A stretch of DNA of 64,000 bases, from positions 152,704 through 216,703 of the forward strand of contig NZ_VCPE01000011.1 of assembly GCF_005938105.1 (NCBI RefSeq). Direction: 5' to 3'. A program made the translations under genes and the position numbers. Position 1 is the stretch's first letter. Each line of letters opens with the position of its first letter. Below the pieces are notes generated by a model that saw only the letters and a program-made list of their open reading frames with translations, did not search any database and was not told the DNA's origin. This stretch comes from Brucella haematophila. GTDB taxonomy: Bacteria > Pseudomonadota > Alphaproteobacteria > Rhizobiales > Rhizobiaceae. This document shows, piece after piece, positions 1 to 64,000 of this stretch.

Positions 1-149
1 AGCACGCCGAAGCTTTTATAGAGATTGTTGAAGCCGAGTTGCTCGGCGGCCCGCGCTTGTGGGAGACCTGTCACCAGCGGCATGGCCAGTGCGCCAAGCA
101 TCACCTGTCGGCGGCTTAGATCGTTCCGGTTGAACATCGAACGCTCCAT
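1..149 (-). CDS. Tat-exported protein, N-terminal part only
   Basis: Only the first 49 or so codons lie in the window; the gene runs off the left edge. Read from the ATG at 149, the N-terminus has SRRQVM followed by a short hydrophobic stretch and an Ala-rich end (PQARAAEQ), a twin-arginine export signal with a likely signal peptidase site near residue 34. A second ATG at 137 is also possible. What remains of the mature part (EQLGFNNLYKSFGV) is too short to name a family. It lies 53 bp downstream of the alkaline phosphatase on the same strand and may be co-transcribed with it. Function not assigned. Confidence 0.6.
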   Translation of the reverse strand, partial: MERSMFNRNDLSRRQVMLGALAMPLVTGLPQARAAEQLGFNNLYKSFGV

Positions 150-202
150 CAATTGCGGGCAAGCGGCGCAAGCCGCCTGCCCTGTTTCAGGATAGACCGT
201 AC

Positions 203-1960
203 TTACTCGGACTTCGGCTTGCCGAGAGCAAATGTATCAGCAAGGGCGCGATACACGTCGCTCTGTTCCATATAGCCACGCAGCCCTTCGGAGCCCGGAC
301 CCGTCGCCTGAAGAACGATATCGTCTACCGCGTGAACGCCGGTATCCTCATCCTTCGGGATGTTGCCCTGCACGAAAACCGCGCCCGGCACATCCTTATA
401 GGCTTCATTGGCAACATATTCGCCCTTTTCATTCTTGATGGCCGGAACGAACGGATCATCCAGCTTCGGGCGGAAGGTTTCATAATGATCCGGGCCGTTA
501 TTGGCAGCCATGAACAGTCGGCGGGAGACATCGACGCGATCCGGATAGCCGTCGCCGTCCTTGTCTTCATAGTTCGGGAAGCCAGCCGCATCGTAAGTGC
601 CAACCTTGGCGCGCATTTCATCGCCCGGCTTCTCGTCATCAACCGTACCGATAATCGCCACGCCATGGGTGTGGTCGCCGGTCACAACGATCAGCGTGTC
701 CGGGTTGTTCTTGGCGAATTCCTGCGCAACGCCGACAGCCTTGTCGAACTCGATCGTGTCGACCAGCGCACGTTCCCAGTCGAGCGGGTGGCTCATCTTG
801 TCGATAGAAGCCCCTTCCACCATCAGGAAGAAGCCTTCCGGATTCTTGGAAAGCTTGTCGAGCGCAGCCTTGGTCATGTCGACCAGGCCCGGCTGGTTCG
901 GAAACTTGTCGACCGTACCCTTCTTCAGAAACTCGCGGTCCAGCGTCACATCCATATTGCCGGTGTGGAACAGGCCGAGCAGGTTCTGCTGATTGGACTG
1001 ACCGGAAGCGGCCAGTTCGTTCTTGTCGGTGACGATGGCGTAACCCGCATCACGGAACAACTGGATATAATCCTTGTCGTCCTTACGCTTCGAGCCCGGA
1101 ACATCCTTGCTCAGGAAATAGGCCGAACCTCCGCCCAGAAGTACATCGGGCTTGACGTCGTAGAACATGCCGACAATGTCCGCCTTATCGGAACGCTTGC
1201 GTGTGTGCGAGACCAGCGCGGCAGGCGTTGCGTCTTCCACTTCTGCCGTGGAAACGATGCCGATGGACTTCTTCGTCTGACGACGCAGCGCTTCGGCAAT
1301 GGTTTCGACCTTCGGGTCGTCCTGGCTCGCCGGGGTGCGGTCGGCATAGACGCCCAGCGCGTTCACACGCGCTTTGTGACCCGTCATGTAAGCCGACATG
1401 GTGTTGGCGCTGTCAGTCGCGATGGAGTGAGTCGACGACGTGCCGATAAAGGCAACCGGCGGGACGTCATCCATATTGAGGCGACCATTGGCCTTGCCCT
1501 CCGTCATGCCCTTGGACATGATGCGCGCACCGGTGCGGTGCGCAACCGAAAGACCATCAGCCACGAGGAAGATGATGTTCTTGGCTTTGGCTTCAGTTGC
1601 GGTCGGATAGACCTCCCAGGTGACGGTCTTCTTCTCATCGCCTGCCGAAACTTCAACCTTGTAGGCACCCGGCTCCGCGAGCTTCACATCACGCAGAATG
1701 AGGGCCGAGCCCAGAACTTTGTCCTCGCTCCCCTTCTCTTCTGCGACGAACTCGGCCTTGGAGCCGAACAGGGCTTCATAATCCTTGCCGTTGACGGTCA
1801 CCTTGACCTCTTCCGGCTTCACGACCTTGTCGAGTTCCACTTTAAAATCGAACGGAGAGCCGACGAGGATGGTCGCCCGGTCGAGCGGATAGACATCGGC
1901 AGCATGAGCAGCGCCACTCAAGAATGTTGCGGATGCCAAAGTGAGCAAAAGCTTACGCAT
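203..1960 (-). CDS. Secreted alkaline phosphatase family protein
   Basis: A 585-residue phosphomonoesterase that should act in the periplasm, releasing phosphate from organic esters. A Sec signal peptide is visible (MRKLLLTLASATFLSGAAHA), then an Ig-like N-terminal section to about residue 120. The catalytic domain starts at NIIFLVADGLS (metal-binding Asp), has the nucleophile motif TDSANTMSAY at about residue 183, where the Ser after Asp matches PhoA Ser102, then VEDATPAALVSHT and the metal-binding GDHTHG at about residue 427. It is longer than E. coli PhoA (about 470 residues); the extra length is N-terminal and in an insertion near DKDGDGYPD, an EF-hand-like Ca-binding loop. No convincing Pho box was found upstream. 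The family call is firm; the substrate is not known. Confidence 0.9.
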   Translation of the reverse strand: MRKLLLTLASATFLSGAAHAADVYPLDRATILVGSPFDFKVELDKVVKPEEVKVTVNGKDYEALFGSKAEFVAEEKGSEDKVLGSALILRDVKLAEPGAYKVEVSAGDEKKTVTWEVYPTATEAKAKNIIFLVADGLSVAHRTGARIMSKGMTEGKANGRLNMDDVPPVAFIGTSSTHSIATDSANTMSAYMTGHKARVNALGVYADRTPASQDDPKVETIAEALRRQTKKSIGIVSTAEVEDATPAALVSHTRKRSDKADIVGMFYDVKPDVLLGGGSAYFLSKDVPGSKRKDDKDYIQLFRDAGYAIVTDKNELAASGQSNQQNLLGLFHTGNMDVTLDREFLKKGTVDKFPNQPGLVDMTKAALDKLSKNPEGFFLMVEGASIDKMSHPLDWERALVDTIEFDKAVGVAQEFAKNNPDTLIVVTGDHTHGVAIIGTVDDEKPGDEMRAKVGTYDAAGFPNYEDKDGDGYPDRVDVSRRLFMAANNGPDHYETFRPKLDDPFVPAIKNEKGEYVANEAYKDVPGAVFVQGNIPKDEDTGVHAVDDIVLQATGPGSEGLRGYMEQSDVYRALADTFALGKPKSE

Positions 1961-2823
1961 AATAGAAACCCCTTCCTAAGAGTGTCAGGCCTCCATAAGC
2001 AAGCTAGATGACGTGCATATAACGATTTCGGATTTGTTGATCAGGGCCACAGCAGGAAGCCCTATTTCATCACTCCCGGCAGTGCGTTCGTGTGGATGGC
2101 TTTTTGAAAAGAAGAGCAGATTTGCCTTGAGGCAATGCAGCTGAGTCGGAGTTCGCGAAAGATAGTTTGCAGGGCGTCAAATCGACTGAAAAGCGGGTCG
2201 TTTCGACTGCGGAATGGTGAAACTCAACAATATGAGAATAAAAGACATTTTTTGGCAAACGAAAGCTAATTCGACGTTAGGTTTTCCTAGCGTGACTGTC
2301 CTATAACTGAGATTTCAGAGGGGATTTTACTGTTCAGAGAAGGCCGAAGCGCTAAAAAGGAATCTCTGTAACGATGCTTCGGATGGTAACGCGAAGAAGT
2401 TAAAAAAGCTACAGCATCCAGCTCTAAAAGCACAAAAAACGTCGTTCTTTGCCAATCCATGCACAGGACCCATGCTGGGGCCTGAATTGTCCTCCGTTAC
2501 AATGGAGCAGGTTCTCCGACATAAATCCAGCGCCTTCGCGAGGAGCGGTTTGACCCGTAAAGCCCTGCCCCATCGGAGCTGGTCTTTGCTATTCTACACC
2601 AGCGCGCTGTATTTCATCGCCTGACAAGTCCTCCCCCGAGAAACCCGATAACGTTCGCATCGCATTGAGCGCCGAGGCCTATTGAAGCCGGAAATGCGGT
2701 TTTCCGTTTAATTTGAAGGCAGCGCGACTGACTGACGATTCGGGGAGCTCATCCACCGCCTAAAAGCGTGGACGATGACAATAAATGACTCCACCTACAG
2801 TCGTCAGCATGCCGTGTCCGATG

Positions 2824-2839
2824 ATAGACTGCGGTCTAA
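2824..2839. promoter_or_regulatory. parS-like palindrome upstream of repA
   Basis: The core TAGACTGCGGTCTA (2825-2838) is an inverted repeat, TAGAC-N4-GTCTA. An almost identical copy lies at 4220-4235 over the repA stop codon, differing at one core position. Two such copies flanking repA, in a replicon encoding RepA/RepB, suggest RepB-binding centromere sites. The assignment is by position and symmetry only. Confidence 0.6.
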
Positions 2840-2843
2840 TTCC

Positions 2844-2897
2844 GATAAAAGCTTTTAAAAACAATTCGATAAAAGAACTCGATTCGGAAAGATAAAA
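2844..2897 (+). repeat. Three GATAAAA direct repeats upstream of repA
   Basis: GATAAAA occurs at 2844, 2868 and 2891, start-to-start spacing 24 and 23 bp, within a strongly AT-rich stretch just right of the parS-like palindrome. Roughly two-helical-turn spacing puts the copies on about the same face of the DNA. They may bind a regulator of repA or simply reflect base composition. Confidence 0.35.
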
Positions 2898-2910
2898 TTC
2901 TTTGTAATTT

Positions 2911-2936
2911 TTAATTGCCTGCTAACCCTTTGTTAA
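2911..2936. promoter_or_regulatory. Candidate CtrA site with three half-sites
   Basis: TTAA (2911-2914), 7 bp, CTAA (2922-2925), 7 bp, TTAA (2933-2936). The alphaproteobacterial CtrA consensus is TTAA-N7-TTAA, so this is two overlapping sites sharing one imperfect half. The right half overlaps a possible -35 box of repA (TTGTTA, 2930-2935). Confidence 0.4.
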
Positions 2937-2958
2937 TCCGGGCAGCACTTGCGATACA
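2930..2958 (+). promoter_or_regulatory. Possible repABC promoter
   Basis: TTGTTA at 2930-2935 and GATACA at 2953-2958 are separated by 17 bp and lie 71 bp before the repA start. Both hexamers are only partial matches to sigma-70 consensus, so this is one candidate among several. Confidence 0.3.
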
Positions 2959-3029
2959 AGAAGAATCGGACATAATGACGGTATTTAGGCGGTATTAGTT
3001 CCGATGCCGTCACTAGGGATCCCAAGTCA

Positions 3030-4223
3030 ATGAATATCGCAAATTCAACAGCAGCATTGTCGTTTGACGACATGATATTGACGCAGGGGAGAGAAATCTC
3101 TCGTAAGCTCAATCTGCTGCGCCATGAAAACTTCCCTCCGGATGCGCGGAAAAACCTGCGCCAGTTTTCCATGGCTGAAGCTGCATACTTTCTTGGCGTC
3201 TCCCCCAGCAATTTGAAGAAGCTACATCTCGAAGGCAAAGGCGTCGAGCCGACTATTCTGACAGGTGGACGCCGCGCCTATAGCGTGGACCAGTTGCATG
3301 AACTGCGTTTGTGGCTCGACCAGAATGGTCGCGCTGAAGTGAAGCGTTATGTTCCGCATCGTCGCGCCCATGAAAAGCTTCAGGTCATTGGCGTCGTGAA
3401 TTTCAAGGGCGGCTCTGGCAAGACCACGACGGCAGCGCATCTTGCGCAGCATCTCGCCCTGACGGGTCATCGCGTGCTTGCCATCGACCTTGATCCGCAG
3501 GCTTCCCTGTCGGCTCTGCACGGCATTCAGCCCGAGCTGGATGAATTCCCGTCGCTTTATGAAGCCATTCGTTACGATTCCGAAAAGAAGCCTATCCGCG
3601 AAGTCATTCGTCGGACAAACTTCCCCGGTCTCGACATTATTCCGGCCATGCTGGAGCTTCAGGAATATGAGTACGATACGCCTTTGGCCATGCAGAATGG
3701 CGGCGAGGGCAAGATGTTCTGGAATCGCATCGCTTCGGTCCTGGCCGAAGTTGATGATTCCTACGATGTCGTCGTCATCGACTGCCCTCCCCAGCTTGGT
3801 TACCTGACGCTGACGGCGCTGTCTGCCGCCACGTCGGTACTGATCACCGTGCATCCGCAGATGCTCGACCTTATGTCGATGTCGCAGTTCCTGCTGATGC
3901 TTGGCGATATTCTGAAAACCGTTCGTCAGGCTGGCGGTGCAGTACAGCTCGACTGGTTCCGCTATCTGATTACCCGTTATGAGCCGACCGATGTGCCGCA
4001 GGCGCAGATGGTGGGCTTCATGCAAAGCATGCTTGCCTCCCATATGCTCAAGCATCAGATGCTGAAATCAACGGCTATTTCGGATGCCGGTCTGACCAAA
4101 CAAACGCTTTATGAAGTCGAACGCTCATCCATGAATCGCGGCACCTATGATCGCGCCATGGAAGCCATGGAAGCGGTCAATTCTGAAATCCGCGGCCTTA
4201 TCCACGAAGCATGGGGACGTTAG
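3030..4223 (+). CDS. repA: Plasmid/chromid partition ATPase RepA (ParA family)
   Basis: RepA of a repABC module, 397 residues, the usual size. With RepB it segregates the replicon and represses the operon. An N-terminal winged-helix section (FSMAEAAYFLGVSPSNLKKLH, about residues 47-67) precedes the P-loop ATPase. The deviant Walker A motif FKGGSGKTT (about 125-133) has the signature lysine of ParA proteins, followed by AIDLDPQASLS and VVIDCPPQLGYLT. The ATG at 3030 is chosen because it begins the conserved N-terminus; no strong ribosome site precedes it. It is the first gene of repABC, 64 bp ahead of repB. The stop codon is embedded in a parS-like palindrome. Confidence 0.96.
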   Translation: MNIANSTAALSFDDMILTQGREISRKLNLLRHENFPPDARKNLRQFSMAEAAYFLGVSPSNLKKLHLEGKGVEPTILTGGRRAYSVDQLHELRLWLDQNGRAEVKRYVPHRRAHEKLQVIGVVNFKGGSGKTTTAAHLAQHLALTGHRVLAIDLDPQASLSALHGIQPELDEFPSLYEAIRYDSEKKPIREVIRRTNFPGLDIIPAMLELQEYEYDTPLAMQNGGEGKMFWNRIASVLAEVDDSYDVVVIDCPPQLGYLTLTALSAATSVLITVHPQMLDLMSMSQFLLMLGDILKTVRQAGGAVQLDWFRYLITRYEPTDVPQAQMVGFMQSMLASHMLKHQMLKSTAISDAGLTKQTLYEVERSSMNRGTYDRAMEAMEAVNSEIRGLIHEAWGR

Positions 4224-4235
4224 ACTGCCGTCTAA
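4220..4235. promoter_or_regulatory. parS-like palindrome overlapping the repA stop
   Basis: TTAGACTGCCGTCTAA is a 16-bp palindrome with one mismatched pair. It contains the repA TAG (4221-4223) and lies in the repA-repB gap. The core matches the palindrome at 2825-2838 in 13 of 14 positions. A parS site inside or beside the rep genes is normal for repABC replicons. Confidence 0.65.
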
Positions 4236-4287
4236 AACGGCAAATACGCAATAAAATCAGGTCTATGACCGGTTTGAGGAATAGAGA

Positions 4288-5274
4288 ATGGCACGGAAGA
4301 ACATATTTGATAGCGTGATGCGGAACGAACCGGCAGCGGAACAGCCTTCCCAGCCGGTCGATGCCACATCGCGTCGGTTCGGTGCCGCCAAGTCGCTCTC
4401 CGCTTCGATCGATGAACTCGCCAAGCAGGCTTCGCAAAGGCTGGATGGCGAAACCGTCGTTGAGCTTGATCCGAACAGTCTCGATGCGTCTTTCGTAGCC
4501 GACCGTCTGCCTGAAGCCGACGATCAAGAATATCAGGAACTTCTCGAAGCTATTCGTGATCGCGGGCAGGACAGCCCTATCCTTGTGCGTCCGCATCCTG
4601 AGACCAGCGGTCGCTATATGATCGTCTTTGGCCATCGGCGTGCGCGGGTTGCGCGTGAACTGGGCCACAAGGTCAAAGCCGTTATCAAGCCACTTGCCGA
4701 TCTGGAACATATTCTGAGCCAGGGTCAGGAAAACTCGGCGCGCGCCAATCTCAGCTTCATCGAACGTGTTCTATTTGCAGCGCGTCTGGAAGCACTTGGT
4801 TTCGAGCGTGAAGCCATTCAGGCGGCTCTGACCATTGATTATCAAACTCTTTCGAAGATGCTGACCATTCCCAAGGCCATACCGGAAGCCATTCTTCTGG
4901 CCATCGGTCCGGCCAAGGGTATCGGCCGTGATCGTTGGCTTGAATTGCGCAAGCTTATCGAGATTCCAGGCAAGCAAAATGCCGCGGAAGAACTGATGGA
5001 AACAGATGCTTTCAATGCAGCCTCATCCAGTGAGCGCTTCGAACAGCTGTATGGGTATCTGAAAGGCGCTCGTCAGAAGAAGTCCGTTACCAAGGCAGCG
5101 TTACGCCCAGGTTCGACATGGACCGCTTCGGACAAGTCCGTCAGCGCCACGATCAAGCAGAACGGCAAATCGGCAACGCTGGCTCTCGGCGCAGCCAATG
5201 GGCCTCGTTTTGCTGAATGGCTCTCTCGCAATCTGGATACGCTTTATGCGTCATTCCAGAATGACGAGAAATAA
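4288..5274 (+). CDS. repB: Replicon partition protein RepB (ParB family)
   Basis: RepB, 328 residues, the DNA-binding partner of RepA that loads on parS. The N-terminus (MARKNIFDSVM) is typical of RepB. The ParB/Srx-type domain is seen as GQDSPILVRPH followed by MIVFGHRRARVARELG (about residues 93-131). The helix-turn-helix region follows near FEREAIQAALTIDYQTLSKML (about 172-192). The C-terminal third should mediate dimerisation. It sits between repA and the ctRNA/repC segment with the normal order and spacing of the family. Confidence 0.95.
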   Translation: MARKNIFDSVMRNEPAAEQPSQPVDATSRRFGAAKSLSASIDELAKQASQRLDGETVVELDPNSLDASFVADRLPEADDQEYQELLEAIRDRGQDSPILVRPHPETSGRYMIVFGHRRARVARELGHKVKAVIKPLADLEHILSQGQENSARANLSFIERVLFAARLEALGFEREAIQAALTIDYQTLSKMLTIPKAIPEAILLAIGPAKGIGRDRWLELRKLIEIPGKQNAAEELMETDAFNAASSSERFEQLYGYLKGARQKKSVTKAALRPGSTWTASDKSVSATIKQNGKSATLALGAANGPRFAEWLSRNLDTLYASFQNDEK

Positions 5275-5483
5275 CATGCATTCGGATTGGAAAGCGGTTT
5301 TCGCAGCCCGGTCCAGTATCTGAGTACGATTTTCTGCGTATCTGTATCGCGTGATTGAAAGCATTTTCAGCAAAGTCTGAAACGGCTTTGCATTGGAAAA
5401 TGTGTGGCAAAAAGAGAGGAGCCGTTTCAACGATCTCGATGATCGCGGTTCGCTCCAAGGAAAAAGGAACGAGATAGCAAAAG

Positions 5484-5516
5484 AAAAAGGCCCCCAAACG
5501 TCGCCGCGTGGAAGCC
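5484..5516 (-). terminator. Intrinsic terminator of the ctRNA
   Basis: On the minus strand GGCTTCC pairs with GGGGGCC around a loop rich in C and G, then TTTTTC. This is the usual ctRNA 3' end in repABC systems; read from the plus strand the same hairpin can act in the repC leader. Confidence 0.75.
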
Positions 5517-5533
5517 CTTCTCATTGGTTTAGC
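5484..5533 (-). ncRNA. Antisense ctRNA (incA-type) of the repABC module
   Basis: A counter-transcribed RNA of about 50 nt is expected between repB and repC, where it pairs with the repC leader and lowers RepC synthesis. The minus strand shows all its parts: TTGACA and GATTCT 17 bp apart, a start near 5533, and a G+C-rich hairpin followed by five T at 5488-5484. The rest of the 353-bp repB-repC gap (5275-5483 and 5569-5627) holds no gene. It should carry the repC leader structures and ends with a weak purine-rich ribosome site before 5628. Confidence 0.85.
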
Positions 5534-5539
5534 AGCTAG

Positions 5540-5568
5540 AGAATCGCAAATCCACGAATCACTGTCAA
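5540..5568 (-). promoter_or_regulatory. Promoter of the ctRNA, containing GANTC sites
   Basis: On the minus strand the -35 is a perfect TTGACA (5568-5563) and the -10 is GATTCT (5545-5540), separated by 17 bp. The -10 contains a GANTC sequence (5541-5545), and a second one (5556-5560) lies in the spacer. Both are potential targets of the cell-cycle methylase CcrM. Confidence 0.7.
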
Positions 5569-5627
5569 GTGTAATTAGCGTCATTTCGGCGGGTGGATTT
5601 CTTTTGCCTTGTGGAAGGTGAAAGAAA

Positions 5628-6815
5628 ATGGAGATGCATTTGGCTTCGACGCCGTTTGGCAGTCGACCGATGACGGCTGCCTTGTTGGCAGCGCACCGCA
5701 ATGCCCGGCAAATGCCACAAGACCTGACGGTCGATAAGTGGCAACTGCATCGTTGGTTGTGTGAAGCAAAGACGATCTATGGTCTGAATGATCGCTCGCT
5801 GGCAGTCCTGTCAGCATTGCTGTCCTTTCATCCGGACAATCAACTCAAGGCCAATGAAGGCCTGATCGTCTTCCCATCCAACAAGCAGTTGGCGTTGCGT
5901 GCCCATGGCATGGCAGACGCTACCTTGCGTCGTCATCTGAGCGCGCTGGTCGATGCCGGTTTCATTACCCGTCAGGATAGCCCAAACGGCAAACGCTATG
6001 CACGTCGGGCCAAAGGCGGCGAATTACAGATCGCATTTGGCTTTTCGCTCGCTCCTTTGCTGTTGCGTGCAGATGAACTTGAAGCCTCTGCCGAACAGGT
6101 GAAGGCGGAAAAAGCTGCATTGCGCGAGCAGCGTGAACGTTTGACCTTGCTGCGTCGTGATATCGCCAAGCTGATTGAATTTGCCATGGTCGAGAAGCTT
6201 TCCGGAGATTGGCCAGCGATCAACCAGCGCTTCCGGGCCATTGTCGATGCGATTCCACGCCGTGCAGAGCGTGATGAACTGGCTTTGTTGGTTGCTGCAA
6301 TGGAGACACTTTCGGCAGAAGTCGATAAGCTGTTGAATATTCATCAGAATACGGAAATTTTGAGCGGCAATGAGTCTCAAAATGAGCGGCAGCAAATTGA
6401 ATCGAATCCAGATTCCTATTTTGAAAAGGACAGCGTTTCGCAAATCGACCAGCGCCAGATCATAATCGACAAGACGCTGGCAGAACCTGCCGTATCGCTC
6501 GATATGGTTTTACGAGCTTGCCCGGAGATTGAAGCCTATTCATCGAGCCCGATCCGGCAATGGCACGGACTGGTTGATGCGGCTGAGACTGTACGCAGTT
6601 TCATCGGGATTGATGCAAAGCTCTATGATTTAGCCAAAAAGACGCTAGGAACCTATAATACGGCCATCGCAATTGCCTATATTCTCCAGCGTTATGATCA
6701 AATTCGATCAGCGGGTGGATATCTGCGCATATTGACGGAGAAGGCTGCTGAAAGCGGTTTTTCGATCAAACCAATGATGATGGCCGCGCTGAACTATCAG
6801 CTAAATAAAAAGTGA
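5628..6815 (+). CDS. repC: Replication initiator RepC
   Basis: RepC, 395 residues, starts replication of repABC replicons and acts mainly on the replicon that encodes it. The N-terminus (STPFGSRPMT) and the winged-helix section DLTVDKWQLHRWLCEAKTIYGL are characteristic. A coiled-coil-like stretch follows (about residues 150-190), then a polar linker at about 240-275 (SGNESQNERQQIESN), then a C-terminal domain (AIAIAYILQRYDQIRSAGGYLR). The ATG at 5628 is used; another ATG two codons later cannot be excluded. In this family the origin itself lies inside the repC coding sequence, and the linker-coding DNA here has origin-like features. Confidence 0.95.
   Translation: MEMHLASTPFGSRPMTAALLAAHRNARQMPQDLTVDKWQLHRWLCEAKTIYGLNDRSLAVLSALLSFHPDNQLKANEGLIVFPSNKQLALRAHGMADATLRRHLSALVDAGFITRQDSPNGKRYARRAKGGELQIAFGFSLAPLLLRADELEASAEQVKAEKAALREQRERLTLLRRDIAKLIEFAMVEKLSGDWPAINQRFRAIVDAIPRRAERDELALLVAAMETLSAEVDKLLNIHQNTEILSGNESQNERQQIESNPDSYFEKDSVSQIDQRQIIIDKTLAEPAVSLDMVLRACPEIEAYSSSPIRQWHGLVDAAETVRSFIGIDAKLYDLAKKTLGTYNTAIAIAYILQRYDQIRSAGGYLRILTEKAAESGFSIKPMMMAALNYQLNKK
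6361..6415. other. Candidate origin segment (oriV) inside repC
   Basis: The linker-coding part of repC is locally AT-rich and holds two direct repeats TGAGCGGCA (6361-6369 and 6383-6391, 22 bp apart). It also holds four GANTC sites within 44 bp (6372, 6399, 6404, 6411). In studied repABC plasmids the origin maps inside repC. The placement at this exact segment is my inference. Confidence 0.45.
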
Positions 6816-6910
6816 CCGCCAAAATATAGACAAACCCAGCATCAGAATGCTTGATTGATACTTATTCAACATTCTTGGCGAATAATGCTTCCGAAAAGAA
6901 TAATGACGGA

Positions 6911-7381
6911 ATGCATTATATGTTTCTAATATTTTGGCAACTTTGTTTTGGAAGCTTCATAGGTCTGATCAATGTCATTCTACATGCATTGGCCACGATC
7001 ATAGTAATCAAGGTGACTCGACAACTTCATAAGTTACTACAAAAATACTCCATGCTCGCATTGATCCTGACCATGTCTGTGGCTGCATCGATCCTGCTGG
7101 CCACACAAGTCATCGAGATCATCATGTGGTCTCTGTCGTATATAGCGGTTTCCGCGATAGCGTCTGGTGCAGACGGACTATATTTCGCTTTCGTGAACTT
7201 CACCTCCCTGGGATACGGAGATATAGTTCCGCTCGAACGCTGGCACCTCATGGGGCCAATGACCGCGATGAATGGAGTTTTGCTGTTTGGCTGGTCGACG
7301 GCAGTTCTGTTTCAAGTCCTGACTTTTGCGCTCCAAAGTCAGAAACCGCAGAGCTTTCATTCAACTCCGGTAGCCGAATGA
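6911..7381 (+). CDS. Two-TM potassium channel family protein
   Basis: A small inner-membrane ion channel of about 157 residues. Membrane segments are visible near FLIFWQLCFGSFIGLINVIL, MLALILTMSVAASILLATQVI and, after the pore loop, MTAMNGVLLFGWSTAVLFQVL. The selectivity-filter motif TSLGYGD (about residues 97-103) is the K+ channel signature, so K+ conduction is likely. The frame is open back to a TTG at 6851. I prefer the ATG at 6911 or the one at 6920, because GACGGA (6905-6910) can serve as ribosome site for the latter and no such site precedes 6851. No voltage sensor or regulatory domain is seen. Not obviously in an operon. Confidence 0.75.
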   Translation: MHYMFLIFWQLCFGSFIGLINVILHALATIIVIKVTRQLHKLLQKYSMLALILTMSVAASILLATQVIEIIMWSLSYIAVSAIASGADGLYFAFVNFTSLGYGDIVPLERWHLMGPMTAMNGVLLFGWSTAVLFQVLTFALQSQKPQSFHSTPVAE

Positions 7382-7460
7382 AAGAGCGGCCCGCAAGGGA
7401 GCGCCGTCCCGGACAACGATTCGACACGAATGATATTTCTAGATCTGGAGTCTTCACACA

Positions 7461-8123
7461 GTGAATTTGGCCATCGATTTCATCAAATATGTTTCTATCG
7501 TCTTCATTGGCCTTCTGCCGATCATGAACCCGCTCACCACTATTCCGCTCTACATGGCTTTGACCAAGCGGATGAGCAAGGAGAACAAGCAAAAGCAAGC
7601 CATAAAGACCTGCATCTACGCATTCTCCATTCTGACGGCTTTTCTGCTGCTGGGGCAGGGGATTATCGCGCTGTTCAATATTTCGCTGCCCGGCATCCGG
7701 GTGGCAGGCGGCATCATCATCATGATCCTGGCGCTTCGGATGATCTTTTCCGGCGAGGATACGTCTTCAGAGGTCAATGTCGAGCCTTCCGAGATCAAGA
7801 AGGCTGAGATTGATTATTCCTTCTCGCCGCTTGCCATGCCCAGTCTTGCAGGACCGGGATCGATTGCCGTGGTGATGAGTTTTGGTTCGCAAATACCGGC
7901 AGAACACACGATCATCGGCCACGTCATCGTTATCGTAGCCATTCTGTTGACGGTCAGCATCGCTTATGCAGCGCTGTCATCGGCGACTTTCATCGAGAAA
8001 ATGCTTGGCGAACACGGCATGCAGGCGATCACCAAGATCATGGGCTTTCTCCTGACCTGCATTGCCGTGCAGTTTCTGGCTTCCGGCGTCCACGATTTCT
8101 ATATCGAGTTCGCCAAGCTGTAG
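7461..8123 (+). CDS. MarC (UPF0056) family integral membrane protein
   Basis: A 220-residue, six-segment inner-membrane protein of the MarC family, recognised by the N-terminal FIGLLPIMNPLTTIPLYMALT and the matching second-half motif LAMPSLAGPGSIAVVM. The physiological role is unsettled; the name comes from linkage to the mar locus and resistance is not established. Translation starts at a GTG (7461) with GGAG ten bases upstream. It lies 79 bp after the channel gene and converges with emrB across a palindromic repeat. Confidence 0.85.
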   Translation: MNLAIDFIKYVSIVFIGLLPIMNPLTTIPLYMALTKRMSKENKQKQAIKTCIYAFSILTAFLLLGQGIIALFNISLPGIRVAGGIIIMILALRMIFSGEDTSSEVNVEPSEIKKAEIDYSFSPLAMPSLAGPGSIAVVMSFGSQIPAEHTIIGHVIVIVAILLTVSIAYAALSSATFIEKMLGEHGMQAITKIMGFLLTCIAVQFLASGVHDFYIEFAKL

Positions 8124-8140
8124 GCTTTGCTTTTCTTTAC

Positions 8141-8184
8141 GCATTATCCAACGCAAAACCGCTTCACACTTTTGCTGGAAATGC
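8141..8184. repeat. RIME-like palindrome between convergent genes
   Basis: GCATTATCCAACGCAAAA is imperfectly complementary to TTTTGCTGGAAATGC across an 11-bp loop (CCGCTTCACAC). The loop and the CCG-TTCACAC-TTTT core recur at 16899-16941 and 47201-47246. It fills the gap between marC-like and emrB and can serve as a bidirectional terminator. Confidence 0.6.
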
Positions 8185-8185
8185 T

Positions 8186-9730
8186 CTATTCCATGGCGAT
8201 GGTGTGATCGACTTCCTGCGCAACCTTTGGCTTGCGGAGCAAGAGAACAAGCGGCATCGCCATGAGCGACATCAGCATCAGCAGCTTGAAATCATCGATA
8301 TAGGAGATGACGGTCGCTTGCTGCGTGATGATGTTATCAAGAAGCGCGCGTCCGGCAGCCGTGGTCGGGTTGAGATATTGCGAAACAATCGCGCTGTCGA
8401 AATTATGATTGAACGGCGTGACATAAGCGCTGATATCCGCGTGGTTGGCCTGAACATTTTCTGTCAGAAGCGCTGAAACCACCGAAATGCCGACGCTCGA
8501 TCCGATATTGCGCGAGAGATTGTACAAGCCGGTGCCGTCGCCACGCAAATGGGCGGGGAGGGTGGAAAAGGCAATCGTGGTCAGCGGCACGAACAGGAAG
8601 CCCAGACCCGCGCCCTGAATGAAGCCGACCCGTACGATAGTCCATTGCGAAATATTGGGCGTCCAGCCCGTCATTTCATACATGGCCCAGGCCGTCAGTC
8701 CGAGACCGGTCAAAAGCAAATAGCGTGAATCGACACGGCCAATCAGTTTGCCGACCAGGAACATGCAGGCCATGGTTCCCATGCCACGCGGACCCATCAC
8801 GATACCGGCTGTGGTCACCGGATAACCCATCAGGGTCTGGAGATAAGGCGTCATCAACGCCAGCGATGCCAGATAGGTCACGCCGATAATGAAGATGAAG
8901 AGCATACTTACCGCAAAATTGCGGTCCAGAAACAGCTGCGGTTTGACGAAAGAATTCTCCGCGGTGAATGTGTGCACCACAAGCAGGTAAAGCGCTGCCG
9001 CACAAACCAGCGACTCGATGACGATTTCGCTCGATGAAAACCAGTCCATCTGCTCGCCGCGATCAAGAAACAATTGCAGCGAGGCAATGGCAAGACTGAG
9101 CAGACCGAAGCCGGTCCAGTCGAGACGCGCCATTCGATCTATCTTGGTTTCGGACACGAAGACCATGATCCCGGCAAAAGCCAGCGCACCAATTGGCACA
9201 TTGATATAGAAAACCCAGCGCCAGCTCATATTGTCGGTGAGCCAGCCGCCGATGACGGGTCCGAGAACTGGCCCAACCATCACCGAAACGCCGAAAAGTG
9301 CCATGGCGGAGCCACGTTCTTCCAGCGTGTAGATATCGAGCAGAATGCCTTGCGACAGCGGCACCAGTGAAGCGCCGAACAGGCCCTGCAAAAGACGGAA
9401 GCCGACAATCTGCGGCAGGGATTGCGCCAGACCACACAGAACGGAGGCCAGAACAAAGCCCGCAATGGCTGCCAGCAGCACGCGCTTGCGGCCGAATTTC
9501 GCGGCCAGAAAGCCCGATGGCGGCGTCATGATCGCGGCTGCCACGATATAGGAGGTCAGCACCCAGTTGATCTGGTCGGCGCTTGCCGAAACGCTGCCCT
9601 GAATATAGGGCAGGGCGACATTGGCAATCGTCGTATCCAGCGCCTGCATGATGACCGCGAGAATGACGCAAGCGGTGATCGCGCCGCGATGTGCGACGAT
9701 AGACGCGCCGGAAATGGCGACGTTAGACAT
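8186..9730 (-). CDS. emrB: EmrB-type drug efflux transporter (MFS, DHA2)
   Basis: A 514-residue proton-coupled exporter with 14 predicted membrane segments. The first is CVILAVIMQALDTTIANVALP with the DHA2 motif LDTTIVNVALP, followed by motif A (GFLAAKFGRKRVL) and LVPLSQGILLDIY. With the EmrA adaptor and an outer-membrane channel (not encoded here) it would expel lipophilic compounds. The ATG at 9730 is chosen because it overlaps the emrA stop in ATGTCTAA, a translational coupling arrangement. The open frame extends 24 codons further, but that part is not transporter-like. Third gene of marR-emrA-emrB. Confidence 0.92.
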   Translation of the reverse strand: MSNVAISGASIVAHRGAITACVILAVIMQALDTTIANVALPYIQGSVSASADQINWVLTSYIVAAAIMTPPSGFLAAKFGRKRVLLAAIAGFVLASVLCGLAQSLPQIVGFRLLQGLFGASLVPLSQGILLDIYTLEERGSAMALFGVSVMVGPVLGPVIGGWLTDNMSWRWVFYINVPIGALAFAGIMVFVSETKIDRMARLDWTGFGLLSLAIASLQLFLDRGEQMDWFSSSEIVIESLVCAAALYLLVVHTFTAENSFVKPQLFLDRNFAVSMLFIFIIGVTYLASLALMTPYLQTLMGYPVTTAGIVMGPRGMGTMACMFLVGKLIGRVDSRYLLLTGLGLTAWAMYEMTGWTPNISQWTIVRVGFIQGAGLGFLFVPLTTIAFSTLPAHLRGDGTGLYNLSRNIGSSVGISVVSALLTENVQANHADISAYVTPFNHNFDSAIVSQYLNPTTAAGRALLDNIITQQATVISYIDDFKLLMLMSLMAMPLVLLLRKPKVAQEVDHTIAME

Positions 9731-10937
9731 GGTTTCCACCGCCGAAAAGATTGGTAATGAAGCGCGGCAAGCCGCGCGGGTGGCCGGTATCGACTTCAAC
9801 ATTGACGCTCATGCCGACACGCAGCGGCGGCTGGCCGTTCTTATTGTCGATGCTGACACGCATGGGGATGCGCTGCACGACCTTGACCCAGTTGCCAGAC
9901 GTATTCTGGGCTGGCAGCAGCGAGAAGCTGGAACCTGAAGCCGGGCTGATGCTGGCGACTTTGCCTTCCCAGCGCGCATCGGGATAGGTATCCACCGAGA
10001 TCGTAACCGGCTGGCCGGGTTCGATCCCCGTCAGTTCGGTTTCCTTCGGATTGGCGGTGATCCAGAGATGATCGGACGAAACCAGCGAGAATGCCTGTTG
10101 CGCTGCTTGCAGATAGGAGCCGACCTGCAGGCTGTTCACATTGGTAACGATGCCGTCAAACGGCGCGCGAATGGTGGCGTCATTAAGCTGGCGCTGGGCT
10201 TCATCGACCTTGGCCTTGGCTTGCAGATAAAGCGGGTTCTGTTCCACCGGCTGGTCAGCATTGCCGCCGAGTTGAGCCAGCGCCGATTGGGCTTGCGCCT
10301 TGGCCACGGCAACCTTCTGCTGGGCGGCATCGAGATCGTGCTTTGCCTGATCGAATGTCGCGCGCGATGATGCGCTGGTCGCTACGAGATCCTGTTGCCG
10401 CTTGAATGTGGCCTGATAGAAGGGCAGATCGGCTTCGGCCTGCGTGATTTCGGCAAGCGATTGCTGATAGCTGGCCTGAAGGCCCAATATCTGGTTGCGC
10501 ACCTGGCCGAGTTCGGCCTGAGCACCTTCAAGCGCAATGGCAAAGGAATCCGGCTTCAGGCGAAACAGCACCTGACCGGCTTTGACCAGCTCGTTTTCTT
10601 GCACATCGATACCGGCGACAAGGCCCGAAACATCGGTCGAGATGCCCACCATATCGGCCTGCACATAGGCATTATCTGTCGAAACATAGCGCCCGCCGGT
10701 GACGTAGAAATAGCCGCCGACAACAAGCGCCAGCGGCAGAAGCGAAAACATCATGCGGCGGCGCTTCAACCGGCGACGCGCGGCGATGTCGCTCGCGCTC
10801 GGCTTCAGAGCCGCGTCGATGGCGCTTTGCGGCTGCGCGGCCGGACCAGTGCTTTCGGCGTGGGTTTCCTGACGTGCTTCAGGCTCATCCCGTTCGATAG
10901 CGGCGGGATGTTTTACGATATTGGACGTATCAGTCAT
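9723..10937 (-). CDS. emrA: EmrA-type membrane fusion protein (HlyD family)
   Basis: A 404-residue periplasmic adaptor linking EmrB to an outer-membrane channel. A polar cytoplasmic tail of about 58 residues precedes RRMMFSLLPLALVVGGYFYV, the single membrane anchor. Then come the barrel-sandwich half YVSTDNAYVQADMVGISTDVSG, a long coiled coil (about residues 130-215, rich in Ala and Gln), the second half RAPFDGIVTNVNSLQVGSYL and a C-terminal beta domain. It starts inside the end of the marR gene (ATGACTGA). Confidence 0.92.
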   Translation of the reverse strand: MTDTSNIVKHPAAIERDEPEARQETHAESTGPAAQPQSAIDAALKPSASDIAARRRLKRRRMMFSLLPLALVVGGYFYVTGGRYVSTDNAYVQADMVGISTDVSGLVAGIDVQENELVKAGQVLFRLKPDSFAIALEGAQAELGQVRNQILGLQASYQQSLAEITQAEADLPFYQATFKRQQDLVATSASSRATFDQAKHDLDAAQQKVAVAKAQAQSALAQLGGNADQPVEQNPLYLQAKAKVDEAQRQLNDATIRAPFDGIVTNVNSLQVGSYLQAAQQAFSLVSSDHLWITANPKETELTGIEPGQPVTISVDTYPDARWEGKVASISPASGSSFSLLPAQNTSGNWVKVVQRIPMRVSIDNKNGQPPLRVGMSVNVEVDTGHPRGLPRFITNLFGGGNHV

Positions 10938-11418
10938 GATCTGTATCTTCGTTGACGATTTCAGAACTTGCGGGAGACCGGCAAGCCCGGGAGAGATTGT
11001 CTTTCATCGACAGGAGGGTCTGGATCAGCTGTTCCTGATCCGCCTGTGAAACACCTTCAAGCGCTTCGGCACGGGTCTGGCCGCCGAGCACGCGCATATC
11101 TTCCAGAAGCGGCATCGCCGCCTCACATATGTAAATCAGATGCGCACGCCGATCGGTCGGGTGGGGCCGTCTTTCGACAAATCCCTGTTCGACGAGCCGG
11201 TCGAGAATGCGCGTGAGGGTTATAGCCTCCACATCCAGCAGATCAGCCAGACTGCGTTGCATGATCCCGTCATTCTTCGAGAGGAATGCCAGCGTTTGCC
11301 ACTGGGCCCGTGTCAGGCCAGTTCCGCGTGCGCGCTGTTCAAAACGTTTGCGAAGAAGGCGGGCAACATCATGCAACAGAAAACCGAGAACGCGGGTGTC
11401 CGCCACTTGTATGCCCAC
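10930..11418 (-). CDS. MarR family transcriptional regulator of emrAB
   Basis: A 162-residue winged-helix regulator. The core is LTRAQWQTLAFLSKNDGIMQRSLADLLDVEAITLTRILDRL with the wing VERRPHPTDRRAHLIYI. MarR proteins usually repress their own operon and let go on binding a phenolic or drug-like ligand. The gene leads the emrAB operon and a 28-bp dyad lies directly upstream, so autoregulation is likely. The start is taken as GTG at 11418; a second GTG four codons in is an alternative, since neither has a strong ribosome site. Confidence 0.88.
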   Translation of the reverse strand: MGIQVADTRVLGFLLHDVARLLRKRFEQRARGTGLTRAQWQTLAFLSKNDGIMQRSLADLLDVEAITLTRILDRLVEQGFVERRPHPTDRRAHLIYICEAAMPLLEDMRVLGGQTRAEALEGVSQADQEQLIQTLLSMKDNLSRACRSPASSEIVNEDTDHD

Positions 11419-11424
11419 TTATTT

Positions 11425-11452
11425 ATAAGCTACCTTATTATTTGCAGCTTAT
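11425..11452. promoter_or_regulatory. Dyad operator upstream of the marR-emrAB operon
   Basis: ATAAGCT (11425-11431) and AGCTTAT (11446-11452) form a perfect inverted repeat around 14 AT-rich bases, starting 7 bp upstream of the marR start. Size and position suit a MarR-dimer operator. Confidence 0.55.
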
Positions 11453-11548
11453 GACAAATGTCTTGAACATGGCAAGCGAATTGGATCGCCGGCTTGCGCC
11501 AGCGATGTCACAATCACGTGACAACTTGTTGGGAGAGGGCGCTGACGA

Positions 11549-12937
11549 TCAGTACGCTGGTTGCGGCGCGACGGCCTCCAGCCACTGTGCGCGATAGGCG
11601 GCATAGGCGTTGCCGGAAGCATCATCGTCTGGCTGATAGCTTCTGCCGTGCTTTTCCTGGGGCGCAGCACCTGCTAGCAAGCCAGCACCGGTGGCCGTAC
11701 CGGTTGATCCGGCAATGGCCTCAACCTCGCGTCCGGAGAAATTCGCCAATGCTTTCAGATAAATAGCATTATCGGAAAAAGGGCCCTCGACCACAATTGG
11801 TCCCTTGGCGCCCAATAGGCCAAGACAGCTCTCCGTCATCAGCGCGGCATAGATACACGCAGCCGCATAGCGTTCGGCATCGCTTGCCTGATCCGCGTTG
11901 CGCCAACGCAGGTGTGTGTCGGGGAAAGGGCCGCAGCCCGGAACGGCTGAAGGCAGAGCCATAATCCCGCGATGCAGAGCCTGCGCGGCAAGCCTATCGT
12001 ATTCAGCAGGCGAGGGCTTTAGCAGCCCTTCGGTCATCAGATCGAATTCGCGCCCGCCCATATAGCGCGCCGAAGGCACGGCTTGCCCATAGGCATCGAC
12101 ATTGGCGAGCGTATCGCGCTTCGGGTCCAGCTGGTCGAGATTGCCGCCAACGGCAAAGCTCACCACCCATGTGCCAGTCGAAACCACCGAAAACGGGCCT
12201 CTACGATCCATCAAATGTGCGAGCAGCGATGCGTTGGAATCGTGAATGCCGCAATGTACCGGAACGGGCGAGGGCAGTCCGATATCGGTCGCGATCTCGG
12301 GCAGCAGCGGCCCAAGCGCATCGAAGGCGGAGCGCAGCGGCGGGAATTTTTCGCGAATGTCCAGTCGGTCGACAAGCGCCGAAAAAGCCGATTGCTTCGG
12401 CAGCCACAAATCCGTGTGGCAGCCAAGCGAGGTCACTTCCGATGCGGCAATGCCGGTCAGACGCCATGCCCAATATTGCGGGTAGGTGAATATGAAATGC
12501 GTGCGCGCAAAATCGGCAGGAAAGACCGTTTTCAGATAGTGAAGCTGCGCACCGAGATTGAGGCCGAGCGACAGGGTCGGCGAAAACGTATCACGAAAAT
12601 CCGGCTTTATGGCCGCATAGGCGGCACGGATATCGGCTGGATATTCGAGTTCATAGTCGAGAACCGGCATTGCCAGCGTGCCGTCTTCAGCAACGAGGGC
12701 CGCCGACGCGCCATGCGTGGTGATGGAAATGGCATCGAAGCCCGGCTCGTGCGCAAATTCCGCCAGGCTTGCCAGAAAGAAACGCCAAAGCGCCTCGATA
12801 TCATAATGCGGATAGGGGCCGTCGCGCAGAACGGTGTTCGGCATGCGGCGCGCGGCAATTTCCTCGCCGCCTGACGCATCGAGCACGACGACTTTAGCAT
12901 TGGTCTTGCCGATATCGAGAATGGCGATGCGCTTCAT
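11549..12937 (-). CDS. rhaK: Rhamnose-pathway sugar kinase RhaK (FGGY family)
   Basis: A 462-residue FGGY carbohydrate kinase, phosphorylating rhamnose-derived sugar (rhamnulose) in the cytoplasm. The N-terminal phosphate-binding motif is [16 protein letters not shown]. Other actin-fold motifs are STTGTW-like [11 protein letters not shown] and the C-terminal [14 protein letters not shown]. The ATG at 12937 is chosen because it overlaps the rhaU stop as ATGA and starts the kinase fold; the frame continues 29 codons upstream within rhaU. It is the last gene of rhaRSTPQUK. In Rhizobium leguminosarum RhaK is also needed for transport by the linked ABC system. Confidence 0.92.
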
Positions 12938-13254
12938 GACATGTGAAACACTGGCTTGAGATCGACAGAAACCGGCGAATTGTCGGGGTTCGTCGCCATG
13001 ATGTCGGCCATATGCGCCCACCATTTCTTCATGACGGGATGGTCGGGCAGAGCCGCCATGCCGTGCCCGGCGCTGCGCGACAGTACGCCGAACAAAATGT
13101 TGGTTTCTTCATCGAGATAGATCGCATAGTCCGACACGCCAGCCGCGTGCAGAAGTTCGACCAGTTCGGGCCAGATCTTGTCATGGCGGCGGCGATATTC
13201 CGCTTCCATGCCCGGATTAAGCGTCATGCGAAATGCGTAGCGTTCGGTGGTCAT
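12934..13254 (-). CDS. rhaU: L-rhamnose mutarotase RhaU
   Basis: A 106-residue cytoplasmic protein of the RhaU/RhaM mutarotase family, interconverting alpha and beta rhamnose so the isomerase gets its preferred anomer. The sequence is typical throughout: [40 protein letters not shown] and a C-terminal [12 protein letters not shown]. The length matches the family (about 104). It overlaps rhaQ and rhaK by 4 bp each, showing tight translational coupling. Confidence 0.95.
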
Positions 13255-14261
13255 GTCGCGCGCCTCCCCTTGAACTGCCGGATCAGGATCGGCAGCGAAA
13301 TGGTGATGATGAGCAGGAGGCCGATGAAGATCGACATGACGATGCCCGGCACGTTGAGAAGGCCTAGCCCGAAGGTCACAAGGCCCATCACGAAAGCCGC
13401 AATCACCACGCCGACAATGGTGCCCGATCCGCCGAGGATCGATACGCCGCCCAGCACGACCATAGTGACGATTTCCAGTTCCCAGCCTTGCGCGATAGAC
13501 GGGCGCGTGGAGCCGAGGCGCGACGTCAGGCAGACGGCGGCGATACCGCTCATCACGCCGGTCATCAGAAAAAGCACGAATTTTGTTTTTTCTACCGGAA
13601 TGCCGGAAAAGCGGGCCGCGAACTCATTATTGCCGATGGCATAGATGCGGCGTCCGAAGCTGGTGGCATGTAAGAGCATGCCAAACAGCACCGCGAAGAG
13701 AATGAACAGCACGAATTCGAACGAAAAGACCCAGAAGACATAGCCCTGTCCGAAATAGGCAAAGCTTTCCGGATAGCCGCCAAAGGCCTGATCGCCGAGC
13801 ACGATATAGGAAATGCCGCGGAAAAGGCTCATCGTGCCGATGGTCACGACGATGGATGGCAGTTTCAGCCCGGCCACCAGCCCGCCATTGATTGCGCCGC
13901 AGACAAGGCCGGTGCCAATGCCGATGGCGACCAGACCCGGCGTGCCGACGCCAGCCTGCGCAGCCGCACCCATCGCGGTCGAGGAAAGTGCAATGATCGC
14001 AGCGACCGAGAGGTCGATTTCACCGGAAATGATGAGCAGCGTCATCGCAAAGGCGATCAGCGCCTTTTCGGTGAAGTTGAACGTGGCGTCGGAGAGGTTC
14101 CACGCATCGAGAAAATAGGGTGAGGCGAAGGAATTCGCGATGAAGATCGCAATCGCCACGCCAAGCAGCAGCATTTCCCAGCTTGCAAAGATGCGCGAGA
14201 AGGGCGTTCCGAGGCGGTCGGGAATATGACGGCGCTGGTCGTTCATGTCCATCTGGCTCAT
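13251..14261 (-). CDS. rhaQ: Rhamnose ABC transporter permease RhaQ
   Basis: A 336-residue inner-membrane permease of the CUT2 (ribose-type) class. Hydrophobic segments run from [16 protein letters not shown] to [18 protein letters not shown]. The CUT2 motif [17 protein letters not shown] lies near residue 75, with [21 protein letters not shown] after it and the coupling-helix region [17 protein letters not shown] further on. It pairs with RhaP to form the channel for rhamnose. ATGA overlaps on both sides tie it to rhaP and rhaU. Confidence 0.92.
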
Positions 14262-15256
14262 GCCGCAACCTCCTCATAAGTCTTCGCGGCCTTGTCGCGC
14301 AGGATGATGCGTCCGCGCCGCTTTTCCTGACGTGCATTGAAAATCACCGCCAGAATGATCACGGAACCGGAGATCGCCATCTGCCAGAAGGGCGATATGT
14401 CGATGACCGGCAAAGCGTTTTTGATGACACCGAGAAACAGCGCGCCCAGAACGGCACCGGCAACTGTGCCGATGCCACCGAGCGTTGAGATACCGCCGAT
14501 GACGCAGGCCGCAACGCTGTCGAGTTCAAAACCATTGGCGATATCGACATAGGCGACGGCATAGCGCGACACCCAGAGATAGCCGCACAGCCCGGCAAGC
14601 GCACCCGAAAGCACAAAGGCGAAGAAGCGCGTGCGGCCAACATCGATGCCGGTATAGACGGCGGCGGTCGGATTGCCGCCGGAAGCATAAAGGGCGCGGC
14701 CGAAGAATGTCCGCGTCAGCAGCACATAGACGAGCGCGACAATCAGGATCGCCGTCCAGCCCAAGAGCGGCAGGCCGAGAAAAGGCGTGCGTGGCGTGTT
14801 GAGGAAGGGCGCTGTCATCTGATGTGCATTCACCCATGCGCCGCCGGACAGCACAAAGGCCATGCCGCGATAAATGGTGAGCGTGCCAAGCGTGACGACA
14901 ATCGCCGGAATATTGAGCTTCCAGACGAGAATGCCGTTGATTGCGCCCAAAACCGCACCGATGCCGATGGCAAGCACGATCAGCAGCACCAGCGGCAGGC
15001 CCGGATAGGTGGCGTTGAGCATCGCCACGGCCATGCCGGTAAAGGCGAGATTGGCAGCAACCGACAGATCGATGGATTTGGTCAAGATTACTGCCATTTG
15101 TCCGAGCGCGATGATGATCAGGATTGACGTGTCGTTGAAGATGCCCGCCAGATTGCCGACGCTGGCAAAGCCCGGCGCGCGGCTTGCAAACAGGCCCACC
15201 AGTAGCGCGATGATGACGAGGAGCAGGAGTTCCCGCTGTTTCAGCAACTGTTTCAT
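14258..15256 (-). CDS. rhaP: Rhamnose ABC transporter permease RhaP
   Basis: A 332-residue CUT2 permease, partner of RhaQ. Visible marks are LLLLVIIALLVGLFASRAPGF, KSIDLSVAANLAFTGM, GAINGILVWKLNIPAIVVTLG and NGFELDSVAACVIGG. The short tail [21 protein letters not shown] is cytoplasmic. It starts 3 bp after the rhaT stop and overlaps rhaQ by 4 bp. The P and Q names follow the Rhizobium leguminosarum order rhaRSTPQUK. Confidence 0.92.
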   Translation of the reverse strand: MKQLLKQRELLLLVIIALLVGLFASRAPGFASVGNLAGIFNDTSILIIIALGQMAVILTKSIDLSVAANLAFTGMAVAMLNATYPGLPLVLLIVLAIGIGAVLGAINGILVWKLNIPAIVVTLGTLTIYRGMAFVLSGGAWVNAHQMTAPFLNTPRTPFLGLPLLGWTAILIVALVYVLLTRTFFGRALYASGGNPTAAVYTGIDVGRTRFFAFVLSGALAGLCGYLWVSRYAVAYVDIANGFELDSVAACVIGGISTLGGIGTVAGAVLGALFLGVIKNALPVIDISPFWQMAISGSVIILAVIFNARQEKRRGRIILRDKAAKTYEEVAA

Positions 15257-15259
15257 GAT

Positions 15260-16825
15260 CTACTCCGCAGCCTGCTCGGCATTGCCCGTGGCGGCGCGCA
15301 CCAGTACTTCCGCGTCGAGGCTTGCGCGTTCGAAGACGCCTTCCATGAGGCCCTCGCGCATAACCATCACACGGTCTGACATGCCGATGATTTCCGGCAG
15401 TTCCGACGAGATCATGATGATGCTGAGCCCCTCGGCGGCGAGTTCGCTGATAAAGGCGTGAACCGCGGCCTTGGAGCCGATATCGATGCCCTTGGTCGGT
15501 TCATCGAGAATGATGACCGTCGGATTGGTGGCGAGCCACTTGCCGATGACGACCTTCTGCTGATTGCCGCCGGATAGCGTTCCGACCGGTACGGAAAGGG
15601 CGGCGGCGCGCAGGTCGAAGCGCTCGGCATATTTGCGTGCCAGCGCCAGTTCTTCCGCCATGCGCAGAAAGCCATTGCGCGAGGTGCGGGCAAGCGACGG
15701 CAGCGAAACATTCTGAAAGATCGGCAGTTGCAGCACCGCGCCGTGGCGTCCGCGCTCTTCCGGCACATAGACAATGCCATGGGCTACCGCGTCGCCGGGG
15801 CGGCGGATGCTGATCTCGCGATCTTCAAGCGTCACACGGCCACGCGATGGCTTGGTTATGCCAAACAGCGATTGTGCAAATTCCGAGCGCCCGGCGCCGA
15901 CGAGGCCGTAAACGCCGAGGATTTCACCCTTGCGCAGTTCAAAGGAAATGTCGCGAAACTCGGTCGGGTGCGAATAGTTTTCAACCTTCAGCACCGGCTT
16001 GCCGATGGCGACATCCTGCTTGGGAAAGGCCTGATCGACAGACCGCCCGACCATCATGCGCACGATATCGTTCTGCCGCGTATCGGCAAGCGTGCCATGT
16101 CCGACGGCGTGCCCGTCGCGGAAAACCGCATAATTATCGGCGATTTCGTAAACTTCATCGAATTTGTGGCTGATGAACAGGATGGCTTTGCCCTGCGCTT
16201 TCAGCCGCGCCACGATGCGAAACAGATCGTCCACTTCCTTGCGCGACAAGGCTGCGGTCGGCTCGTCCATGATGACGATGCGCGAATCCACCGACAGCGC
16301 GCGGGCAATGGCGACCAGATGGCGCTGGGCGATGGACAGTTCCTTCAGCTTGATGCGGGCGTCGACCGTCGTTTCCAGCGAGGATAGCAATGCTTGCGAA
16401 CGGGCATAGACGGCCTTCCAGTTGACGAAGCCGAATTTCGTGCGCGGCGCATGGCCGAGATAGATATTTTCGCCCACCGACAATTCGTCAAAGAGCACGG
16501 TTTCCTGATGAATGGCCGTTACGCCGTGATCGGTCGCATCCTGCGCCGTCGCCAGATGCACCGGCTTGCCGTCGATGAGGATTTCACCTTCATCGGGCTG
16601 GTAAATGCCGGTGAGGATTTTCACGAGCGTGGACTTGCCCGCGCCGTTCTCGCCGATCAGTGCGGTCACCTTACCGGGATAGAGCGCGATATTGACGTCA
16701 TCGAGCGCACGCACACCGGGAAATGTCTTGGCAATGCCGCGCATTTCCAGAATGGGCTGGTCCGTCATGGCAAGCACCGTCTGCTCACCGCTGGAATCGC
16801 CGCTTGAGAGAAAAGCTGCATTCAT
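15260..16825 (-). CDS. rhaT: Rhamnose ABC transporter ATP-binding protein RhaT
   Basis: A fused double ATPase of 521 residues energising rhamnose import. Domain 1 has Walker A GENGAGKSTLVK, signature LSIAQRHLVAIARAL and Walker B VIMDEPTAAL. Domain 2 has the degenerate loop GLVGAGRSEFAQ, signature LSGGNQQKVVIGKWL and IILDEPTKGID. The ATG at 16825 is preferred because AGGTG lies at a proper distance. An ATG at 16768 would give the more usual N-terminus (TDQPILEMRGI) but lacks a ribosome site. Separated from rhaS by 123 bp holding two hairpins. Confidence 0.9.
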   Translation of the reverse strand: MNAAFLSSGDSSGEQTVLAMTDQPILEMRGIAKTFPGVRALDDVNIALYPGKVTALIGENGAGKSTLVKILTGIYQPDEGEILIDGKPVHLATAQDATDHGVTAIHQETVLFDELSVGENIYLGHAPRTKFGFVNWKAVYARSQALLSSLETTVDARIKLKELSIAQRHLVAIARALSVDSRIVIMDEPTAALSRKEVDDLFRIVARLKAQGKAILFISHKFDEVYEIADNYAVFRDGHAVGHGTLADTRQNDIVRMMVGRSVDQAFPKQDVAIGKPVLKVENYSHPTEFRDISFELRKGEILGVYGLVGAGRSEFAQSLFGITKPSRGRVTLEDREISIRRPGDAVAHGIVYVPEERGRHGAVLQLPIFQNVSLPSLARTSRNGFLRMAEELALARKYAERFDLRAAALSVPVGTLSGGNQQKVVIGKWLATNPTVIILDEPTKGIDIGSKAAVHAFISELAAEGLSIIMISSELPEIIGMSDRVMVMREGLMEGVFERASLDAEVLVRAATGNAEQAAE

Positions 16826-16858
16826 TGCAGACACCTGAAATCGATTCTGGGGAACGGG

Positions 16859-16887
16859 AGGCGGCACCCGTTCAGCGAATGCCGCCT
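16859..16887 (-). terminator. Intercistronic stem-loop between rhaS and rhaT
   Basis: AGGCGGCA pairs with TGCCGCCT around a 13-bp loop. The T-run lies on the plus-strand side, so on the rha transcript this is more likely an RNA-stabilising or attenuating hairpin than a full terminator. Together with the next repeat it could lower rhaTPQUK expression relative to rhaS. Confidence 0.5.
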
Positions 16888-16898
16888 CTTTTTAAAAT

Positions 16899-16941
16899 GC
16901 GCATCGTGTCCGAAAACCGTTTCACACTTTTCGGGATGCGC
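16899..16941. repeat. RIME-like palindromic repeat
   Basis: GCGCATC-GTG-TCCGAAAA pairs with TTTTCGG-GATGCGC across CCGTTTCACAC. Nearly the same sequence recurs at 47201-47246. It resembles the RIME-class intergenic elements of Rhizobiales. Confidence 0.7.
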
Positions 16942-16948
16942 TTTCCGA

Positions 16949-17944
16949 TCAGAAGACCTTGGAGAACTGGTCGATGTTCTTCTCGTCATAGACGAAAGGA
17001 TCGCTCATCGCGGCTTCGCCGTTTTCGCCGATCTTGATCTTGCCCATGCGTCCGGCATTGATTTCGGAACCCGGCTTGCCATCAGCATCACCCTTCACGA
17101 GGTGATAGGCGATCTGCGTTGCGGAATAGCCGAGATCGATCGGGTTCCAGATGGCGAATTCCTTGGTCGCGCCGGACTTGATGGCACCAGCCATTTCGGA
17201 CGGCAGGCCGAGGCCCGTCACATAGACATCGCCGATCTTGCCAGCATCTTTCACGGCCTGCGAAGCGGCCAGAACGCCCACGGTGGTTGGCGCCACGATG
17301 ACCTTGACGTTCGGGTTCGACTTCAGAAGGCCCTGTGCTTCACGATAGCTCTTGTCGGCCAGATCGTCGCCATAGACGGTCGTGACCAGATTGAGGCCGG
17401 GGAAGTCCTTGAGCTGCTTCTTCATCTCGCCGATCCAGATATTCTGGTTGGTCGAGGTGGTGGTGGCGGACAGGATCGCGAAATCGCCCTTGCCGTCCGG
17501 TAGGTGGTCGGCAGCAAGCTTCAGGCACATCTTGCCGATCAGTTCATTGGACGATGGGTTGAGATGCACGATACGGCCAGCCGGAGCGACACCCGAATCC
17601 CAAGAAATGACCTTGATGCCGCGCTGGGCAGCCTTTTTCAGCGCTGGTACGACCGCATCCGGGTCGTTTGCGGAAATGGCGATGGCGTTCACGCCTTGCG
17701 CAATCAGCGAATTGATGACTTCGATCTGGCCTTCGGCAGTCGTGGTGGTCGGGCCGGTATAGATGACCTCGACGCCGCCAAGTTCCTTGGCAGCTTCCTG
17801 CGCACCCTTGTTGGCGGCTTCAAAGAAGCCGTTGCCGAGCGACTTCGCGACGAGCGCGATCTTCATGTCGGCTGCCTGCGCCTGACTTGCCATGAAGGCG
17901 ACGGCCAGTGCAGTACCAAGTGCGAGTTTCTTGAAAAGCTTCAT
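16949..17944 (-). CDS. rhaS: Rhamnose-binding periplasmic protein RhaS
   Basis: A 331-residue sugar-binding protein of the ribose/galactose-binding type. The Sec signal peptide is LALGTALAVAFMASQAQA, cleaved before ADMKIALVAKSLGNGFFEAA. The fold is marked by NSLIAQGVNAIAISANDPDA, VISWDSGVAPAGRIVHLNPS and the hinge section VYVTGLGLPSEMAGAIKSG. It is the second gene of the rha operon, followed by hairpins that could favour its abundance. It should deliver L-rhamnose to RhaPQ. Confidence 0.93.
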   Translation of the reverse strand: MKLFKKLALGTALAVAFMASQAQAADMKIALVAKSLGNGFFEAANKGAQEAAKELGGVEVIYTGPTTTTAEGQIEVINSLIAQGVNAIAISANDPDAVVPALKKAAQRGIKVISWDSGVAPAGRIVHLNPSSNELIGKMCLKLAADHLPDGKGDFAILSATTTSTNQNIWIGEMKKQLKDFPGLNLVTTVYGDDLADKSYREAQGLLKSNPNVKVIVAPTTVGVLAASQAVKDAGKIGDVYVTGLGLPSEMAGAIKSGATKEFAIWNPIDLGYSATQIAYHLVKGDADGKPGSEINAGRMGKIKIGENGEAAMSDPFVYDEKNIDQFSKVF

Positions 17945-18019
17945 GTCTCATTCCTCCCAGTATAAAGACATATGTTTCACGATGATCCCGGCATTGACCG
18001 GGATGATAATAGAGTTGGC

Positions 18020-18844
18020 TCAGGCAACCTCGGCGGAATCCCCCTGTTCGCCGCCCTTGCTGGCATTTGCGGAAACCTGCGCTACAATCAGCCGGATACC
18101 CGCATTTTCGACCATCCGCCGCGCCTCATCGGAAATGCCGTCATCGGTGATCAGCGTGCTGACACGGTCGAGCGGGCAAAGGATGAGGCTGGAACGGCGG
18201 GTGAATTTCGATGAATCGACCATCAGGACAAGTTCGTCCGCCTGACCCATCAGTTTCTGTTCGCTCTGGATGATCAGCGCGTCGGATTCCATCACGCCGA
18301 GCGGGCTGACACCCTGACAGCCCATGAACATGCGCCGACCGTAAAAATTACGGATGACGTCATTGTCGAAAGGCGAAAGGATCAGGCTCTGGTCGCGGTA
18401 GATCGCGCCGCCGGGCACGATCACCGTGCTTTTCGACTGCCGCAACAGATGTTCGGCAATGGCGAAGGAATTGGTCAGAACCTGAAGGCGGCGCACTGTG
18501 AGATAATGCACCATCTGGAATGTTGTGGAGCCGCCATTGATGATGATGCTGTCGCCTTCATCGCAAAGCGCCACAGCTTCGCGGGCGATGGCGCGCTTGC
18601 GATCACCATTTTCAGACTCGGAAACCTTGAACGGACGCCCTGCCAGACTGCCGAACTGCGGCGGATGGATGGCTTCGGCCCCACCGCGCACGCGCTTGAT
18701 GCGGCCCTGCATATGCAACGATGCGATATCGCGCCGAAGGGTCGCTTCCGACGCCTCCGTCAATTCCACCAGATCCTGAATGGTGATCACCGGTTTCTCC
18801 TGAACAGCGCTCAGGATGATGCGGTGGCGCTCTCTTTCGTGCAT
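18020..18844 (-). CDS. rhaR: DeoR-family rhamnose regulator RhaR
   Basis: A 274-residue regulator with an N-terminal winged helix (ERHRIILSAVQEKPVITIQDLVELTEASEATLRRDIASL) and a C-terminal sugar-phosphate sensing domain (DEGDSIIINGGSTTFQMVHYL, MGCQGVSPLGVMESDALI). DeoR proteins usually repress until a phosphorylated intermediate binds. The ATG at 18844 is chosen since AGGAGG lies four bases upstream; an ATG six codons earlier has no such site. It heads the operon and faces rhaD across a large palindrome, its likely operator. Confidence 0.9.
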   Translation of the reverse strand: MHERERHRIILSAVQEKPVITIQDLVELTEASEATLRRDIASLHMQGRIKRVRGGAEAIHPPQFGSLAGRPFKVSESENGDRKRAIAREAVALCDEGDSIIINGGSTTFQMVHYLTVRRLQVLTNSFAIAEHLLRQSKSTVIVPGGAIYRDQSLILSPFDNDVIRNFYGRRMFMGCQGVSPLGVMESDALIIQSEQKLMGQADELVLMVDSSKFTRRSSLILCPLDRVSTLITDDGISDEARRMVENAGIRLIVAQVSANASKGGEQGDSAEVA

Positions 18845-18884
18845 GGCTCCTCCTGCTTCCATCTATTCTCATATTGCTGGCGCA

Positions 18885-18957
18885 TGTCAATCATAAACAA
18901 TCAATAATTCGCACATGCGTGAATTATTTGATTGGTTGTGATTGTTTATGATTGACA
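18885..18957. promoter_or_regulatory. Large RhaR operator with divergent promoters
   Basis: TGTCAATCATAAACAATC (18885-18902) is repeated exactly in inverse at 18940-18957, an 18-bp perfect inverted repeat. AATAATTC/GAATTATT (18903-18910, 18921-18928) is nested inside. The outermost bases supply TTGACA boxes facing both genes: minus strand at 18890-18885 towards rhaR, plus strand at 18952-18957 towards rhaD. For rhaD a weak -10 (TCATAT) follows after 17 bp. Confidence 0.75.
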
Positions 18958-19067
18958 GTATTTCGTTTCATGCGTCATATCTGCCGCCAACATGATCGCT
19001 CGCGCATGGGAAGGATATGCGCGCTGCGATTGGCCATAACCTGGCATAACTGACTTGGGAGGATGAT

Positions 19068-21164
19068 ATGGTGGTCAGCAATCGGCTGCTCGATAATCGC
19101 TGGGACGACGCCAAGGCGGCAACGCTGGATGAGCCGGGAAAGCTGCTTTACCGCTCCAATCTGCTCGGGTCTGACAAGCGTATCACCAATTACGGCGGCG
19201 GCAACACCTCTGCCAAGGTCGAGGAAATTGATCCGCTGACCGGCGAAAAGGTTCAGGTTCTCTGGGTCAAGGGTTCGGGCGGCGATGTCGGCACCATCAA
19301 GCTCGACGGTTTTGCCACGCTTTATCAGGACAAGCTGGATGCTCTGAAAGGCATCTATAAGGGCGTTGAGGATGAGGACCGCATGGTCGGCTTCTTGCCG
19401 CACTGCACCTTCAACCTCAATCCGCGCGCGGCATCCATCGATACGCCGCTGCATGGTTTCGTCGCTTTCAGCCATGTCGATCACATGCATCCCGATGCGA
19501 TCATCGCGATTGCTGCGTCGAAAAATTCCCGCGAGCTGACGGCGGAGATTTTCGGTGACGATATTGGCTGGCTGCCATGGCGCCGCCCGGGTTTCCAGCT
19601 CGGTCTCGATCTCGAAGCTTTCGTCAGGGCGCATCCGCAGGCCAAGGGCGTAGTCCTTGAAAGTCATGGGCTTTTCACCTGGGCCAATGATGCGAAGACC
19701 TGCTACGAAACCACGCTCGCCATCATCAACAAGGCCATTGAATGGCTGGACCAGAAGACGGCTGGCAAAGCCGCTTTCGGCGGTGCTGTCACACAAAGCC
19801 TGGCTGCTGCGGAACGTCGCGCCATCGCAGCGCGGCTGATGCCGGAAATTCGCGGCCTCATCGGCAAGGAAGAGCGCAAGCTCGGCCATTTCGATGATCA
19901 GGATGCGGTGCTGGAATTCGTGAATGCAAAGGAACTGCGCCCGCTGGCCGCTTTGGGCACGTCCTGCCCGGATCATTTCCTGCGCACCAAAATCCGCCCG
20001 CTGGTCGTCAATTTCGATCCGTCCAAGCCGGATGTCGATGCCATCGTTGCCGGGCTTGAAGACGCGCTGGAAGCCTATCGCGCCGATTACAAGCGCTATT
20101 ATGAGGCTTGCAAGCACGACAATTCGCCAAAGATGCGCGATCCCAATCCGGTGATTTTTCTGATCCCCGGCGTCGGCATGCTGTCTTTTGCCCGCGACAA
20201 GGCGACGGCGCGGATCGCTGGCGAATTCTATGTCAATGCAATCAACGTTATGCGCGGCGCATCCGCTGTGTCCGAATATCAGGGCCTGCCGGAACAGGAA
20301 GCCTTCGACATTGAATATTGGCTGCTTGAGGAAGCCAAGCTGCAACGCATGCCAAAGCCGAAAAGCCTTGCCGGACGCATCGCGCTTATCACCGGCGGCG
20401 CTGGCGGCATCGGCTATGCCACCGCCGAGCGGCTGGCGGGCGAGGGCGCTTGCGTGGTTCTGGCGGATATTGACGCAGAATCGCTCAAATCCGCTCACGC
20501 CAATCTGTCAAAGCGTTTTGGCGCCGATCAGGTTCGCAGCGTCGCGCTGAACGTGACCGACGAAAAGGGCGTCGCAAACGCCTTTGTCGAAGCCAGCGTC
20601 GAGCTGGGCGGCATCGACATTCTGGTCTCCAATGCAGGCATCGCGTCATCGGCTCCGGTCGAAGCGACCGAATTGTCGATGTGGAACCGCAATATCGACA
20701 TTCTGGCGACCGGGTATTTCCTCGTGTCGCGGGAGGCCTTCCGCCTGTTCCGCCGCCAGAAGATCGGCGGCAATGTGGTGTTCGTCGCTTCCAAGAATGG
20801 TCTGGCCGCTTCACCCAATGCGTCCGCCTATTGCACGGCCAAGGCTGCTGAAATCCATCTGGCCCGCTGTCTGGCGCTGGAAGGTGCTGATGCCGGCATC
20901 CGCGTCAATGTGGTCAATCCTGATGCGGTTTTGCGCGGCTCCAAGATCTGGGATGGCGAGTGGCGTGAACAGCGCGCGGCATCCTCCAAGATCGATGTTT
21001 CGGAGCTGGAGGAGCATTATCGCAAGCGGTCGCTGCTGAAGCTCAATGTCCTGCCGGAAGATATCGCCGAGGCGATCTATTTCCTCGCCAGCGATGCTTC
21101 GGCTAAATCCACCGGCAATATCATCAATGTCGATGCCGGGAACCAGCAGAGTTTTCCGCGCTGA
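19068..21164 (+). CDS. rhaD: Bifunctional rhamnulose-1-phosphate aldolase / lactaldehyde dehydrogenase RhaD
   Basis: A 698-residue fusion. The N-terminal class II aldolase part (about residues 1-420; LITNYGGGNTSAK-like RITNYGGGNTSAKVE, ESHGLFTWANDAKTCYE) should split rhamnulose-1-phosphate into dihydroxyacetone phosphate and lactaldehyde. The C-terminal short-chain dehydrogenase part (about 433-698) has the NAD loop TGGAGGIGYAT, NAG motif VSNAGIAS and catalytic YCTAK near residue 587, and would oxidise or reduce the lactaldehyde. This architecture is standard in Rhizobiales. It starts 30 bp before rhaI ends the unit, facing rhaR. A GGGAGGA ribosome site precedes the ATG. Confidence 0.95.
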   Translation: MVVSNRLLDNRWDDAKAATLDEPGKLLYRSNLLGSDKRITNYGGGNTSAKVEEIDPLTGEKVQVLWVKGSGGDVGTIKLDGFATLYQDKLDALKGIYKGVEDEDRMVGFLPHCTFNLNPRAASIDTPLHGFVAFSHVDHMHPDAIIAIAASKNSRELTAEIFGDDIGWLPWRRPGFQLGLDLEAFVRAHPQAKGVVLESHGLFTWANDAKTCYETTLAIINKAIEWLDQKTAGKAAFGGAVTQSLAAAERRAIAARLMPEIRGLIGKEERKLGHFDDQDAVLEFVNAKELRPLAALGTSCPDHFLRTKIRPLVVNFDPSKPDVDAIVAGLEDALEAYRADYKRYYEACKHDNSPKMRDPNPVIFLIPGVGMLSFARDKATARIAGEFYVNAINVMRGASAVSEYQGLPEQEAFDIEYWLLEEAKLQRMPKPKSLAGRIALITGGAGGIGYATAERLAGEGACVVLADIDAESLKSAHANLSKRFGADQVRSVALNVTDEKGVANAFVEASVELGGIDILVSNAGIASSAPVEATELSMWNRNIDILATGYFLVSREAFRLFRRQKIGGNVVFVASKNGLAASPNASAYCTAKAAEIHLARCLALEGADAGIRVNVVNPDAVLRGSKIWDGEWREQRAASSKIDVSELEEHYRKRSLLKLNVLPEDIAEAIYFLASDASAKSTGNIINVDAGNQQSFPR

Positions 21165-21194
21165 CCGTATAATCAGGACATTCTGGGAGGAACC

Positions 21195-22487
21195 ATGTCC
21201 GATCAACGTATTTCGGCGGATTTCATCGCCGAGCATAATTCCGGTTTCGAAAAGGCGCTGAAGAGCGATTATCAGGCGCTGGGTGCGCAGCTGGCACGTC
21301 GCGGCATCGAGATCGATACCGTTACCGACAAGGTGGCAAGCTATTTCGTCGCCGTGCCTTCGTGGGGCACTGGCACCGGCGGCACCCGTTTCGGTCGCTT
21401 TCCCGGCGGCGGCGAGCCGCGTGGCATTTTCGACAAGCTGGACGATTGCGCCGTCATCAACGAGCTTTCGCGCGCAACGCCGAATGTATCGCTGCATATT
21501 CCGTGGGACAAGGCAGACCCGAAGAAGCTGAAAGCCCATGCCGCAGCGCTGGGCCTCGGCTTCGACGCGATGAATTCCAACACGTTCTCGGACGCGGCTG
21601 ATCAGAAACTGTCCTACAAATACGGATCGCTCACCCATGTCGATGCGGCGGTGCGGGCGCAGGCTGTTGACCACAATCTCGAATGTATCGAAATCGGCAA
21701 TGCCATCGGCTCCAAGGCGTTGACGGTCTGGCTCGGCGACGGGTCCAATTTCCCCGGCCAGCAGAATTTCACCCGTGCTTTCGAGCGCTATCTCGCTTCG
21801 ATGGGCGAAATCTACAAAGCGCTGCCCGATGACTGGCGCTTGTTCTCCGAGCATAAAATGTATGAACCGGCCTTCTATTCGACGGTGGTTCAGGACTGGG
21901 GCACAAACTATCTCATCGCTTCGACGCTCGGTCCCAAGGCGCAATGTCTGGTCGATCTCGGCCACCATGCGCCCAACACCAATATCGAAATGATCGTGGC
22001 GCGGCTGATGCAGTTCGGCAAGCTCGGCGGGTTCCATTTCAACGACAGCAAATATGGCGATGACGATCTCGATGCCGGTTCCATCGATCCCTATCGCCTG
22101 TTTCTGGTTTTCAACGAGCTGGTGGATGCCGAATATCGCGGCGTGAAGGATTTTAACCCGGCGCATATGATCGACCAGTCGCACAATGTGACTGATCCGC
22201 TGGAGAGCCTCATTTCGTCGGCAAATGAAATCCGCCGCGCTTATGCGCAAGCGTTGCTGGTGGACCGCGAGGCGCTGGAAACCTATCAGCAGGAAAACGA
22301 CGCGCTGATGGCATCCGATACGCTGAAACGCGCCTATCGCACCGATGTCGAGCCGATCTTGGCCGAAGCCCGCCGACGCACTGGCGGGGCGATCGAGCCG
22401 ATTGCCGCCTATCGCGCCAGTGGGTATCGCCAGAAGGTCGCAGCGGAACGCCCGGAAAGCAAAAGCGACAGCGGCGCTTTCAACTGA
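21195..22487 (+). CDS. rhaI: L-rhamnose isomerase RhaI
   Basis: A 430-residue TIM-barrel metal-dependent isomerase of the rhizobial RhaI type, converting L-rhamnose to L-rhamnulose in the cytoplasm. Family features include FRIA-like AVPSWGTGTGGTRFGRFPG, VWLGDGSNFPGQQNF, metal-ligand regions LFSEHKMYEPAFYSTVVQDWG and LVDLGHHAPNTNIEMIVARL, and GGFHFNDSKYGDDDLDAGSI. It follows rhaD by 30 bp with GGGAGGAACC before the ATG, so the two form one transcript. A strong hairpin follows the stop. Confidence 0.95.
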   Translation: MSDQRISADFIAEHNSGFEKALKSDYQALGAQLARRGIEIDTVTDKVASYFVAVPSWGTGTGGTRFGRFPGGGEPRGIFDKLDDCAVINELSRATPNVSLHIPWDKADPKKLKAHAAALGLGFDAMNSNTFSDAADQKLSYKYGSLTHVDAAVRAQAVDHNLECIEIGNAIGSKALTVWLGDGSNFPGQQNFTRAFERYLASMGEIYKALPDDWRLFSEHKMYEPAFYSTVVQDWGTNYLIASTLGPKAQCLVDLGHHAPNTNIEMIVARLMQFGKLGGFHFNDSKYGDDDLDAGSIDPYRLFLVFNELVDAEYRGVKDFNPAHMIDQSHNVTDPLESLISSANEIRRAYAQALLVDREALETYQQENDALMASDTLKRAYRTDVEPILAEARRRTGGAIEPIAAYRASGYRQKVAAERPESKSDSGAFN

Positions 22488-22509
22488 CACACTGACTGAC
22501 GTGAAATAA

Positions 22510-22547
22510 AGCGCCGACGGAGAAACTTCGTCGGCGCTGGTCTTTTA
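22510..22547. terminator. Bidirectional terminator between rhaI and manC
   Basis: AGCGCCGACG pairs perfectly with CGTCGGCGCT around a 9-bp loop. T-rich sequence follows on both strands (GGTCTTTTAT on plus, TTATTTCA on minus), serving two convergent genes. Confidence 0.85.
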
Positions 22548-23960
22548 TACCCGGCCGTAAATATCGTCGAAACGCACGATATCGTCTTCGCCGAGATATT
22601 CGCCGCTCTGCACTTCGATCAGCACCAGGGGCAGAATGCCCGGATTTTCCAGACGGTGCTTGAAGCCGCAGGGAATATAGGTCGACTGGTTGTTGGTCAG
22701 CAGAATTTCCCGGTCGCCATTGGTCACTTTGGCCGTGCCGGACACGACGATCCAGTGTTCGGAACGGTGATGATGCGCCTGTAGGCTCAGGCGGCGTCCC
22801 GGCTTGACCTCGATGCGCTTGATCTTGAAGCCGTCGCCTTCTTCCAGCACGGTATAGGTGCCCCATGGACGGTGGGCGGTGCGGTGCAGCTTGGCGGCTT
22901 CGTGGCCATCGGCGCGCAGGCGGTTGAAAACCTTGCGCACATCCTGCGCCTTGTCGCGATGGGCGACAAGCAGCGCGTCCGGCGTATCGACGACCAGAAG
23001 GTCGTGCACGCCGACAAGGCTGACCAATCGGGTTTCCGACAGAACAAAACTGTTGGTCGTGTCTTCCAGAACGGTTTCGCCGCGCAGGCGGTTGCCATCG
23101 GCATCCGGATTAATCAGGTCGGCCATGGCGGCCCAGGAACCGATATCCGACCAACCGCAGGAAACGGGAATGCAAGCGATATTGTCGGCCTTTTCCATGA
23201 TGGCATAATCGATGGAAATGGCCGGTGTCGCCGCAAAATCTTCTTTCGGAATCTCGATAGTCGTGGTGTCGCCATTGACGCCGCGGCGCGCATGTTCGAG
23301 CGAAGCCTGCACGCCGTTGAAAATCTCCGGCGCGTGGGCGCGCATCGCTTCCAGCATGGTTCTCGCGGTAAAGCAGAACATGCCCGAATTCCAGAAATAG
23401 CGTCCGCTCTCGACATAGGCCTGCGCGGTTTCCGCATCGGGCTTCTCGACAAAGCGCAGGACATCCACGCCATCCGCCTCGATATAGCCAAAACCCGTTT
23501 CCGGATGATCGGGCACAATGCCGAATGTCACGATGCGACCGGTTTCGGCAAGCTGCCGCGCCTTTTGAACCGCTTCCGCAAAGGCGGGTTCGTCTTCGAT
23601 CAGGTGGTCGGCAGGCATGACCAGTAACGTTGCGTCCGGGCCGTAAGTTGCGGCGGCATGCATGGCCGCAAGCGCCACCGCAGGCGCGGTATCGCGCCCC
23701 AGCGGCTCCAGCAGAAACACATTGTCGGTCTTGGGCGCTTTGGCGTCCGCATAGGCGTCGAGCGTCAGAAACAGAAAATCGCGATTGGTGACGGTCAGGA
23801 TGTGATCGACACCTTCAAGCCGTGCCGCCCGGTTATAGGTCTTGCCGATCAACGTGCTGCCGTCTGGCAGTTCGATGAAGGGCTTCGGGTGGGCATCGCG
23901 CGAAAGCGGCCAGAGCCTTGAACCGGAACCGCCGCTGATGATGACAGGAATAAAGCTCAT
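22545..23960 (-). CDS. manC: Mannose-1-phosphate guanylyltransferase / mannose-6-phosphate isomerase
   Basis: A 471-residue type II enzyme making GDP-mannose from mannose-1-phosphate, with a second isomerase activity. The nucleotidyltransferase signature is ISGGSGSRLWPLSRDAHPKPF at the N-terminus, with FVEKPD near residue 170. The C-terminal cupin domain (from about 350) shows RPWGTYTVLEEGDGFKIK and the metal motif HHHRSEHWIVVSGTAKV. It follows manB by 3 bp. GDP-mannose is needed for mannose in the LPS core and for O-chain sugars in Brucella-type bacteria; the exact glycan here is inferred. Confidence 0.95.
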   Translation of the reverse strand: MSFIPVIISGGSGSRLWPLSRDAHPKPFIELPDGSTLIGKTYNRAARLEGVDHILTVTNRDFLFLTLDAYADAKAPKTDNVFLLEPLGRDTAPAVALAAMHAAATYGPDATLLVMPADHLIEDEPAFAEAVQKARQLAETGRIVTFGIVPDHPETGFGYIEADGVDVLRFVEKPDAETAQAYVESGRYFWNSGMFCFTARTMLEAMRAHAPEIFNGVQASLEHARRGVNGDTTTIEIPKEDFAATPAISIDYAIMEKADNIACIPVSCGWSDIGSWAAMADLINPDADGNRLRGETVLEDTTNSFVLSETRLVSLVGVHDLLVVDTPDALLVAHRDKAQDVRKVFNRLRADGHEAAKLHRTAHRPWGTYTVLEEGDGFKIKRIEVKPGRRLSLQAHHHRSEHWIVVSGTAKVTNGDREILLTNNQSTYIPCGFKHRLENPGILPLVLIEVQSGEYLGEDDIVRFDDIYGRV

Positions 23961-23963
23961 TGC

Positions 23964-25406
23964 TCAGGCATCCTTTGTTGCGTTGCGGGCGATATCGAGG
24001 CCCATGGCCAGAAGTTCAATGGCCTGGTTTTCATTGGCCGCTTCCACATAGCAGCGTAATTCCGGTGCATTGCCGGAAGCGCGATAGTGGACGGCATTGC
24101 CGGAATGGAAGAACAGTTTGACGCCGTCAATGGCCTCAGACCGGATGATCGCATCCGTTGCCGGAAACAGCGCCTTGCGCCCGGCTTCATCCTTGAGGAT
24201 GGCGAGAAATGCACCGCTCTTTTCCTGCGGGACGTTCTGTAACCGGTCGCTGAGCGCGATGCGGAAGTTGAAAGCCGCGCCAATTTCCGCAAGCGGCTTG
24301 CCCTGCTCTTTGATCATGCTCAGGCAGGCGAGGATCGGCAGCAGCGCATCGCGGGTCGGCAGTGCGGAAAGCGTGTGGCCATTGCGGGTGCTGTCGCTGC
24401 CCAAAAGCACGCCGCCATTGGCTTCGAAGCCTACGATGATCGTTGCGCCTTCGGCCTTGGCGCGTGCCATGCCTTCGATGACATAAGGAGAACCGACGCG
24501 GGTTCTGACAACGCGGTCGAAACGCCCGCATTCTTCCAGCGCTGCATTGGAGGTTACTGGCGTGACGATGGTGTCCGCGCCGATCCAGTTTGCGGTGATC
24601 GCGCCGACGAGATCGCCGCGCACGAACTGGCCCCGCGCATCGGCAATCAAAGGTCGGTCCGCATCGCCATCCGTGGAAACGATGGCATCAAGGCGGTTTT
24701 CCTTGGCCCACTGGTCGAGAAGCCGGATATCTTCCGGGCGCAACGCTTCGGTATCGACGGGCACGAAAATGTCGGAGCGCCCAAGCGCGAGGGTTTCCGC
24801 GCCAAGCGCAGTCAGAATATCCGTTATAACATCGCGGGCGACAGACGAGTGCTGGTAGACGCCGACGCGCAGGCCCTTGAGGGCGCCGCGCCCCAGATAA
24901 TCGATATAACGTTTCTCATAGGCGCTGGTCGCTGTGGCGCTTTCCGCGATGTTGCCGGAGTGCCTTGCGGTCAGGTCTGCGGTCAGGTCTGCGGGCAGGG
25001 CGGCGTAGGCAGCGCTGATGGCCTGCTCGTCGTTCTTGTCGATTTCGCCATCGGCCCGATAGAATTTCAGACCATTGCGATCATCGGGGATATGGCTTCC
25101 TGTGACCATGATGGAAGGTGCACCTTTCGCCATGGCGTGGAAGCTGAGCGCCGGAGTGGGCAGCACACCGCAACTGACCGGCGTAAAGCCGCCGTCTTCT
25201 ATAGCCGCCATGCAAAGGGCGGCAATGTCGGGACTGGATGGTCGGAGGTCCCGTCCGACGAAGACCTCCGCTCCATTTTTCAGTTTGCCGCTTTCGGCGA
25301 GCATGCGCACGAAGGCGAGTGAATAAGCATAGGCGGGCAAGCCGTTCAGCTCGTCCGCCAATCCCCTGAGACCGCTGGTGCCGAATTTAAGGGAACTGCC
25401 ACTCAT
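23964..25406 (-). CDS. manB: Phosphomannomutase ManB
   Basis: A 480-residue alpha-D-phosphohexomutase interconverting mannose-6- and mannose-1-phosphate, feeding ManC. Motifs in order: FGTSGLRGLADEL at the N-terminus, active-site phosphoserine loop MVTGSHIPDDRNGLKFY (about residues 99-115), metal loop STDGDADRPLIAD and sugar-binding GFEANGGVLLGSD. The fourth domain (HYRASGNAPELRCYVEAA) is complete. A 12-bp tandem duplication gives ADLTADLT near residue 140. Forms an operon with manC. Confidence 0.94.
   Translation of the reverse strand: MSGSSLKFGTSGLRGLADELNGLPAYAYSLAFVRMLAESGKLKNGAEVFVGRDLRPSSPDIAALCMAAIEDGGFTPVSCGVLPTPALSFHAMAKGAPSIMVTGSHIPDDRNGLKFYRADGEIDKNDEQAISAAYAALPADLTADLTARHSGNIAESATATSAYEKRYIDYLGRGALKGLRVGVYQHSSVARDVITDILTALGAETLALGRSDIFVPVDTEALRPEDIRLLDQWAKENRLDAIVSTDGDADRPLIADARGQFVRGDLVGAITANWIGADTIVTPVTSNAALEECGRFDRVVRTRVGSPYVIEGMARAKAEGATIIVGFEANGGVLLGSDSTRNGHTLSALPTRDALLPILACLSMIKEQGKPLAEIGAAFNFRIALSDRLQNVPQEKSGAFLAILKDEAGRKALFPATDAIIRSEAIDGVKLFFHSGNAVHYRASGNAPELRCYVEAANENQAIELLAMGLDIARNATKDA
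24966..24999. repeat. In-frame 12-bp tandem repeat inside manB
   Basis: TGCGGTCAGGTC occurs twice in tandem (24966-24977, 24978-24989), followed by a partial third unit. In protein it is the repeated ADLT between the phosphoserine loop and domain 2. The unit is a multiple of three, so copy changes would keep the frame. Confidence 0.7.
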
Positions 25407-25431
25407 GCCTTCATTCTACCTTCTTGCGAAA

Positions 25432-25502
25432 TTGCACCATCAGGGATGGCCAGATATCTTATAACCTTATCCCAATACAGGACGATCCCTTCAATGGTGC
25501 AA
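25432..25502. repeat. Long-stem hairpin between the peptidase gene and manB
   Basis: TTGCACCAT (25432-25440) and ATGGTGCAA (25494-25502) are perfect inverse copies. The pairing extends inward through AGGGAT/ATCCCT with a small bulge, giving about 15 paired bases around a loop of about 35. No long T-run follows on the minus strand, so it may be a processing or protein-binding structure rather than a terminator. Confidence 0.5.
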
Positions 25503-25512
25503 GATGTGCATC

Positions 25513-26604
25513 CTATTGCGGGTGATAATCCTTATAGGCGGGCAAATTCAAATCGTTAAGGCTATCTGCGTTAACGACCGCCCGTGCGACGGCATCCGCC
25601 ATGACGGTTGCAGCGATTGCGCCGATGGCGGTCACGTCCGCTTCGACATCCTTGGCCTTGCCGGTCGAGAGCGCGAAAATCGTATCGCCATCCCACATGG
25701 TGTGGATCGGATTGATCGTGCGCGCAAAGCCGTCATGAGCCATGCCTGCGATCTTTTTCAGTTCAGCCTTGTTGAACGGCACATTGGTGGCAATCGCCCC
25801 GATGGTCGTGTTGGCGCCACCGGATTTGACCACGCCGTGGCCTTGCATGATGGCCTGCATCGTATTGCGGAAGCCCTTGCCGTCTTCGCTACGCGCACCG
25901 GCCAGGATCTGGCGCGAGTTGGGCGCATAGACATCGCCAACCGCGTTGACGGCGACGATTGCGCCAACCACGATTTCCGTGCCGGGCACCTTGTAGCTTG
26001 CCGTGCCGAGGCCACCCTTCATGGCGAAATCCTTGCCGAACATCTTGCCGACCGTCGCGCCAGCGCCAGCGCCGATATTGCCTTCGCCGGAAGCTTCCGC
26101 CTTGGCCGCCTTGCAGGCGAGATAACCGGCTTCCTCATCGGGGCGGATCGAAAAATCGCCGACGCCGAGATCCATCAGGATCGCTGCGGGCACGATGGGC
26201 ACCACGCCGTTGCCGATCTTGAAGCCGAGCTTGTTTTCTTCCAGATAGCGCATCACACCGGTTGCGGCGCTAAGGCCATAGGCGCTGCCGCCGGACAGCA
26301 GAATAGCCTGCACCTGCTGCACATAATTGATGGGATCGAGAAGGTCGGTCTCGCGGGTGCCGGGCGCGGAGCCGCGCACATCGACGCCTGCCGAAGCGCC
26401 TTCTTCACACAGAAGAACGGTGCAGCCGGTGGGGCGCTTGGTCAGTGTGTGATGGCCGAGCTTGATCCCCGGTACATCCGAAATGCTTCCGCCCATAAGT
26501 TCCAGCATGCTCTTTCCTCCCGTGCTCGCTGCTGCTGCCGCGCTAACGACAAAGGGCATTGCTCCCAGCCCTGCAAGCGATTTGCCGAATGTTCTGCGAT
26601 CCAT
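25513..26604 (-). CDS. P1 family (DmpA-like) aminopeptidase, probably exported
   Basis: A 363-residue self-cleaving N-terminal nucleophile hydrolase. Relatives are D/L-aminopeptidases and beta-peptidyl aminopeptidases. The N-terminus MDRRTFGKSLAGLGAMPF with an Ala-rich end suggests Tat export. Family motifs are ISDVPGIKLGHHT, CTVLLCEEGASAGVDVRGSAPGTRETDLL, LSGGSAYGLSAATGVMRYL and NTTIGAIATNVPF. In the last of these the Thr (or Ser in relatives) opens the beta chain after autocleavage. The natural substrate cannot be told from sequence. It lies 27 bp after the ClC gene stop boundary, same strand. Confidence 0.88.
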   Translation of the reverse strand: MDRRTFGKSLAGLGAMPFVVSAAAAASTGGKSMLELMGGSISDVPGIKLGHHTLTKRPTGCTVLLCEEGASAGVDVRGSAPGTRETDLLDPINYVQQVQAILLSGGSAYGLSAATGVMRYLEENKLGFKIGNGVVPIVPAAILMDLGVGDFSIRPDEEAGYLACKAAKAEASGEGNIGAGAGATVGKMFGKDFAMKGGLGTASYKVPGTEIVVGAIVAVNAVGDVYAPNSRQILAGARSEDGKGFRNTMQAIMQGHGVVKSGGANTTIGAIATNVPFNKAELKKIAGMAHDGFARTINPIHTMWDGDTIFALSTGKAKDVEADVTAIGAIAATVMADAVARAVVNADSLNDLNLPAYKDYHPQ

Positions 26605-26631
26605 AAACAGTTTTCTCCTCCATCTGACGCT

Positions 26632-27990
26632 TCACTCCGAAAGCGCATTTTTTTCGCGTGCGCGCCGCTGGCGCAGCACATCCGCCACGAAGTTGCGCGA
26701 CAGGGCGTGGTAGAGCGGCTCATTGGAAATAAGCCGCGCCGTCCCGTAACCGAGCATCGAGGCGCACATCAGCGGAATGACATTGTTATGATTGCCGGTC
26801 ATTTCGAGAATGATGACGAAAGCCGTCATTGGCGCCTGAACGACGCCGGCAAAATAGCCGGCCATGCCGAGCACGGCGGCGAGGCTCGCGCTGGTGCCGA
26901 GCACAAGACCGATTGTGCTGCCAAGTCCTGCGCCGACCGAGAGCGACGGTGCGAAAATACCGCCCGGAATGCCCGATATCATCGAGAGCAGACCGGCAAC
27001 GAATTTTTCAACGAAGTAGAATGGCGGCAAAGCCAATCCTTCGACCGCGCCGCGCGCCTGATCATAGCCGGTGCCGAAAGTTGCACCGCCCGAAGCGATG
27101 CCGATAATCGCAACCAATAGCCCGCAAATGCCGGCAAACAACACTGCGTTGCGCAGCGGAACCTTCTGCACATGGCGGCGCACGCGACGTCCGAGATCGA
27201 GCGCCAGCGCGCTGAATGCTGCACCGAAAGCGCCGCCGATCACGCCGCAGGCGACAACCAGAACCCAGTCCCTGCCGGTCGTGGCCGTGATGGTCGTCAT
27301 GCCGAAATAATTGTAGTTGCCGACCAGACCGAGCGAGGCGAGGCCGGCCAGAATAACCGCCGACAGCACCAGCCCGTTGGTGCGCGCCGCATAAGCGCGG
27401 CCCATTTCCTCAATCGCGAAAACAATCCCGGCAAGCGGCGTGTTGAAGGCCGCAGCGATACCGGCGGCCGATCCGGCGAGGATCAATCCGCGCGCCTGTT
27501 CCATGCCGCCGATCCGCGCCGATTGCAGCATGATCGACGCGCCGATCTGCACGGTGGGGCCCTCGCGCCCGATGGATGCACCGCAAAACAGGCCCACGAC
27601 AGTGAGCACGATCTTGCCGATGGCAATCCGGATCGACAGAAGCATCGAGCGATCCTGATGGTCGTCGAGATGTCGCGCAGCGATGGCTTGCGGGATACCG
27701 CTGCCGCCGGAATTCGGGAACCAGGCGATGGCGATCCACGAACAGGCCATGAAGCCGAGCGGCGTGATGATAAGCGGTAGCCAGGCGCGCCAGAAACTGC
27801 CGCCGGTGCCATCTGTCAGCGCCTTGAACCAGTTCTGTGCAATGTCGGCCGCCTCAGCAAAGCCGACGCTTATAATCCCGATTGCAAGCGCGCCGCACCA
27901 GAACACGAGCCGCGGTTTCCAAAGCCGTGGCGACATCCACATCACTCTGGAACGACGGATCAACCGAACGCGCTTATACGACTTTCGCAT
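26632..27990 (-). CDS. ClC-family chloride channel/antiporter
   Basis: A 452-residue ClC protein with about 18 membrane helices. The anion-path motifs are NSGGSGIPQ, GREGPTVQIGAS with the gating glutamate that marks many Cl-/H+ exchangers, and GIPGGIFAPSLSVGAGLG. No C-terminal CBS domains are present. The ATG at 27990 is chosen because GAGGGGA lies five bases upstream; the frame stays open 15 codons further. The N-terminus is very basic (KSYKRVRLIRRSR), as in other cytoplasmic ClC tails. Possible role in acid or osmotic response, inferred from the family. Confidence 0.92.
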   Translation of the reverse strand: MRKSYKRVRLIRRSRVMWMSPRLWKPRLVFWCGALAIGIISVGFAEAADIAQNWFKALTDGTGGSFWRAWLPLIITPLGFMACSWIAIAWFPNSGGSGIPQAIAARHLDDHQDRSMLLSIRIAIGKIVLTVVGLFCGASIGREGPTVQIGASIMLQSARIGGMEQARGLILAGSAAGIAAAFNTPLAGIVFAIEEMGRAYAARTNGLVLSAVILAGLASLGLVGNYNYFGMTTITATTGRDWVLVVACGVIGGAFGAAFSALALDLGRRVRRHVQKVPLRNAVLFAGICGLLVAIIGIASGGATFGTGYDQARGAVEGLALPPFYFVEKFVAGLLSMISGIPGGIFAPSLSVGAGLGSTIGLVLGTSASLAAVLGMAGYFAGVVQAPMTAFVIILEMTGNHNNVIPLMCASMLGYGTARLISNEPLYHALSRNFVADVLRQRRAREKNALSE

Positions 27991-28134
27991 TGTCTCCCCT
28001 CGGGGTGGGATTGAAATCGATTTGTGGTCTATCACGCTAATTCTTAGCGGTAACTGAAACTTGTAAGCAAAAGGCTTTCCATTTGGTCATAACCGTGTTA
28101 CCAGCCGGTGCCAATTCAACCAAGTAAACCCTGA

Positions 28135-29688
<1,554 letters not shown>

Positions 29689-29716
29689 GATAAATTCGCT
29701 TCAATTGAAGCCGACG

Positions 29717-29748
29717 AAAGCCGGAGCCTCGTGCTCCGGCTTTTGTTT
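29717..29748 (+). terminator. Intrinsic terminator of guaB
   Basis: AAAGCCGGAGC pairs with GCTCCGGCTTT around CTCGT and is followed by TTTTGTTTTG. It starts 28 bp after the guaB stop. Confidence 0.92.
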
Positions 29749-29816
29749 TGATTTGGCGATTGCCTTTTGCCTGTAAGGAAGGCTATGCCGTGAAAGCTAA
29801 TTATTAAGGAGAAGCA

Positions 29817-31106
29817 ATGCGGCTTGGTGGACGCCTGCAGGCGGCAATCGAGGTTCTGGGCGATATCGAAGCGGGCAAACGCCCGGCTTCCGATGTGCTG
29901 AAGGACTGGGGTTCCGCTCATCGTTTCGCAGGCGCGGGCGACCGCGCGGTAATCGGCAACATCGTCTATGACGCACTGCGCCGTAAGCTCTCCATCGCTT
30001 GGCGCATGGACGCCGACGATGCGCGCGCACTGGCCTTTGGCGCTTTGCTTGCCGATGGCGGCATGGATATTGCTGCCATTGACGCGGCGCTGGATGGCGA
30101 CAAGTTTGCGCCTGAAATGCTGGAACAGGCACGCCGTATCGCATGGGAAAGTCGCGATAGCGCTGCCGCGCCCGATTATGTTCAGGCCGACGTGCCGGAC
30201 TGGTGCGCCGCTTCGCTTCAGGAGCTTTTCGGTGAACGCTGGGTCGAGGAAGGCAAGGCGCTTGCCACCCGTCCGCCGGTCGATCTGCGCGTCAACAGTT
30301 TGAAGGCGAAGCCTGAACAGACCCTTGCAGCCCTGGAAAAGGCTGGTGCGGCTCCCGCACCATTTCTGGCGCAGGCATTGCGCATTCCGCCGATTGAAGC
30401 GCTGGGCCGTCATCCGAATGTGCAGGGCGAACAGGCCTTTCTCGATGGCTGGTTCGAAGTGCAGGATCTGGGTTCGCAGCTCGCTGCACTTTTTGCCGGA
30501 GCCAAGCCCGGCGAGCAGGTTCTCGATTATTGCGCCGGTGCGGGCGGCAAGACGCTGGCACTAGCGGCAGCCATGCAGAACAAGGGGCAGGTGCACGCCT
30601 ATGATGCGGAGCGTGCGCGCCTATCGCCCATGCATGAGCGCTTGCAGCGCGCTGGCGTGCGCAACACGCAGGTGCATGGCAATCTGGATGCGCTCGATCC
30701 GCTCACGGGTCATATGGACCTTGTGCTGACCGATGCGCCTTGCACCGGCTCCGGCACATGGCGGCGCAGGCCGGATGCGAAATGGCGTCTCAACGACCAG
30801 CAGCTTGAACGCCGGGTTCAGGACCAGCACGAAGTGCTGGAAGCGGCCAAGCATTATGTGAAGCCGGGCGGGCGTCTGGCCTATGTCACCTGTTCGCTGT
30901 TTGCAGAAGAAAATACGCGTCAGGTTGCGCGCTTTCTGGCCGACAATCCCGATTTCACGGAAATGCCCGCGCAAGCGCTGTGGCAGTCGGTTGTGACGGA
31001 TACCGATGGCGCGGAACCGGTATTTCCATCGCATGGCAGTGTGTTTTCCCCATTGTCCACCGGCACGGACGGGTTTTATGTAAGTGTGATGAAGAAAGCT
31101 TCTTAA
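29817..31106 (+). CDS. RsmB-like RNA (cytosine-5) methyltransferase
   Basis: A 429-residue SAM-dependent methyltransferase of the NOL1/NOP2/Sun family. The N-terminal NusB-like half covers residues 1-140 and a PUA-like linker holds PVDLRVNSLKA. The Rossmann core starts VLDYCAGAGGKTLALA, with both catalytic cysteines visible: DAPCTGSGTWRRRPD (about residue 308) and VTCSLFAEEN (about 360). The probable target is 16S rRNA, by family; the exact base is not determined. It begins 128 bp after guaB, past its terminator, and a thioesterase gene follows after 12 bp. Confidence 0.9.
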   Translation: MRLGGRLQAAIEVLGDIEAGKRPASDVLKDWGSAHRFAGAGDRAVIGNIVYDALRRKLSIAWRMDADDARALAFGALLADGGMDIAAIDAALDGDKFAPEMLEQARRIAWESRDSAAAPDYVQADVPDWCAASLQELFGERWVEEGKALATRPPVDLRVNSLKAKPEQTLAALEKAGAAPAPFLAQALRIPPIEALGRHPNVQGEQAFLDGWFEVQDLGSQLAALFAGAKPGEQVLDYCAGAGGKTLALAAAMQNKGQVHAYDAERARLSPMHERLQRAGVRNTQVHGNLDALDPLTGHMDLVLTDAPCTGSGTWRRRPDAKWRLNDQQLERRVQDQHEVLEAAKHYVKPGGRLAYVTCSLFAEENTRQVARFLADNPDFTEMPAQALWQSVVTDTDGAEPVFPSHGSVFSPLSTGTDGFYVSVMKKAS

Positions 31107-31118
31107 ATCGGGGAATAA

Positions 31119-31574
31119 ATGTCAGCGCATCGCATAGCCGAACCGGATTTCAAGGAACGCGTCGAGGAGAGTTTCGGGCGGCAGGCCGCCATGAAACTGA
31201 TCGGCGCAGAGCTGACGCGATGCGAACCCGGGATTGTTGAAGTGGAAATGCCGTTCCGGGAGGAACTCACCCAGCAGCACGGCATTCTGCATGCGGGCAT
31301 GATTTCCGCCGCGCTCGATTCTGCCTGCGGCTATGCAGCGCTGACGCTGATGCCCGCCGAGGCGGCGGTGCTGACCATCGAATTCAAGGTCAATCTGCTG
31401 GCGCCCGGCAAGGGCGAACGCTTCCTGTTTCGCGGCGAGGTCACCAAGCCCGGCCGCACGATCATGGTCAGCGACGGGCAGGCTTTTGCCGTAACCGATA
31501 CGGAAGTTCGTCTCATTGCCACAATGACAGGCACGATGATGGTCGTGCAGGATCGCAAAGGTTTGCAAGGATAG
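31119..31574 (+). CDS. PaaI-type hotdog thioesterase
   Basis: A 151-residue single-domain hotdog protein. The family motif HGILHAGMISAALDSACGYAAL carries the usual HGG-type loop, followed by LTIEFKVNLLAPGKGERFLFRGEVTKPGRTIMVSDGQAF. Such enzymes hydrolyse acyl- or aryl-CoA esters in the cytoplasm; the substrate is not predictable. It lies between the RNA methyltransferase (12 bp) and the nucleosidase (10 bp), so the three genes are probably one transcript. Confidence 0.88.
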   Translation: MSAHRIAEPDFKERVEESFGRQAAMKLIGAELTRCEPGIVEVEMPFREELTQQHGILHAGMISAALDSACGYAALTLMPAEAAVLTIEFKVNLLAPGKGERFLFRGEVTKPGRTIMVSDGQAFAVTDTEVRLIATMTGTMMVVQDRKGLQG

Positions 31575-31584
31575 GGCTACAGGG

Positions 31585-32235
31585 ATGTTGAAGACCGTTG
31601 CCGGAAGACGCCTGCTTTATGTCATGGCTGCCGATGCCGAATATGGGCGTCATCTGGCCAAGCTCTTCGATCCGCTGATGATCGGCGTCGGCCCGGTTGA
31701 GGCGGCGATCAACCTGTCCCGTGCATTGTTCCGCATGGAACGTGACGGCGAGCAGCCCGATCTCGTGGTCTCGCTCGGCTCGGCGGGTTCCGCGAAACTG
31801 CCGCAGGCGGAAGTGTTTCAGGTCTCCTCGGTTTCCTATCGCGACATGGACGCTTCGCCGCTTGGTTTCGAGAAGGGGCTGACGCCGTTTCTCGATCTGC
31901 CGAAGATGATCAAGCTGCCGTATCAGGTGGAAGGCCTCGCCAGCGCAACGCTGTCGACGGGCGCCAATGTGGTGTCCGGCAAGGTCTATGAAACCATCGA
32001 CGCGGATATGGTGGACATGGAAACATTCGCCTGCCTGCGCGCCTGCCAGATTCATGGCGTGCCCTTATACGGTTTGCGCGGCATTTCCGACGGTGCGGAC
32101 GAGCTGCATCATGTCGGCGACTGGACGCAATATCTGCATGTGATCGACGAGAAAATGGCTGTTGCGGTCGAAGAACTGGAAGCGGTGATTGCCGGTGGAC
32201 TTTTGCCACCTCCTGACAATGGTGTGTCAGGATAG
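31585..32235 (+). CDS. Nucleoside phosphorylase-family protein (MTA/SAH nucleosidase-like)
   Basis: A 216-residue protein of the PNP/UDP phosphorylase superfamily. Motifs are IGVGPVEAAINLSRAL, LVVSLGSAGSAKL (ribose/phosphate loop), VDMETFACLRACQIHGVPLYGLRGISDGADE. The Asp in the last motif matches the purine-contacting acid of MTA/SAH nucleosidases. It would cleave methylthioadenosine or S-adenosylhomocysteine and thus recycle the product of the neighbouring SAM-dependent methyltransferase. That link is inference. Sequence is divergent from E. coli MtnN, so the substrate could differ. Confidence 0.75.
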   Translation: MLKTVAGRRLLYVMAADAEYGRHLAKLFDPLMIGVGPVEAAINLSRALFRMERDGEQPDLVVSLGSAGSAKLPQAEVFQVSSVSYRDMDASPLGFEKGLTPFLDLPKMIKLPYQVEGLASATLSTGANVVSGKVYETIDADMVDMETFACLRACQIHGVPLYGLRGISDGADELHHVGDWTQYLHVIDEKMAVAVEELEAVIAGGLLPPPDNGVSG

Positions 32236-32337
32236 GCCTCATTCCTGTCACTGCGCTGTTGAGGGAAGCGCATATAATCCGTATATGCCCACCACATAAA
32301 CATTGCATCCTCACCACTTTTTAAATAGATGCTGCAC

Positions 32338-33900
32338 ATGAGCACCACGGCACATCCTGACACAATCCTGATCATCGACTTTGGCAGCCAGGTCACGCAG
32401 CTGATTGCGCGACGTGTACGCGAAGCCAACGTCTATTGCGAAATCGTCCCGTTCCAGTCTGCGGAAGAGGCATTCCAGCGGTTGAAGCCAAAAGGCGTCA
32501 TCCTCTCGGGCAGCCCGCATTCGACGACCGACATCGGCTCGCCGCGCGCGCCGCAGGCGGTTTTCGACCAAGGCATTCCGGTTCTTGGCATCTGCTACGG
32601 CGAGCAGACCATGTGCGCCCAACTGGGCGGCAAGGTTGAAAGCGGCCATGACCGCGAATTCGGTCGCGCCTTCCTCGACGTGCAGGAAGACAGCCCGCTT
32701 TTCGCCGGCATCTGGGCCAAGGGCACCCGCCATCAGGTCTGGATGAGCCATGGTGACCGCGTCACCTCGCTTCCTGACGGTTTCACCATCATCGGCACCT
32801 CGCCGAACGCACCTTTCGCGGCCATCGCCGATGAAAAGCGCAAATATTACGGCGTGCAGTTCCACCCGGAAGTCGTACATACGCCGGACGGCGCGAAGCT
32901 GTTACAGAACTTCGTTCATCGCATTGTCGGTGTAAAGCCGGGCTGGACGATGGGCGCCTATCGCGAACAGGCCGTCGAGGCAATCCGCAAGCAGGTTGGC
33001 AGCGGCAAGGTTATCTGCGCGCTTTCCGGCGGCGTGGATTCGTCTGTTGCAGCGCTTCTGGCGCATGAAGCCATTGGCGACCAGCTGACCTGCATTCTCG
33101 TCGATCATGGTCTGATGCGCAAAAACGAGGCGCAGCAGGTCGTGGAAATGTTCCGCGAACATTATAATCTTCCGCTGATCCTCGTGGATGCAGCCGACCG
33201 TTTCATCGGTGAGCTGGAAGGCGAAAGCGATCCGGAAAAGAAGCGCAAGACGATTGGCCGTCTCTTCATCGAAGTGTTCGAAGAAGAAGCCAAGAAGCTC
33301 GGCGGCGCGGATTTCCTCGTGCAGGGCACGCTCTATCCGGATGTCATCGAAAGCGTTTCGTTTACCGGCGGTCCTTCGGTCACGATCAAGTCGCACCACA
33401 ATGTGGGTGGTCTGCCCGAGCGCATGAAGATGCAGCTCGTCGAGCCGCTGCGCGAATTGTTCAAGGACGAAGTGCGTATGCTCGGCAAGGAACTCGGCCT
33501 GCCGGACAGCTTCATTGGCCGTCACCCGTTCCCGGGTCCAGGCCTTGCCATCCGCTGCCCGGGCGGCATTACCCGCGACAAGCTGGAAATCCTGCGCGAA
33601 GCCGATGCGATCTATCTCGATGAAATCCGCAAGGCTGGCCTCTACGATGCCATCTGGCAGGCTTTCGCTGTTCTGCTGCCGGTTCAGACCGTGGGTGTGA
33701 TGGGCGATGGCCGCACCTACGAATTCGTCTGCGCATTGCGCGCAGTGACTTCTGTCGACGGCATGACGGCGGATTTCTACCACTACGACATGAACTTCCT
33801 TGGCAATGCGGCCACCCGCATCATCAACGAAGTCCGCGGCATCAACCGCGTCGTCTACGACGTGACCTCGAAGCCGCCCGGCACCATCGAGTGGGAATAA
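32338..33900 (+). CDS. guaA: GMP synthase (glutamine-hydrolysing) GuaA
   Basis: A 520-residue enzyme aminating XMP to GMP. The glutaminase domain has [20 protein letters not shown], the nucleophile elbow [10 protein letters not shown] (Cys 86) and [11 protein letters not shown]. The ATP-pyrophosphatase domain has [18 protein letters not shown] (about residue 229), and the dimerisation domain ends KPPGTIEWE, as in all GuaA. The ATG at 32338 is preferred over 32329 since it gives the usual 520 residues. With guaB 2.6 kb upstream the window holds the full IMP-to-GMP branch. Confidence 0.97.
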
Positions 33901-33918
33901 TCCCGCAATAGTCCAAAA

Positions 33919-33957
33919 CAAAACCGCCGGAGTTCAAAACTCCGGCGGTTTTGTTTT
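33919..33957. terminator. Terminator after guaA, shared with a convergent operon
   Basis: CAAAACCGCCGGAGTT pairs with AACTCCGGCGGTTTTG around a 3-base loop, followed by TTTT. T/A-rich flanks on both sides let it work for guaA and for the operon ending at 33979. Confidence 0.92.
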
Positions 33958-33978
33958 GATGGGCTGACAACAATCAGA

Positions 33979-34923
33979 TCAGGGGTATTGCGCGCCGGTT
34001 ACGGTCAGATAGACCGCATAAAGCGACTTCGTGGCGGCGATGAACAGGCGATTGCGGCGCGGACCGCCGAAGGTCAGATTGGCGACCGTCTGCGGCGTCT
34101 TGATCTTGCCGAGAAGCGTGCCTTCCGGCGAGAAGCAATGCACGCCATCGCCCGCGCTGGTCCACAGATTGCCATCCGTATCGAAGCGGAAGCCGTCTGG
34201 CAGGCCGTTGTCGATGGTGCAGAACACACTGCCGCCCGTCAGGCGCTTGCCACCATCCACAACGTCGAAGACGCGGATATGGCGCGGTGCGTTCTCGTCG
34301 TGGCTATAGGCGCTGTCGGCGACATAGAGCCGGGTTTCGTCCGGCGAAAAAGCCAGCCCATTCGGCTGATGGAAGTCGGTGACGACGGCATCGATCTCGC
34401 CGGTCTTCGGGTCGAGGCGGTAGACATTGCGCGATGGCTGTTCGGGGTCTGCCTTGTAGCCTTCATAATCCGCCAGAATGCCGTAGGTCGGGTCGGTGAA
34501 CCACACGGTGCCATCCGAGCGCACGATGACATCGTTTGGCGCGTTCAGCTTTTTGCCCTGATAGCTGTCGGCCAGCACGGTGATGCTGCCATCATGCTCT
34601 GTGCGGGTGACGCGACGGCCGCCATGCTCGCAGGTGACGAGGCGTCCTTCGCGGTCCCGCGTATTGCCATTGGAGAAATTGGACGGGTTGCGGAACACTG
34701 AAACGCCGCCGCCGGTTTCGCCTTCAATTTCGCTTCCCGGCACCCAGCGCAGGATGCGCTGGTTTGGAATATCGCTCCACAGCAGGCAGTTCAGGTCGTT
34801 GAACCAGACCGGGCCTTCCGCCCAGCGGCAGCCGCTGTAAAGCTCATCCAGATCGGCGCTCGGCACGATCATCTGCTTGAAACGTTCGTCGTGGATTTCG
34901 TAGATCGAAACAGTCTGAGACAA
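33979..34923 (-). CDS. SMP-30/gluconolactonase family lactonase
   Basis: A 314-residue six-bladed beta-propeller lactonase. Metal-ligand motifs are CRWAEGPVW (Glu), LNAPNDVIVRSDG (Asn) and PNGLAFSPDETRLYVADSA (Asn, Asp). It probably opens a sugar lactone formed by oxidation of the sugar imported by the adjoining ABC transporter. Start: the frame continues upstream, but TTG at 34923 follows GGAG at a suitable distance and begins the domain just after the permease stop (34944). It is the last gene of the operon SBP-ATPase-permease-permease-lactonase. No sugar dehydrogenase is in the cluster. Confidence 0.88.
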   Translation of the reverse strand: MSQTVSIYEIHDERFKQMIVPSADLDELYSGCRWAEGPVWFNDLNCLLWSDIPNQRILRWVPGSEIEGETGGGVSVFRNPSNFSNGNTRDREGRLVTCEHGGRRVTRTEHDGSITVLADSYQGKKLNAPNDVIVRSDGTVWFTDPTYGILADYEGYKADPEQPSRNVYRLDPKTGEIDAVVTDFHQPNGLAFSPDETRLYVADSAYSHDENAPRHIRVFDVVDGGKRLTGGSVFCTIDNGLPDGFRFDTDGNLWTSAGDGVHCFSPEGTLLGKIKTPQTVANLTFGGPRRNRLFIAATKSLYAVYLTVTGAQYP

Positions 34924-34943
34924 GGAAGATACTCCGAGAAATT

Positions 34944-35891
34944 TTAACGCTCTGCCCGACGGCTGCTGGCGAGGAAGATCACCGCGATGATGGTGAGGCC
35001 AGTCAGCACGAGGCGAACACCGGCGCCGAAGCCGTAGGTGTTGAGCATCGAGACTATGAGGAACATGAAGAGAGCGGCACCCCAAATACCGGGGATGTTG
35101 GAATCGCCGCCAGCAACCGCCGTACCGCCGATGATGACGACAGCAATCGACATCAGGAGATATTCCGCGCCCATGTTCAGCGCCGCGCCGCCCGAGAAAC
35201 AGGCCAGCAGGAAGCCGCAGAGCGAGGCGAGTACCGCGCAGAGCAGATAGGTGACGAAGCGGGTGCCATCAACCGGAACGCCTGCCATGCGGGCTGCGAA
35301 GGGGTTCTGGCCGATGGCCGAAATCCAGCGTCCATAGATGCTCTTTTTCAAAAGCACCCAGCCGATCAGCGAGAGGATCAGCGCCACGATGGCGACATTG
35401 GGAATGCCGAGCGTGGAAGATGTGGTGAATTGCGAAAGGCTTTCCGGCGGCTTCACGCGCAGGCCGCGATTGCTCCAGATGGCGGTGGACTGGATCAGGA
35501 AGCTCATCGACAAGGTGGCGATGATGGGCGGAATGCGCAGGAGCTTGATCAGCGCGTAGTTGCAGATGCCAATGGCAAGGCCGATCAGTATGGCGACGGC
35601 GAGGCCTGCCAGCACCATGCCGTCCTGCGTATCCATGAGCTTCAGCGCCAGTGTGGCGGCGAGCGTCATGTTGGCCGGGACCGACAGGTCAATATTGCCG
35701 GGTCCGAGCGTGATGACGAACATTTGCCCGAGGCCGACGATCACCGAAAAGGATGCGAAGGTGAAGGCTGCATGGGAAAGCCCGTGCGCGCCGGCACCAC
35801 CGGTGAACAGGATGGTGATGATCCACACCGCAGCCGTCGCGATAAATGACCATATCCACGGACGGCTGGTGACTACAGACATGGCGTTCAT
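34944..35891 (-). CDS. CUT2 sugar ABC transporter permease (second)
   Basis: A 315-residue inner-membrane permease related to ribose and galactofuranose systems. Marks are VGLGQMFVITLGPGNIDLSVPANMTLAATLALKL, NYALIKLLRIPPIIATLSMSFLI and GGAALNMGAEYLLMSIAVVIIGG. The glycine-rich IDLSVPAN motif replaces the usual DLSVG. It overlaps the first permease by 4 bp (ATGA). Substrate unknown; the lactonase suggests an aldose. Confidence 0.9.
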   Translation of the reverse strand: MNAMSVVTSRPWIWSFIATAAVWIITILFTGGAGAHGLSHAAFTFASFSVIVGLGQMFVITLGPGNIDLSVPANMTLAATLALKLMDTQDGMVLAGLAVAILIGLAIGICNYALIKLLRIPPIIATLSMSFLIQSTAIWSNRGLRVKPPESLSQFTTSSTLGIPNVAIVALILSLIGWVLLKKSIYGRWISAIGQNPFAARMAGVPVDGTRFVTYLLCAVLASLCGFLLACFSGGAALNMGAEYLLMSIAVVIIGGTAVAGGDSNIPGIWGAALFMFLIVSMLNTYGFGAGVRLVLTGLTIIAVIFLASSRRAER

Positions 35892-36829
35892 TGCTTTTTC
35901 TCCCTCTTTTCGAGGCGGTTGAGGAAGAGGCGCAATGCCAGCACCACGATGAGAATGCCGCCCTGCGCGCCAATCTGCCAGTCCGGCGAAATTCGCATGA
36001 AGGAGAGGAACGAGCCTGCAAGGGTCAGTGTAAGCGCGCCGATGACGGCGCCGATGGGGGAAACGCGTCCGCCGACGAATTCACCGCCGCCAAGAATGAC
36101 GCCCGCAATGGACAGCAGCGTATAACGCAATGCGATATTGGCATCCGCCGAGGTGGTGAGGCCGACCAGTGCGATCCCGGCCAGCACGGCGAAGAAAGCG
36201 GCCAGCGCATAGGTCGCGGCGCGGATGGCGGTGACCGACCAGCCTGCGCGCTCGATGGAGCGCGTATTGCCGCCCGCACCGCGCATCAGCACGCCGAAGG
36301 TCGAGCGCATGACGATGAAATGCGTAACGATGGCAATCACGATGCTGGCAACGATTGCCATGGGGATGAAAGGCGGCTTGGCCGTCATGATCCAGCGCGC
36401 CCAGTCTGGCGCCTGTCCACCCGGCGAGGGCAGGAGAAGAACGGCCAAACCGCCCCAGACGAAGCTCATGCCGAGCGTCACGACGATGGAAGGCAGATTG
36501 CGCAGATGGATGATTGCGCCGAGCGCCGCATAAGCGGCAATTGCGGCTGCGAGGATCAGCACACCGATAAGGGGAGCCGTGTTGAGGTAGGTCGCCGCAA
36601 CGCAGACGACAAAGCTCACAAAGGTTCCCATCGAAAGGTCGAGATCGTTGACGGCCATGATCAGCATCTGGGCGATGGTCGCCAGAGCGATAGGCACGGC
36701 CAGATTGAACAGCAGGTTCAGCCCCGTATAGCTCATGGCGCGCGGCTGCATGTAGAAGACGGCGGCCAGCAGCAGGACCAGCGAGAATACCGGTGTCAGC
36801 AGGCGGATGGAGGAAGAGGAGAGGCGCAT
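35888..36829 (-). CDS. CUT2 sugar ABC transporter permease (first)
   Basis: A 313-residue permease pairing with the next gene. Visible are FSLVLLLAAVFYM, MAVNDLDLSMGTFVSFVVCV, GAIIHLRNLPSIVVTLGMSFVW and ANIALRYTLLSIAGVILGGGEFVGG. The start ATG shares a base with the ATPase stop (TAATG), indicating coupled translation. Confidence 0.9.
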   Translation of the reverse strand: MRLSSSSIRLLTPVFSLVLLLAAVFYMQPRAMSYTGLNLLFNLAVPIALATIAQMLIMAVNDLDLSMGTFVSFVVCVAATYLNTAPLIGVLILAAAIAAYAALGAIIHLRNLPSIVVTLGMSFVWGGLAVLLLPSPGGQAPDWARWIMTAKPPFIPMAIVASIVIAIVTHFIVMRSTFGVLMRGAGGNTRSIERAGWSVTAIRAATYALAAFFAVLAGIALVGLTTSADANIALRYTLLSIAGVILGGGEFVGGRVSPIGAVIGALTLTLAGSFLSFMRISPDWQIGAQGGILIVVLALRLFLNRLEKREKKQ

Positions 36830-38289
36830 TATTCGTGACCTCCCTCAAAAGATGCTGCAAGCACGTTCTTTTCCGTAATGTCTTCGCCGGTCAGTTCCGC
36901 AACGATAGCGCCGTCGCGGAAAACATAGACGCGGTCACAAAGTTCGATTTCATCCATCTCGGTGGAGTACCAGACAAAGGTGCGTCCGTTTTCTGCTTCA
37001 TGGCGCAGGATTTCATAGACTTCCTGCTTGGTGCCGACATCGACGCCGCGCATCGGGTCGTCCATCAAAATGGCGTTGGCGCTGGTCGCCAGCGCGCGGG
37101 CAAAAAGCACCTTCTGCTGGTTGCCACCTGAAAGCGACAGGATGCGGTTGCCCATATCCGGCGTGCGGATCTGGATGCGGTCTTTCCACTGGCCGCCAAG
37201 CGCGTCTTCGCGCTTCTGGTCAACGAGCTTTGCCGACGACAGCCGGTCCAGCGAGCCGATGGTGAGATTGTGCAGAATGCTCCACAGCGGGAAAGTGCCG
37301 TTGAGGCTGCGATCGCCTGCCACGAATGCGATTTCGCATGTGCGGGCCGGAACCCAGTTCGGCCGCCGCGCATAGTAAAGATCGAGCAGCATCTTGGTCT
37401 GCCCGTGTCCGGCGAGACCGGCGAGACCGATGACTTCGCCCTTGAATGCCTGAAACGGCTTGATGTCGCTGGCACGCTTGGCAAAGGACAGAACGGGCGT
37501 GCCGCTCGCATCGGTCTTTGTAACGCGGCGCGCCGTTTTCTCGCGCTCGACGCTGCCCATGGCTTCGACGAGGCTGCGATTGGTGAAATCGCTGGCCGCA
37601 CGATTGGCCACGACCTTGCCGTCCTTCATCACGACGATGCGGTCAGAAGTCGTGAGGATTTCGCCCAGCATATGCGAAATCAGGATAACGGAGCCTCCGG
37701 TGCCGACGAAACGGCGCACATAGGCCATCAGCTGCGCAGCAATGCCAGCGTCGAGCGAGGAGGTGGGTTCATCGAGAATGACAAGCTTTGGCGCAGTGCC
37801 CGGCGCGGTGAAGTTGATGGCGATTTCCACCATCTGCCGCTCGGCAATGGAAAGCTCATCGATGGTGGAAGTGCAGTCGATTTTGTGGCCGGGGAAAATC
37901 GCGTCGAGCTTTTTTGCAATCAGTTCGACGGCCTTGCCGCGCCAGCTCGCGCCGGTCAGGTCGCGCTGCATGATGCGGACATTTTCGGCAATGGTGAGGT
38001 TTGGAAACAGCGACAATTCCTGAAACACGCAGCGTACGCCATGCTTGCGTGCCATCGTCACGCCATGTCCCGCTTCGCCGTGATAGGAAATGCTGCCCTC
38101 ATGCGGGGAAAGCCCGCCATTGATGACATTGACGATGGTGGATTTGCCAGCGCCATTATGGCCGACCAACCCCACGCATTCGCCTTCGCGGATCACGAGT
38201 TCGGCGCCATCCAGTGCTTTTACCGCACCGAACTGCACGCGAATATTGCGCGCGGCGACGACCTCCTGTTTCTCTGCTGTTTCTGTCAT
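36829..38289 (-). CDS. CUT2 sugar ABC transporter ATP-binding protein
   Basis: A 486-residue double ATPase. Domain 1 is intact: GLVGHNGAGKSTIVN, LSIAERQMVEIAINF, VILDEPTSSLD. Domain 2 has a degenerate Walker A (LAGHGQTKMLLDLY) but a good signature (LSGGNQQKVLFARAL) and DPMRGVDVG, where Asp-Glu-Pro is replaced by Asp-Asp-Pro (MDDPMRG). The second site is therefore probably weakly catalytic, common in this class. The ATG at 38289 is used because it starts the usual N-terminus; the longer open frame reaches into the SBP-ATPase gap. Confidence 0.92.
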   Translation of the reverse strand: MTETAEKQEVVAARNIRVQFGAVKALDGAELVIREGECVGLVGHNGAGKSTIVNVINGGLSPHEGSISYHGEAGHGVTMARKHGVRCVFQELSLFPNLTIAENVRIMQRDLTGASWRGKAVELIAKKLDAIFPGHKIDCTSTIDELSIAERQMVEIAINFTAPGTAPKLVILDEPTSSLDAGIAAQLMAYVRRFVGTGGSVILISHMLGEILTTSDRIVVMKDGKVVANRAASDFTNRSLVEAMGSVEREKTARRVTKTDASGTPVLSFAKRASDIKPFQAFKGEVIGLAGLAGHGQTKMLLDLYYARRPNWVPARTCEIAFVAGDRSLNGTFPLWSILHNLTIGSLDRLSSAKLVDQKREDALGGQWKDRIQIRTPDMGNRILSLSGGNQQKVLFARALATSANAILMDDPMRGVDVGTKQEVYEILRHEAENGRTFVWYSTEMDEIELCDRVYVFRDGAIVAELTGEDITEKNVLAASFEGGHE

Positions 38290-38374
38290 ACACTCAACTA
38301 ACGATTGGACGTTTCCGGCGAAGCCAGCAAAGGGCTTGGCCGTCGGAAAGGCGTCAAAGTAAAGGGACAAAGAA

Positions 38375-38396
38375 GGGGCGAGGATGAACTCGCCCC
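38375..38396 (-). terminator. Stem-loop between the binding-protein and ATPase genes
   Basis: GGGGCGAG pairs perfectly with CTCGCCCC around six bases, 22 bp after the binding-protein stop. Only a short T-rich tail (TTCTTT) follows on the minus strand, so partial termination or mRNA protection is likely, giving more binding protein than ATPase. Confidence 0.65.
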
Positions 38397-38417
38397 TCAT
38401 GTTTTGGGCCGATCCGC

Positions 38418-39434
38418 TTATTTCGCGGCGTCGATGACCTTCTGTGCGTCTTCAAGCGCATATTCGACATTGGCAACGCCACCCTTCTGGGTGTTGGCCA
38501 GATCCTTGTCGAGCGATTCCTGGCTGACGCTGAGGAATGGAACGACGAGGTCCTTCTTCACTTCCTTGCCGTCAAGAATCTGCTGTGCGACCCAGAAAGC
38601 CAGCGTGGACACGCCTGGTGCAATCGAAACCGACATGGTTTCGTAGCCGTTGGCGTCCTTCTGCTGCTTCCACCACTGCAGTTCGTCTTCACGGTTGCCC
38701 ATGATAATGGTCGGCGTTTCGCGCTTGGCGGCAGCAAAGGCCTGTGCGGCGCCGTAGCCGTCGCCACCCTGCGTTACAACAGCGTCGACTTTCGGCAGGC
38801 TTGGCAGGATACCGGCAACGGCGCGCTGCGCAACGTCGGCAGCCCAGTCACCGTTGACCGAACCGACAACTTTGAACTTCGGATGCTTCTTCACGCCTTC
38901 TTCGATACCGGCATGGATGTTGTCATCGACCGAAACACCGGCGAGGCCGCGAATTTCAAGCAGGTTACCGCCATCGGGGTAACGCTTTGCGAGATAATCG
39001 ATCTGGCCTTCGCCCATGGCCTTGAAATCGACTGCGATGCGCCATGCGCAAGGCTCGGTGACAATGCCGTCGAAGGAAACGACGGTGATGCCTGCATCGC
39101 AGGCTTCCTTCACAGCACCGTTCAGAGCGGTCGGCGAAGCGGCGTTGATGACGATGGCGTCATAGCCCTGCAAGATCATGTTCTGGATCTGGGCGGCCTG
39201 TTCCGTCGCCTGATTTTCAGCGGTCGTGAACGGGTCGGCGGCAGCCACCACACCAGCCTTCACGGCTTCCTTGGTAATCTTGTCCCAGCTTTGCAGCATG
39301 GCCTGACGCCAGGAATTGCCTGCATAATTGTTCGAGAACGCAATCTTCTTCGACGAAGTGTCGGCGAGCGCGCTGCCAGCCGCAAGAACGCCTGCCAGAG
39401 CCGCAGACGCAAAAAGGATTTTCCCAAGCTTCAT
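38418..39434 (-). CDS. Periplasmic sugar-binding protein, CUT2 ABC transporter
   Basis: A 338-residue binding protein with signal peptide LFASAALAGVLAAGSALA, mature start near ADTSSKKIAFSNNYAGNSWRQ. The sugar-binding fold shows MILQGYDAIVINAASPTAL, VVSFDGIVTEPCAWRIAVDF and DAVVTQGGDGYGAAQAFAA. The ATG at 39434 follows GGGAGG at the right distance; the open frame reaches far upstream without support. First gene of its operon, facing the two-component system across 524 bp that contain two matching dyads. The ligand is probably a pentose or hexose, unproven. Confidence 0.9.
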   Translation of the reverse strand: MKLGKILFASAALAGVLAAGSALADTSSKKIAFSNNYAGNSWRQAMLQSWDKITKEAVKAGVVAAADPFTTAENQATEQAAQIQNMILQGYDAIVINAASPTALNGAVKEACDAGITVVSFDGIVTEPCAWRIAVDFKAMGEGQIDYLAKRYPDGGNLLEIRGLAGVSVDDNIHAGIEEGVKKHPKFKVVGSVNGDWAADVAQRAVAGILPSLPKVDAVVTQGGDGYGAAQAFAAAKRETPTIIMGNREDELQWWKQQKDANGYETMSVSIAPGVSTLAFWVAQQILDGKEVKKDLVVPFLSVSQESLDKDLANTQKGGVANVEYALEDAQKVIDAAK

Positions 39435-39648
39435 TATTTCCTCCCGGTTGCAAATATTCCGCCCCGCAGCGCCCCTGCGCTTCGGTTCGTTTAAACTCGA
39501 AATTGGTGCGAAGCCTCCCGCACCGCCGCTCCTCAACGGCACCAACCGCAATTGACGTGATTTCACTCTTGTCTTGCGGGCAATTTTCTGGTGAAGCGAA
39601 GATGGAAGAAGCGGCGCGGTCTGTGAAGGCCGAATGCAGCAACTGAGC

Positions 39649-39683
39649 TGCGGGTTCCCGCAGCAAAATTGCGGTTTCCCGCA
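39649..39683. promoter_or_regulatory. Paired dyads, probable response-regulator sites
   Basis: TGCGGGTTCCCGCA (39649-39662) and TGCGGTTTCCCGCA (39670-39683) differ by one base and are 21 bp apart, two helical turns. They lie between the ABC operon and the two-component system, so binding by the LuxR-type regulator at 41280-42005 is the simplest reading. Confidence 0.5.
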
Positions 39684-39714
39684 AGACGGGCGCAGGAGAA
39701 CGCGGCGTATTATA

Positions 39715-39913
39715 AGAGCCTGTTCCAAAAGTCGCCCTGTGTGGCTGCAAATGGCAATTTGAGATTTGCTTTCGCATAATCTGAACCGAAAAGTCTGCAA
39801 CTTTTCGGGATTATGCGAGGCTTCCGGTGCTCACGTACCCAAAAGTACGCTCCGCTCCGGTACTCGAAAATCACCATTTTCGCACACACATGCCGCTTTT
39901 TGATTCAGGCTCT
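39715..39913. repeat. Palindromic mosaic repeat, long copy
   Basis: The ends are AGAGCCTG and CAGGCTCT, and the whole element is an imperfect palindrome. The 143-bp copy at 54741-54883 matches it closely. This copy carries about 56 extra bp with a nested hairpin (GCATAAT/ATTATGC at 39774-39816, inside it CGAAAAGT/ACTTTTCG). It encodes no protein and resembles the short Brucella repeat elements (Bru-RS class), a comparison from memory. Confidence 0.8.
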
Positions 39914-39958
39914 AAGTCTCGTACAGATGAGCGTAACTTGCGTTTGGAGGAGAAACGC

Positions 39959-41299
39959 TTGGCCGAACTCGCGCCCAGACAGCAGGATAGCAAGCACGAT
40001 CACCGGCAGGCCGAAAGCCTCCTTGATCATTACCTGAATATTTCCCGTCTTCTGGCGGGGCAGCTCGATTTCGATTCCATCATTCAGGCGGTGGCGGCAG
40101 AGATTGCCTGCATCTTGCCCTATGATCATCTCGACGTCTGCATCAAGATGCTCGATGGTAAGTTCCACATTGCCTATGAGGCCGGTATTGCGACCGCCTG
40201 GAGCCGCAATCCGCCAGCGCTTTTGTCTGGCAGTCCGATCCGTACCCTGTTGTCCGGCGAGGCGGGATATCTCCTGACCGACGATGCGCGCACCGATCCG
40301 CGTTTTCATTTCGAAGGGTCATTTTCCAGCCCGATCATCGAGCATGATCTCAAGGGCCGCGTCCATGTTCCGCTCAAGGCGCAGGGCGATATCATCGGCG
40401 CGCTGAGCTGTTCCAGCCTGACGCCTGCCTGCTATTCCATGCGCGACGTTGAAAACGGGCAGTCGATCGCCGATCTTCTCGCGCCTTACTTTTTCGCCAT
40501 TCGCGCCGCCGAGCAGGCCAAGCGTTCGGCCATTGTGGAAACGGAAGCCCGCGCCCGCGAGGAGGGCTTGCGGTCAGGTGCGCTGAAACTGACCGAGGCC
40601 TTGGAAACCGAACGGCACCGCATCGGCATGGATTTGCATGACCAGACGCTGGCCGATCTGACCCGGCTTGCTCGCCACGTCGAGCGGCTCACCCGCGCAC
40701 CGGATCTTTCCGGTGAACAGCTGGAGCCGCTGTTTCGCGGTCTCCAGCATTGCATGCGCGATCTGCGGCAGATCATCGAGGAGGCCAAGCCCTCCATTCT
40801 CCAGTTATTCGGTTTCGTTCAGGCCACGGAAAACCATCTCGACCGTTCGGTGCGCGACAGCGATGCGGCGATTGAATGGACGCTGGACGACCAGAGCGAC
40901 GGCATGGCCGACAGGCTGGAAGAAACGGTGGCGACATCGCTGTTTCGCATCGTTCAGGAAGCGATCAACAATGTCATCCGCCATGCTCATGCCAGCGAAT
41001 TGCGGGTGAAGCTGAGCGACCGGAGCGGGCGGCTTCTGGTGGAAGTGATCGATAATGGTATCGGGACGGACCGGCCAGCCCAGCGTCCCGGATCGGTATC
41101 GGAACTGACGCCCGAACTCACCCCCGAACTTACATTGGGTCACGGCATCGACAATATGCGCACCCGCGCGCGGCTGATTTCAGCAGGTTTCGCCATCCGA
41201 AAAAATGCGACAGGCCCGGGAACCAGTGTAACGGTGCTTTTGCCGCCGGAAATGTGCAAACCGATGAATGGAGAGAGTGATGCAGGTTCTGATCGTTGA
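39959..41299 (+). CDS. GAF-domain histidine kinase (HisKA_3 type)
   Basis: A 446-residue sensor kinase without membrane segments, so it senses a cytoplasmic signal. A GAF domain spans about residues 25-190 (LDFDSIIQAVAAEIACILPYDHLDV to ADLLAPYFFAI). A HisKA_3 dimerisation domain follows with MDLHDQTLADLTRLARHVERL (phosphorylated His 227). The ATPase has RIVQEAINNVIRHAHA (N box), EVIDNGIG and GHGIDNMRTRARLI. I start it at TTG 39959 because GGAGGAG is six bases ahead; the frame continues upstream only through the palindromic repeat. The 3' end overlaps the response regulator by 20 bp. Confidence 0.88.
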   Translation: MAELAPRQQDSKHDHRQAESLLDHYLNISRLLAGQLDFDSIIQAVAAEIACILPYDHLDVCIKMLDGKFHIAYEAGIATAWSRNPPALLSGSPIRTLLSGEAGYLLTDDARTDPRFHFEGSFSSPIIEHDLKGRVHVPLKAQGDIIGALSCSSLTPACYSMRDVENGQSIADLLAPYFFAIRAAEQAKRSAIVETEARAREEGLRSGALKLTEALETERHRIGMDLHDQTLADLTRLARHVERLTRAPDLSGEQLEPLFRGLQHCMRDLRQIIEEAKPSILQLFGFVQATENHLDRSVRDSDAAIEWTLDDQSDGMADRLEETVATSLFRIVQEAINNVIRHAHASELRVKLSDRSGRLLVEVIDNGIGTDRPAQRPGSVSELTPELTPELTLGHGIDNMRTRARLISAGFAIRKNATGPGTSVTVLLPPEMCKPMNGESDAGSDR

Positions 41300-42005
41300 G
41301 GATGACCCGCTGCATCGCACTTATCTGGGCGAGGCGGTACGGGCGGCACTGCCGGAATGCAGCGACATTTTCGAGGCTGGAAACGGGTCGGCGGGCGAGA
41401 AACTGGCGCGCCAGCATCGCGATGCGCATATCGTGATGGATTTGCAGATGAATGGTCGCAACGGCATTGAGGCGGCGCGCACGATCTGGAAGGAAAACCC
41501 CGAAACCCGCATCCTGTTCTGGTCGAACTATGCCGATGAGGCCTATGTGCGCGGCGTGTCGCGCATCGTGCCGGAAGGTGCGGCCTATGGTTATGTGCTG
41601 AAATCGGCCTCCGACGACAAGCTGCGGCTGGCGCTGCGCAGCATTTTCGTTGAGGCGCAATGCGTCGTCGATCGGGAAGTGCGCGGCTTGCAGCAGAAGA
41701 GCCTCAGCCATGCCAGCGGCTTTACCGAGAGCGAATATGAAATCCTGATTGATATCGCGCTGGGCCTGACAGACAAGATGATTGCGCGCCGTCGCAATCT
41801 GTCGCTGCGCAGCGTTCAAAATCGTCTACAGCAGCTTTATGAAAAGCTCGGCGTCTATCAGGAAAAGAGCGATACCGACGAGGGACGGTTCAATTTTCGC
41901 GCCCGCGCCGTGACCGTGGCGCTGTTGCGCAAATTGTTGAATTACAGCGCACTGGAGCGTGCGGAAGCCGAGCTCAACGAATGGCTGAGCCGACAATCCG
42001 CTTAA
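41280..42005 (+). CDS. LuxR-type response regulator
   Basis: A 241-residue regulator. The receiver domain has acidic pocket VEDDP near the N-terminus, phospho-acceptor Asp 54 in IVMDLQMNGRNGIEA and conserved Lys in YVLKSASDDKL. The C-terminal helix-turn-helix is GerE-like: FTESEYEILIDIALGLTDKMIARRRNLSLRSVQNRLQQLYEKLGV. An extra tail of about 45 residues follows. The ATG at 41280 is preceded by GGAGAG and lies inside the kinase gene. Probably controls the divergent sugar ABC operon. Confidence 0.92.
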   Translation: MQVLIVEDDPLHRTYLGEAVRAALPECSDIFEAGNGSAGEKLARQHRDAHIVMDLQMNGRNGIEAARTIWKENPETRILFWSNYADEAYVRGVSRIVPEGAAYGYVLKSASDDKLRLALRSIFVEAQCVVDREVRGLQQKSLSHASGFTESEYEILIDIALGLTDKMIARRRNLSLRSVQNRLQQLYEKLGVYQEKSDTDEGRFNFRARAVTVALLRKLLNYSALERAEAELNEWLSRQSA

Positions 42006-42011
42006 CGCGGA

Positions 42012-42941
42012 TTACGTCCAGAAGTAACGCACGAAGTGAAAGAACACCGGCGCTGAAAAGACAAGGCTGTCGGCGCGGTCGAGCATGCCGCCATGGCCCT
42101 CGATCATGTGGCCCCAATCCTTGACGCCCCGGTCGCGCTTGATTGCCGAGGCCACCAGCCCGCCAAAAAAGCCCATGACGCAAGAGACCGCCGCCAGCGC
42201 GCCCGCCTGAAGCGGTGAGAAAGGCGTCAACCAGGCAAGCCCTGCGCCGAGCAGTGATGCACTGGCCACGCCGCCGACAAAGCCTTCCCAGGTCTTGGAG
42301 GGCGAGATATTCGGCGCGATGCGATGCCTGCCGAACAGTTTGCCGAACACATATTGCAGCACGTCGCTGCCCTGCACAGTTGCGACCAGAAAAGCGATCA
42401 GCAGCAGTTTTTCACTGTCATAGCCGGGGATATCCAGCGTCATCAGCGCCGGAACATGGCTGATGCAATAGACCGACAGCATGATGCCCCATTGCTGTTC
42501 GCTGATGCGTTCGAGAAAGCGCGACGTATCGCCGGAAAGCGCGGTCAGCACTGGCATGGCGAGGAAGCAATAGACCGGGATGAAAATCGAATAGAGGCCA
42601 TACCATTCGATCCAGATCAGATAATATTGCACCGGAATGACCAGCAGAAACATGCCGAGCAGGATGCGGTGGTCGCTGCGGCGGGTCTGGGTCAGCGTCA
42701 CATATTCGCGCAGCGACGCGAAGGAGACGAGCGCGAACAAAATGATCACGCCGCCTTTGCCGAAAAGGAAGGCAATGCACATGGCCGCGACCATGATCCA
42801 CCATGCCTTGATACGGGCATTGAGGTTGACCAGTGTGGATGAAAGCGGCTTCGGCGCGCGCCAGGACAGAACGGCGGCGACGAGGCTTGCTGTTCCCAGA
42901 ACGCCCATAAGGCCGATGAATAATTGGGTTGTTTCGCTCAT
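42012..42941 (-). CDS. CDP-diglyceride synthase-like protein (CdsA family, YnbB-like)
   Basis: A 309-residue multi-spanning membrane protein that should make CDP-diacylglycerol from phosphatidate and CTP. The signature lies near the C-terminus: GSDVLQYVFGKLFGRHRIAPNISPSKTWEGFVGG and KRDRGVKDWGHMIEGHGGMLDRADSLVF. These hold the conserved SPSKTWEG, KD and GHGG-DR-DS elements. A housekeeping cdsA is expected elsewhere, so this is probably a dedicated paralogue. The ATG at 42941 overlaps the acyltransferase stop (ATGA). Last gene of a five-gene operon. Confidence 0.9.
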   Translation of the reverse strand: MSETTQLFIGLMGVLGTASLVAAVLSWRAPKPLSSTLVNLNARIKAWWIMVAAMCIAFLFGKGGVIILFALVSFASLREYVTLTQTRRSDHRILLGMFLLVIPVQYYLIWIEWYGLYSIFIPVYCFLAMPVLTALSGDTSRFLERISEQQWGIMLSVYCISHVPALMTLDIPGYDSEKLLLIAFLVATVQGSDVLQYVFGKLFGRHRIAPNISPSKTWEGFVGGVASASLLGAGLAWLTPFSPLQAGALAAVSCVMGFFGGLVASAIKRDRGVKDWGHMIEGHGGMLDRADSLVFSAPVFFHFVRYFWT

Positions 42942-43591
42942 GGGCGGTTCCCGTTTCTGGGCTGTATATCGAGAAGTTGCTGGCGGGCTCGCGTCAGAAA
43001 TTCCTTGCGGTCCTCGCCGTCGCCAAGTTGCACCGGCGCGCCGAAAACGACACGGCACAGCAAAGGCACCGGCAGGGCGGCGCCTTTCGGCAGCACCCGC
43101 GACATGTTCTCGATCCAGCAGGGGACGAACTCGACATCGGGCCGCGCCAGCGCGAGATTGTAGAGACCGGAGCGAAAACGCAGCAGCGGCTCGTCCGTCA
43201 TGTTGCGTGTGCCTTCCGGGAAGATGATCAGCGAATGGCCATCGGCCAGCGCGGTCAGCATCACTTCCATCGGGTCTTGCGTGCGCTCCACCCAGTTTCG
43301 TTCAACCAGAACCGTGCGCAGCAGCACTTCGGCCATGAATTGCCGCACGCGATTGGCGCGCCAGTAGTCTGCGCCCGCCACGGCACGGGTGCGCGCCCGT
43401 TCCTCCTGATCGAGGCAGGAGGCAAGCAGGATGAAATCGCCATGGCTGGTGTGGTTGGCATAATAGATGCGCTGGTTGCGCGATGGCCCCGTGCCGCTCC
43501 AGATCGGTCGCACGCCGGTGATGCCGCGTGACAGGATGGCGAGCAACGAGCCGAACAAAGATTGCACCTGATGACGAATGATGGTGCGCAT
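42938..43591 (-). CDS. PlsC-like glycerolipid acyltransferase
   Basis: A 217-residue 1-acylglycerol-3-phosphate acyltransferase-like protein. The catalytic motif is NHTSHGDF (HX4D) near residue 46 and the phosphate-binding motif is IIFPEGTRN near residue 126; VPCWIEN is block IV. The ATG at 43591 follows the upstream stop by one base; the longer open frame to 43795 lies within that gene and is not family-like. It would supply an acylated lipid to the CdsA-like protein encoded immediately downstream. Confidence 0.88.
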   Translation of the reverse strand: MRTIIRHQVQSLFGSLLAILSRGITGVRPIWSGTGPSRNQRIYYANHTSHGDFILLASCLDQEERARTRAVAGADYWRANRVRQFMAEVLLRTVLVERNWVERTQDPMEVMLTALADGHSLIIFPEGTRNMTDEPLLRFRSGLYNLALARPDVEFVPCWIENMSRVLPKGAALPVPLLCRVVFGAPVQLGDGEDRKEFLTRARQQLLDIQPRNGNRP

Positions 43592-43592
43592 G

Positions 43593-44018
43593 TCAGAACT
43601 CCGCGCCCGGCGGCAAAAGCGCCAGCAGGCTGAACAGGACGATAGCCAGTCCGAGAAAAAGATTGAGACGCCGGGCAATGCGGCGCGATCCCGCAATGCG
43701 GTCGCAGAGCGGTCGCACGGCCGGTTGTTTTGTGCGCAGGCCCATCCGTTCCAGAATGGAATCGACCTCCGCAAGGGCTGCCTTTTCATCGTCACCAGCG
43801 GCGATCATCCGAAACAGGGCGGCGTCGAACAGAAGATGCGCGGCAATGCCCAGCGCAATCAATGCGCTTGCCAGTAGCGCTGGCCAGATCAGCCAGAAGG
43901 CAAGGTCGTGCTGCGCGCGCACAAACGGCGCGACACCGATCAGAACAATCGCGATGCCAAGCCCGATAAAGGCGTGGCTGCGCAGGGCTTTGGCGCTATA
44001 TGCGGCTGGAGAGGTCAT
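43593..44018 (-). CDS. Small membrane protein of unknown function
   Basis: A 141-residue protein not recognised as a named family. Three hydrophobic segments are visible: FIGLGIAIVLIGVAPFV, LAFWLIWPALLASALIALGIAAHLLF, and, at the C-terminus, RLNLFLGLAIVLFSLLALL. Between the second and third is a polar loop of about 50 residues with Lys/Arg-rich parts (ERMGLRTKQPAVRPLCDRIAGSRRIARR). It overlaps the preceding phosphatase gene by 4 bp and ends one base before plsC, so it belongs to the lipid operon. It could be a scaffold or subunit for the membrane enzymes; this is a guess. Confidence 0.7.
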   Translation of the reverse strand: MTSPAAYSAKALRSHAFIGLGIAIVLIGVAPFVRAQHDLAFWLIWPALLASALIALGIAAHLLFDAALFRMIAAGDDEKAALAEVDSILERMGLRTKQPAVRPLCDRIAGSRRIARRLNLFLGLAIVLFSLLALLPPGAEF

Positions 44019-45328
44019 TCCCGCACCTCATGCGAGTGCGGGCGGAGCGGCCAGCCCTTGGCGCGGATAAGGTTTTCGGCCTCACGGGCGCTGGTCGCAT
44101 GTCCAGATTGCACCAGCCAGTCAACGGCGACCGTAGCGCTTCGCTGGAAACCAAGCGCACAGCAGATCAGGACCGGGCCTGTATGACGGGCGGCCTCGAC
44201 AGCATCGGCGGCGAGCCGAAGCTTTTCCGGCGACGGCGGCAGCAGATCCATGGCACATAAGCTCTTCCAGTCTTCCACACCGCGCGGGGCGACCATTTCG
44301 GCGGCAAGATCGATGACAGTCGTGAAGGCGTGGGCTTCGCTTTTCGAGGGAAAGCGACCGAGAAACACAGTGTCAGTCAAAGCGACGTAGGGCGGCAGTT
44401 TCCGCGTCCATAAACGGATATTGAGGCGTGCAAACAGCCGGTAGGGTGCGAGCAGCCAGCGGCTTGCGAGGGTGACTGTGCCGTCTGTCCGCTTCTGGAA
44501 AATGTCGGGACCGGCACCGAAATAGCCTGCCGCCACGATGGCGAGAGCAAGGGCTGGCCAGAACCAGAAAATCGCATAGCCCGTCAGGCTGAGACCATGG
44601 ATGCCAAGCGCGAGCAACAAAAGCGCGCCCGCCAGATAATAACTGCCGAGACGCCGCGCTTTTGCATTGTCAGTCAGATGAAACCCGGCAAGCGGCGATG
44701 GGCGGGTGCGCGGAAACAGCCAGAGCACGAAAAAGCCAAGCAATGCCCCTGCCGGAATATCGACCGCATGGTGCTGATAGGTCGTCAGCACCGACAGGCC
44801 GATCAGCAGGCACCAGATGTGCCAGACGATGCGAACGCCGCTGCTCATGATGCGGCGCATCTGGTCCCAGATGACAATCAACAGCGCGATATGCAGCGAA
44901 GGCGCCTGATTGAACGGCTTGTCGAAACCGCCCAGCACATCGAACATGAAGCCCGGCAGGCCGGAGGTCTCGGGCTTCACAAAAGTCGCGGTCAGCGGGA
45001 AGGCGACGAAGCAGATAACGGCGATGATCTGCGCTGTCAGATAGCGCTTTGCCAGACGATCCACCTGTTCGGGGCTTTCATTGACGAAAAGCGCAATGGC
45101 GTAGAACAGGTTGACCGACCAATAGGGCACGATGCTCCAGGCGATGAACGGCACGCGGCTTTCCCAGCCAAGCGCCAGATTGGGAACGTCGCTTCGCAGC
45201 GAAGCGAGCCAGTTGGCGGTGCCGTAGGTCAGGTAGAAAAAGGGACCGAGAAACAACAGCCACAGAATGGCGCGCCGGATGACCGGCCGCCGCGATGAAC
45301 CGTCGATTCCCCCCAATGCTGCTGTCAC
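44015..45328 (-). CDS. PAP2-like / dual-specificity phosphatase fusion (YnbD-like)
   Basis: A 437-residue membrane protein with two phosphatase modules. The N-terminal part has about six to eight membrane segments and PAP2 motifs NQAPSLH and TYQHHAVDIPAGALLGF, as in lipid phosphatases and inositol-phosphoceramide synthases. The C-terminal soluble part (about residues 310-437) is a cysteine phosphatase with ICCALGFQRSA, a CX5R loop with Cys 390. The same fusion is known in E. coli YnbD (uncharacterised). GTG at 45328 overlaps the upstream stop as GTGA. Substrates may be a phosphatidyl-phosphate intermediate made by the neighbouring genes. Confidence 0.82.
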   Translation of the reverse strand: MTAALGGIDGSSRRPVIRRAILWLLFLGPFFYLTYGTANWLASLRSDVPNLALGWESRVPFIAWSIVPYWSVNLFYAIALFVNESPEQVDRLAKRYLTAQIIAVICFVAFPLTATFVKPETSGLPGFMFDVLGGFDKPFNQAPSLHIALLIVIWDQMRRIMSSGVRIVWHIWCLLIGLSVLTTYQHHAVDIPAGALLGFFVLWLFPRTRPSPLAGFHLTDNAKARRLGSYYLAGALLLLALGIHGLSLTGYAIFWFWPALALAIVAAGYFGAGPDIFQKRTDGTVTLASRWLLAPYRLFARLNIRLWTRKLPPYVALTDTVFLGRFPSKSEAHAFTTVIDLAAEMVAPRGVEDWKSLCAMDLLPPSPEKLRLAADAVEAARHTGPVLICCALGFQRSATVAVDWLVQSGHATSAREAENLIRAKGWPLRPHSHEVRE

Positions 45329-47124
45329 GCTTCCGGCTCTCCGATGCGCTCGGCGATTGAAACGGTGAAAATGCCCCATTGGTCAACGCGCTGTTCCAGC
45401 TTGCGATAACCGGCCTTTTCCACCAGCTGATCCATTTCGCCCTGCGTGCGGCGGCGCATGATCCACGCCTCGCCGCCGCGATGCGACGTCAGTGCGCGGG
45501 CGATCATTTCAAGCTGCGGATGCCATGGCTGGTTGGTGTAAATCAGCAGGGAGCCGGGCTTTTGCGCACGCGCCAGTCCCGATAGCGACCGATCAATCAG
45601 CGCATTGTCGGCAAAAAGCTCATAGAGGCCCGACACGATTGCCAGATTTGGCCGTGGGTCGACGGTGGCGAGGCTTTCCGCATCGAAGGCGTCGCCTTCT
45701 TCCATATGCGCAATGGCTTCCAGCCCGCGATCGGCAATCAGCTTGCGCCCGGCAACCACATTGATCGGCGAATAATCGCGCAGATGAATGCTGTCGGGCA
45801 TGATGCCCGCACGTGCCACGGCATCAATGACATAGCGGCCATGGCCACAGGCTATATCGAGGATATTGGTGGGGCGGCCTTCGCTTTTGAGGCGGGCCAG
45901 TGCCTTGCCGATCAGCTCTTCCAGATGCACCTTGCGCTGGCGGATGCCGCGCCAGCCAATGGCGTCGAGGAACTGCCGGTCGATCAGTTTGCCGCCGGGG
46001 CCGAACCCGCGCGTCTCGTTTTCATAGACATAATCGAGCGTCGAGCCGGAATCGAAACCGGTGCGTTGCCCCACTTTCAGCCCTTCGGAGAAAAGCGCGC
46101 CAAAGGCGATGGAGGAGCGGGTCGAAGCCCAGTAAAGCCCGCGCGGCGACAATAGCGGCAACGGGCTTGAAAGCCTGTCGGCTTCGTCGCGTGTATAGCC
46201 CGCAATATGCGCTTCGGTCAGGTCGGCGCGCTGCGGCTCTTCGGCAAAGCGCTGGTCGATGAAGGTCCTGATCTTGTCGATGGCCTGCTTGCGATCCTTC
46301 TCGCCCAGCGTGTCGTGATAGAAGCCCTTCAGCACATGCCGCTCCTTGATGCGGCTACCGAGATTTTCGAAAAAGCGATGCTGAGGTGTCGGGCGCACCA
46401 CGAAATCGCTGCCGGAAATCAGAAGCTGCGTCGGCACGGTGATGGCGCGGGCATCGTCCACCACGCGCTTCGCCGCTTCATAAAGTTGCAGCAGAATATG
46501 CGAGGCGATGGGCCGGGTGATCAGCGGGTCGGTGCGGTAGGATTCGATCCGCTCGGGATCATGGGTCAAAAACTGCGGCTTGACGTAGGAATTGACGTAG
46601 AACGTGCCCTTCAGCTTCTGCCACAGCGCGATGCCTTCCTTGGCGAACGGCACATAGAGCTTGATGTCGAAGGCGGGCGAGGCCAGCACTAGCGCACGAA
46701 TATTCGGCGCATAGTCATGCACCCATGCGGCGGCAAGCACTGCGCCCACGCTCTGCGCGACAATGGCGACATCTTCAATGGCAGCGCCGGTTTCTTCGCG
46801 TATATGCGCGACAAAGCTGTCGAGATCGCGGATTGAAGCGCCGAAGGACGGTGAAAAGCCGCGCTCGCCGGGTGAACGTCCGTGGCCGCGTGCATCCCAC
46901 GCATAGAAGGCGAAATCATCGAGGCCAAGTTCATCGACCAGATGCGCAACACGTCCGCTATGTTCGTGGCCGCGATGCAGCAGGACGATCACGCCTTTCG
47001 GGCGGGCCGAGGCGGCTGGCCAGACGCGATAGAACAGCGATGTACCGTCATGGGTTGTAAACTGGGCTTCTGTTGCTTCGCGATGTGCCGTCTTGTGCGG
47101 CGGCATTTCAGCGTGCTGGCTCAT
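45325..47124 (-). CDS. Alpha/beta hydrolase fused to SAM methyltransferase (YnbC-like)
   Basis: A 599-residue cytoplasmic fusion. The N-terminal hydrolase (about 1-300) is lysophospholipase-like: VIVLLHRGHEHSGRVAHL, YAWDARGHGRSPGERG, nucleophile elbow VAQSVGAVLAA (Ser in place of the usual GxSxG centre, here AQSVG), and catalytic His in GFYHDTLGEKD. The C-terminal methyltransferase (about 400-599) has motif I ILDIACGHGRYVIDAVARA. E. coli YnbC has the same layout. The ATG at 47124 has GGGGAGGAA upstream. It is the first gene of the operon and faces the CDP-alcohol transferase gene. Confidence 0.88.
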   Translation of the reverse strand: MSQHAEMPPHKTAHREATEAQFTTHDGTSLFYRVWPAASARPKGVIVLLHRGHEHSGRVAHLVDELGLDDFAFYAWDARGHGRSPGERGFSPSFGASIRDLDSFVAHIREETGAAIEDVAIVAQSVGAVLAAAWVHDYAPNIRALVLASPAFDIKLYVPFAKEGIALWQKLKGTFYVNSYVKPQFLTHDPERIESYRTDPLITRPIASHILLQLYEAAKRVVDDARAITVPTQLLISGSDFVVRPTPQHRFFENLGSRIKERHVLKGFYHDTLGEKDRKQAIDKIRTFIDQRFAEEPQRADLTEAHIAGYTRDEADRLSSPLPLLSPRGLYWASTRSSIAFGALFSEGLKVGQRTGFDSGSTLDYVYENETRGFGPGGKLIDRQFLDAIGWRGIRQRKVHLEELIGKALARLKSEGRPTNILDIACGHGRYVIDAVARAGIMPDSIHLRDYSPINVVAGRKLIADRGLEAIAHMEEGDAFDAESLATVDPRPNLAIVSGLYELFADNALIDRSLSGLARAQKPGSLLIYTNQPWHPQLEMIARALTSHRGGEAWIMRRRTQGEMDQLVEKAGYRKLEQRVDQWGIFTVSIAERIGEPEA

Positions 47125-47143
47125 CCGGTTCCTCCCCAATTGC

Positions 47144-47246
47144 CTAGAGCGCTTTTTGATCTGATTGGATCAGATCGGCGCTCTAGTTCCCTATTTTAAC
47201 GCGCATCTTTTCCGAAAACCGTTTCACACTTTTCGGGATGCGCTCT
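47144..47246. repeat. Two-part RIME-like element
   Basis: Part one, CTAGAGCG ... CGCTCTAG (47144-47185), encloses GATCTGATT and AGATC. Part two (47201-47246) is GCGCATCTTTTCCGAAAA / TTTTCGGGATGCGC across CCGTTTCACAC. Part two matches 16899-16941. The element lies between the divergent ynbC-like and ynbA-like genes; the promoter for the latter must lie in 47247-47369. Confidence 0.75.
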
Positions 47247-47369
47247 AAGCTGCCCGCACTCAATTAACCCCAATTAGTATTGAGTGCAGTAGAATGTTTG
47301 AATAAACGAGCAAATGCGAACCGCAAATAGCTGTTTGTCCGATATTGTCCATTTCCCAAGAGATTCTCG

Positions 47370-47978
47370 ATGTCCGTCTATCAGCTTAAGTCACAATTCC
47401 AGAATTTACTGAGGCCTGTTGTCGTGCGACTTGCCCGTGCCGGAGTAACGGCCAATCAAGTCACGATAGGCGCGGCGTTGGGGTCGGTCATACTTGGCGC
47501 GCTGCTTTTCTGGGGCGGCAGCGCGGTCTGGTTCGCGCTGGTGCCGGTCTGGCTTTTCCTGCGCATGGCGCTCAATGCGGTAGACGGTATGCTGGCGCGG
47601 GAGCACAACCAGAAGAGTACACTCGGCGCTTATCTGAACGAGGTTGGCGATGTCGTTTCCGATGCCGCACTCTATGCGCCATTCGTCCTTGTCGCGCCTT
47701 TCTCCGGTGCGTGGATGTTCGCCATCGTCCTGCTTGCGGTTCTGACCGAATTCGTCGGCGTCACAGGTGCTTCACTGGGCGCGAGCCGCCGCTATGACGG
47801 GCCGATGGGCAAGAGTGATCGCGCGGTGGTCTTCGGCGTTCTTGGCGCGTGGATTGCCATTGACGGCGGATTGCCGGGCTGGGCCTTTTGGGTTCAACCG
47901 TTGCTGTGCCTGCTTCTGGCGGTGACGGTCGTCAAGCGCGTTCGCGGCGGTCTTGGCGAAGTGGCTTCCAAGGTCTAA
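47370..47978 (+). CDS. CDP-alcohol phosphatidyltransferase family protein (YnbA-like)
   Basis: A 202-residue inner-membrane protein with about six segments. Members join CDP-diacylglycerol to an alcohol to make a phospholipid. The active-site motif is recognisable but altered: NAVDGMLAR, then eight residues, GAYLNEVGDVVSD. Against the standard DxxDGxxAR...GxxxDxxxD, the first and third Asp are Asn (N69, N90), while D72 and D94 remain and D98 is extra. E. coli YnbA, as I recall it, has the same Asn pattern. It is divergent from the ynbC-like operon and its stop overlaps the stop of the convergent Fe3+-type permease. Confidence 0.88.
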   Translation: MSVYQLKSQFQNLLRPVVVRLARAGVTANQVTIGAALGSVILGALLFWGGSAVWFALVPVWLFLRMALNAVDGMLAREHNQKSTLGAYLNEVGDVVSDAALYAPFVLVAPFSGAWMFAIVLLAVLTEFVGVTGASLGASRRYDGPMGKSDRAVVFGVLGAWIAIDGGLPGWAFWVQPLLCLLLAVTVVKRVRGGLGEVASKV

Positions 47979-49654
47979 GCGCCCGTGCGCTCAAAGCGCT
48001 TGAGCACACCCAGCAACACCAGCGGCACGAATGTCGTAATCACGATGGCGATGAAGGCCATCGCCATGCCAAGCCCGACCGAACCCTGTTCGAACTGACG
48101 CCAGATGAAGATGGATATGGTCTGCATGCCGACTGGCGCGACCAGCACCGAGGCGACCAACTCGCGCGTCGCGACCGCAAACACCAGCAGCATGGCGGTG
48201 ATCAGGCTTGGCGCGATCAGCGGCAGCATGATGCGGCGGAAAGCCGTGAAGCTGTTAGCACCGCAAACACGGGCGGCGGCTTCCAGATTATCGCCGATCT
48301 GGTGAAAAGCGGCGGTTGCATAGCGGATCGGCTGCGGTAGCAGAATGCAGCAATAGGCCAGCAGCAGGATGAGCGGCGTATTATAGGGCGAGATCGGCAG
48401 CGACGGCTGGTTCCACGCCAGAATGAGGCCTACCGCCACGACGACGCCGGGCAGGGCATTGGGCAAAACGGTCAGCACATCGAGCCAGAAGCGGCCACGA
48501 AACCGCATTTTCACCACGGCATAGGCGGCGACAGCACCGAGGAACCCGGTCAACAGCGCGCTGCCGAGACCGAGCGACAGGCTGTTGAACAAGGCGCGCA
48601 TCCCACCAGCACTGTTTTCGGCGATGGCTGCGAAGTTGTCGAAGCCGAGATTGGCGGGCGTCAGTCCGCCGGATACGGTTTTGGACAGTGCGGTGGCGAG
48701 GATCGCCAGCAGCGGAACACCGGTGGCCGCAAAAGCGACCAGCGCAAACAGCGCCACCACTGGCGCGGTCATTGTGCCAAGCGGGCGCTTGTCTTTCGAT
48801 TGCGGCTTGCCGCCAGTGGTCACATAGGAACGGCGGGTCAAAATCCAGCGCTGGATCAGAAAGGCCGCCAGCGACAGGCAGACCAGCGTGAGCGAAAAGA
48901 CCGAAGCCCCGGCCAGATCAATCGGCCAGTCGGAAATGCGCAAGTCGATTTCCGTCACCAGCACCTCAAAACCCGAGCGGCGTCCAAGCGCTGCGGGGGT
49001 GCCATATTCCTCAATCGCCGCGGCGAAGACGAGAAGCAGGCTTGCTGCCAGTCCCGGTGTGGCGAGCGGCAGGGTGATGCGGAAGAAGGACCGCCATGGC
49101 GATGCGCCGAAGACGCGGCCCACATCGGAATAGCGTGCGCCGACCGCTTCGATGGTGCGTGATACGGCGAAATAGACCAGCGGGAAGGTGTTGAGCGCCA
49201 TCACGAAGGTCATGCCCGCGAGCGAGAACAGAAACGACGCCAGATGAAATCCGGTCAGCTGTTCGAGATAACCACGCGGCTGCAAGGTCATGATCCAGCC
49301 AAGCGTCGCGATATAAGGCGGGATCATGAAGGGAACGAGCATCAGCACGTCCCAGACGACCGCAAAGGGCACCTTGTAAAGCGCGCGAAACACCGCGAGC
49401 GGCACGGCGATCAGTGCTGACAGCACGACCACGCAAAGGCCGAGCAACACCGTATTGGCGCTCATGCGCAAAAGCTTCGGATCACCGAACAAGGCCGGAA
49501 GATGCAGGAAGGGCTCGGCCAGCGAGCCCTGTCCCAGTTTTGGAAAGACAGCCTGAAGCACGATGAAGACAAAGGGGACGGCCACAACCAGCGCCAGTCC
49601 GACGCCAGCGACAAGTCCGAGCGGGTTTGCACCAGCGCTGCTATTTGCCTTCAT
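47975..49654 (-). CDS. Fe3+-type ABC transporter permease (FbpB-like, fused)
   Basis: A 559-residue permease made of two six-helix halves, each with an EAA-type coupling loop: EAVGARYSDVGRVFGASPWRSFFRITLPLATPG (first) and NLEAAARVCGANSFTAFRRIMLPLIAPS (second). Such fused permeases serve ferric iron, 2-aminoethylphosphonate or thiamine-type systems. It follows the binding-protein gene by 11 bp. The substrate stays open. Confidence 0.88.
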   Translation of the reverse strand: MKANSSAGANPLGLVAGVGLALVVAVPFVFIVLQAVFPKLGQGSLAEPFLHLPALFGDPKLLRMSANTVLLGLCVVVLSALIAVPLAVFRALYKVPFAVVWDVLMLVPFMIPPYIATLGWIMTLQPRGYLEQLTGFHLASFLFSLAGMTFVMALNTFPLVYFAVSRTIEAVGARYSDVGRVFGASPWRSFFRITLPLATPGLAASLLLVFAAAIEEYGTPAALGRRSGFEVLVTEIDLRISDWPIDLAGASVFSLTLVCLSLAAFLIQRWILTRRSYVTTGGKPQSKDKRPLGTMTAPVVALFALVAFAATGVPLLAILATALSKTVSGGLTPANLGFDNFAAIAENSAGGMRALFNSLSLGLGSALLTGFLGAVAAYAVVKMRFRGRFWLDVLTVLPNALPGVVVAVGLILAWNQPSLPISPYNTPLILLLAYCCILLPQPIRYATAAFHQIGDNLEAAARVCGANSFTAFRRIMLPLIAPSLITAMLLVFAVATRELVASVLVAPVGMQTISIFIWRQFEQGSVGLGMAMAFIAIVITTFVPLVLLGVLKRFERTGA

Positions 49655-49665
49655 GACGATGCTTC

Positions 49666-50640
49666 TTAATTGCTGGCTGCGAAAATCGCGCCGAATTCCT
49701 TCAGCGTTTCATTGCGTTTGCCATAGACTTCCTTGGCGTCGATGGTCAGGACCTTCAGGTCGTTGATCAGCGGACGATTGGCCGGAATGTCGGTACGCGA
49801 TGGCATCAGATAGGTTGCAGCAACCAGTTTCTGGCCTTCGTCGGACAGCATGTAATCGATGAACTGCTTGGCTTCGTCCTGGTTCTTCGACCATTTCAGG
49901 ATCATGGCCGGGCGCGGCGCAACAACCGTGCCCGAAGCCGGGAAGATCACGTCGATGGACTCACCCTTGGCCTTGCCTGCAAGCGAGATGTAATCGACCG
50001 CGCCGAACACGGCTGCCTTGGCGCCCTGAAGCACCGGGTTCAGCGCTTCGGCATTGGCGCCAGCAACGGTTGCACCATTGGCGTGCAGGTTCTTGAACAG
50101 ATCCCAGCCCTGCGTTGACTGAAGCGCGGCGACCAGTTCAAAGCTTGCGCCCGACTGTGCCGGATCGGGCAGGTTCACCAAATCCTTATATTCTGGCTTG
50201 GCGAGATCGGCCCATTCGGTCGGCTTCGGGGTCTTGCTGGCCGGGTTCCATGCGATGCCGAGCGCCGAAACGCCCTGTGCGACGGCGGTTTCGTTCTTCA
50301 GGAAATCCGGCACTTTTTCGGCATTGGGGCTGGTATAGGCGACCAGCCAGTCGCGCTTGGCGAAATCGGTCGCCGTGTCCCAGGACGCCGAAATCAGCAC
50401 GTCCACCACCGGATTGGCGGCTTCTGCCTCGATGCGGGCCATGATCTTGCCGGTCGTCGCCTGGAAGACATTGACCTTTGCGCCGGTCTTGGCGGTAAAG
50501 CCCGTGGCGAGCTTTTCAATCAGGCTGCCGGGACCGGCGGAATAAACGGTGATATCGGCATAAGCCGCCGTGCTCGCGAAGAGTGCGGTCATGAGCGCAA
50601 AGCCTGCCGCGACTTTGGCACCGAGGATCGATTTCTTCAT
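49666..50640 (-). CDS. Periplasmic binding protein, family 1 (Fe3+-type system)
   Basis: A 324-residue extracellular binding protein. Signal peptide KVAAGFALMTALFASTAAYA, mature start near DITVYSAGPGSLIEKLATGF. Family features are KVNVFQATTGKIMARIEAEAANPVVDVLISA and DYISLAGKAKGESIDVIFPASGTVVAPRPAMIL. The adjacent tyrosines that bind iron in classical FbpA were not found, so ferric iron is not assured; phosphonate or another anion is possible. Middle gene of ATPase-SBP-permease. Confidence 0.85.
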   Translation of the reverse strand: MKKSILGAKVAAGFALMTALFASTAAYADITVYSAGPGSLIEKLATGFTAKTGAKVNVFQATTGKIMARIEAEAANPVVDVLISASWDTATDFAKRDWLVAYTSPNAEKVPDFLKNETAVAQGVSALGIAWNPASKTPKPTEWADLAKPEYKDLVNLPDPAQSGASFELVAALQSTQGWDLFKNLHANGATVAGANAEALNPVLQGAKAAVFGAVDYISLAGKAKGESIDVIFPASGTVVAPRPAMILKWSKNQDEAKQFIDYMLSDEGQKLVAATYLMPSRTDIPANRPLINDLKVLTIDAKEVYGKRNETLKEFGAIFAASN

Positions 50641-50672
50641 CTGTAGCTCCTGAGATGTTGCCTGTAATGGTC

Positions 50673-51764
50673 TTACTTCGAGAACCAGCGCAGCTGGCCC
50701 GGATCGATGGCGATGCCGACGGGAACACCCGGCGACAGGCGAATACCGTCGAGATAGGTCAGTTCATGTCCGGCATCTTCCATGCCGATCCGAACCGTCG
50801 TCAGATGTCCGTCACCGCGAAACTGGCTGCGCAATACGGTGGCCGGGATCGCCTCGTCATTGAGCGGCACGCTGCGCACGGATCGCGATGGCAAAAGCAC
50901 ATGCGTGACTGCATTCTGGGCAGCATCCGCTCCCGTATTGTGAGCAATGCGGATATCGGTGCGGGTGATGCGATAGGCGTCGTTATAACGTTCGACCGGC
51001 ACGACACATCCCAGACGCAGGAAATCGGCGACTTCTGGCGTCCTCGGCTGGGCAACCAGCTGTTCTGGCGCTGCGAGCTGTTCGATCACGCCGCCACGCA
51101 TAACGGCAACTTGATCGGCCAGCGAAAAAGCCTCGCTCTGGTCGTGGGTGACATAGATGGCGGTCAGGCCGAGATTGGAAACCAGCTGGCCAATTTCCGT
51201 GACCATGTTCTCGCGCAATTCACGGTCGAGATTGGACAGCGGCTCGTCGAACAGAACCAGTCCCGGCTCCGCGACGATGGCGCGGGCAATCGCCACGCGC
51301 TGTTGCTGCCCGCCGGACATGTCGCTGATGGAACGATTGCCAAAGCCCGAAAGGCCCACGCGATCCAGCGCGGCGGCGACGCGTTTTTCCCGGTCGGCGC
51401 GATTGATGCCGCGCATTTCGAGTGGAAAGGAGACATTGCCGAAGACGGTCATATGCGGCCAGAGCGCATAATCCTGAAACACCATGCCGAGATGGCGCTT
51501 TTCCGGCGGAATGAAGCTGCAGCTGTCGGCATCCGCAACGGTGATGCCATTGATGGTGACGGAGCCTTTGGTGGGCTCGAGCAGGCCTGCGACGAGACGC
51601 AGAAGCGTCGTCTTTCCGCAGCCGGACGGCCCGAGCAACGCAAGGGTCTGGCCCTTGGGAAGCGTGAGGCTGATGTCGTTCAGAATGGTCGCCGGACCAT
51701 AAGCGAGGCTGAGGCCAGCTGTCTGAACGGCGATATCTGCGGATGGTGGACGACTATGTAACAT
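50673..51764 (-). CDS. Fe3+-type ABC transporter ATP-binding protein
   Basis: A 363-residue ATPase of the FbpC/PotA class. Walker A LLGPSGCGKTTLL, Q loop MVFQDYALWPHMTVFGNV, signature MSGGQQQRVAIARAI, Walker B LVLFDEPLSNLD and switch YVTHDQSEAF are all intact. The C-terminal TOBE-type domain (about 240-363) may carry regulation. First gene of the operon; the 164-bp gap to the TetR gene (51765-51928) presumably holds its promoter. Confidence 0.92.
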   Translation of the reverse strand: MLHSRPPSADIAVQTAGLSLAYGPATILNDISLTLPKGQTLALLGPSGCGKTTLLRLVAGLLEPTKGSVTINGITVADADSCSFIPPEKRHLGMVFQDYALWPHMTVFGNVSFPLEMRGINRADREKRVAAALDRVGLSGFGNRSISDMSGGQQQRVAIARAIVAEPGLVLFDEPLSNLDRELRENMVTEIGQLVSNLGLTAIYVTHDQSEAFSLADQVAVMRGGVIEQLAAPEQLVAQPRTPEVADFLRLGCVVPVERYNDAYRITRTDIRIAHNTGADAAQNAVTHVLLPSRSVRSVPLNDEAIPATVLRSQFRGDGHLTTVRIGMEDAGHELTYLDGIRLSPGVPVGIAIDPGQLRWFSK

Positions 51765-51928
51765 CTGCCTGCAATCTGAACGGTTTCGCCGCTTCTATTC
51801 GGATTGCATGACGTGTGTATGACAGGAAGTTGACAGACAATCGGGCCAGTGGCCGACCGGAATTGCCAGGATTATTCGCCGGGTAAAAGCCTGAAATGGC
51901 CCATCGAAGTTAGCCGGATCAGGAGACC

Positions 51929-52558
51929 TTAGCGGGGCGTAACGTGGCGTGCGAGAAAGCGATCCATCTCTTTTTGCAACGGGGCCTTGCCGGTGAAGGC
52001 CGCCACATAATGCGGAATGCGCGCCAGTCGCAACGCGGTGTCTTCCTGCGTGCGCATCGAGATATAGCCGATCTGCACCAGATAAAGCGTGCGGGCGCGA
52101 ACATCGGCAACCACAGGCTCAAAACCGAACCGCTCGAACAGGCGCGCCAGACCGGCCAGACGACTTGCATCGGCGGCGCGCACTTCCTCTTCCACCTGCA
52201 CCGATTGCAGCGCCCAGCTGCGCACTGCAAATTCGAAAGCCGGATCGAAAATATCCCGGTCGAGCCAGCAGTCGAAAACATTGAGAACCGCTTCCTCAAG
52301 CGTTTCTGCATAGGCTTCCGTCTGTTTGAGAAGCGCGCCGGTGTTCTTGTCGCGCCAGCGGGTGACCAGCGCATCGAGCAGCTCTTCGCGGTCCTTGAAG
52401 AACCAGTAGAAACTGGTGCGTGACAGATCGAGCCGCTTGGCCAGCGGTAAAATGCGCACGGCTTCCACGCCGCTTTCGATCAGCGCATCATAAGCCGCTT
52501 CAAGCCAGAGGTCGGGCGATCCGCGCCATCCTGTTTCATTTGTCACCGGTTGTTCCAT
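51929..52558 (-). CDS. TetR family regulator
   Basis: A 209-residue regulator. The N-terminal helix-turn-helix is AAYDALIESGVEAVRILPLAKRLDLSRTSFYWFFKDREELLDAL, followed by an all-helical ligand domain. It is divergent from stcD with 143 bp between, where two copies of TGACAGYCATG lie. It is therefore the best candidate controller of the demethylase gene, responding to a methylated amino acid or its product. That role is inference. Confidence 0.88.
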   Translation of the reverse strand: MEQPVTNETGWRGSPDLWLEAAYDALIESGVEAVRILPLAKRLDLSRTSFYWFFKDREELLDALVTRWRDKNTGALLKQTEAYAETLEEAVLNVFDCWLDRDIFDPAFEFAVRSWALQSVQVEEEVRAADASRLAGLARLFERFGFEPVVADVRARTLYLVQIGYISMRTQEDTALRLARIPHYVAAFTGKAPLQKEMDRFLARHVTPR

Positions 52559-52621
52559 GGCGTCAGTTCTACCAGACGCCCGGCATTTGGCAAGAAGACT
52601 GAACAGCTTTGTACGGTAAAA

Positions 52622-52653
52622 TGACAGCCATGATTATTAAATTGACAGTCATG
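52622..52653 (+). promoter_or_regulatory. Tandem TGACAG(C/T)CATG sites before stcD
   Basis: TGACAGCCATG (52622-52632) and TGACAGTCATG (52643-52653) differ at one base and start 21 bp apart. The second includes a TTGACA that could be the -35 of stcD and is followed by the palindrome ATGTACAT. Likely regulator sites in the TetR/stcD divergent region. Confidence 0.5.
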
Positions 52654-52701
52654 TACATTTCTAGCTAGCCTTGTTGAAAACAACAAATGGGAACGATCGA
52701 A

Positions 52702-54738
52702 ATGTCAGCCGATCCGCTGTTGCAGCCGCTTACCATCAAGCATCTGACGCTTCGTAACCGCATCATGCTCACCTCGCATGAGCCAGCCTATGCCGATGAC
52801 GGCATGCCAAAGGAGCGCTATCGCGCCTATCACGTCGAACGGGCCAAGGCCGGTATCGCACTGACGATGACGGCGGGCTCCGCCTCGGTGTCGAAGGACA
52901 GTCCGCCTGCCTTCAACAATGTGCTGGCCTATAAGGACGAGGTTGTGCCCTGGTTGCGGATGCTGGCCGAGGAGTGCCACGAGCACGGCGCGGCGGTGAT
53001 GATCCAGCTTACCCATCTCGGTCGCCGCACCCGCTGGGACAAGGGCGACTGGCTGCCCTCCGTCTCGTCAACGGCAAAGCATGAACCGGCCCATCGCGCT
53101 TACCCCAAGCGAGCCGAAGACTGGGATATCGAGCGCATCATCCGCGATTATGCCGATGCGGCGGAGCGGATGAAAGCCGCCGGTCTCGACGGTCTGGAAC
53201 TGGAGGCCTATGGCCACCTGCTCGACCAGTTCTGGTCGCCGCTGACCAATGAGCTTGATGGAGATTACGGCGGTTCGCTCGACAACCGGCTGCGGTTTTC
53301 CTTTCAGGTTCTGAGCGCCATTCGCGAGCGGGTCGGCCCGGATTTTCTGGTCGGCATTCGTTACGTCGCCGATGAGACGCTTGAAGGCGGCCTGACGCGC
53401 GCGGATGGGCTGGAGATTTCCCGCAGGCTGAAGGACAGCGGTCTGGTCGATTTTCTCAATGTCATTCGCGGCCATATTGAAACTGATGCCGGTTTGACCG
53501 ACGTCATTCCCATTCAGGGCATGCCGAGTGCGCCGCATCTGGATTTCGCGGGCGAAATCCGGTCCAGCACCGGAATGGCGACGTTCCATGCCTCCAAGAT
53601 TCAGGATGTGGCAACGGCGCGCCATGCTATTGCATCCGGCAAGCTCGACATGGTCGGCATGACGCGTGCCCATATGACCGATCCGCATATCGTGCGCAAA
53701 ATCCTCGAAAAGCGGGAAGAGGAAATCCGCCCCTGCGTCGGCGCGAATTACTGCCTCGACCGGATTTATCAGGGCGGTGCAGCCTATTGCATCCATAATC
53801 CCGCCACGGGTCGCGAGACTTCGATGCCGCATGTGGTCAACAAGGCTGAACAAAGCCGCCGCATCGTGGTGGTCGGTGCGGGTCCCGCCGGGCTGGAAGT
53901 CGCGCGCGTCAGCGCCGAGCGCGGCCATAAGGTCGTGGTCTTCGAGGCGGCGAGCCAGCCGGGCGGTCAGGTACGGCTGACAGCGCAAAGCCCGCGCCGT
54001 CGCGAGATGATGGGCGTCATCGACTGGCGCATGGCGCAGTGCGAAAAGCTTGGCGTCGATTTCCGCTTCAATGCCTGGGCCGAGGCCGACACGGTAACGG
54101 CGGAAGCGCCGGATGTGGCAATCATCGCGACCGGCGGCATGCCGGAAATGAGCCTGCTTGGCGCGGGCAACGAGCTTGCCGTTTCCGCCTGGGATATCAT
54201 TTCCGGTGATGTGCGTCCGGGAACCAATGCGCTGGTCTTTGACGAGGCGGGAGATCATGCCGGGCTTCAGGCCGCGGAATTCATCGCCAATGCGGGCGGC
54301 AAGGTCGAGATCATGACTGCCGACCGCACATTCGCACCGGAAGTTATGGGCATGAACCTCGTGCCCTATATGCGCAGCCTGCAAAAGAAGGATGTCACCT
54401 TCACCGTCGGCTATCGGCTGGAAGGCATTCACCGCGACGGCAACAGGCTCGTTGCGCGGATCGGCAGCGATTATGGCGCGCCTGTCAGCGAGCGCGAATT
54501 TGACCAGATCGTCATCAATGACGGTACACGGCCGATGGATGCGCTGTATTTCGAGCTGAAGCCCCTGTCCCGCAACCTCGGCGCGGTGGATTACGACGCG
54601 CTGATCGAGGGGCGCAAACAGGCCGTTGTCAGAAATGCGCAAGGCGCTTTCGAGCTTTACAGGATTGGCGATGCCGTTGCGGCCCGTAACACCCATGCGG
54701 CCATTTATGACGGTTTGCGGCTGGGCAAGGATCTGTAG
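52702..54738 (+). CDS. stcD: StcD-type N-methylproline demethylase
   Basis: A 678-residue flavoprotein of the trimethylamine-dehydrogenase/old yellow enzyme group. The barrel domain (1-370) begins MSADPLLQPLTIKHLTLRNRIMLTSHEPAYADDGMPKERY-like sequence of rhizobial StcD and has GLELEAYGHLLDQFWSP and the 4Fe-4S cysteines in RPCVGANYCLDRIYQGGAAYCIHN. A Rossmann domain follows (VVVGAGPAGLEVARV, about 393-407). It should remove the methyl group of N-methylproline in stachydrine breakdown, or of a similar amine. The ATG at 52702 gives the usual length; an ATG five codons earlier is possible. Followed directly by a palindromic repeat. Confidence 0.88.
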   Translation: MSADPLLQPLTIKHLTLRNRIMLTSHEPAYADDGMPKERYRAYHVERAKAGIALTMTAGSASVSKDSPPAFNNVLAYKDEVVPWLRMLAEECHEHGAAVMIQLTHLGRRTRWDKGDWLPSVSSTAKHEPAHRAYPKRAEDWDIERIIRDYADAAERMKAAGLDGLELEAYGHLLDQFWSPLTNELDGDYGGSLDNRLRFSFQVLSAIRERVGPDFLVGIRYVADETLEGGLTRADGLEISRRLKDSGLVDFLNVIRGHIETDAGLTDVIPIQGMPSAPHLDFAGEIRSSTGMATFHASKIQDVATARHAIASGKLDMVGMTRAHMTDPHIVRKILEKREEEIRPCVGANYCLDRIYQGGAAYCIHNPATGRETSMPHVVNKAEQSRRIVVVGAGPAGLEVARVSAERGHKVVVFEAASQPGGQVRLTAQSPRRREMMGVIDWRMAQCEKLGVDFRFNAWAEADTVTAEAPDVAIIATGGMPEMSLLGAGNELAVSAWDIISGDVRPGTNALVFDEAGDHAGLQAAEFIANAGGKVEIMTADRTFAPEVMGMNLVPYMRSLQKKDVTFTVGYRLEGIHRDGNRLVARIGSDYGAPVSEREFDQIVINDGTRPMDALYFELKPLSRNLGAVDYDALIEGRKQAVVRNAQGAFELYRIGDAVAARNTHAAIYDGLRLGKDL

Positions 54739-54740
54739 TT

Positions 54741-54883
54741 AGAGCCTGTTCCAAAAGTCGTCCTGTGCGGCTGCAAATGGCAATTTTCTACGTTCCGGTG
54801 CTCACGTACCTTAAGTACGCTCCGCTCCGGTACTCGAAAATCACCATTTTCGCACACACATGCCGCTTTTTGATTCAGGCTCT
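54741..54883. repeat. Palindromic mosaic repeat, short copy
   Basis: A 143-bp imperfect palindrome with ends AGAGCCTG and CAGGCTCT, centred on CTTAAG, starting 2 bp after the stcD stop. It matches 39715-39913 over both arms but lacks that copy's nested hairpin. It could fold into one long hairpin and end stcD transcription. Confidence 0.8.
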
Positions 54884-54892
54884 CCGAGGCAT

Positions 54893-54919
54893 GACCTCAT
54901 AACTAAGAGTTATGAAGTC
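54893..54919. promoter_or_regulatory. Dyad upstream of the amino-acid ABC operon
   Basis: CATAACT-AAG-AGTTATG is a perfect inverted repeat inside a 27-bp imperfect dyad (GAC ... GTC at the ends). The CATAA-N7-TTAT core also occurs at 61172-61187 over the LysR start codon. The remaining part of the gap to the ATPase gene (54920-55116) shows nothing else I can name. Confidence 0.5.
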
Positions 54920-55116
54920 GTAGACATTTTTTGCCTTTGTATTCTTTCCAGCGGTCACTATCGTGATGAAGATAAAGGGAACGTCGGCGGCATAATAAAT
55001 AATCAAGGTTCCGCCAGAACGAGCATAGATCCAGCGTGTCTTGCAGGCATTTCCGGTCTGCATCCGCGTAAAGATGGGACTGTCGCGATGAACGATAAAA
55101 AAGGGGAGTGCGGTTA

Positions 55117-55929
55117 TTGAACGCAATGCGACCGACTTTGGTGTCAGGGTCTGCTGGCGTGGAAAATGCGCCTGCCTCCGCATCGAAACTCATACGCCTT
55201 GAGGGGTTGAGCAAACATTTCGGGGCGCATCTCGTCCTTGAGAATATCGATCTGGAAGTTGCGCAAGGCGAAGTGCTGGCAATCATCGGTCCCAGCGGCT
55301 CGGGCAAGAGCACACTTCTGCGCTGCATCAATTATCTGGAAAGGCCGGATGGCGGTCTCCTGACGGTGGGCAAGGTGAAGCTCGACGCCACTCAGGCACC
55401 GCGTGCTGCGCAGCTGAAGGAATTGCGCAATACGGTTGGCATGGTGTTCCAGTCGTTCAATCTGTTCCCGCATATGAGCGTTCTGCGCAATGTCAGCCTG
55501 CCGCAGGAACGTGTTCTGGGCCGCAGCCGCGCGGAAGCCGAGGAGCGGGCGATCCAGCTTCTCGAACGCGTCGGTCTTGCTGACAAGGCGACGCAATATC
55601 CGGGCCGTTGCTCCGGCGGTCAGCAACAGCGCATCGCCATTGCGCGCTCGCTGGCGCTCAATCCGCAGGTGATGCTGTTCGACGAGCCGACCTCGGCGCT
55701 CGATCCTGAACTGGGGCTTGAGGTGCTTGCCGTCATGCGCGAGCTTGCCGAAAGCGGCATGACCATGCTCGTGGTGACCCATGAAATGGGCTTCGCGGAA
55801 AATGTCTCCGATACGGTCATGATCATGGCCGATGGGCGCATCATCGAGAAGGGCGCATCGAAGGATGTCATGCGCAATCCGCAAGAGGAACGCACGAAAC
55901 GGTTTCTTCGTGCGGTACACGACCGATGA
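55117..55929 (+). CDS. Polar amino-acid ABC transporter ATP-binding protein
   Basis: A 270-residue ATPase of the GlnQ/HisP class. Walker [17 protein letters not shown] loop [16 protein letters not shown], signature [15 protein letters not shown] (Cys in place of the usual Leu), Walker [12 protein letters not shown], switch [12 protein letters not shown] at 55117 is preferred since GGGGAG lies eight bases upstream; GTG 55108 and ATG 55126 are alternatives. It leads an operon with two permeases and a binding protein. Likely substrate: a betaine, N-methyl amino acid or related compound, from context. Confidence 0.9.
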
Positions 55930-56570
55930 CAGCGGACAATGTTCTCCTCATCCTGAGCGGCCTGCCATGGACCATAGCGCTGACGCTGGGTTCCTTTGCA
56001 ATTGGCTGCATTCTTGGCGTCCCGCTTCTCGCCGCGCGTCAGGCGCGTCTCGCGCCGGTACGGTGGATCGCGGCTGTGCTGATCCAGATCGTGCGCGCCC
56101 TGCCGCCGATCCTCTGGCTGTTCATCATCTTCTTCGGCATTGGCATGGGCATCATGCCGATTAATCCGTTTGTGGCGGCGTTGATCGGTCTGGGGCTGAT
56201 CGCATCGGCCAATATGGCTGAAATCTATCGCGGCGCGCTGGCCTCTCTTCACCATGGCCAGTGGGAAGCGGCGACAGCGCTGAATTTCGGCACCCGCCAC
56301 ACGCTGGTCGATGTGGTCGCACCGCAGGCCTTTCGCGTCGCGCTGCCATCGGCGGCGAGCTATCTGATCGGGCTGATGAAGGAAACCGCCGTTGCCTCGA
56401 CCATCGGTGTCGCGGATCTCGCCTTCCGGGGCAATCAGGTGTCGCAGCTTACCTTCAAGGGCATCGAGGTCTTCGCACTGGTCGGCCTGTTCTACATTTT
56501 CCTGAGCCTCCCCGTCGCATGGCTGTCGCGCTCTGCCGACAGCTATCTGAGAGCAAAGGTGGCGCGCTGA
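55926..56570 (+). CDS. Polar amino-acid ABC transporter permease (first)
   Basis: A 214-residue HisM/GlnP-type permease with about five membrane helices. Features: [44 protein letters not shown] and the coupling loop [37 protein letters not shown]. Overlaps the ATPase by ATGA and the second permease by TGATG. Confidence 0.92.
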
Positions 56571-57232
56571 TGTTCCCGACCTCTGAAGAATTCTACGAAT
56601 GGATGCCTGCGCTGCTCGGCGGGTTGCAAGTCAGCTTGCAGGTGGCGGCGCTGAGCCTCGCCATCGGCATTCCGCTCGGGCTGTTGCTGGCGCTGGGCGT
56701 CGGTGCAAAATCGCGGTTCAATCGCTATCTGAGCCTGTTTCTGGTCGAGATCGGGCGCGGCGCTCCCGCGCTGGTGCTGTTGCAGTTCATGTATTTCGGC
56801 CTGCCTGCGACGGGTCTGACGATGACTTCGTTTTCGGCTGCCGTGGTGGCGCTGGCCTGGAATACGGGCGCTTACACGAGCGAGATCATCCGCGCGAGCC
56901 TGCAATCCATCCACCATGGCCAGCGCGAGGCGGCGGAGGCGATGGGCTTCAATGCGCTTGACGAACTGCGCTTTGTCCTGCTGCCACAGGCTCTGCGCGT
57001 GGCGCTTCCCGCGCTCCTGGGCTTCGCGATCCTGATTTTTCAGGGCACCTCGCTCTGCTTCACGATTGCCCTGCCGGAACTCGTCAGCAATGCCTACGAA
57101 ATCGGGTCCAACACGTTCCGCTATATGCCTGCCTTGCTGCTGGCCGGGCTGCTCTATGCCACGATCTGCATTCCGGCAGCATGGATCGTTTCCTATGTGG
57201 AGAAGCGCTCATCCGCTTACGCCACCCGATAA
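56570..57232 (+). CDS. Polar amino-acid ABC transporter permease (second)
   Basis: A 220-residue permease, partner of the preceding one. LLGGLQVSLQVAALSLAIGIPLGLLLAL is the first helix and EIIRASLQSIHHGQREAAEAMGFNALDELRFVLLPQALR the coupling loop. The ATG at 56570 overlaps the previous stop (TGATG). The reading frame is open 103 codons upstream, but that part overlaps the first permease gene and is not used. Confidence 0.92.
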   Translation: MFPTSEEFYEWMPALLGGLQVSLQVAALSLAIGIPLGLLLALGVGAKSRFNRYLSLFLVEIGRGAPALVLLQFMYFGLPATGLTMTSFSAAVVALAWNTGAYTSEIIRASLQSIHHGQREAAEAMGFNALDELRFVLLPQALRVALPALLGFAILIFQGTSLCFTIALPELVSNAYEIGSNTFRYMPALLLAGLLYATICIPAAWIVSYVEKRSSAYATR

Positions 57233-57279
57233 AACCCAACGCAACAATGAATGCCCACAACAATAAAGGGGAGTAGCAG

Positions 57280-58113
57280 ATGAAAAATGGGATGATACGT
57301 AAAGGTGTTCTCGGCGCCGCATTGCTTATGGGCCTGTCTTCGGCAGCGTTCGCAGAGGATTGCAAGCCGAAGCATGAGTTCAAGACCATCACGCCGGGCA
57401 CGCTGACGATTGCCGTCACCACATATGCACCGCATTCCTTTATGGATGAGAGCGGCCAGCTGAAGGGTCTCGATGGCGATATCGCCACCGAATTCGCCAA
57501 ACGTGAATGCCTGACCGTCAAGCCGGTCGCCGTCGATCCGGCTGCGGCCATCCAGTATGTGCTGTCGGGTCAGGCCGATATCACCACCGGCGACTGGTAT
57601 CGCACCGCCGAACGCGCCAAGGTCATGAACCTTTCCTATCCGCTCTATAAGGACCAGATGGGTCTTTATTCCAAGGATGGCGCCAAGACTGTCGAGGAAC
57701 TGGTCGGCAAGAATGTCGGCACCGTTCAGGGCTATCTCTGGGTCACCGATGCCAAGAAGCTGCTGGGTGCAAAACTGCGCCTTTACCCGAACTCCGTGAA
57801 CATGCATCAGGATCTCGCATCGGGCCGCATCGACATCGGCATCGACGGCTATTCGACCGGCGCTTATGCCGCCAAGAATGGTACGCTCAAGGATATCAAG
57901 GTCGAGGTTGCACAGCCCGATCCGCGCATCCGTGCCACCAAGGAAGCAGCGCAGGCAAGCCTGCCTTATGCCAAGAGCGCGACGGATTTCGGCGCAGCAC
58001 TCGATGCCAATATCGAGGAAATGCACAAGGACGGCACGATTGCCAAAATCCTGAAGTCCTACGGTCTCGATGAAAGCGCCGGTGACACCGGTGCGCCGAA
58101 GCTCATCGAGTAA
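57280..58113 (+). CDS. Amino-acid ABC transporter binding protein
   Basis: A 277-residue periplasmic protein of the family 3 (polar amino acid) class. Signal peptide LGAALLMGLSSAAFA with mature start EDCKPKHEFKTI. Fold marks: LTIAVTTYAPHSFMDESGQLKGLDGDIATEFAKRE, VLSGQADITTGDWYRTAERAKVMNLSYPLY and VGTVQGYLWVTDAKKL. Two cysteines near the mature N-terminus (DCKPK, KRECLTV) may form a disulfide. Fourth gene of the ABC operon, with AAAGGGGAG before its ATG. Confidence 0.92.
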   Translation: MKNGMIRKGVLGAALLMGLSSAAFAEDCKPKHEFKTITPGTLTIAVTTYAPHSFMDESGQLKGLDGDIATEFAKRECLTVKPVAVDPAAAIQYVLSGQADITTGDWYRTAERAKVMNLSYPLYKDQMGLYSKDGAKTVEELVGKNVGTVQGYLWVTDAKKLLGAKLRLYPNSVNMHQDLASGRIDIGIDGYSTGAYAAKNGTLKDIKVEVAQPDPRIRATKEAAQASLPYAKSATDFGAALDANIEEMHKDGTIAKILKSYGLDESAGDTGAPKLIE

Positions 58114-58194
58114 TCCCATCATCATGAGCGGATGCGGCGGCTGACCGCCGCATCCGCAACCACCTGCAAATCGGCATATTGCGGAGGTGCCGCC

Positions 58195-59325
58195 ATGGCG
58201 CTCGATCACTATTTCCTTCTCGGTCGTTCCGGTCTTCGTGTCAGCCGTCTGGCGCTTGGCACGATGACATTCGGCAACGCCGGGATCAGGGGGATCGGCG
58301 GGTCGTGGGGCACCGACGAGGGCAATGCGCGGGCCATTTTCGACCGCTATCTGGAAGCGGGCGGTAATTTCATCGACACGGCGGATTCCTATGGCGCGGG
58401 TCTCAGCGAAACACTGGTCGGCAAGTTTGTCGCGGAAGCGGGCGCACGGGATCGTGTTGTCATCGCGACCAAATATTCGAACAATTTGCAGCCGGGCAAT
58501 CCCAATGCCGGCGGCAATGGCCGCAAGAACATGATGCGTGCGGTCGACCAGTCGCTGAAGCGGCTGAAGACCGATTATATCGACCTCTATATGGTGCATA
58601 CCTGGGACGGGATGACCCCCGTGGAAGAGGTCATGCGCGGCTTCGACGATCTGATCCGCGCGGGTAAAATCCGCTATTGCGGCCTTTCCGACGTGCCTGC
58701 CTGGTATGCGGCGCGGGCGCAAACCTGGGCGGAAGCGCATGCGCTTTCGCAGCCGATCAGCCTTCAACTGCCCTATTCGCTGGTCGAGCGCAGCATCGAG
58801 CAGGAATTCGTGCCGCTCGGTCAAAATCTCGGCCTTGGCATCACCGCATGGAGCCCGCTGGCCATGGGGCTTTTGTCAGGCAAATATCGCGCAGGTGGCG
58901 AAGGCCGCCTGAACCGCGACAATGCCGAAGGGCTGGGGCTGTTCACCGAACGCAACACCCGCATCGTCACGGCGCTGGCCGAGGTTGCAGATGCCATGGG
59001 CAAGCCGATGGCGCAGGTCGCCCTCAACTGGGTGGTGACACAGCCGGGCATTGCGGCAGCCATTATCGGCGCAAGCAAGCTTGCGCAGCTCGACGACAAT
59101 CTGGGCGCGCTCACATTTACAATTCCGGATGAGTTGCGTGCCAGACTGGAGGGTGCAAGCGCCCTTCAACCCACTTATCCCTATTCGCTTTTCGCGCCGG
59201 ATTATCAGGCGGGCATTCTCAACACCGGCGTTTCGGTCGGTGACAAGCCTGCCGGTTATCAGCACCCGCATTTCGTGCCGAAGGTCGGTGAATACGCTTT
59301 CGGAAAGCCTCCCAAGAACGACTGA
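58195..59325 (+). CDS. Aldo/keto reductase
   Basis: A 376-residue NADPH-type reductase. Features in order: LGRSGLRVSRLALGTMTFG, catalytic Asp-Tyr in NFIDTADSYGAGLSE, Lys in VVIATKYSNN, His in YMVHTWDGMTPVEEVM and the cofactor site WVVTQPGIAAAIIGASK. The ATG at 58195 follows GGAGGT at six bases; an earlier in-frame ATG at 58132 lacks support. It lies between the transporter and purU and might handle an aldehyde from side-chain breakdown; the substrate is unknown. Confidence 0.9.
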   Translation: MALDHYFLLGRSGLRVSRLALGTMTFGNAGIRGIGGSWGTDEGNARAIFDRYLEAGGNFIDTADSYGAGLSETLVGKFVAEAGARDRVVIATKYSNNLQPGNPNAGGNGRKNMMRAVDQSLKRLKTDYIDLYMVHTWDGMTPVEEVMRGFDDLIRAGKIRYCGLSDVPAWYAARAQTWAEAHALSQPISLQLPYSLVERSIEQEFVPLGQNLGLGITAWSPLAMGLLSGKYRAGGEGRLNRDNAEGLGLFTERNTRIVTALAEVADAMGKPMAQVALNWVVTQPGIAAAIIGASKLAQLDDNLGALTFTIPDELRARLEGASALQPTYPYSLFAPDYQAGILNTGVSVGDKPAGYQHPHFVPKVGEYAFGKPPKND

Positions 59326-59344
59326 TCAGTCTTAAGGAACCACC

Positions 59345-60241
59345 ATGAACGACATGCCCGCGAAGGTGCGCTCCGTCGCCGCCGTCGAACCAACCCTTTT
59401 TGTCCTCACGCTCGATTGCGATGACAAGCCCGGCATCGTGGCGGCCATCACCACGGAACTGGCGGCCATCGGTGGCAATATCGTGGAAAGCAATCAGTTT
59501 CGCGACAGGCTGACCAACCGCTTTTTCATGCGTATTGCTTTCAGCGCGCCGCTTGGTATGTCGCGTGAGGCGATAGAGCATGCACTGAAACCGGCAGGCG
59601 AGCGGTTCGGCATGAAATTCGCGGTGGCCGATGCCAGCCGCAAGCCGAAGATCGTTCTCATGGTGTCCAAATTCGATCACGCCATGCTGCATCTTCTCTA
59701 TCAGATCCGCGTCGGCTGGCTGAATGCCGAGGTCGTTGCCATCGTCTCCAATCATGAAGATAGCCGCGAAACGGCGGAAAGTGCGGGCATTCCCTATCAT
59801 TCATGGGGCGTGAACAAGGACAACAAGGCCGAGCAGGAAGCCCGCCTGATCGATCTGGTGCGTGAGACGCAGGCCGATCTGGTGGTCCTCGCACGCTATA
59901 TGCAGGTGCTATCGGATAATCTGTCCAACCGCCTGTTCGGCAAGATCATCAACATCCACCATTCGTTTCTGCCATCCTTCAAGGGTGCAAAACCCTATCA
60001 TCAGGCGTTCGAGCGCGGCGTGAAGCTGATCGGTGCAACGGCGCATTATGTGACGCCGGACCTCGACGAAGGCCCGATCATCGAGCAGGAAACCGAGCGG
60101 GTCACGCATTCCATGAGCGCGGAAGATTTCGTCGCCACCGGGCGCGATATCGAAAGCCGGGTTCTTGCGCGGGCGGTGAAGATGCATCTGGAAAACCGCG
60201 TCATGCTCAATGGGCACAAGACGGTGGTTTTCGCGCAATAG
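59345..60241 (+). CDS. purU: Formyltetrahydrofolate deformylase PurU
   Basis: A 298-residue enzyme releasing formate from 10-formyl-tetrahydrofolate. The N-terminal ACT domain (FVLTLDCDDKPGIVAAITTELAAIGGNIVESNQF) precedes the formyltransferase-fold catalytic part with KIINIHHSFLPSFKGAKPYHQA (Asn-His pair) and TAHYVTPDLDEGPIIEQE (catalytic Asp). Next to demethylating enzymes it should clear one-carbon units loaded on folate. It follows the reductase by 19 bp and converges on the LysR gene. Confidence 0.95.
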   Translation: MNDMPAKVRSVAAVEPTLFVLTLDCDDKPGIVAAITTELAAIGGNIVESNQFRDRLTNRFFMRIAFSAPLGMSREAIEHALKPAGERFGMKFAVADASRKPKIVLMVSKFDHAMLHLLYQIRVGWLNAEVVAIVSNHEDSRETAESAGIPYHSWGVNKDNKAEQEARLIDLVRETQADLVVLARYMQVLSDNLSNRLFGKIINIHHSFLPSFKGAKPYHQAFERGVKLIGATAHYVTPDLDEGPIIEQETERVTHSMSAEDFVATGRDIESRVLARAVKMHLENRVMLNGHKTVVFAQ

Positions 60242-60250
60242 GCCGAGGGC

Positions 60251-61174
60251 CTATATATCCAGTTCCGCGTCTGCGCCCTGTTCGAGAAGCCAGTCGCGGA
60301 ACAGTTCAGCCCCTCGCTTCGGCGGGCGTTGAGCGGGCATGACGAGATGAATTGTATCGCCGGACCGATGAAAAATATGCGTGGCGGGCACAAGACGTCC
60401 GGCCACGATATGATCATGGACGAGGTGTTTCCAGCCAAGCGCCACGCCTTGTCCCTGCACCGCAGCCTCAATGGAGCTGAGCGCGTCGGTAAAGACGAAA
60501 TCCTGTTCAATGCGCGGGTTTGGTACGCCGGAGCGTTCCAGCCATTCGCGCCAGCCAAGCCGCGAGCGGTGGCGCTCCTCGAAATGCAGCAGCGTGTGGT
60601 TCAGAAGATCACTCGCTTCCTCGATCTGTCCGCGCTCCTTCAGATAAGCGGGGCTGCAAACCGGCCAGACTTCCTCCGTCACGAAGGGCCACGCGAGGAT
60701 GCCCGGCCATTTGCCTCTCCCCAGACGCGCGGATACGTCGATATCTTCTTCAAGCAAATCCTGATCGTCGCGGCTGCTTTCTTCGATGCGCAGCGCCACA
60801 TCCGGATGCTTTTCCTTGAACCCTTTCAGGCGTGGCAAAAGCCATAGTTGCACGAAGGACGCCGAGAACGACACGCGGATGATATCGCGCGAGTGTTTCT
60901 TGCGCATGGACGAGATGACCATGTGCAGATGGTCGAATGCTTCCTGCGTTTCGCGATAAAGCCGCTGGCCTTCCGCCGTCAGTTCCAGACGGCTGCGCTC
61001 ACGCCGGAAAAGCTTCAATCCGGTGGCTTCTTCCAGAAGCTTGATCGTCTTGCTCACCGCTGGCTGGCTGACATTCAGCTCTTCCGCTGCCGCCGTAAAG
61101 CTCAGCCGTCGGGCCGCCGCCTCAAACACGAAGAGGTAATTGGCCGAGGGGATGAGCGAACGGAGTCTATGCAT
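60251..61174 (-). CDS. LysR family regulator (GcvA-like)
   Basis: A 307-residue activator/repressor. N-terminal helix-turn-helix: NYLFVFEAAARRLSFTAAAEELNVSQPAVSKTIKLLEEATGLKLFRRER. The effector domain follows with IRVSFSASFVQLWLLPRLKGF, typical of the GcvA branch. It is divergent from the flavoprotein gene with 144 bp between, a classical LysR arrangement, and probably responds to the catabolic substrate. A CATAA-N7-TTAT motif covers its start codon. Confidence 0.92.
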   Translation of the reverse strand: MHRLRSLIPSANYLFVFEAAARRLSFTAAAEELNVSQPAVSKTIKLLEEATGLKLFRRERSRLELTAEGQRLYRETQEAFDHLHMVISSMRKKHSRDIIRVSFSASFVQLWLLPRLKGFKEKHPDVALRIEESSRDDQDLLEEDIDVSARLGRGKWPGILAWPFVTEEVWPVCSPAYLKERGQIEEASDLLNHTLLHFEERHRSRLGWREWLERSGVPNPRIEQDFVFTDALSSIEAAVQGQGVALGWKHLVHDHIVAGRLVPATHIFHRSGDTIHLVMPAQRPPKRGAELFRDWLLEQGADAELDI

Positions 61175-61187
61175 AATCTGAAGTTAT
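61172..61187. promoter_or_regulatory. CATAA-N7-TTAT motif over the LysR start
   Basis: CATAATCTGAAGTTAT at 61172-61187 shares its core and spacing with the dyad at 54898-54914. A second small dyad, ACAGGG ... CCCTCTGT, lies at 61214-61234. Either could be the LysR operator controlling the divergent flavoprotein gene. Confidence 0.35.
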
Positions 61188-61318
61188 ATCTTCGCGGATT
61201 TTTTATCAAGCTCACAGGGCGCAGAACCCTCTGTAATGTAACGCACAAAGGAGTCCGTATTGTCGTCGGGAGCGACGCTTCGGCAATCTCCAAATCATAT
61301 ATTGGAAGGGAACTTGGA

Positions 61319-63760
61319 ATGCAGACTCATGCGCGCGCGGTTGTCATCGGGGGAGGTTGCGTCGGCGCCTCCATTCTTTACGGGCTGGCCAAGCGGGGCT
61401 GGTCGGATGTCGTTCTTCTGGAACGCACGCAGCTGACAGCTGGTTCCACATGGCACGCGGCAGGCCTGATCCCGTCCTATGCGCGCAGCATCAATATCGG
61501 CCGCATGATCAACAAATCCATCGAGATTTATGAAGGTCTGGAAGCCGAGACCGGGCAGCATGTCGGCTGGCACAAATGCGGCCAGCTGCGCATTGCCAAT
61601 ACGCGCGACCGGCTGGACGAATATAAGAGCTATATGAGCGTTGCCGAAGTGCAGGGTCTGCGCGCCGAGCTGGTTTCTCCGGCGCGCGCCCGCGAATTGT
61701 GGCCGCTGCTTGAAAACAATCATGACATGCTGGGCGCGCTTTATCACCCGGATGACGGTCATATCGCGCCTGCCGACGTCACCATGGCGCTTGCCAAGGG
61801 CGCACGCGACAGAGGCGCGAAGATTCATCTCAACACGCAGGTCAACGGTTTCGAGCGTCTGCCAAGCGGCGAGTGGAAGGTGAAGACCAATCAGGGCGAC
61901 ATCATCTGCGAGCATATCATCTCGGCGACTGGCAACTACGCCCGCCAGACAGGGGCCATGCTCGGCCTCGACATTCCGGCGATCCCGATCATCCATCAGT
62001 ACTGGATCACCGATGCGGTGCCGGAAGTGATCGAGCGCAAGCGTCAGGGCCTGCCGGAAATGCCGATCCTGCGCGACGAGGGCTTTGAGGGCTATCTGCG
62101 TGAGGAAGGCGACGGGCTGATGTTCGGCCCTTATGAAAAGACGGAACACCTGAAGCTCTTTGCTGAAAACGGCGTGCCGGAATGGTTCGGTGCCGATCTT
62201 CTGGAAGAGGATTTCGATTCTGTTTCGTGGAACTGGGAACAGGCCATCGAGATGGTTCCCGCACTCGGTCGCGTCGGCATCAAGGCCAATGTGCGCGGGC
62301 CGTTCCAGATGACGGCGGATGAACTGCCGCTGGTCGGTCCGGCCTGGGGGCTGGACAATGTCTGGCTGGCCGAAGGCGTTCCGGGCGGCATCCTGTGGGG
62401 TGGTGCAATCGGCTATTATCTTTCGGAGCGTATCGTGGAGGGCGGCAACAGCATCGATACGTCCGAACTCGATCCGCGTCGTTTCGGCGATTACGCCAAC
62501 AAGAACTGGACCCGCGAAAAGGTGCGCGAATCCTGGGGCACCCATGCCGAGCAGCATTATCCGGGGCAGGACATGCCCGCCGCTCGCCCGCAGAAAACCG
62601 CGCCGTCCTATGACCGCCTGACGGAACTGGGCGCTGTCTGGGGCTGCCTCAACGGTTGGGAAATGCCCAACTGGTTCGCGCCTGAGGGCGTCGAGGCCAA
62701 GGATCAGTATAGCTGGCGCTGGACGGAAAAGGGCAAATATGTTGGCGAGGAAGTTGAAGCGGTCCGCAATGCGGTCGGCCTCGTCGAAATGACGCCGATG
62801 ACCAAATTCGAGGTCAGCGGTCCCGGCGCGGAAGCCTGGCTCGACGGCATTCTCGCCAATCGCCTGCCGAAAGCCGGTCGCGTCAACCTTGCGCATCATC
62901 TGACGAAAAAGGGCGGCGTGCAGGCGGAATATGTGGTGTCGCGTCTTGATGACGGCACTTTCTATATGATTTCCACCCCGCGCGCCGAACGCTGGAACTT
63001 TGACGATCTGTCGAAGCTGCTGCCGAAGGACGGCAGCGTCACCCTGCGCAATGTGACCAATGATCGGGGTTGCTTCACCATCGTCGGGCCGAAGGCGCGT
63101 GACGTGTTGCAGTCGCTTACCGAAATCGATCTGTCGAACGAGGCGTTCCCGTGGTTCGGCATCAAGTCTGGAACGGTCGGCCTTGCCAGTGATGTGCGCC
63201 TGCTGCGCGTCAATTATGAAGGCGAATTGGGCTGGGAGCTTTATCATCCGCTGGCCTATCAGCGTCACCTACTGGAAGCCTTGCTTGCATCCGGCAAGGA
63301 GCACGGCCTGCGTCTCATCGGCCTGCATGCGCTGGAATCGCTGCGCCTCGACAAGTCCTATCGCGCCATGTACCGCGACATGAACACCGAGCTGAGCGCC
63401 TGGGAAAGCGGCCTCGAACGATTCATCCGTCTCGACAAGGGCGATTTCATCGGCAAGCAGGCGCTGGTCGAGGAAAAGGAACGTGGCATCAAGCGCCGCT
63501 CTGTCACGCTTGCGGTTGAAACCGATGGCGCCAGCACGCTGACCTGCGAGGGTGTTTACCGTGATGGCAAGCTGGTGGGTCGCGTCACTTCGGGCAGCTA
63601 TTCCTACACGTTCGGGCACGATATCGCGCTGGCGCTGCTGCCGGTCGAGCTTGGCGTGCCGGGCACGGAATTGGAAATCCCGGTTCTAGGTGAGATGCGC
63701 AAGGCCCGCGTGATTGAGGAATCGCCATACGATCCGGAAGCCAAGCGCGCGCGCCTCTGA
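61319..63760 (+). CDS. Dimethylglycine/sarcosine dehydrogenase-like flavoprotein with GcvT domain
   Basis: An 813-residue flavoenzyme. The FAD domain starts AVVIGGGCVGASILYGLAKRGWSDVVLLER; LTAGSTWHAAGL holds His 46, matching the covalent FAD histidine of dimethylglycine dehydrogenase. The middle part ends near residue 420. The folate-binding GcvT domain follows (GLVEMTPMTKFEVSGPGAEAWLDGI to the C-terminal barrel FIGKQALVEEKERG). It should demethylate an N-methyl amino acid, pass the methylene to tetrahydrofolate and give electrons to Etf, whose beta gene begins next. The ATG at 61319 follows GGAAGGGAA; the frame is open far upstream without support. Confidence 0.9.
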   Translation: MQTHARAVVIGGGCVGASILYGLAKRGWSDVVLLERTQLTAGSTWHAAGLIPSYARSINIGRMINKSIEIYEGLEAETGQHVGWHKCGQLRIANTRDRLDEYKSYMSVAEVQGLRAELVSPARARELWPLLENNHDMLGALYHPDDGHIAPADVTMALAKGARDRGAKIHLNTQVNGFERLPSGEWKVKTNQGDIICEHIISATGNYARQTGAMLGLDIPAIPIIHQYWITDAVPEVIERKRQGLPEMPILRDEGFEGYLREEGDGLMFGPYEKTEHLKLFAENGVPEWFGADLLEEDFDSVSWNWEQAIEMVPALGRVGIKANVRGPFQMTADELPLVGPAWGLDNVWLAEGVPGGILWGGAIGYYLSERIVEGGNSIDTSELDPRRFGDYANKNWTREKVRESWGTHAEQHYPGQDMPAARPQKTAPSYDRLTELGAVWGCLNGWEMPNWFAPEGVEAKDQYSWRWTEKGKYVGEEVEAVRNAVGLVEMTPMTKFEVSGPGAEAWLDGILANRLPKAGRVNLAHHLTKKGGVQAEYVVSRLDDGTFYMISTPRAERWNFDDLSKLLPKDGSVTLRNVTNDRGCFTIVGPKARDVLQSLTEIDLSNEAFPWFGIKSGTVGLASDVRLLRVNYEGELGWELYHPLAYQRHLLEALLASGKEHGLRLIGLHALESLRLDKSYRAMYRDMNTELSAWESGLERFIRLDKGDFIGKQALVEEKERGIKRRSVTLAVETDGASTLTCEGVYRDGKLVGRVTSGSYSYTFGHDIALALLPVELGVPGTELEIPVLGEMRKARVIEESPYDPEAKRARL

Positions 63761-63841
63761 TCGTCCGTCCATTAGTCTGTGCGAACCGGCTCCGATATAT
63801 CGTTACGACGATCCGGTTCGCTGCAAGGAAAGGTTAGCCCC

Positions 63842-64000
63842 ATGAAGGCAGTTGTCGCAGTAAAACGTGTCGTCGATTACAATGTTAAGATCCGCGTTAA
63901 GGGCGACGGATCAGGCGTTGAGCTTTCGAATGTGAAGATGTCGATGAACCCGTTCGACGAGATTGCGGTTGAAGAGGCGATCCGCCTGAAGGAAGCTGGC
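63842..64000 (+). CDS. etfB: Electron transfer flavoprotein beta subunit, N-terminal part
   Basis: The first 53 codons are in the window; the gene runs off the right edge. The sequence [20 protein letters not shown] and [20 protein letters not shown] is the standard EtfB N-terminus. AAGGAAAGG precedes the ATG. EtfB with EtfA (presumably beyond the edge) accepts electrons from acyl-CoA and dimethylglycine-type dehydrogenases and passes them to quinone. Lying 81 bp after the flavoprotein gene, it may be its dedicated acceptor or the housekeeping copy. Confidence 0.93.

What the first reader, a model, noticed from the sequence alone, without database searches (positions are those of the whole stretch)
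42012..47978. Six-gene phospholipid-type cluster resembling the uncharacterised ynbABCD genes
Seen: five minus-strand genes with 4-bp overlaps or 1-bp gaps (hydrolase-methyltransferase fusion, PAP2/cysteine-phosphatase fusion, small membrane protein, PlsC-like acyltransferase, CdsA-like cytidylyltransferase) and a divergent CDP-alcohol phosphatidyltransferase. Established: CdsA makes CDP-diacylglycerol, CDP-alcohol transferases use it, and some pathways (PGP, PIP) need a phosphatase. E. coli YnbA-D show the same four core types. Inference: the set makes and edits one unusual phospholipid: acylation, CDP activation, head-group transfer, dephosphorylation, then methylation or deacylation. The acyltransferase and the 141-residue membrane protein extend the E. 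coli set. I know of no assigned product.
Basis: partly seen in the sequence, partly recalled or inferred. Interest (0 to 1): 0.78.

Follow-up and report, generated by a model that had tools for sequence, protein, structure and literature searches.

The report
Arc1-like phospholipid gene cluster
Six neighbouring genes for building and editing a membrane lipid appear to match a widespread bacterial gene set that, in Pseudomonas, helps cells survive toxins from rival bacteria; the lipid they make has not been identified.

Summary
Five overlapping minus-strand genes plus a divergent CDP-alcohol transferase form a conserved unit. Of 398 genomes sampled from the phylum, 27 (own included) carry the diagnostic hydrolase-methyltransferase family; all 26 others have the transferase beside it and 22 of 26 have all six families. 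The acyltransferase and small membrane protein are the usual state; E. coli ynbABCD looks like a reduced form.

The function is not blank in print. Gene number and order fit arc1A-F (PA2541-PA2536) of P. aeruginosa, an inducible cluster protecting against type VI secretion attack, and arc1A against lipase effectors (PMC8926400, PMC12663445). The passages I read report no chemistry or product. Orthology to PAO1 rests on published annotation of three genes and on gene order, not on a sequence test.

New here: the transferase has two of four signature aspartates replaced by asparagine in 106 of 106 copies (8 of 8 cluster copies against 0 of 19 readable paralogues), and the cytidylyltransferase has glycine for a metal-site aspartate in 88 of 89. 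My bold reading is a distinct transferase class that makes a dedicated, possibly new phospholipid.

The parts
47370..47978 (+). CDP-alcohol phosphatidyltransferase (YnbA/Arc1A type), 202 aa, signature N69-x2-D72-G-x2-A-R-x8-G-x3-N90-E91-x2-D94
45325..47124 (-). monoglyceride-lipase-like hydrolase fused to a Methyltransf_20 methyltransferase (YnbC type), 599 aa
44015..45328 (-). PAP2_3 membrane domain fused to a cysteine (dual-specificity type) phosphatase (YnbD type), 437 aa, GTG start
   Evidence: PF14378 over cut-off, DSPc below cut-off; PSxH in 103 of 103, C(A/V)LGxxRS in 98 of 103 frames over 400 bits
43593..44018 (-). small membrane protein, 141 aa, three hydrophobic stretches; no named family
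   Evidence: profile match in 97 of 107 loci, each within 2 kb of a PAP2-phosphatase; no Pfam or NCBIfam match in 12 of 12 members scanned; hydropathy
42938..43591 (-). PlsC-like lysophospholipid acyltransferase, 217 aa
   Evidence: PF01553 65.5 bits; FPEGTR in 86 of 86, NHxSxxD in 85 of 86 frames over 200 bits
42012..42941 (-). CdsA-like cytidylyltransferase (YnbB/Arc1F type), 309 aa, Gly in place of TmCdsA Asp219
   Evidence: PF01148 235 bits; Gly in 88 of 89 frames over 250 bits; clade apart from housekeeping CdsA
47125..47369 (.). 245-bp divergent intergenic region, presumed to hold the control elements
   Evidence: the one sigma-70-like site found in 41900-48100 does not lie here

Best explanation
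This is an arc1/ynb-type phospholipid branch. The PlsC-like enzyme makes or restores phosphatidate by acylating lysophosphatidate; the CdsA paralogue activates it to CDP-diacylglycerol; the CDP-alcohol transferase, a distinct class with an Asn/Asn metal site, moves the phosphatidyl group to a phosphorylated acceptor that is not inositol phosphate; the cysteine-phosphatase domain removes the phosphate; the hydrolase-methyltransferase, the near-constant partner of the transferase, methylates the product and trims or removes acyl chains. The product or the flux helps the membrane when rival bacteria attack it, phospholipase toxins included. Shown here: gene set, conservation, motifs, folds of two proteins. 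Shown elsewhere for the P. aeruginosa set: the defence phenotype. Inferred: orthology to the PAO1 genes, every reaction, their order, the acceptor and the product.
For: Six families together in 22 of 26 other sampled genomes and 60 of 80 named loci. Arc1 is PA2541-36: six genes, five lipid-related, four like phosphatidylglycerol synthesis (PMC8926400); arc1A is needed for full resistance to lipase effectors (PMC12663445). PA2536, PA2537 and PA2540 are annotated as phosphatidate cytidylyltransferase, acyltransferase and putative phospholipase, which fits the order found here. The own genome has one other PF01148 gene and three other CDP-alcohol transferases, so the set looks dedicated. The transferase is nearest to archaetidylinositol- and phosphatidylinositol-phosphate synthases by NCBIfam score (77 and 58 bits, below cut-offs) and by fold, yet inositol-1-phosphate synthase is in only 2 of 27 cluster genomes and the inositol-phosphate Arg94 of the M. 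tuberculosis enzyme (PMC6506517) is replaced in 106 of 106.
Against: No product is known and no reaction was tested. The own genome has no CsrA match, so Gac/Rsm control as in P. aeruginosa cannot apply. [quoted passage not shown] in PMC12663445 arc1A is called auxiliary to arc3A. E. coli YnbB has been assigned to MPIase synthesis (PMC6362211, PMC7018664). The acyltransferase and cytidylyltransferase are absent from the locus in 12 Rhizobium-type loci and some others, and one sampled locus (L059) has only the transferase and hydrolase-methyltransferase. The retained phosphate-binding motif of the transferase is my reading: phmmer's alignment places GKSDR one residue off ERPER.
Confidence: 0.6

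Rival explanations
1. Clean-up rather than synthesis: the set destroys and recycles lysophospholipids made by phospholipase toxins. The monoglyceride-lipase-like domain strips the last acyl chain, the PlsC-like enzyme re-acylates lysophosphatidate, and the other enzymes return it to ordinary phosphatidylglycerol-type lipid.
For: The hydrolase domain is clearly of monoglyceride-lipase type with its motifs kept; arc1A defends against lipase effectors; the PlsC-like partner is in 23 of 26 and 63 of 80 loci.
Against: Does not explain the methyltransferase domain, present with the hydrolase in 26 of 26 sampled loci, nor the constant Asn/Asn transferase if the product were ordinary phosphatidylglycerol; the Arc1 defect was not tied to one toxin in PMC8926400.
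Confidence: 0.27
2. Reserve supply of ordinary CDP-diacylglycerol and phosphatidylglycerol, or of the MPIase glycolipid precursor, under stress.
For: E. coli YnbB raises MPIase when over-produced and makes CDP-diacylglycerol in vitro (PMC6362211, PMC7018664).
Against: ynbB loss alone changed neither growth nor MPIase and YnbB could not replace CdsA; the other genes have no role in that reading; the own genome has other CDP-alcohol transferases.
Confidence: 0.1
3. A phosphatidylinositol-type pathway: phosphatidylinositol phosphate made by the transferase and dephosphorylated by the cysteine phosphatase.
For: PIP and archaetidylinositol phosphate synthases are the nearest NCBIfam models, and PIP synthases the nearest folds.
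Against: Inositol-1-phosphate synthase in 2 of 27 cluster genomes, and the E. coli control does not ring; Arg94 of the inositol enzymes replaced in 106 of 106; both NCBIfam scores are far below cut-off.
Confidence: 0.03

Closest known systems
arc1A-F (PA2541-PA2536), antagonism resistance cluster 1 of Pseudomonas aeruginosa (PMC8926400, PMC12663445)
   Same: Six genes, five lipid-related; printed annotations of PA2536, PA2537 and PA2540 fit the order here; 11 of 11 sampled f44 genomes (presumed Pseudomonadaceae, unnamed) have the six families in this order.
   Different: Here the transferase gene is divergent from the other five; no CsrA in this genome, so control must differ; defence not tested here; no sequence comparison with PAO1.
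Escherichia coli K-12 ynbABCD
   Same: Four shared families, 34 to 55% identity to the window proteins; Asn/Asn signature; YnbB in the same CdsA-paralogue clade.
   Different: No acyltransferase or detected small membrane protein; YnbB sits second; YnbB is the one of 89 copies counted that keeps Asp and the PGHGG proline.
Mycobacterium tuberculosis phosphatidylinositol phosphate synthase PgsA1 (6h53, 6h59; PMC6506517)
   Different: Asp68 and Asp89 are Asn, Ala90 is Glu, Arg94 is Val, Ile, Ala, Met or Leu.
Thermotoga maritima CdsA (4q2e, 4q2g)
   Same: Similarity over window residues 37-301; most of the CDS motif.
   Different: The Asp219 position is Gly, as PMC7018664 says of eukaryotic CDS; PGHGG is EGHGG.
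Monoglyceride lipases (3hju, 7ozm)
   Different: Fused to a Methyltransf_20 domain; substrate unknown.

Membership tests
arc1 cluster | six adjacent genes, five of them lipid-related | tested here: met
   window against the description of PA2536-41 in PMC8926400
arc1 cluster | identity and order of the six genes | tested here: inconclusive
   PA2536, PA2537, PA2540 named in print and fit; what PA2538, PA2539 and PA2541 encode is recalled
arc1 cluster | sequence orthology to the PAO1 proteins | not tested
arc1 cluster | Gac/Rsm control | tested here: not met
   no CsrA match in the own genome; 17 of 27 cluster genomes have one. This is the P. aeruginosa control circuit, not a property of the enzymes
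arc1 cluster | defence against interbacterial attack | not testable with these tools
   phenotype reported for P. aeruginosa
CDP-alcohol phosphotransferase, class I | overall fold and family profile | tested here: met
CDP-alcohol phosphotransferase, class I | four signature aspartates DxxDGxxAR...GxxxDxxxD | tested here: not met
   first and third are Asn in 106 of 106 copies; of 20 other transferases in 8 cluster genomes 18 are Asp/Asp by pattern, one by eye, one not read
phosphatidylinositol phosphate synthase | Arg94 that binds inositol phosphate | tested here: not met
   Arg in 0 of 106; role from PMC6506517
CDP-diacylglycerol synthase CdsA | CDS motif KDx5PGHGGx2DRxD | tested here: inconclusive
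   kept but for the proline, replaced in 88 of 89; motif as given in PMC7018664
CDP-diacylglycerol synthase CdsA | Asp219/Asp249 metal dyad | tested here: not met
   Asp219 position is Gly in 88 of 89; eukaryotic CDS has Gly there too (PMC7018664)
monoglyceride lipase | alpha/beta hydrolase fold and catalytic triad motifs | tested here: met
   substrate not tested

The most novel reading that the evidence does not exclude
The Arc1A/YnbA proteins are a new class of CDP-alcohol transferase whose di-metal site has lost two carboxylates (one of them the ligand that bridges the metals in the M. tuberculosis enzyme) and gained a glutamate beside it; with its partners it makes a so far undescribed, methylated phospholipid that shields Gram-negative membranes from phospholipase toxins, and E. 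coli ynbABCD is a pared-down version of the same pathway.
Probability: 0.4. Interest if true: 0.82.

Novelty: new member of a known kind. Interest (0 to 1): 0.56.

Why it matters
It joins three lines that the papers I saw do not connect: the orphan E. coli operon ynbABCD, the CdsA paralogue YnbB filed under MPIase synthesis, and the P. aeruginosa arc1 defence cluster, whose chemistry I found unreported. It gives a laboratory model (E. coli K-12, four genes) and precise residues with which to ask what lipid, if any, protects bacteria against phospholipase toxins, and it points to a CDP-alcohol transferase with an unusual metal site.

Tried and rejected
Neighbouring GAF histidine kinase and LuxR-type regulator (39827-42005) as the local switch: found by tblastn beside the cluster in 2 of 107 loci, L061 and L062, the nearest relatives, so probably accidental. 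Further conserved flanking genes: the 14 largest groups printed by a clustering of flanking frames held cluster or shadow frames, an ABC-transporter ATPase and neighbours bound to one clade; I did not read them exhaustively. Phosphatidylinositol pathway: rejected as told. PADLOC: one weak hit, mad2, to the methyltransferase part, E 1.7e-4, read as general methyltransferase similarity. Colicin plasmid context: 2 of 3 E. coli plasmid copies lie near colicin genes and one shows none within the 12 kb seen on each side; all three have only a short or disrupted frame in the phosphatase slot, so I draw no conclusion. Foldseek itself was not run; only the VIA second look was obtained.

P. aeruginosa was not among them. 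Loci were picked by the hydrolase-methyltransferase, so its constancy is partly by choice.
Full report
What is there. The six genes are as described. On the minus strand lie a 599-residue hydrolase-methyltransferase (45325-47124), a 437-residue PAP2 plus cysteine-phosphatase protein (44015-45328, GTG start), a 141-residue membrane protein (43593-44018), a PlsC-like acyltransferase (42938-43591) and a CdsA-like cytidylyltransferase (42012-42941), joined by three 4-bp overlaps and one 1-bp gap; on the plus strand, 245 bp away, lies a 202-residue CDP-alcohol transferase. Pfam assigns five of the six; the small protein matches nothing in Pfam or NCBIfam, nor do 12 of 12 aligned members. The nearest named relatives are Ochrobactrum and Brucella-group species, the best being Ochrobactrum sp. 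Q0168, 98% over the hydrolase-methyltransferase.

Conservation. In 398 genomes drawn evenly from the phylum, 27 (13 of 213 genera, own genome included) have PF12147. I fetched the 26 other loci. By profile with set thresholds the counts of 26 are: transferase 26, hydrolase-methyltransferase 26, PAP2-phosphatase 24, small protein 24, acyltransferase 23, cytidylyltransferase 23, all six 22. Leaving the small protein aside, 60 of 107 loci (26 + 80 + E. coli K-12) have transferase, hydrolase-methyltransferase, phosphatase, acyltransferase, cytidylyltransferase in this order on one strand, and 13 have the same with the transferase divergent, as in the window; the other 34 differ. Names in the list include alpha-, beta- and gammaproteobacteria and two Acidobacteria MAGs. 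In the own genus 25 of 35 genomes, own included, have PF12147.

Modules. The transferase and the hydrolase-methyltransferase are the near-constant pair, though loci were picked by the latter. Phosphatase and small protein are missing together in L059, L060, L088 and L138; against that, the small protein alone was not detected in L093, L128, E. coli and the contig-cut L092, L117 and L119. Acyltransferase and cytidylyltransferase are missing together in L053, L054 and ten named Rhizobium loci, among others. That the small protein is a partner of the phosphatase is inference.

Match to a known system. Ting et al. 2022 (PMC8926400; abstract, sections 5 and 6 and passages seen) named PA2541-36 of P. 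aeruginosa arc1A-F: six genes, five predicted lipid genes, four like phosphatidylglycerol synthesis, very low basal expression, strong Gac/Rsm induction, needed to survive Burkholderia thailandensis type VI attack, no effect on heat, peroxide, salt or detergent survival; the class of toxin was left open. Tejada-Arranz et al. 2025 (PMC12663445; abstract and passages) found arc1A needed for full resistance to lipase effectors of V. cholerae and A. baylyi, auxiliary to arc3A. PMC4066749 (one passage) cites PA2541 as having a known RsmA binding site. Other papers give annotations, seen as passages: PA2536 probable phosphatidate cytidylyltransferase (PMC8190622), PA2537 probable acyltransferase, whose Tn5 mutant had a colony phenotype and low fitness in mouse airways (PMC2246019), PA2540 putative phospholipase (PMC5541441). 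What PA2538, PA2539 and PA2541 encode I give from recall. Number and order fit. I could not compare sequences with PAO1. The eLife text held no word beginning with ynb. My searches for ynb, arc1 and PF12147 terms listed no paper whose listing showed the link or a product; only 25 of 342 papers were listed, and the library lacks most subscription journals.

E. coli literature. YnbB makes CDP-diacylglycerol in vitro, raises the glycolipid MPIase when over-produced, could not replace CdsA, and its loss alone is silent (PMC6362211, PMC7018664; passages). Disruption of ynbC in HMS174(DE3) went with polyphosphate build-up and diffuse LtrA; the Keio deletion did not show it, and polar effects were possible (PMC2435150; passages). 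A tree of 17 cytidylyltransferases sets YnbB, the plasmid copies and the cluster copies apart from two housekeeping CdsA (98/99), with YnbB and the two enteric plasmid copies beside the other twelve (94/93 and 88/92, below the program's star). DNA of the K-12 operon is matched in 4579 of 5426 complete E. coli genomes, over 80% of its length in 4239.

Mechanism. Best reading: acylation of lysophosphatidate, CDP activation, transfer to a phosphorylated acceptor, dephosphorylation, then methylation and acyl trimming by the fusion enzyme, giving a dedicated lipid that helps the membrane withstand attack. Only gene set, motifs, folds and conservation are shown here; the defence phenotype is from P. 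aeruginosa; the reactions are inference. The strongest rival is lysophospholipid clean-up, which fits the lipase phenotype but not the methyltransferase nor the altered transferase. Control must differ from P. aeruginosa, since the own genome gave no CsrA match.

Verdict. A real, conserved cluster, a new member of a known kind with unknown chemistry. What is added: the link of ynbABCD to arc1, the six-gene form as the common state, the unnamed sixth family, and the Asn/Asn transferase class.

Noticed in passing
L144, L147, L148 (E. coli plasmids NZ_CP045714, NZ_CP166875, NZ_CP027341): Plasmid copies of transferase, cytidylyltransferase, acyltransferase and hydrolase-methyltransferase with only a short or disrupted frame in the phosphatase slot; two of the three lie near colicin and colicin-immunity genes. 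In 3 of 5426 E. coli genomes does a place cover 80% or more of this stretch.
   Followed up: partly
L145 7841-13427 (Citrobacter sp. TSA-1 plasmid) and L146 (19-kb Burkholderia ambifaria plasmid): Six-gene sets on plasmids; in Citrobacter the order is that of ynbABCD with the acyltransferase inserted and a 136-aa frame in the small-protein slot, whose profile match is weak (E 0.16).
   Followed up: partly
window 39827-42005: GAF histidine kinase and LuxR-type response regulator pair, convergent with the cluster and ending 6 bp from it; found beside the cluster in 2 of 107 loci.
   Followed up: yes
window 47158-47176: Near-palindrome GATCTGATTGGATCAGATC in the divergent intergenic region, flanked by AGAGCGC and GCGCTCT; one place in the window.
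   Followed up: partly
L057 9208-11358: A 717-aa WG-repeat protein gene between the hydrolase-methyltransferase and the phosphatase.
   Followed up: no
own genus: The 10 of 35 genomes without PF12147 are 3.3 to 4.6 Mb; the 25 with it are 4.4 to 5.9 Mb, but for one incomplete genome of 3.1 Mb. The set may be lost in smaller genomes.
   Followed up: no
   Followed up: no
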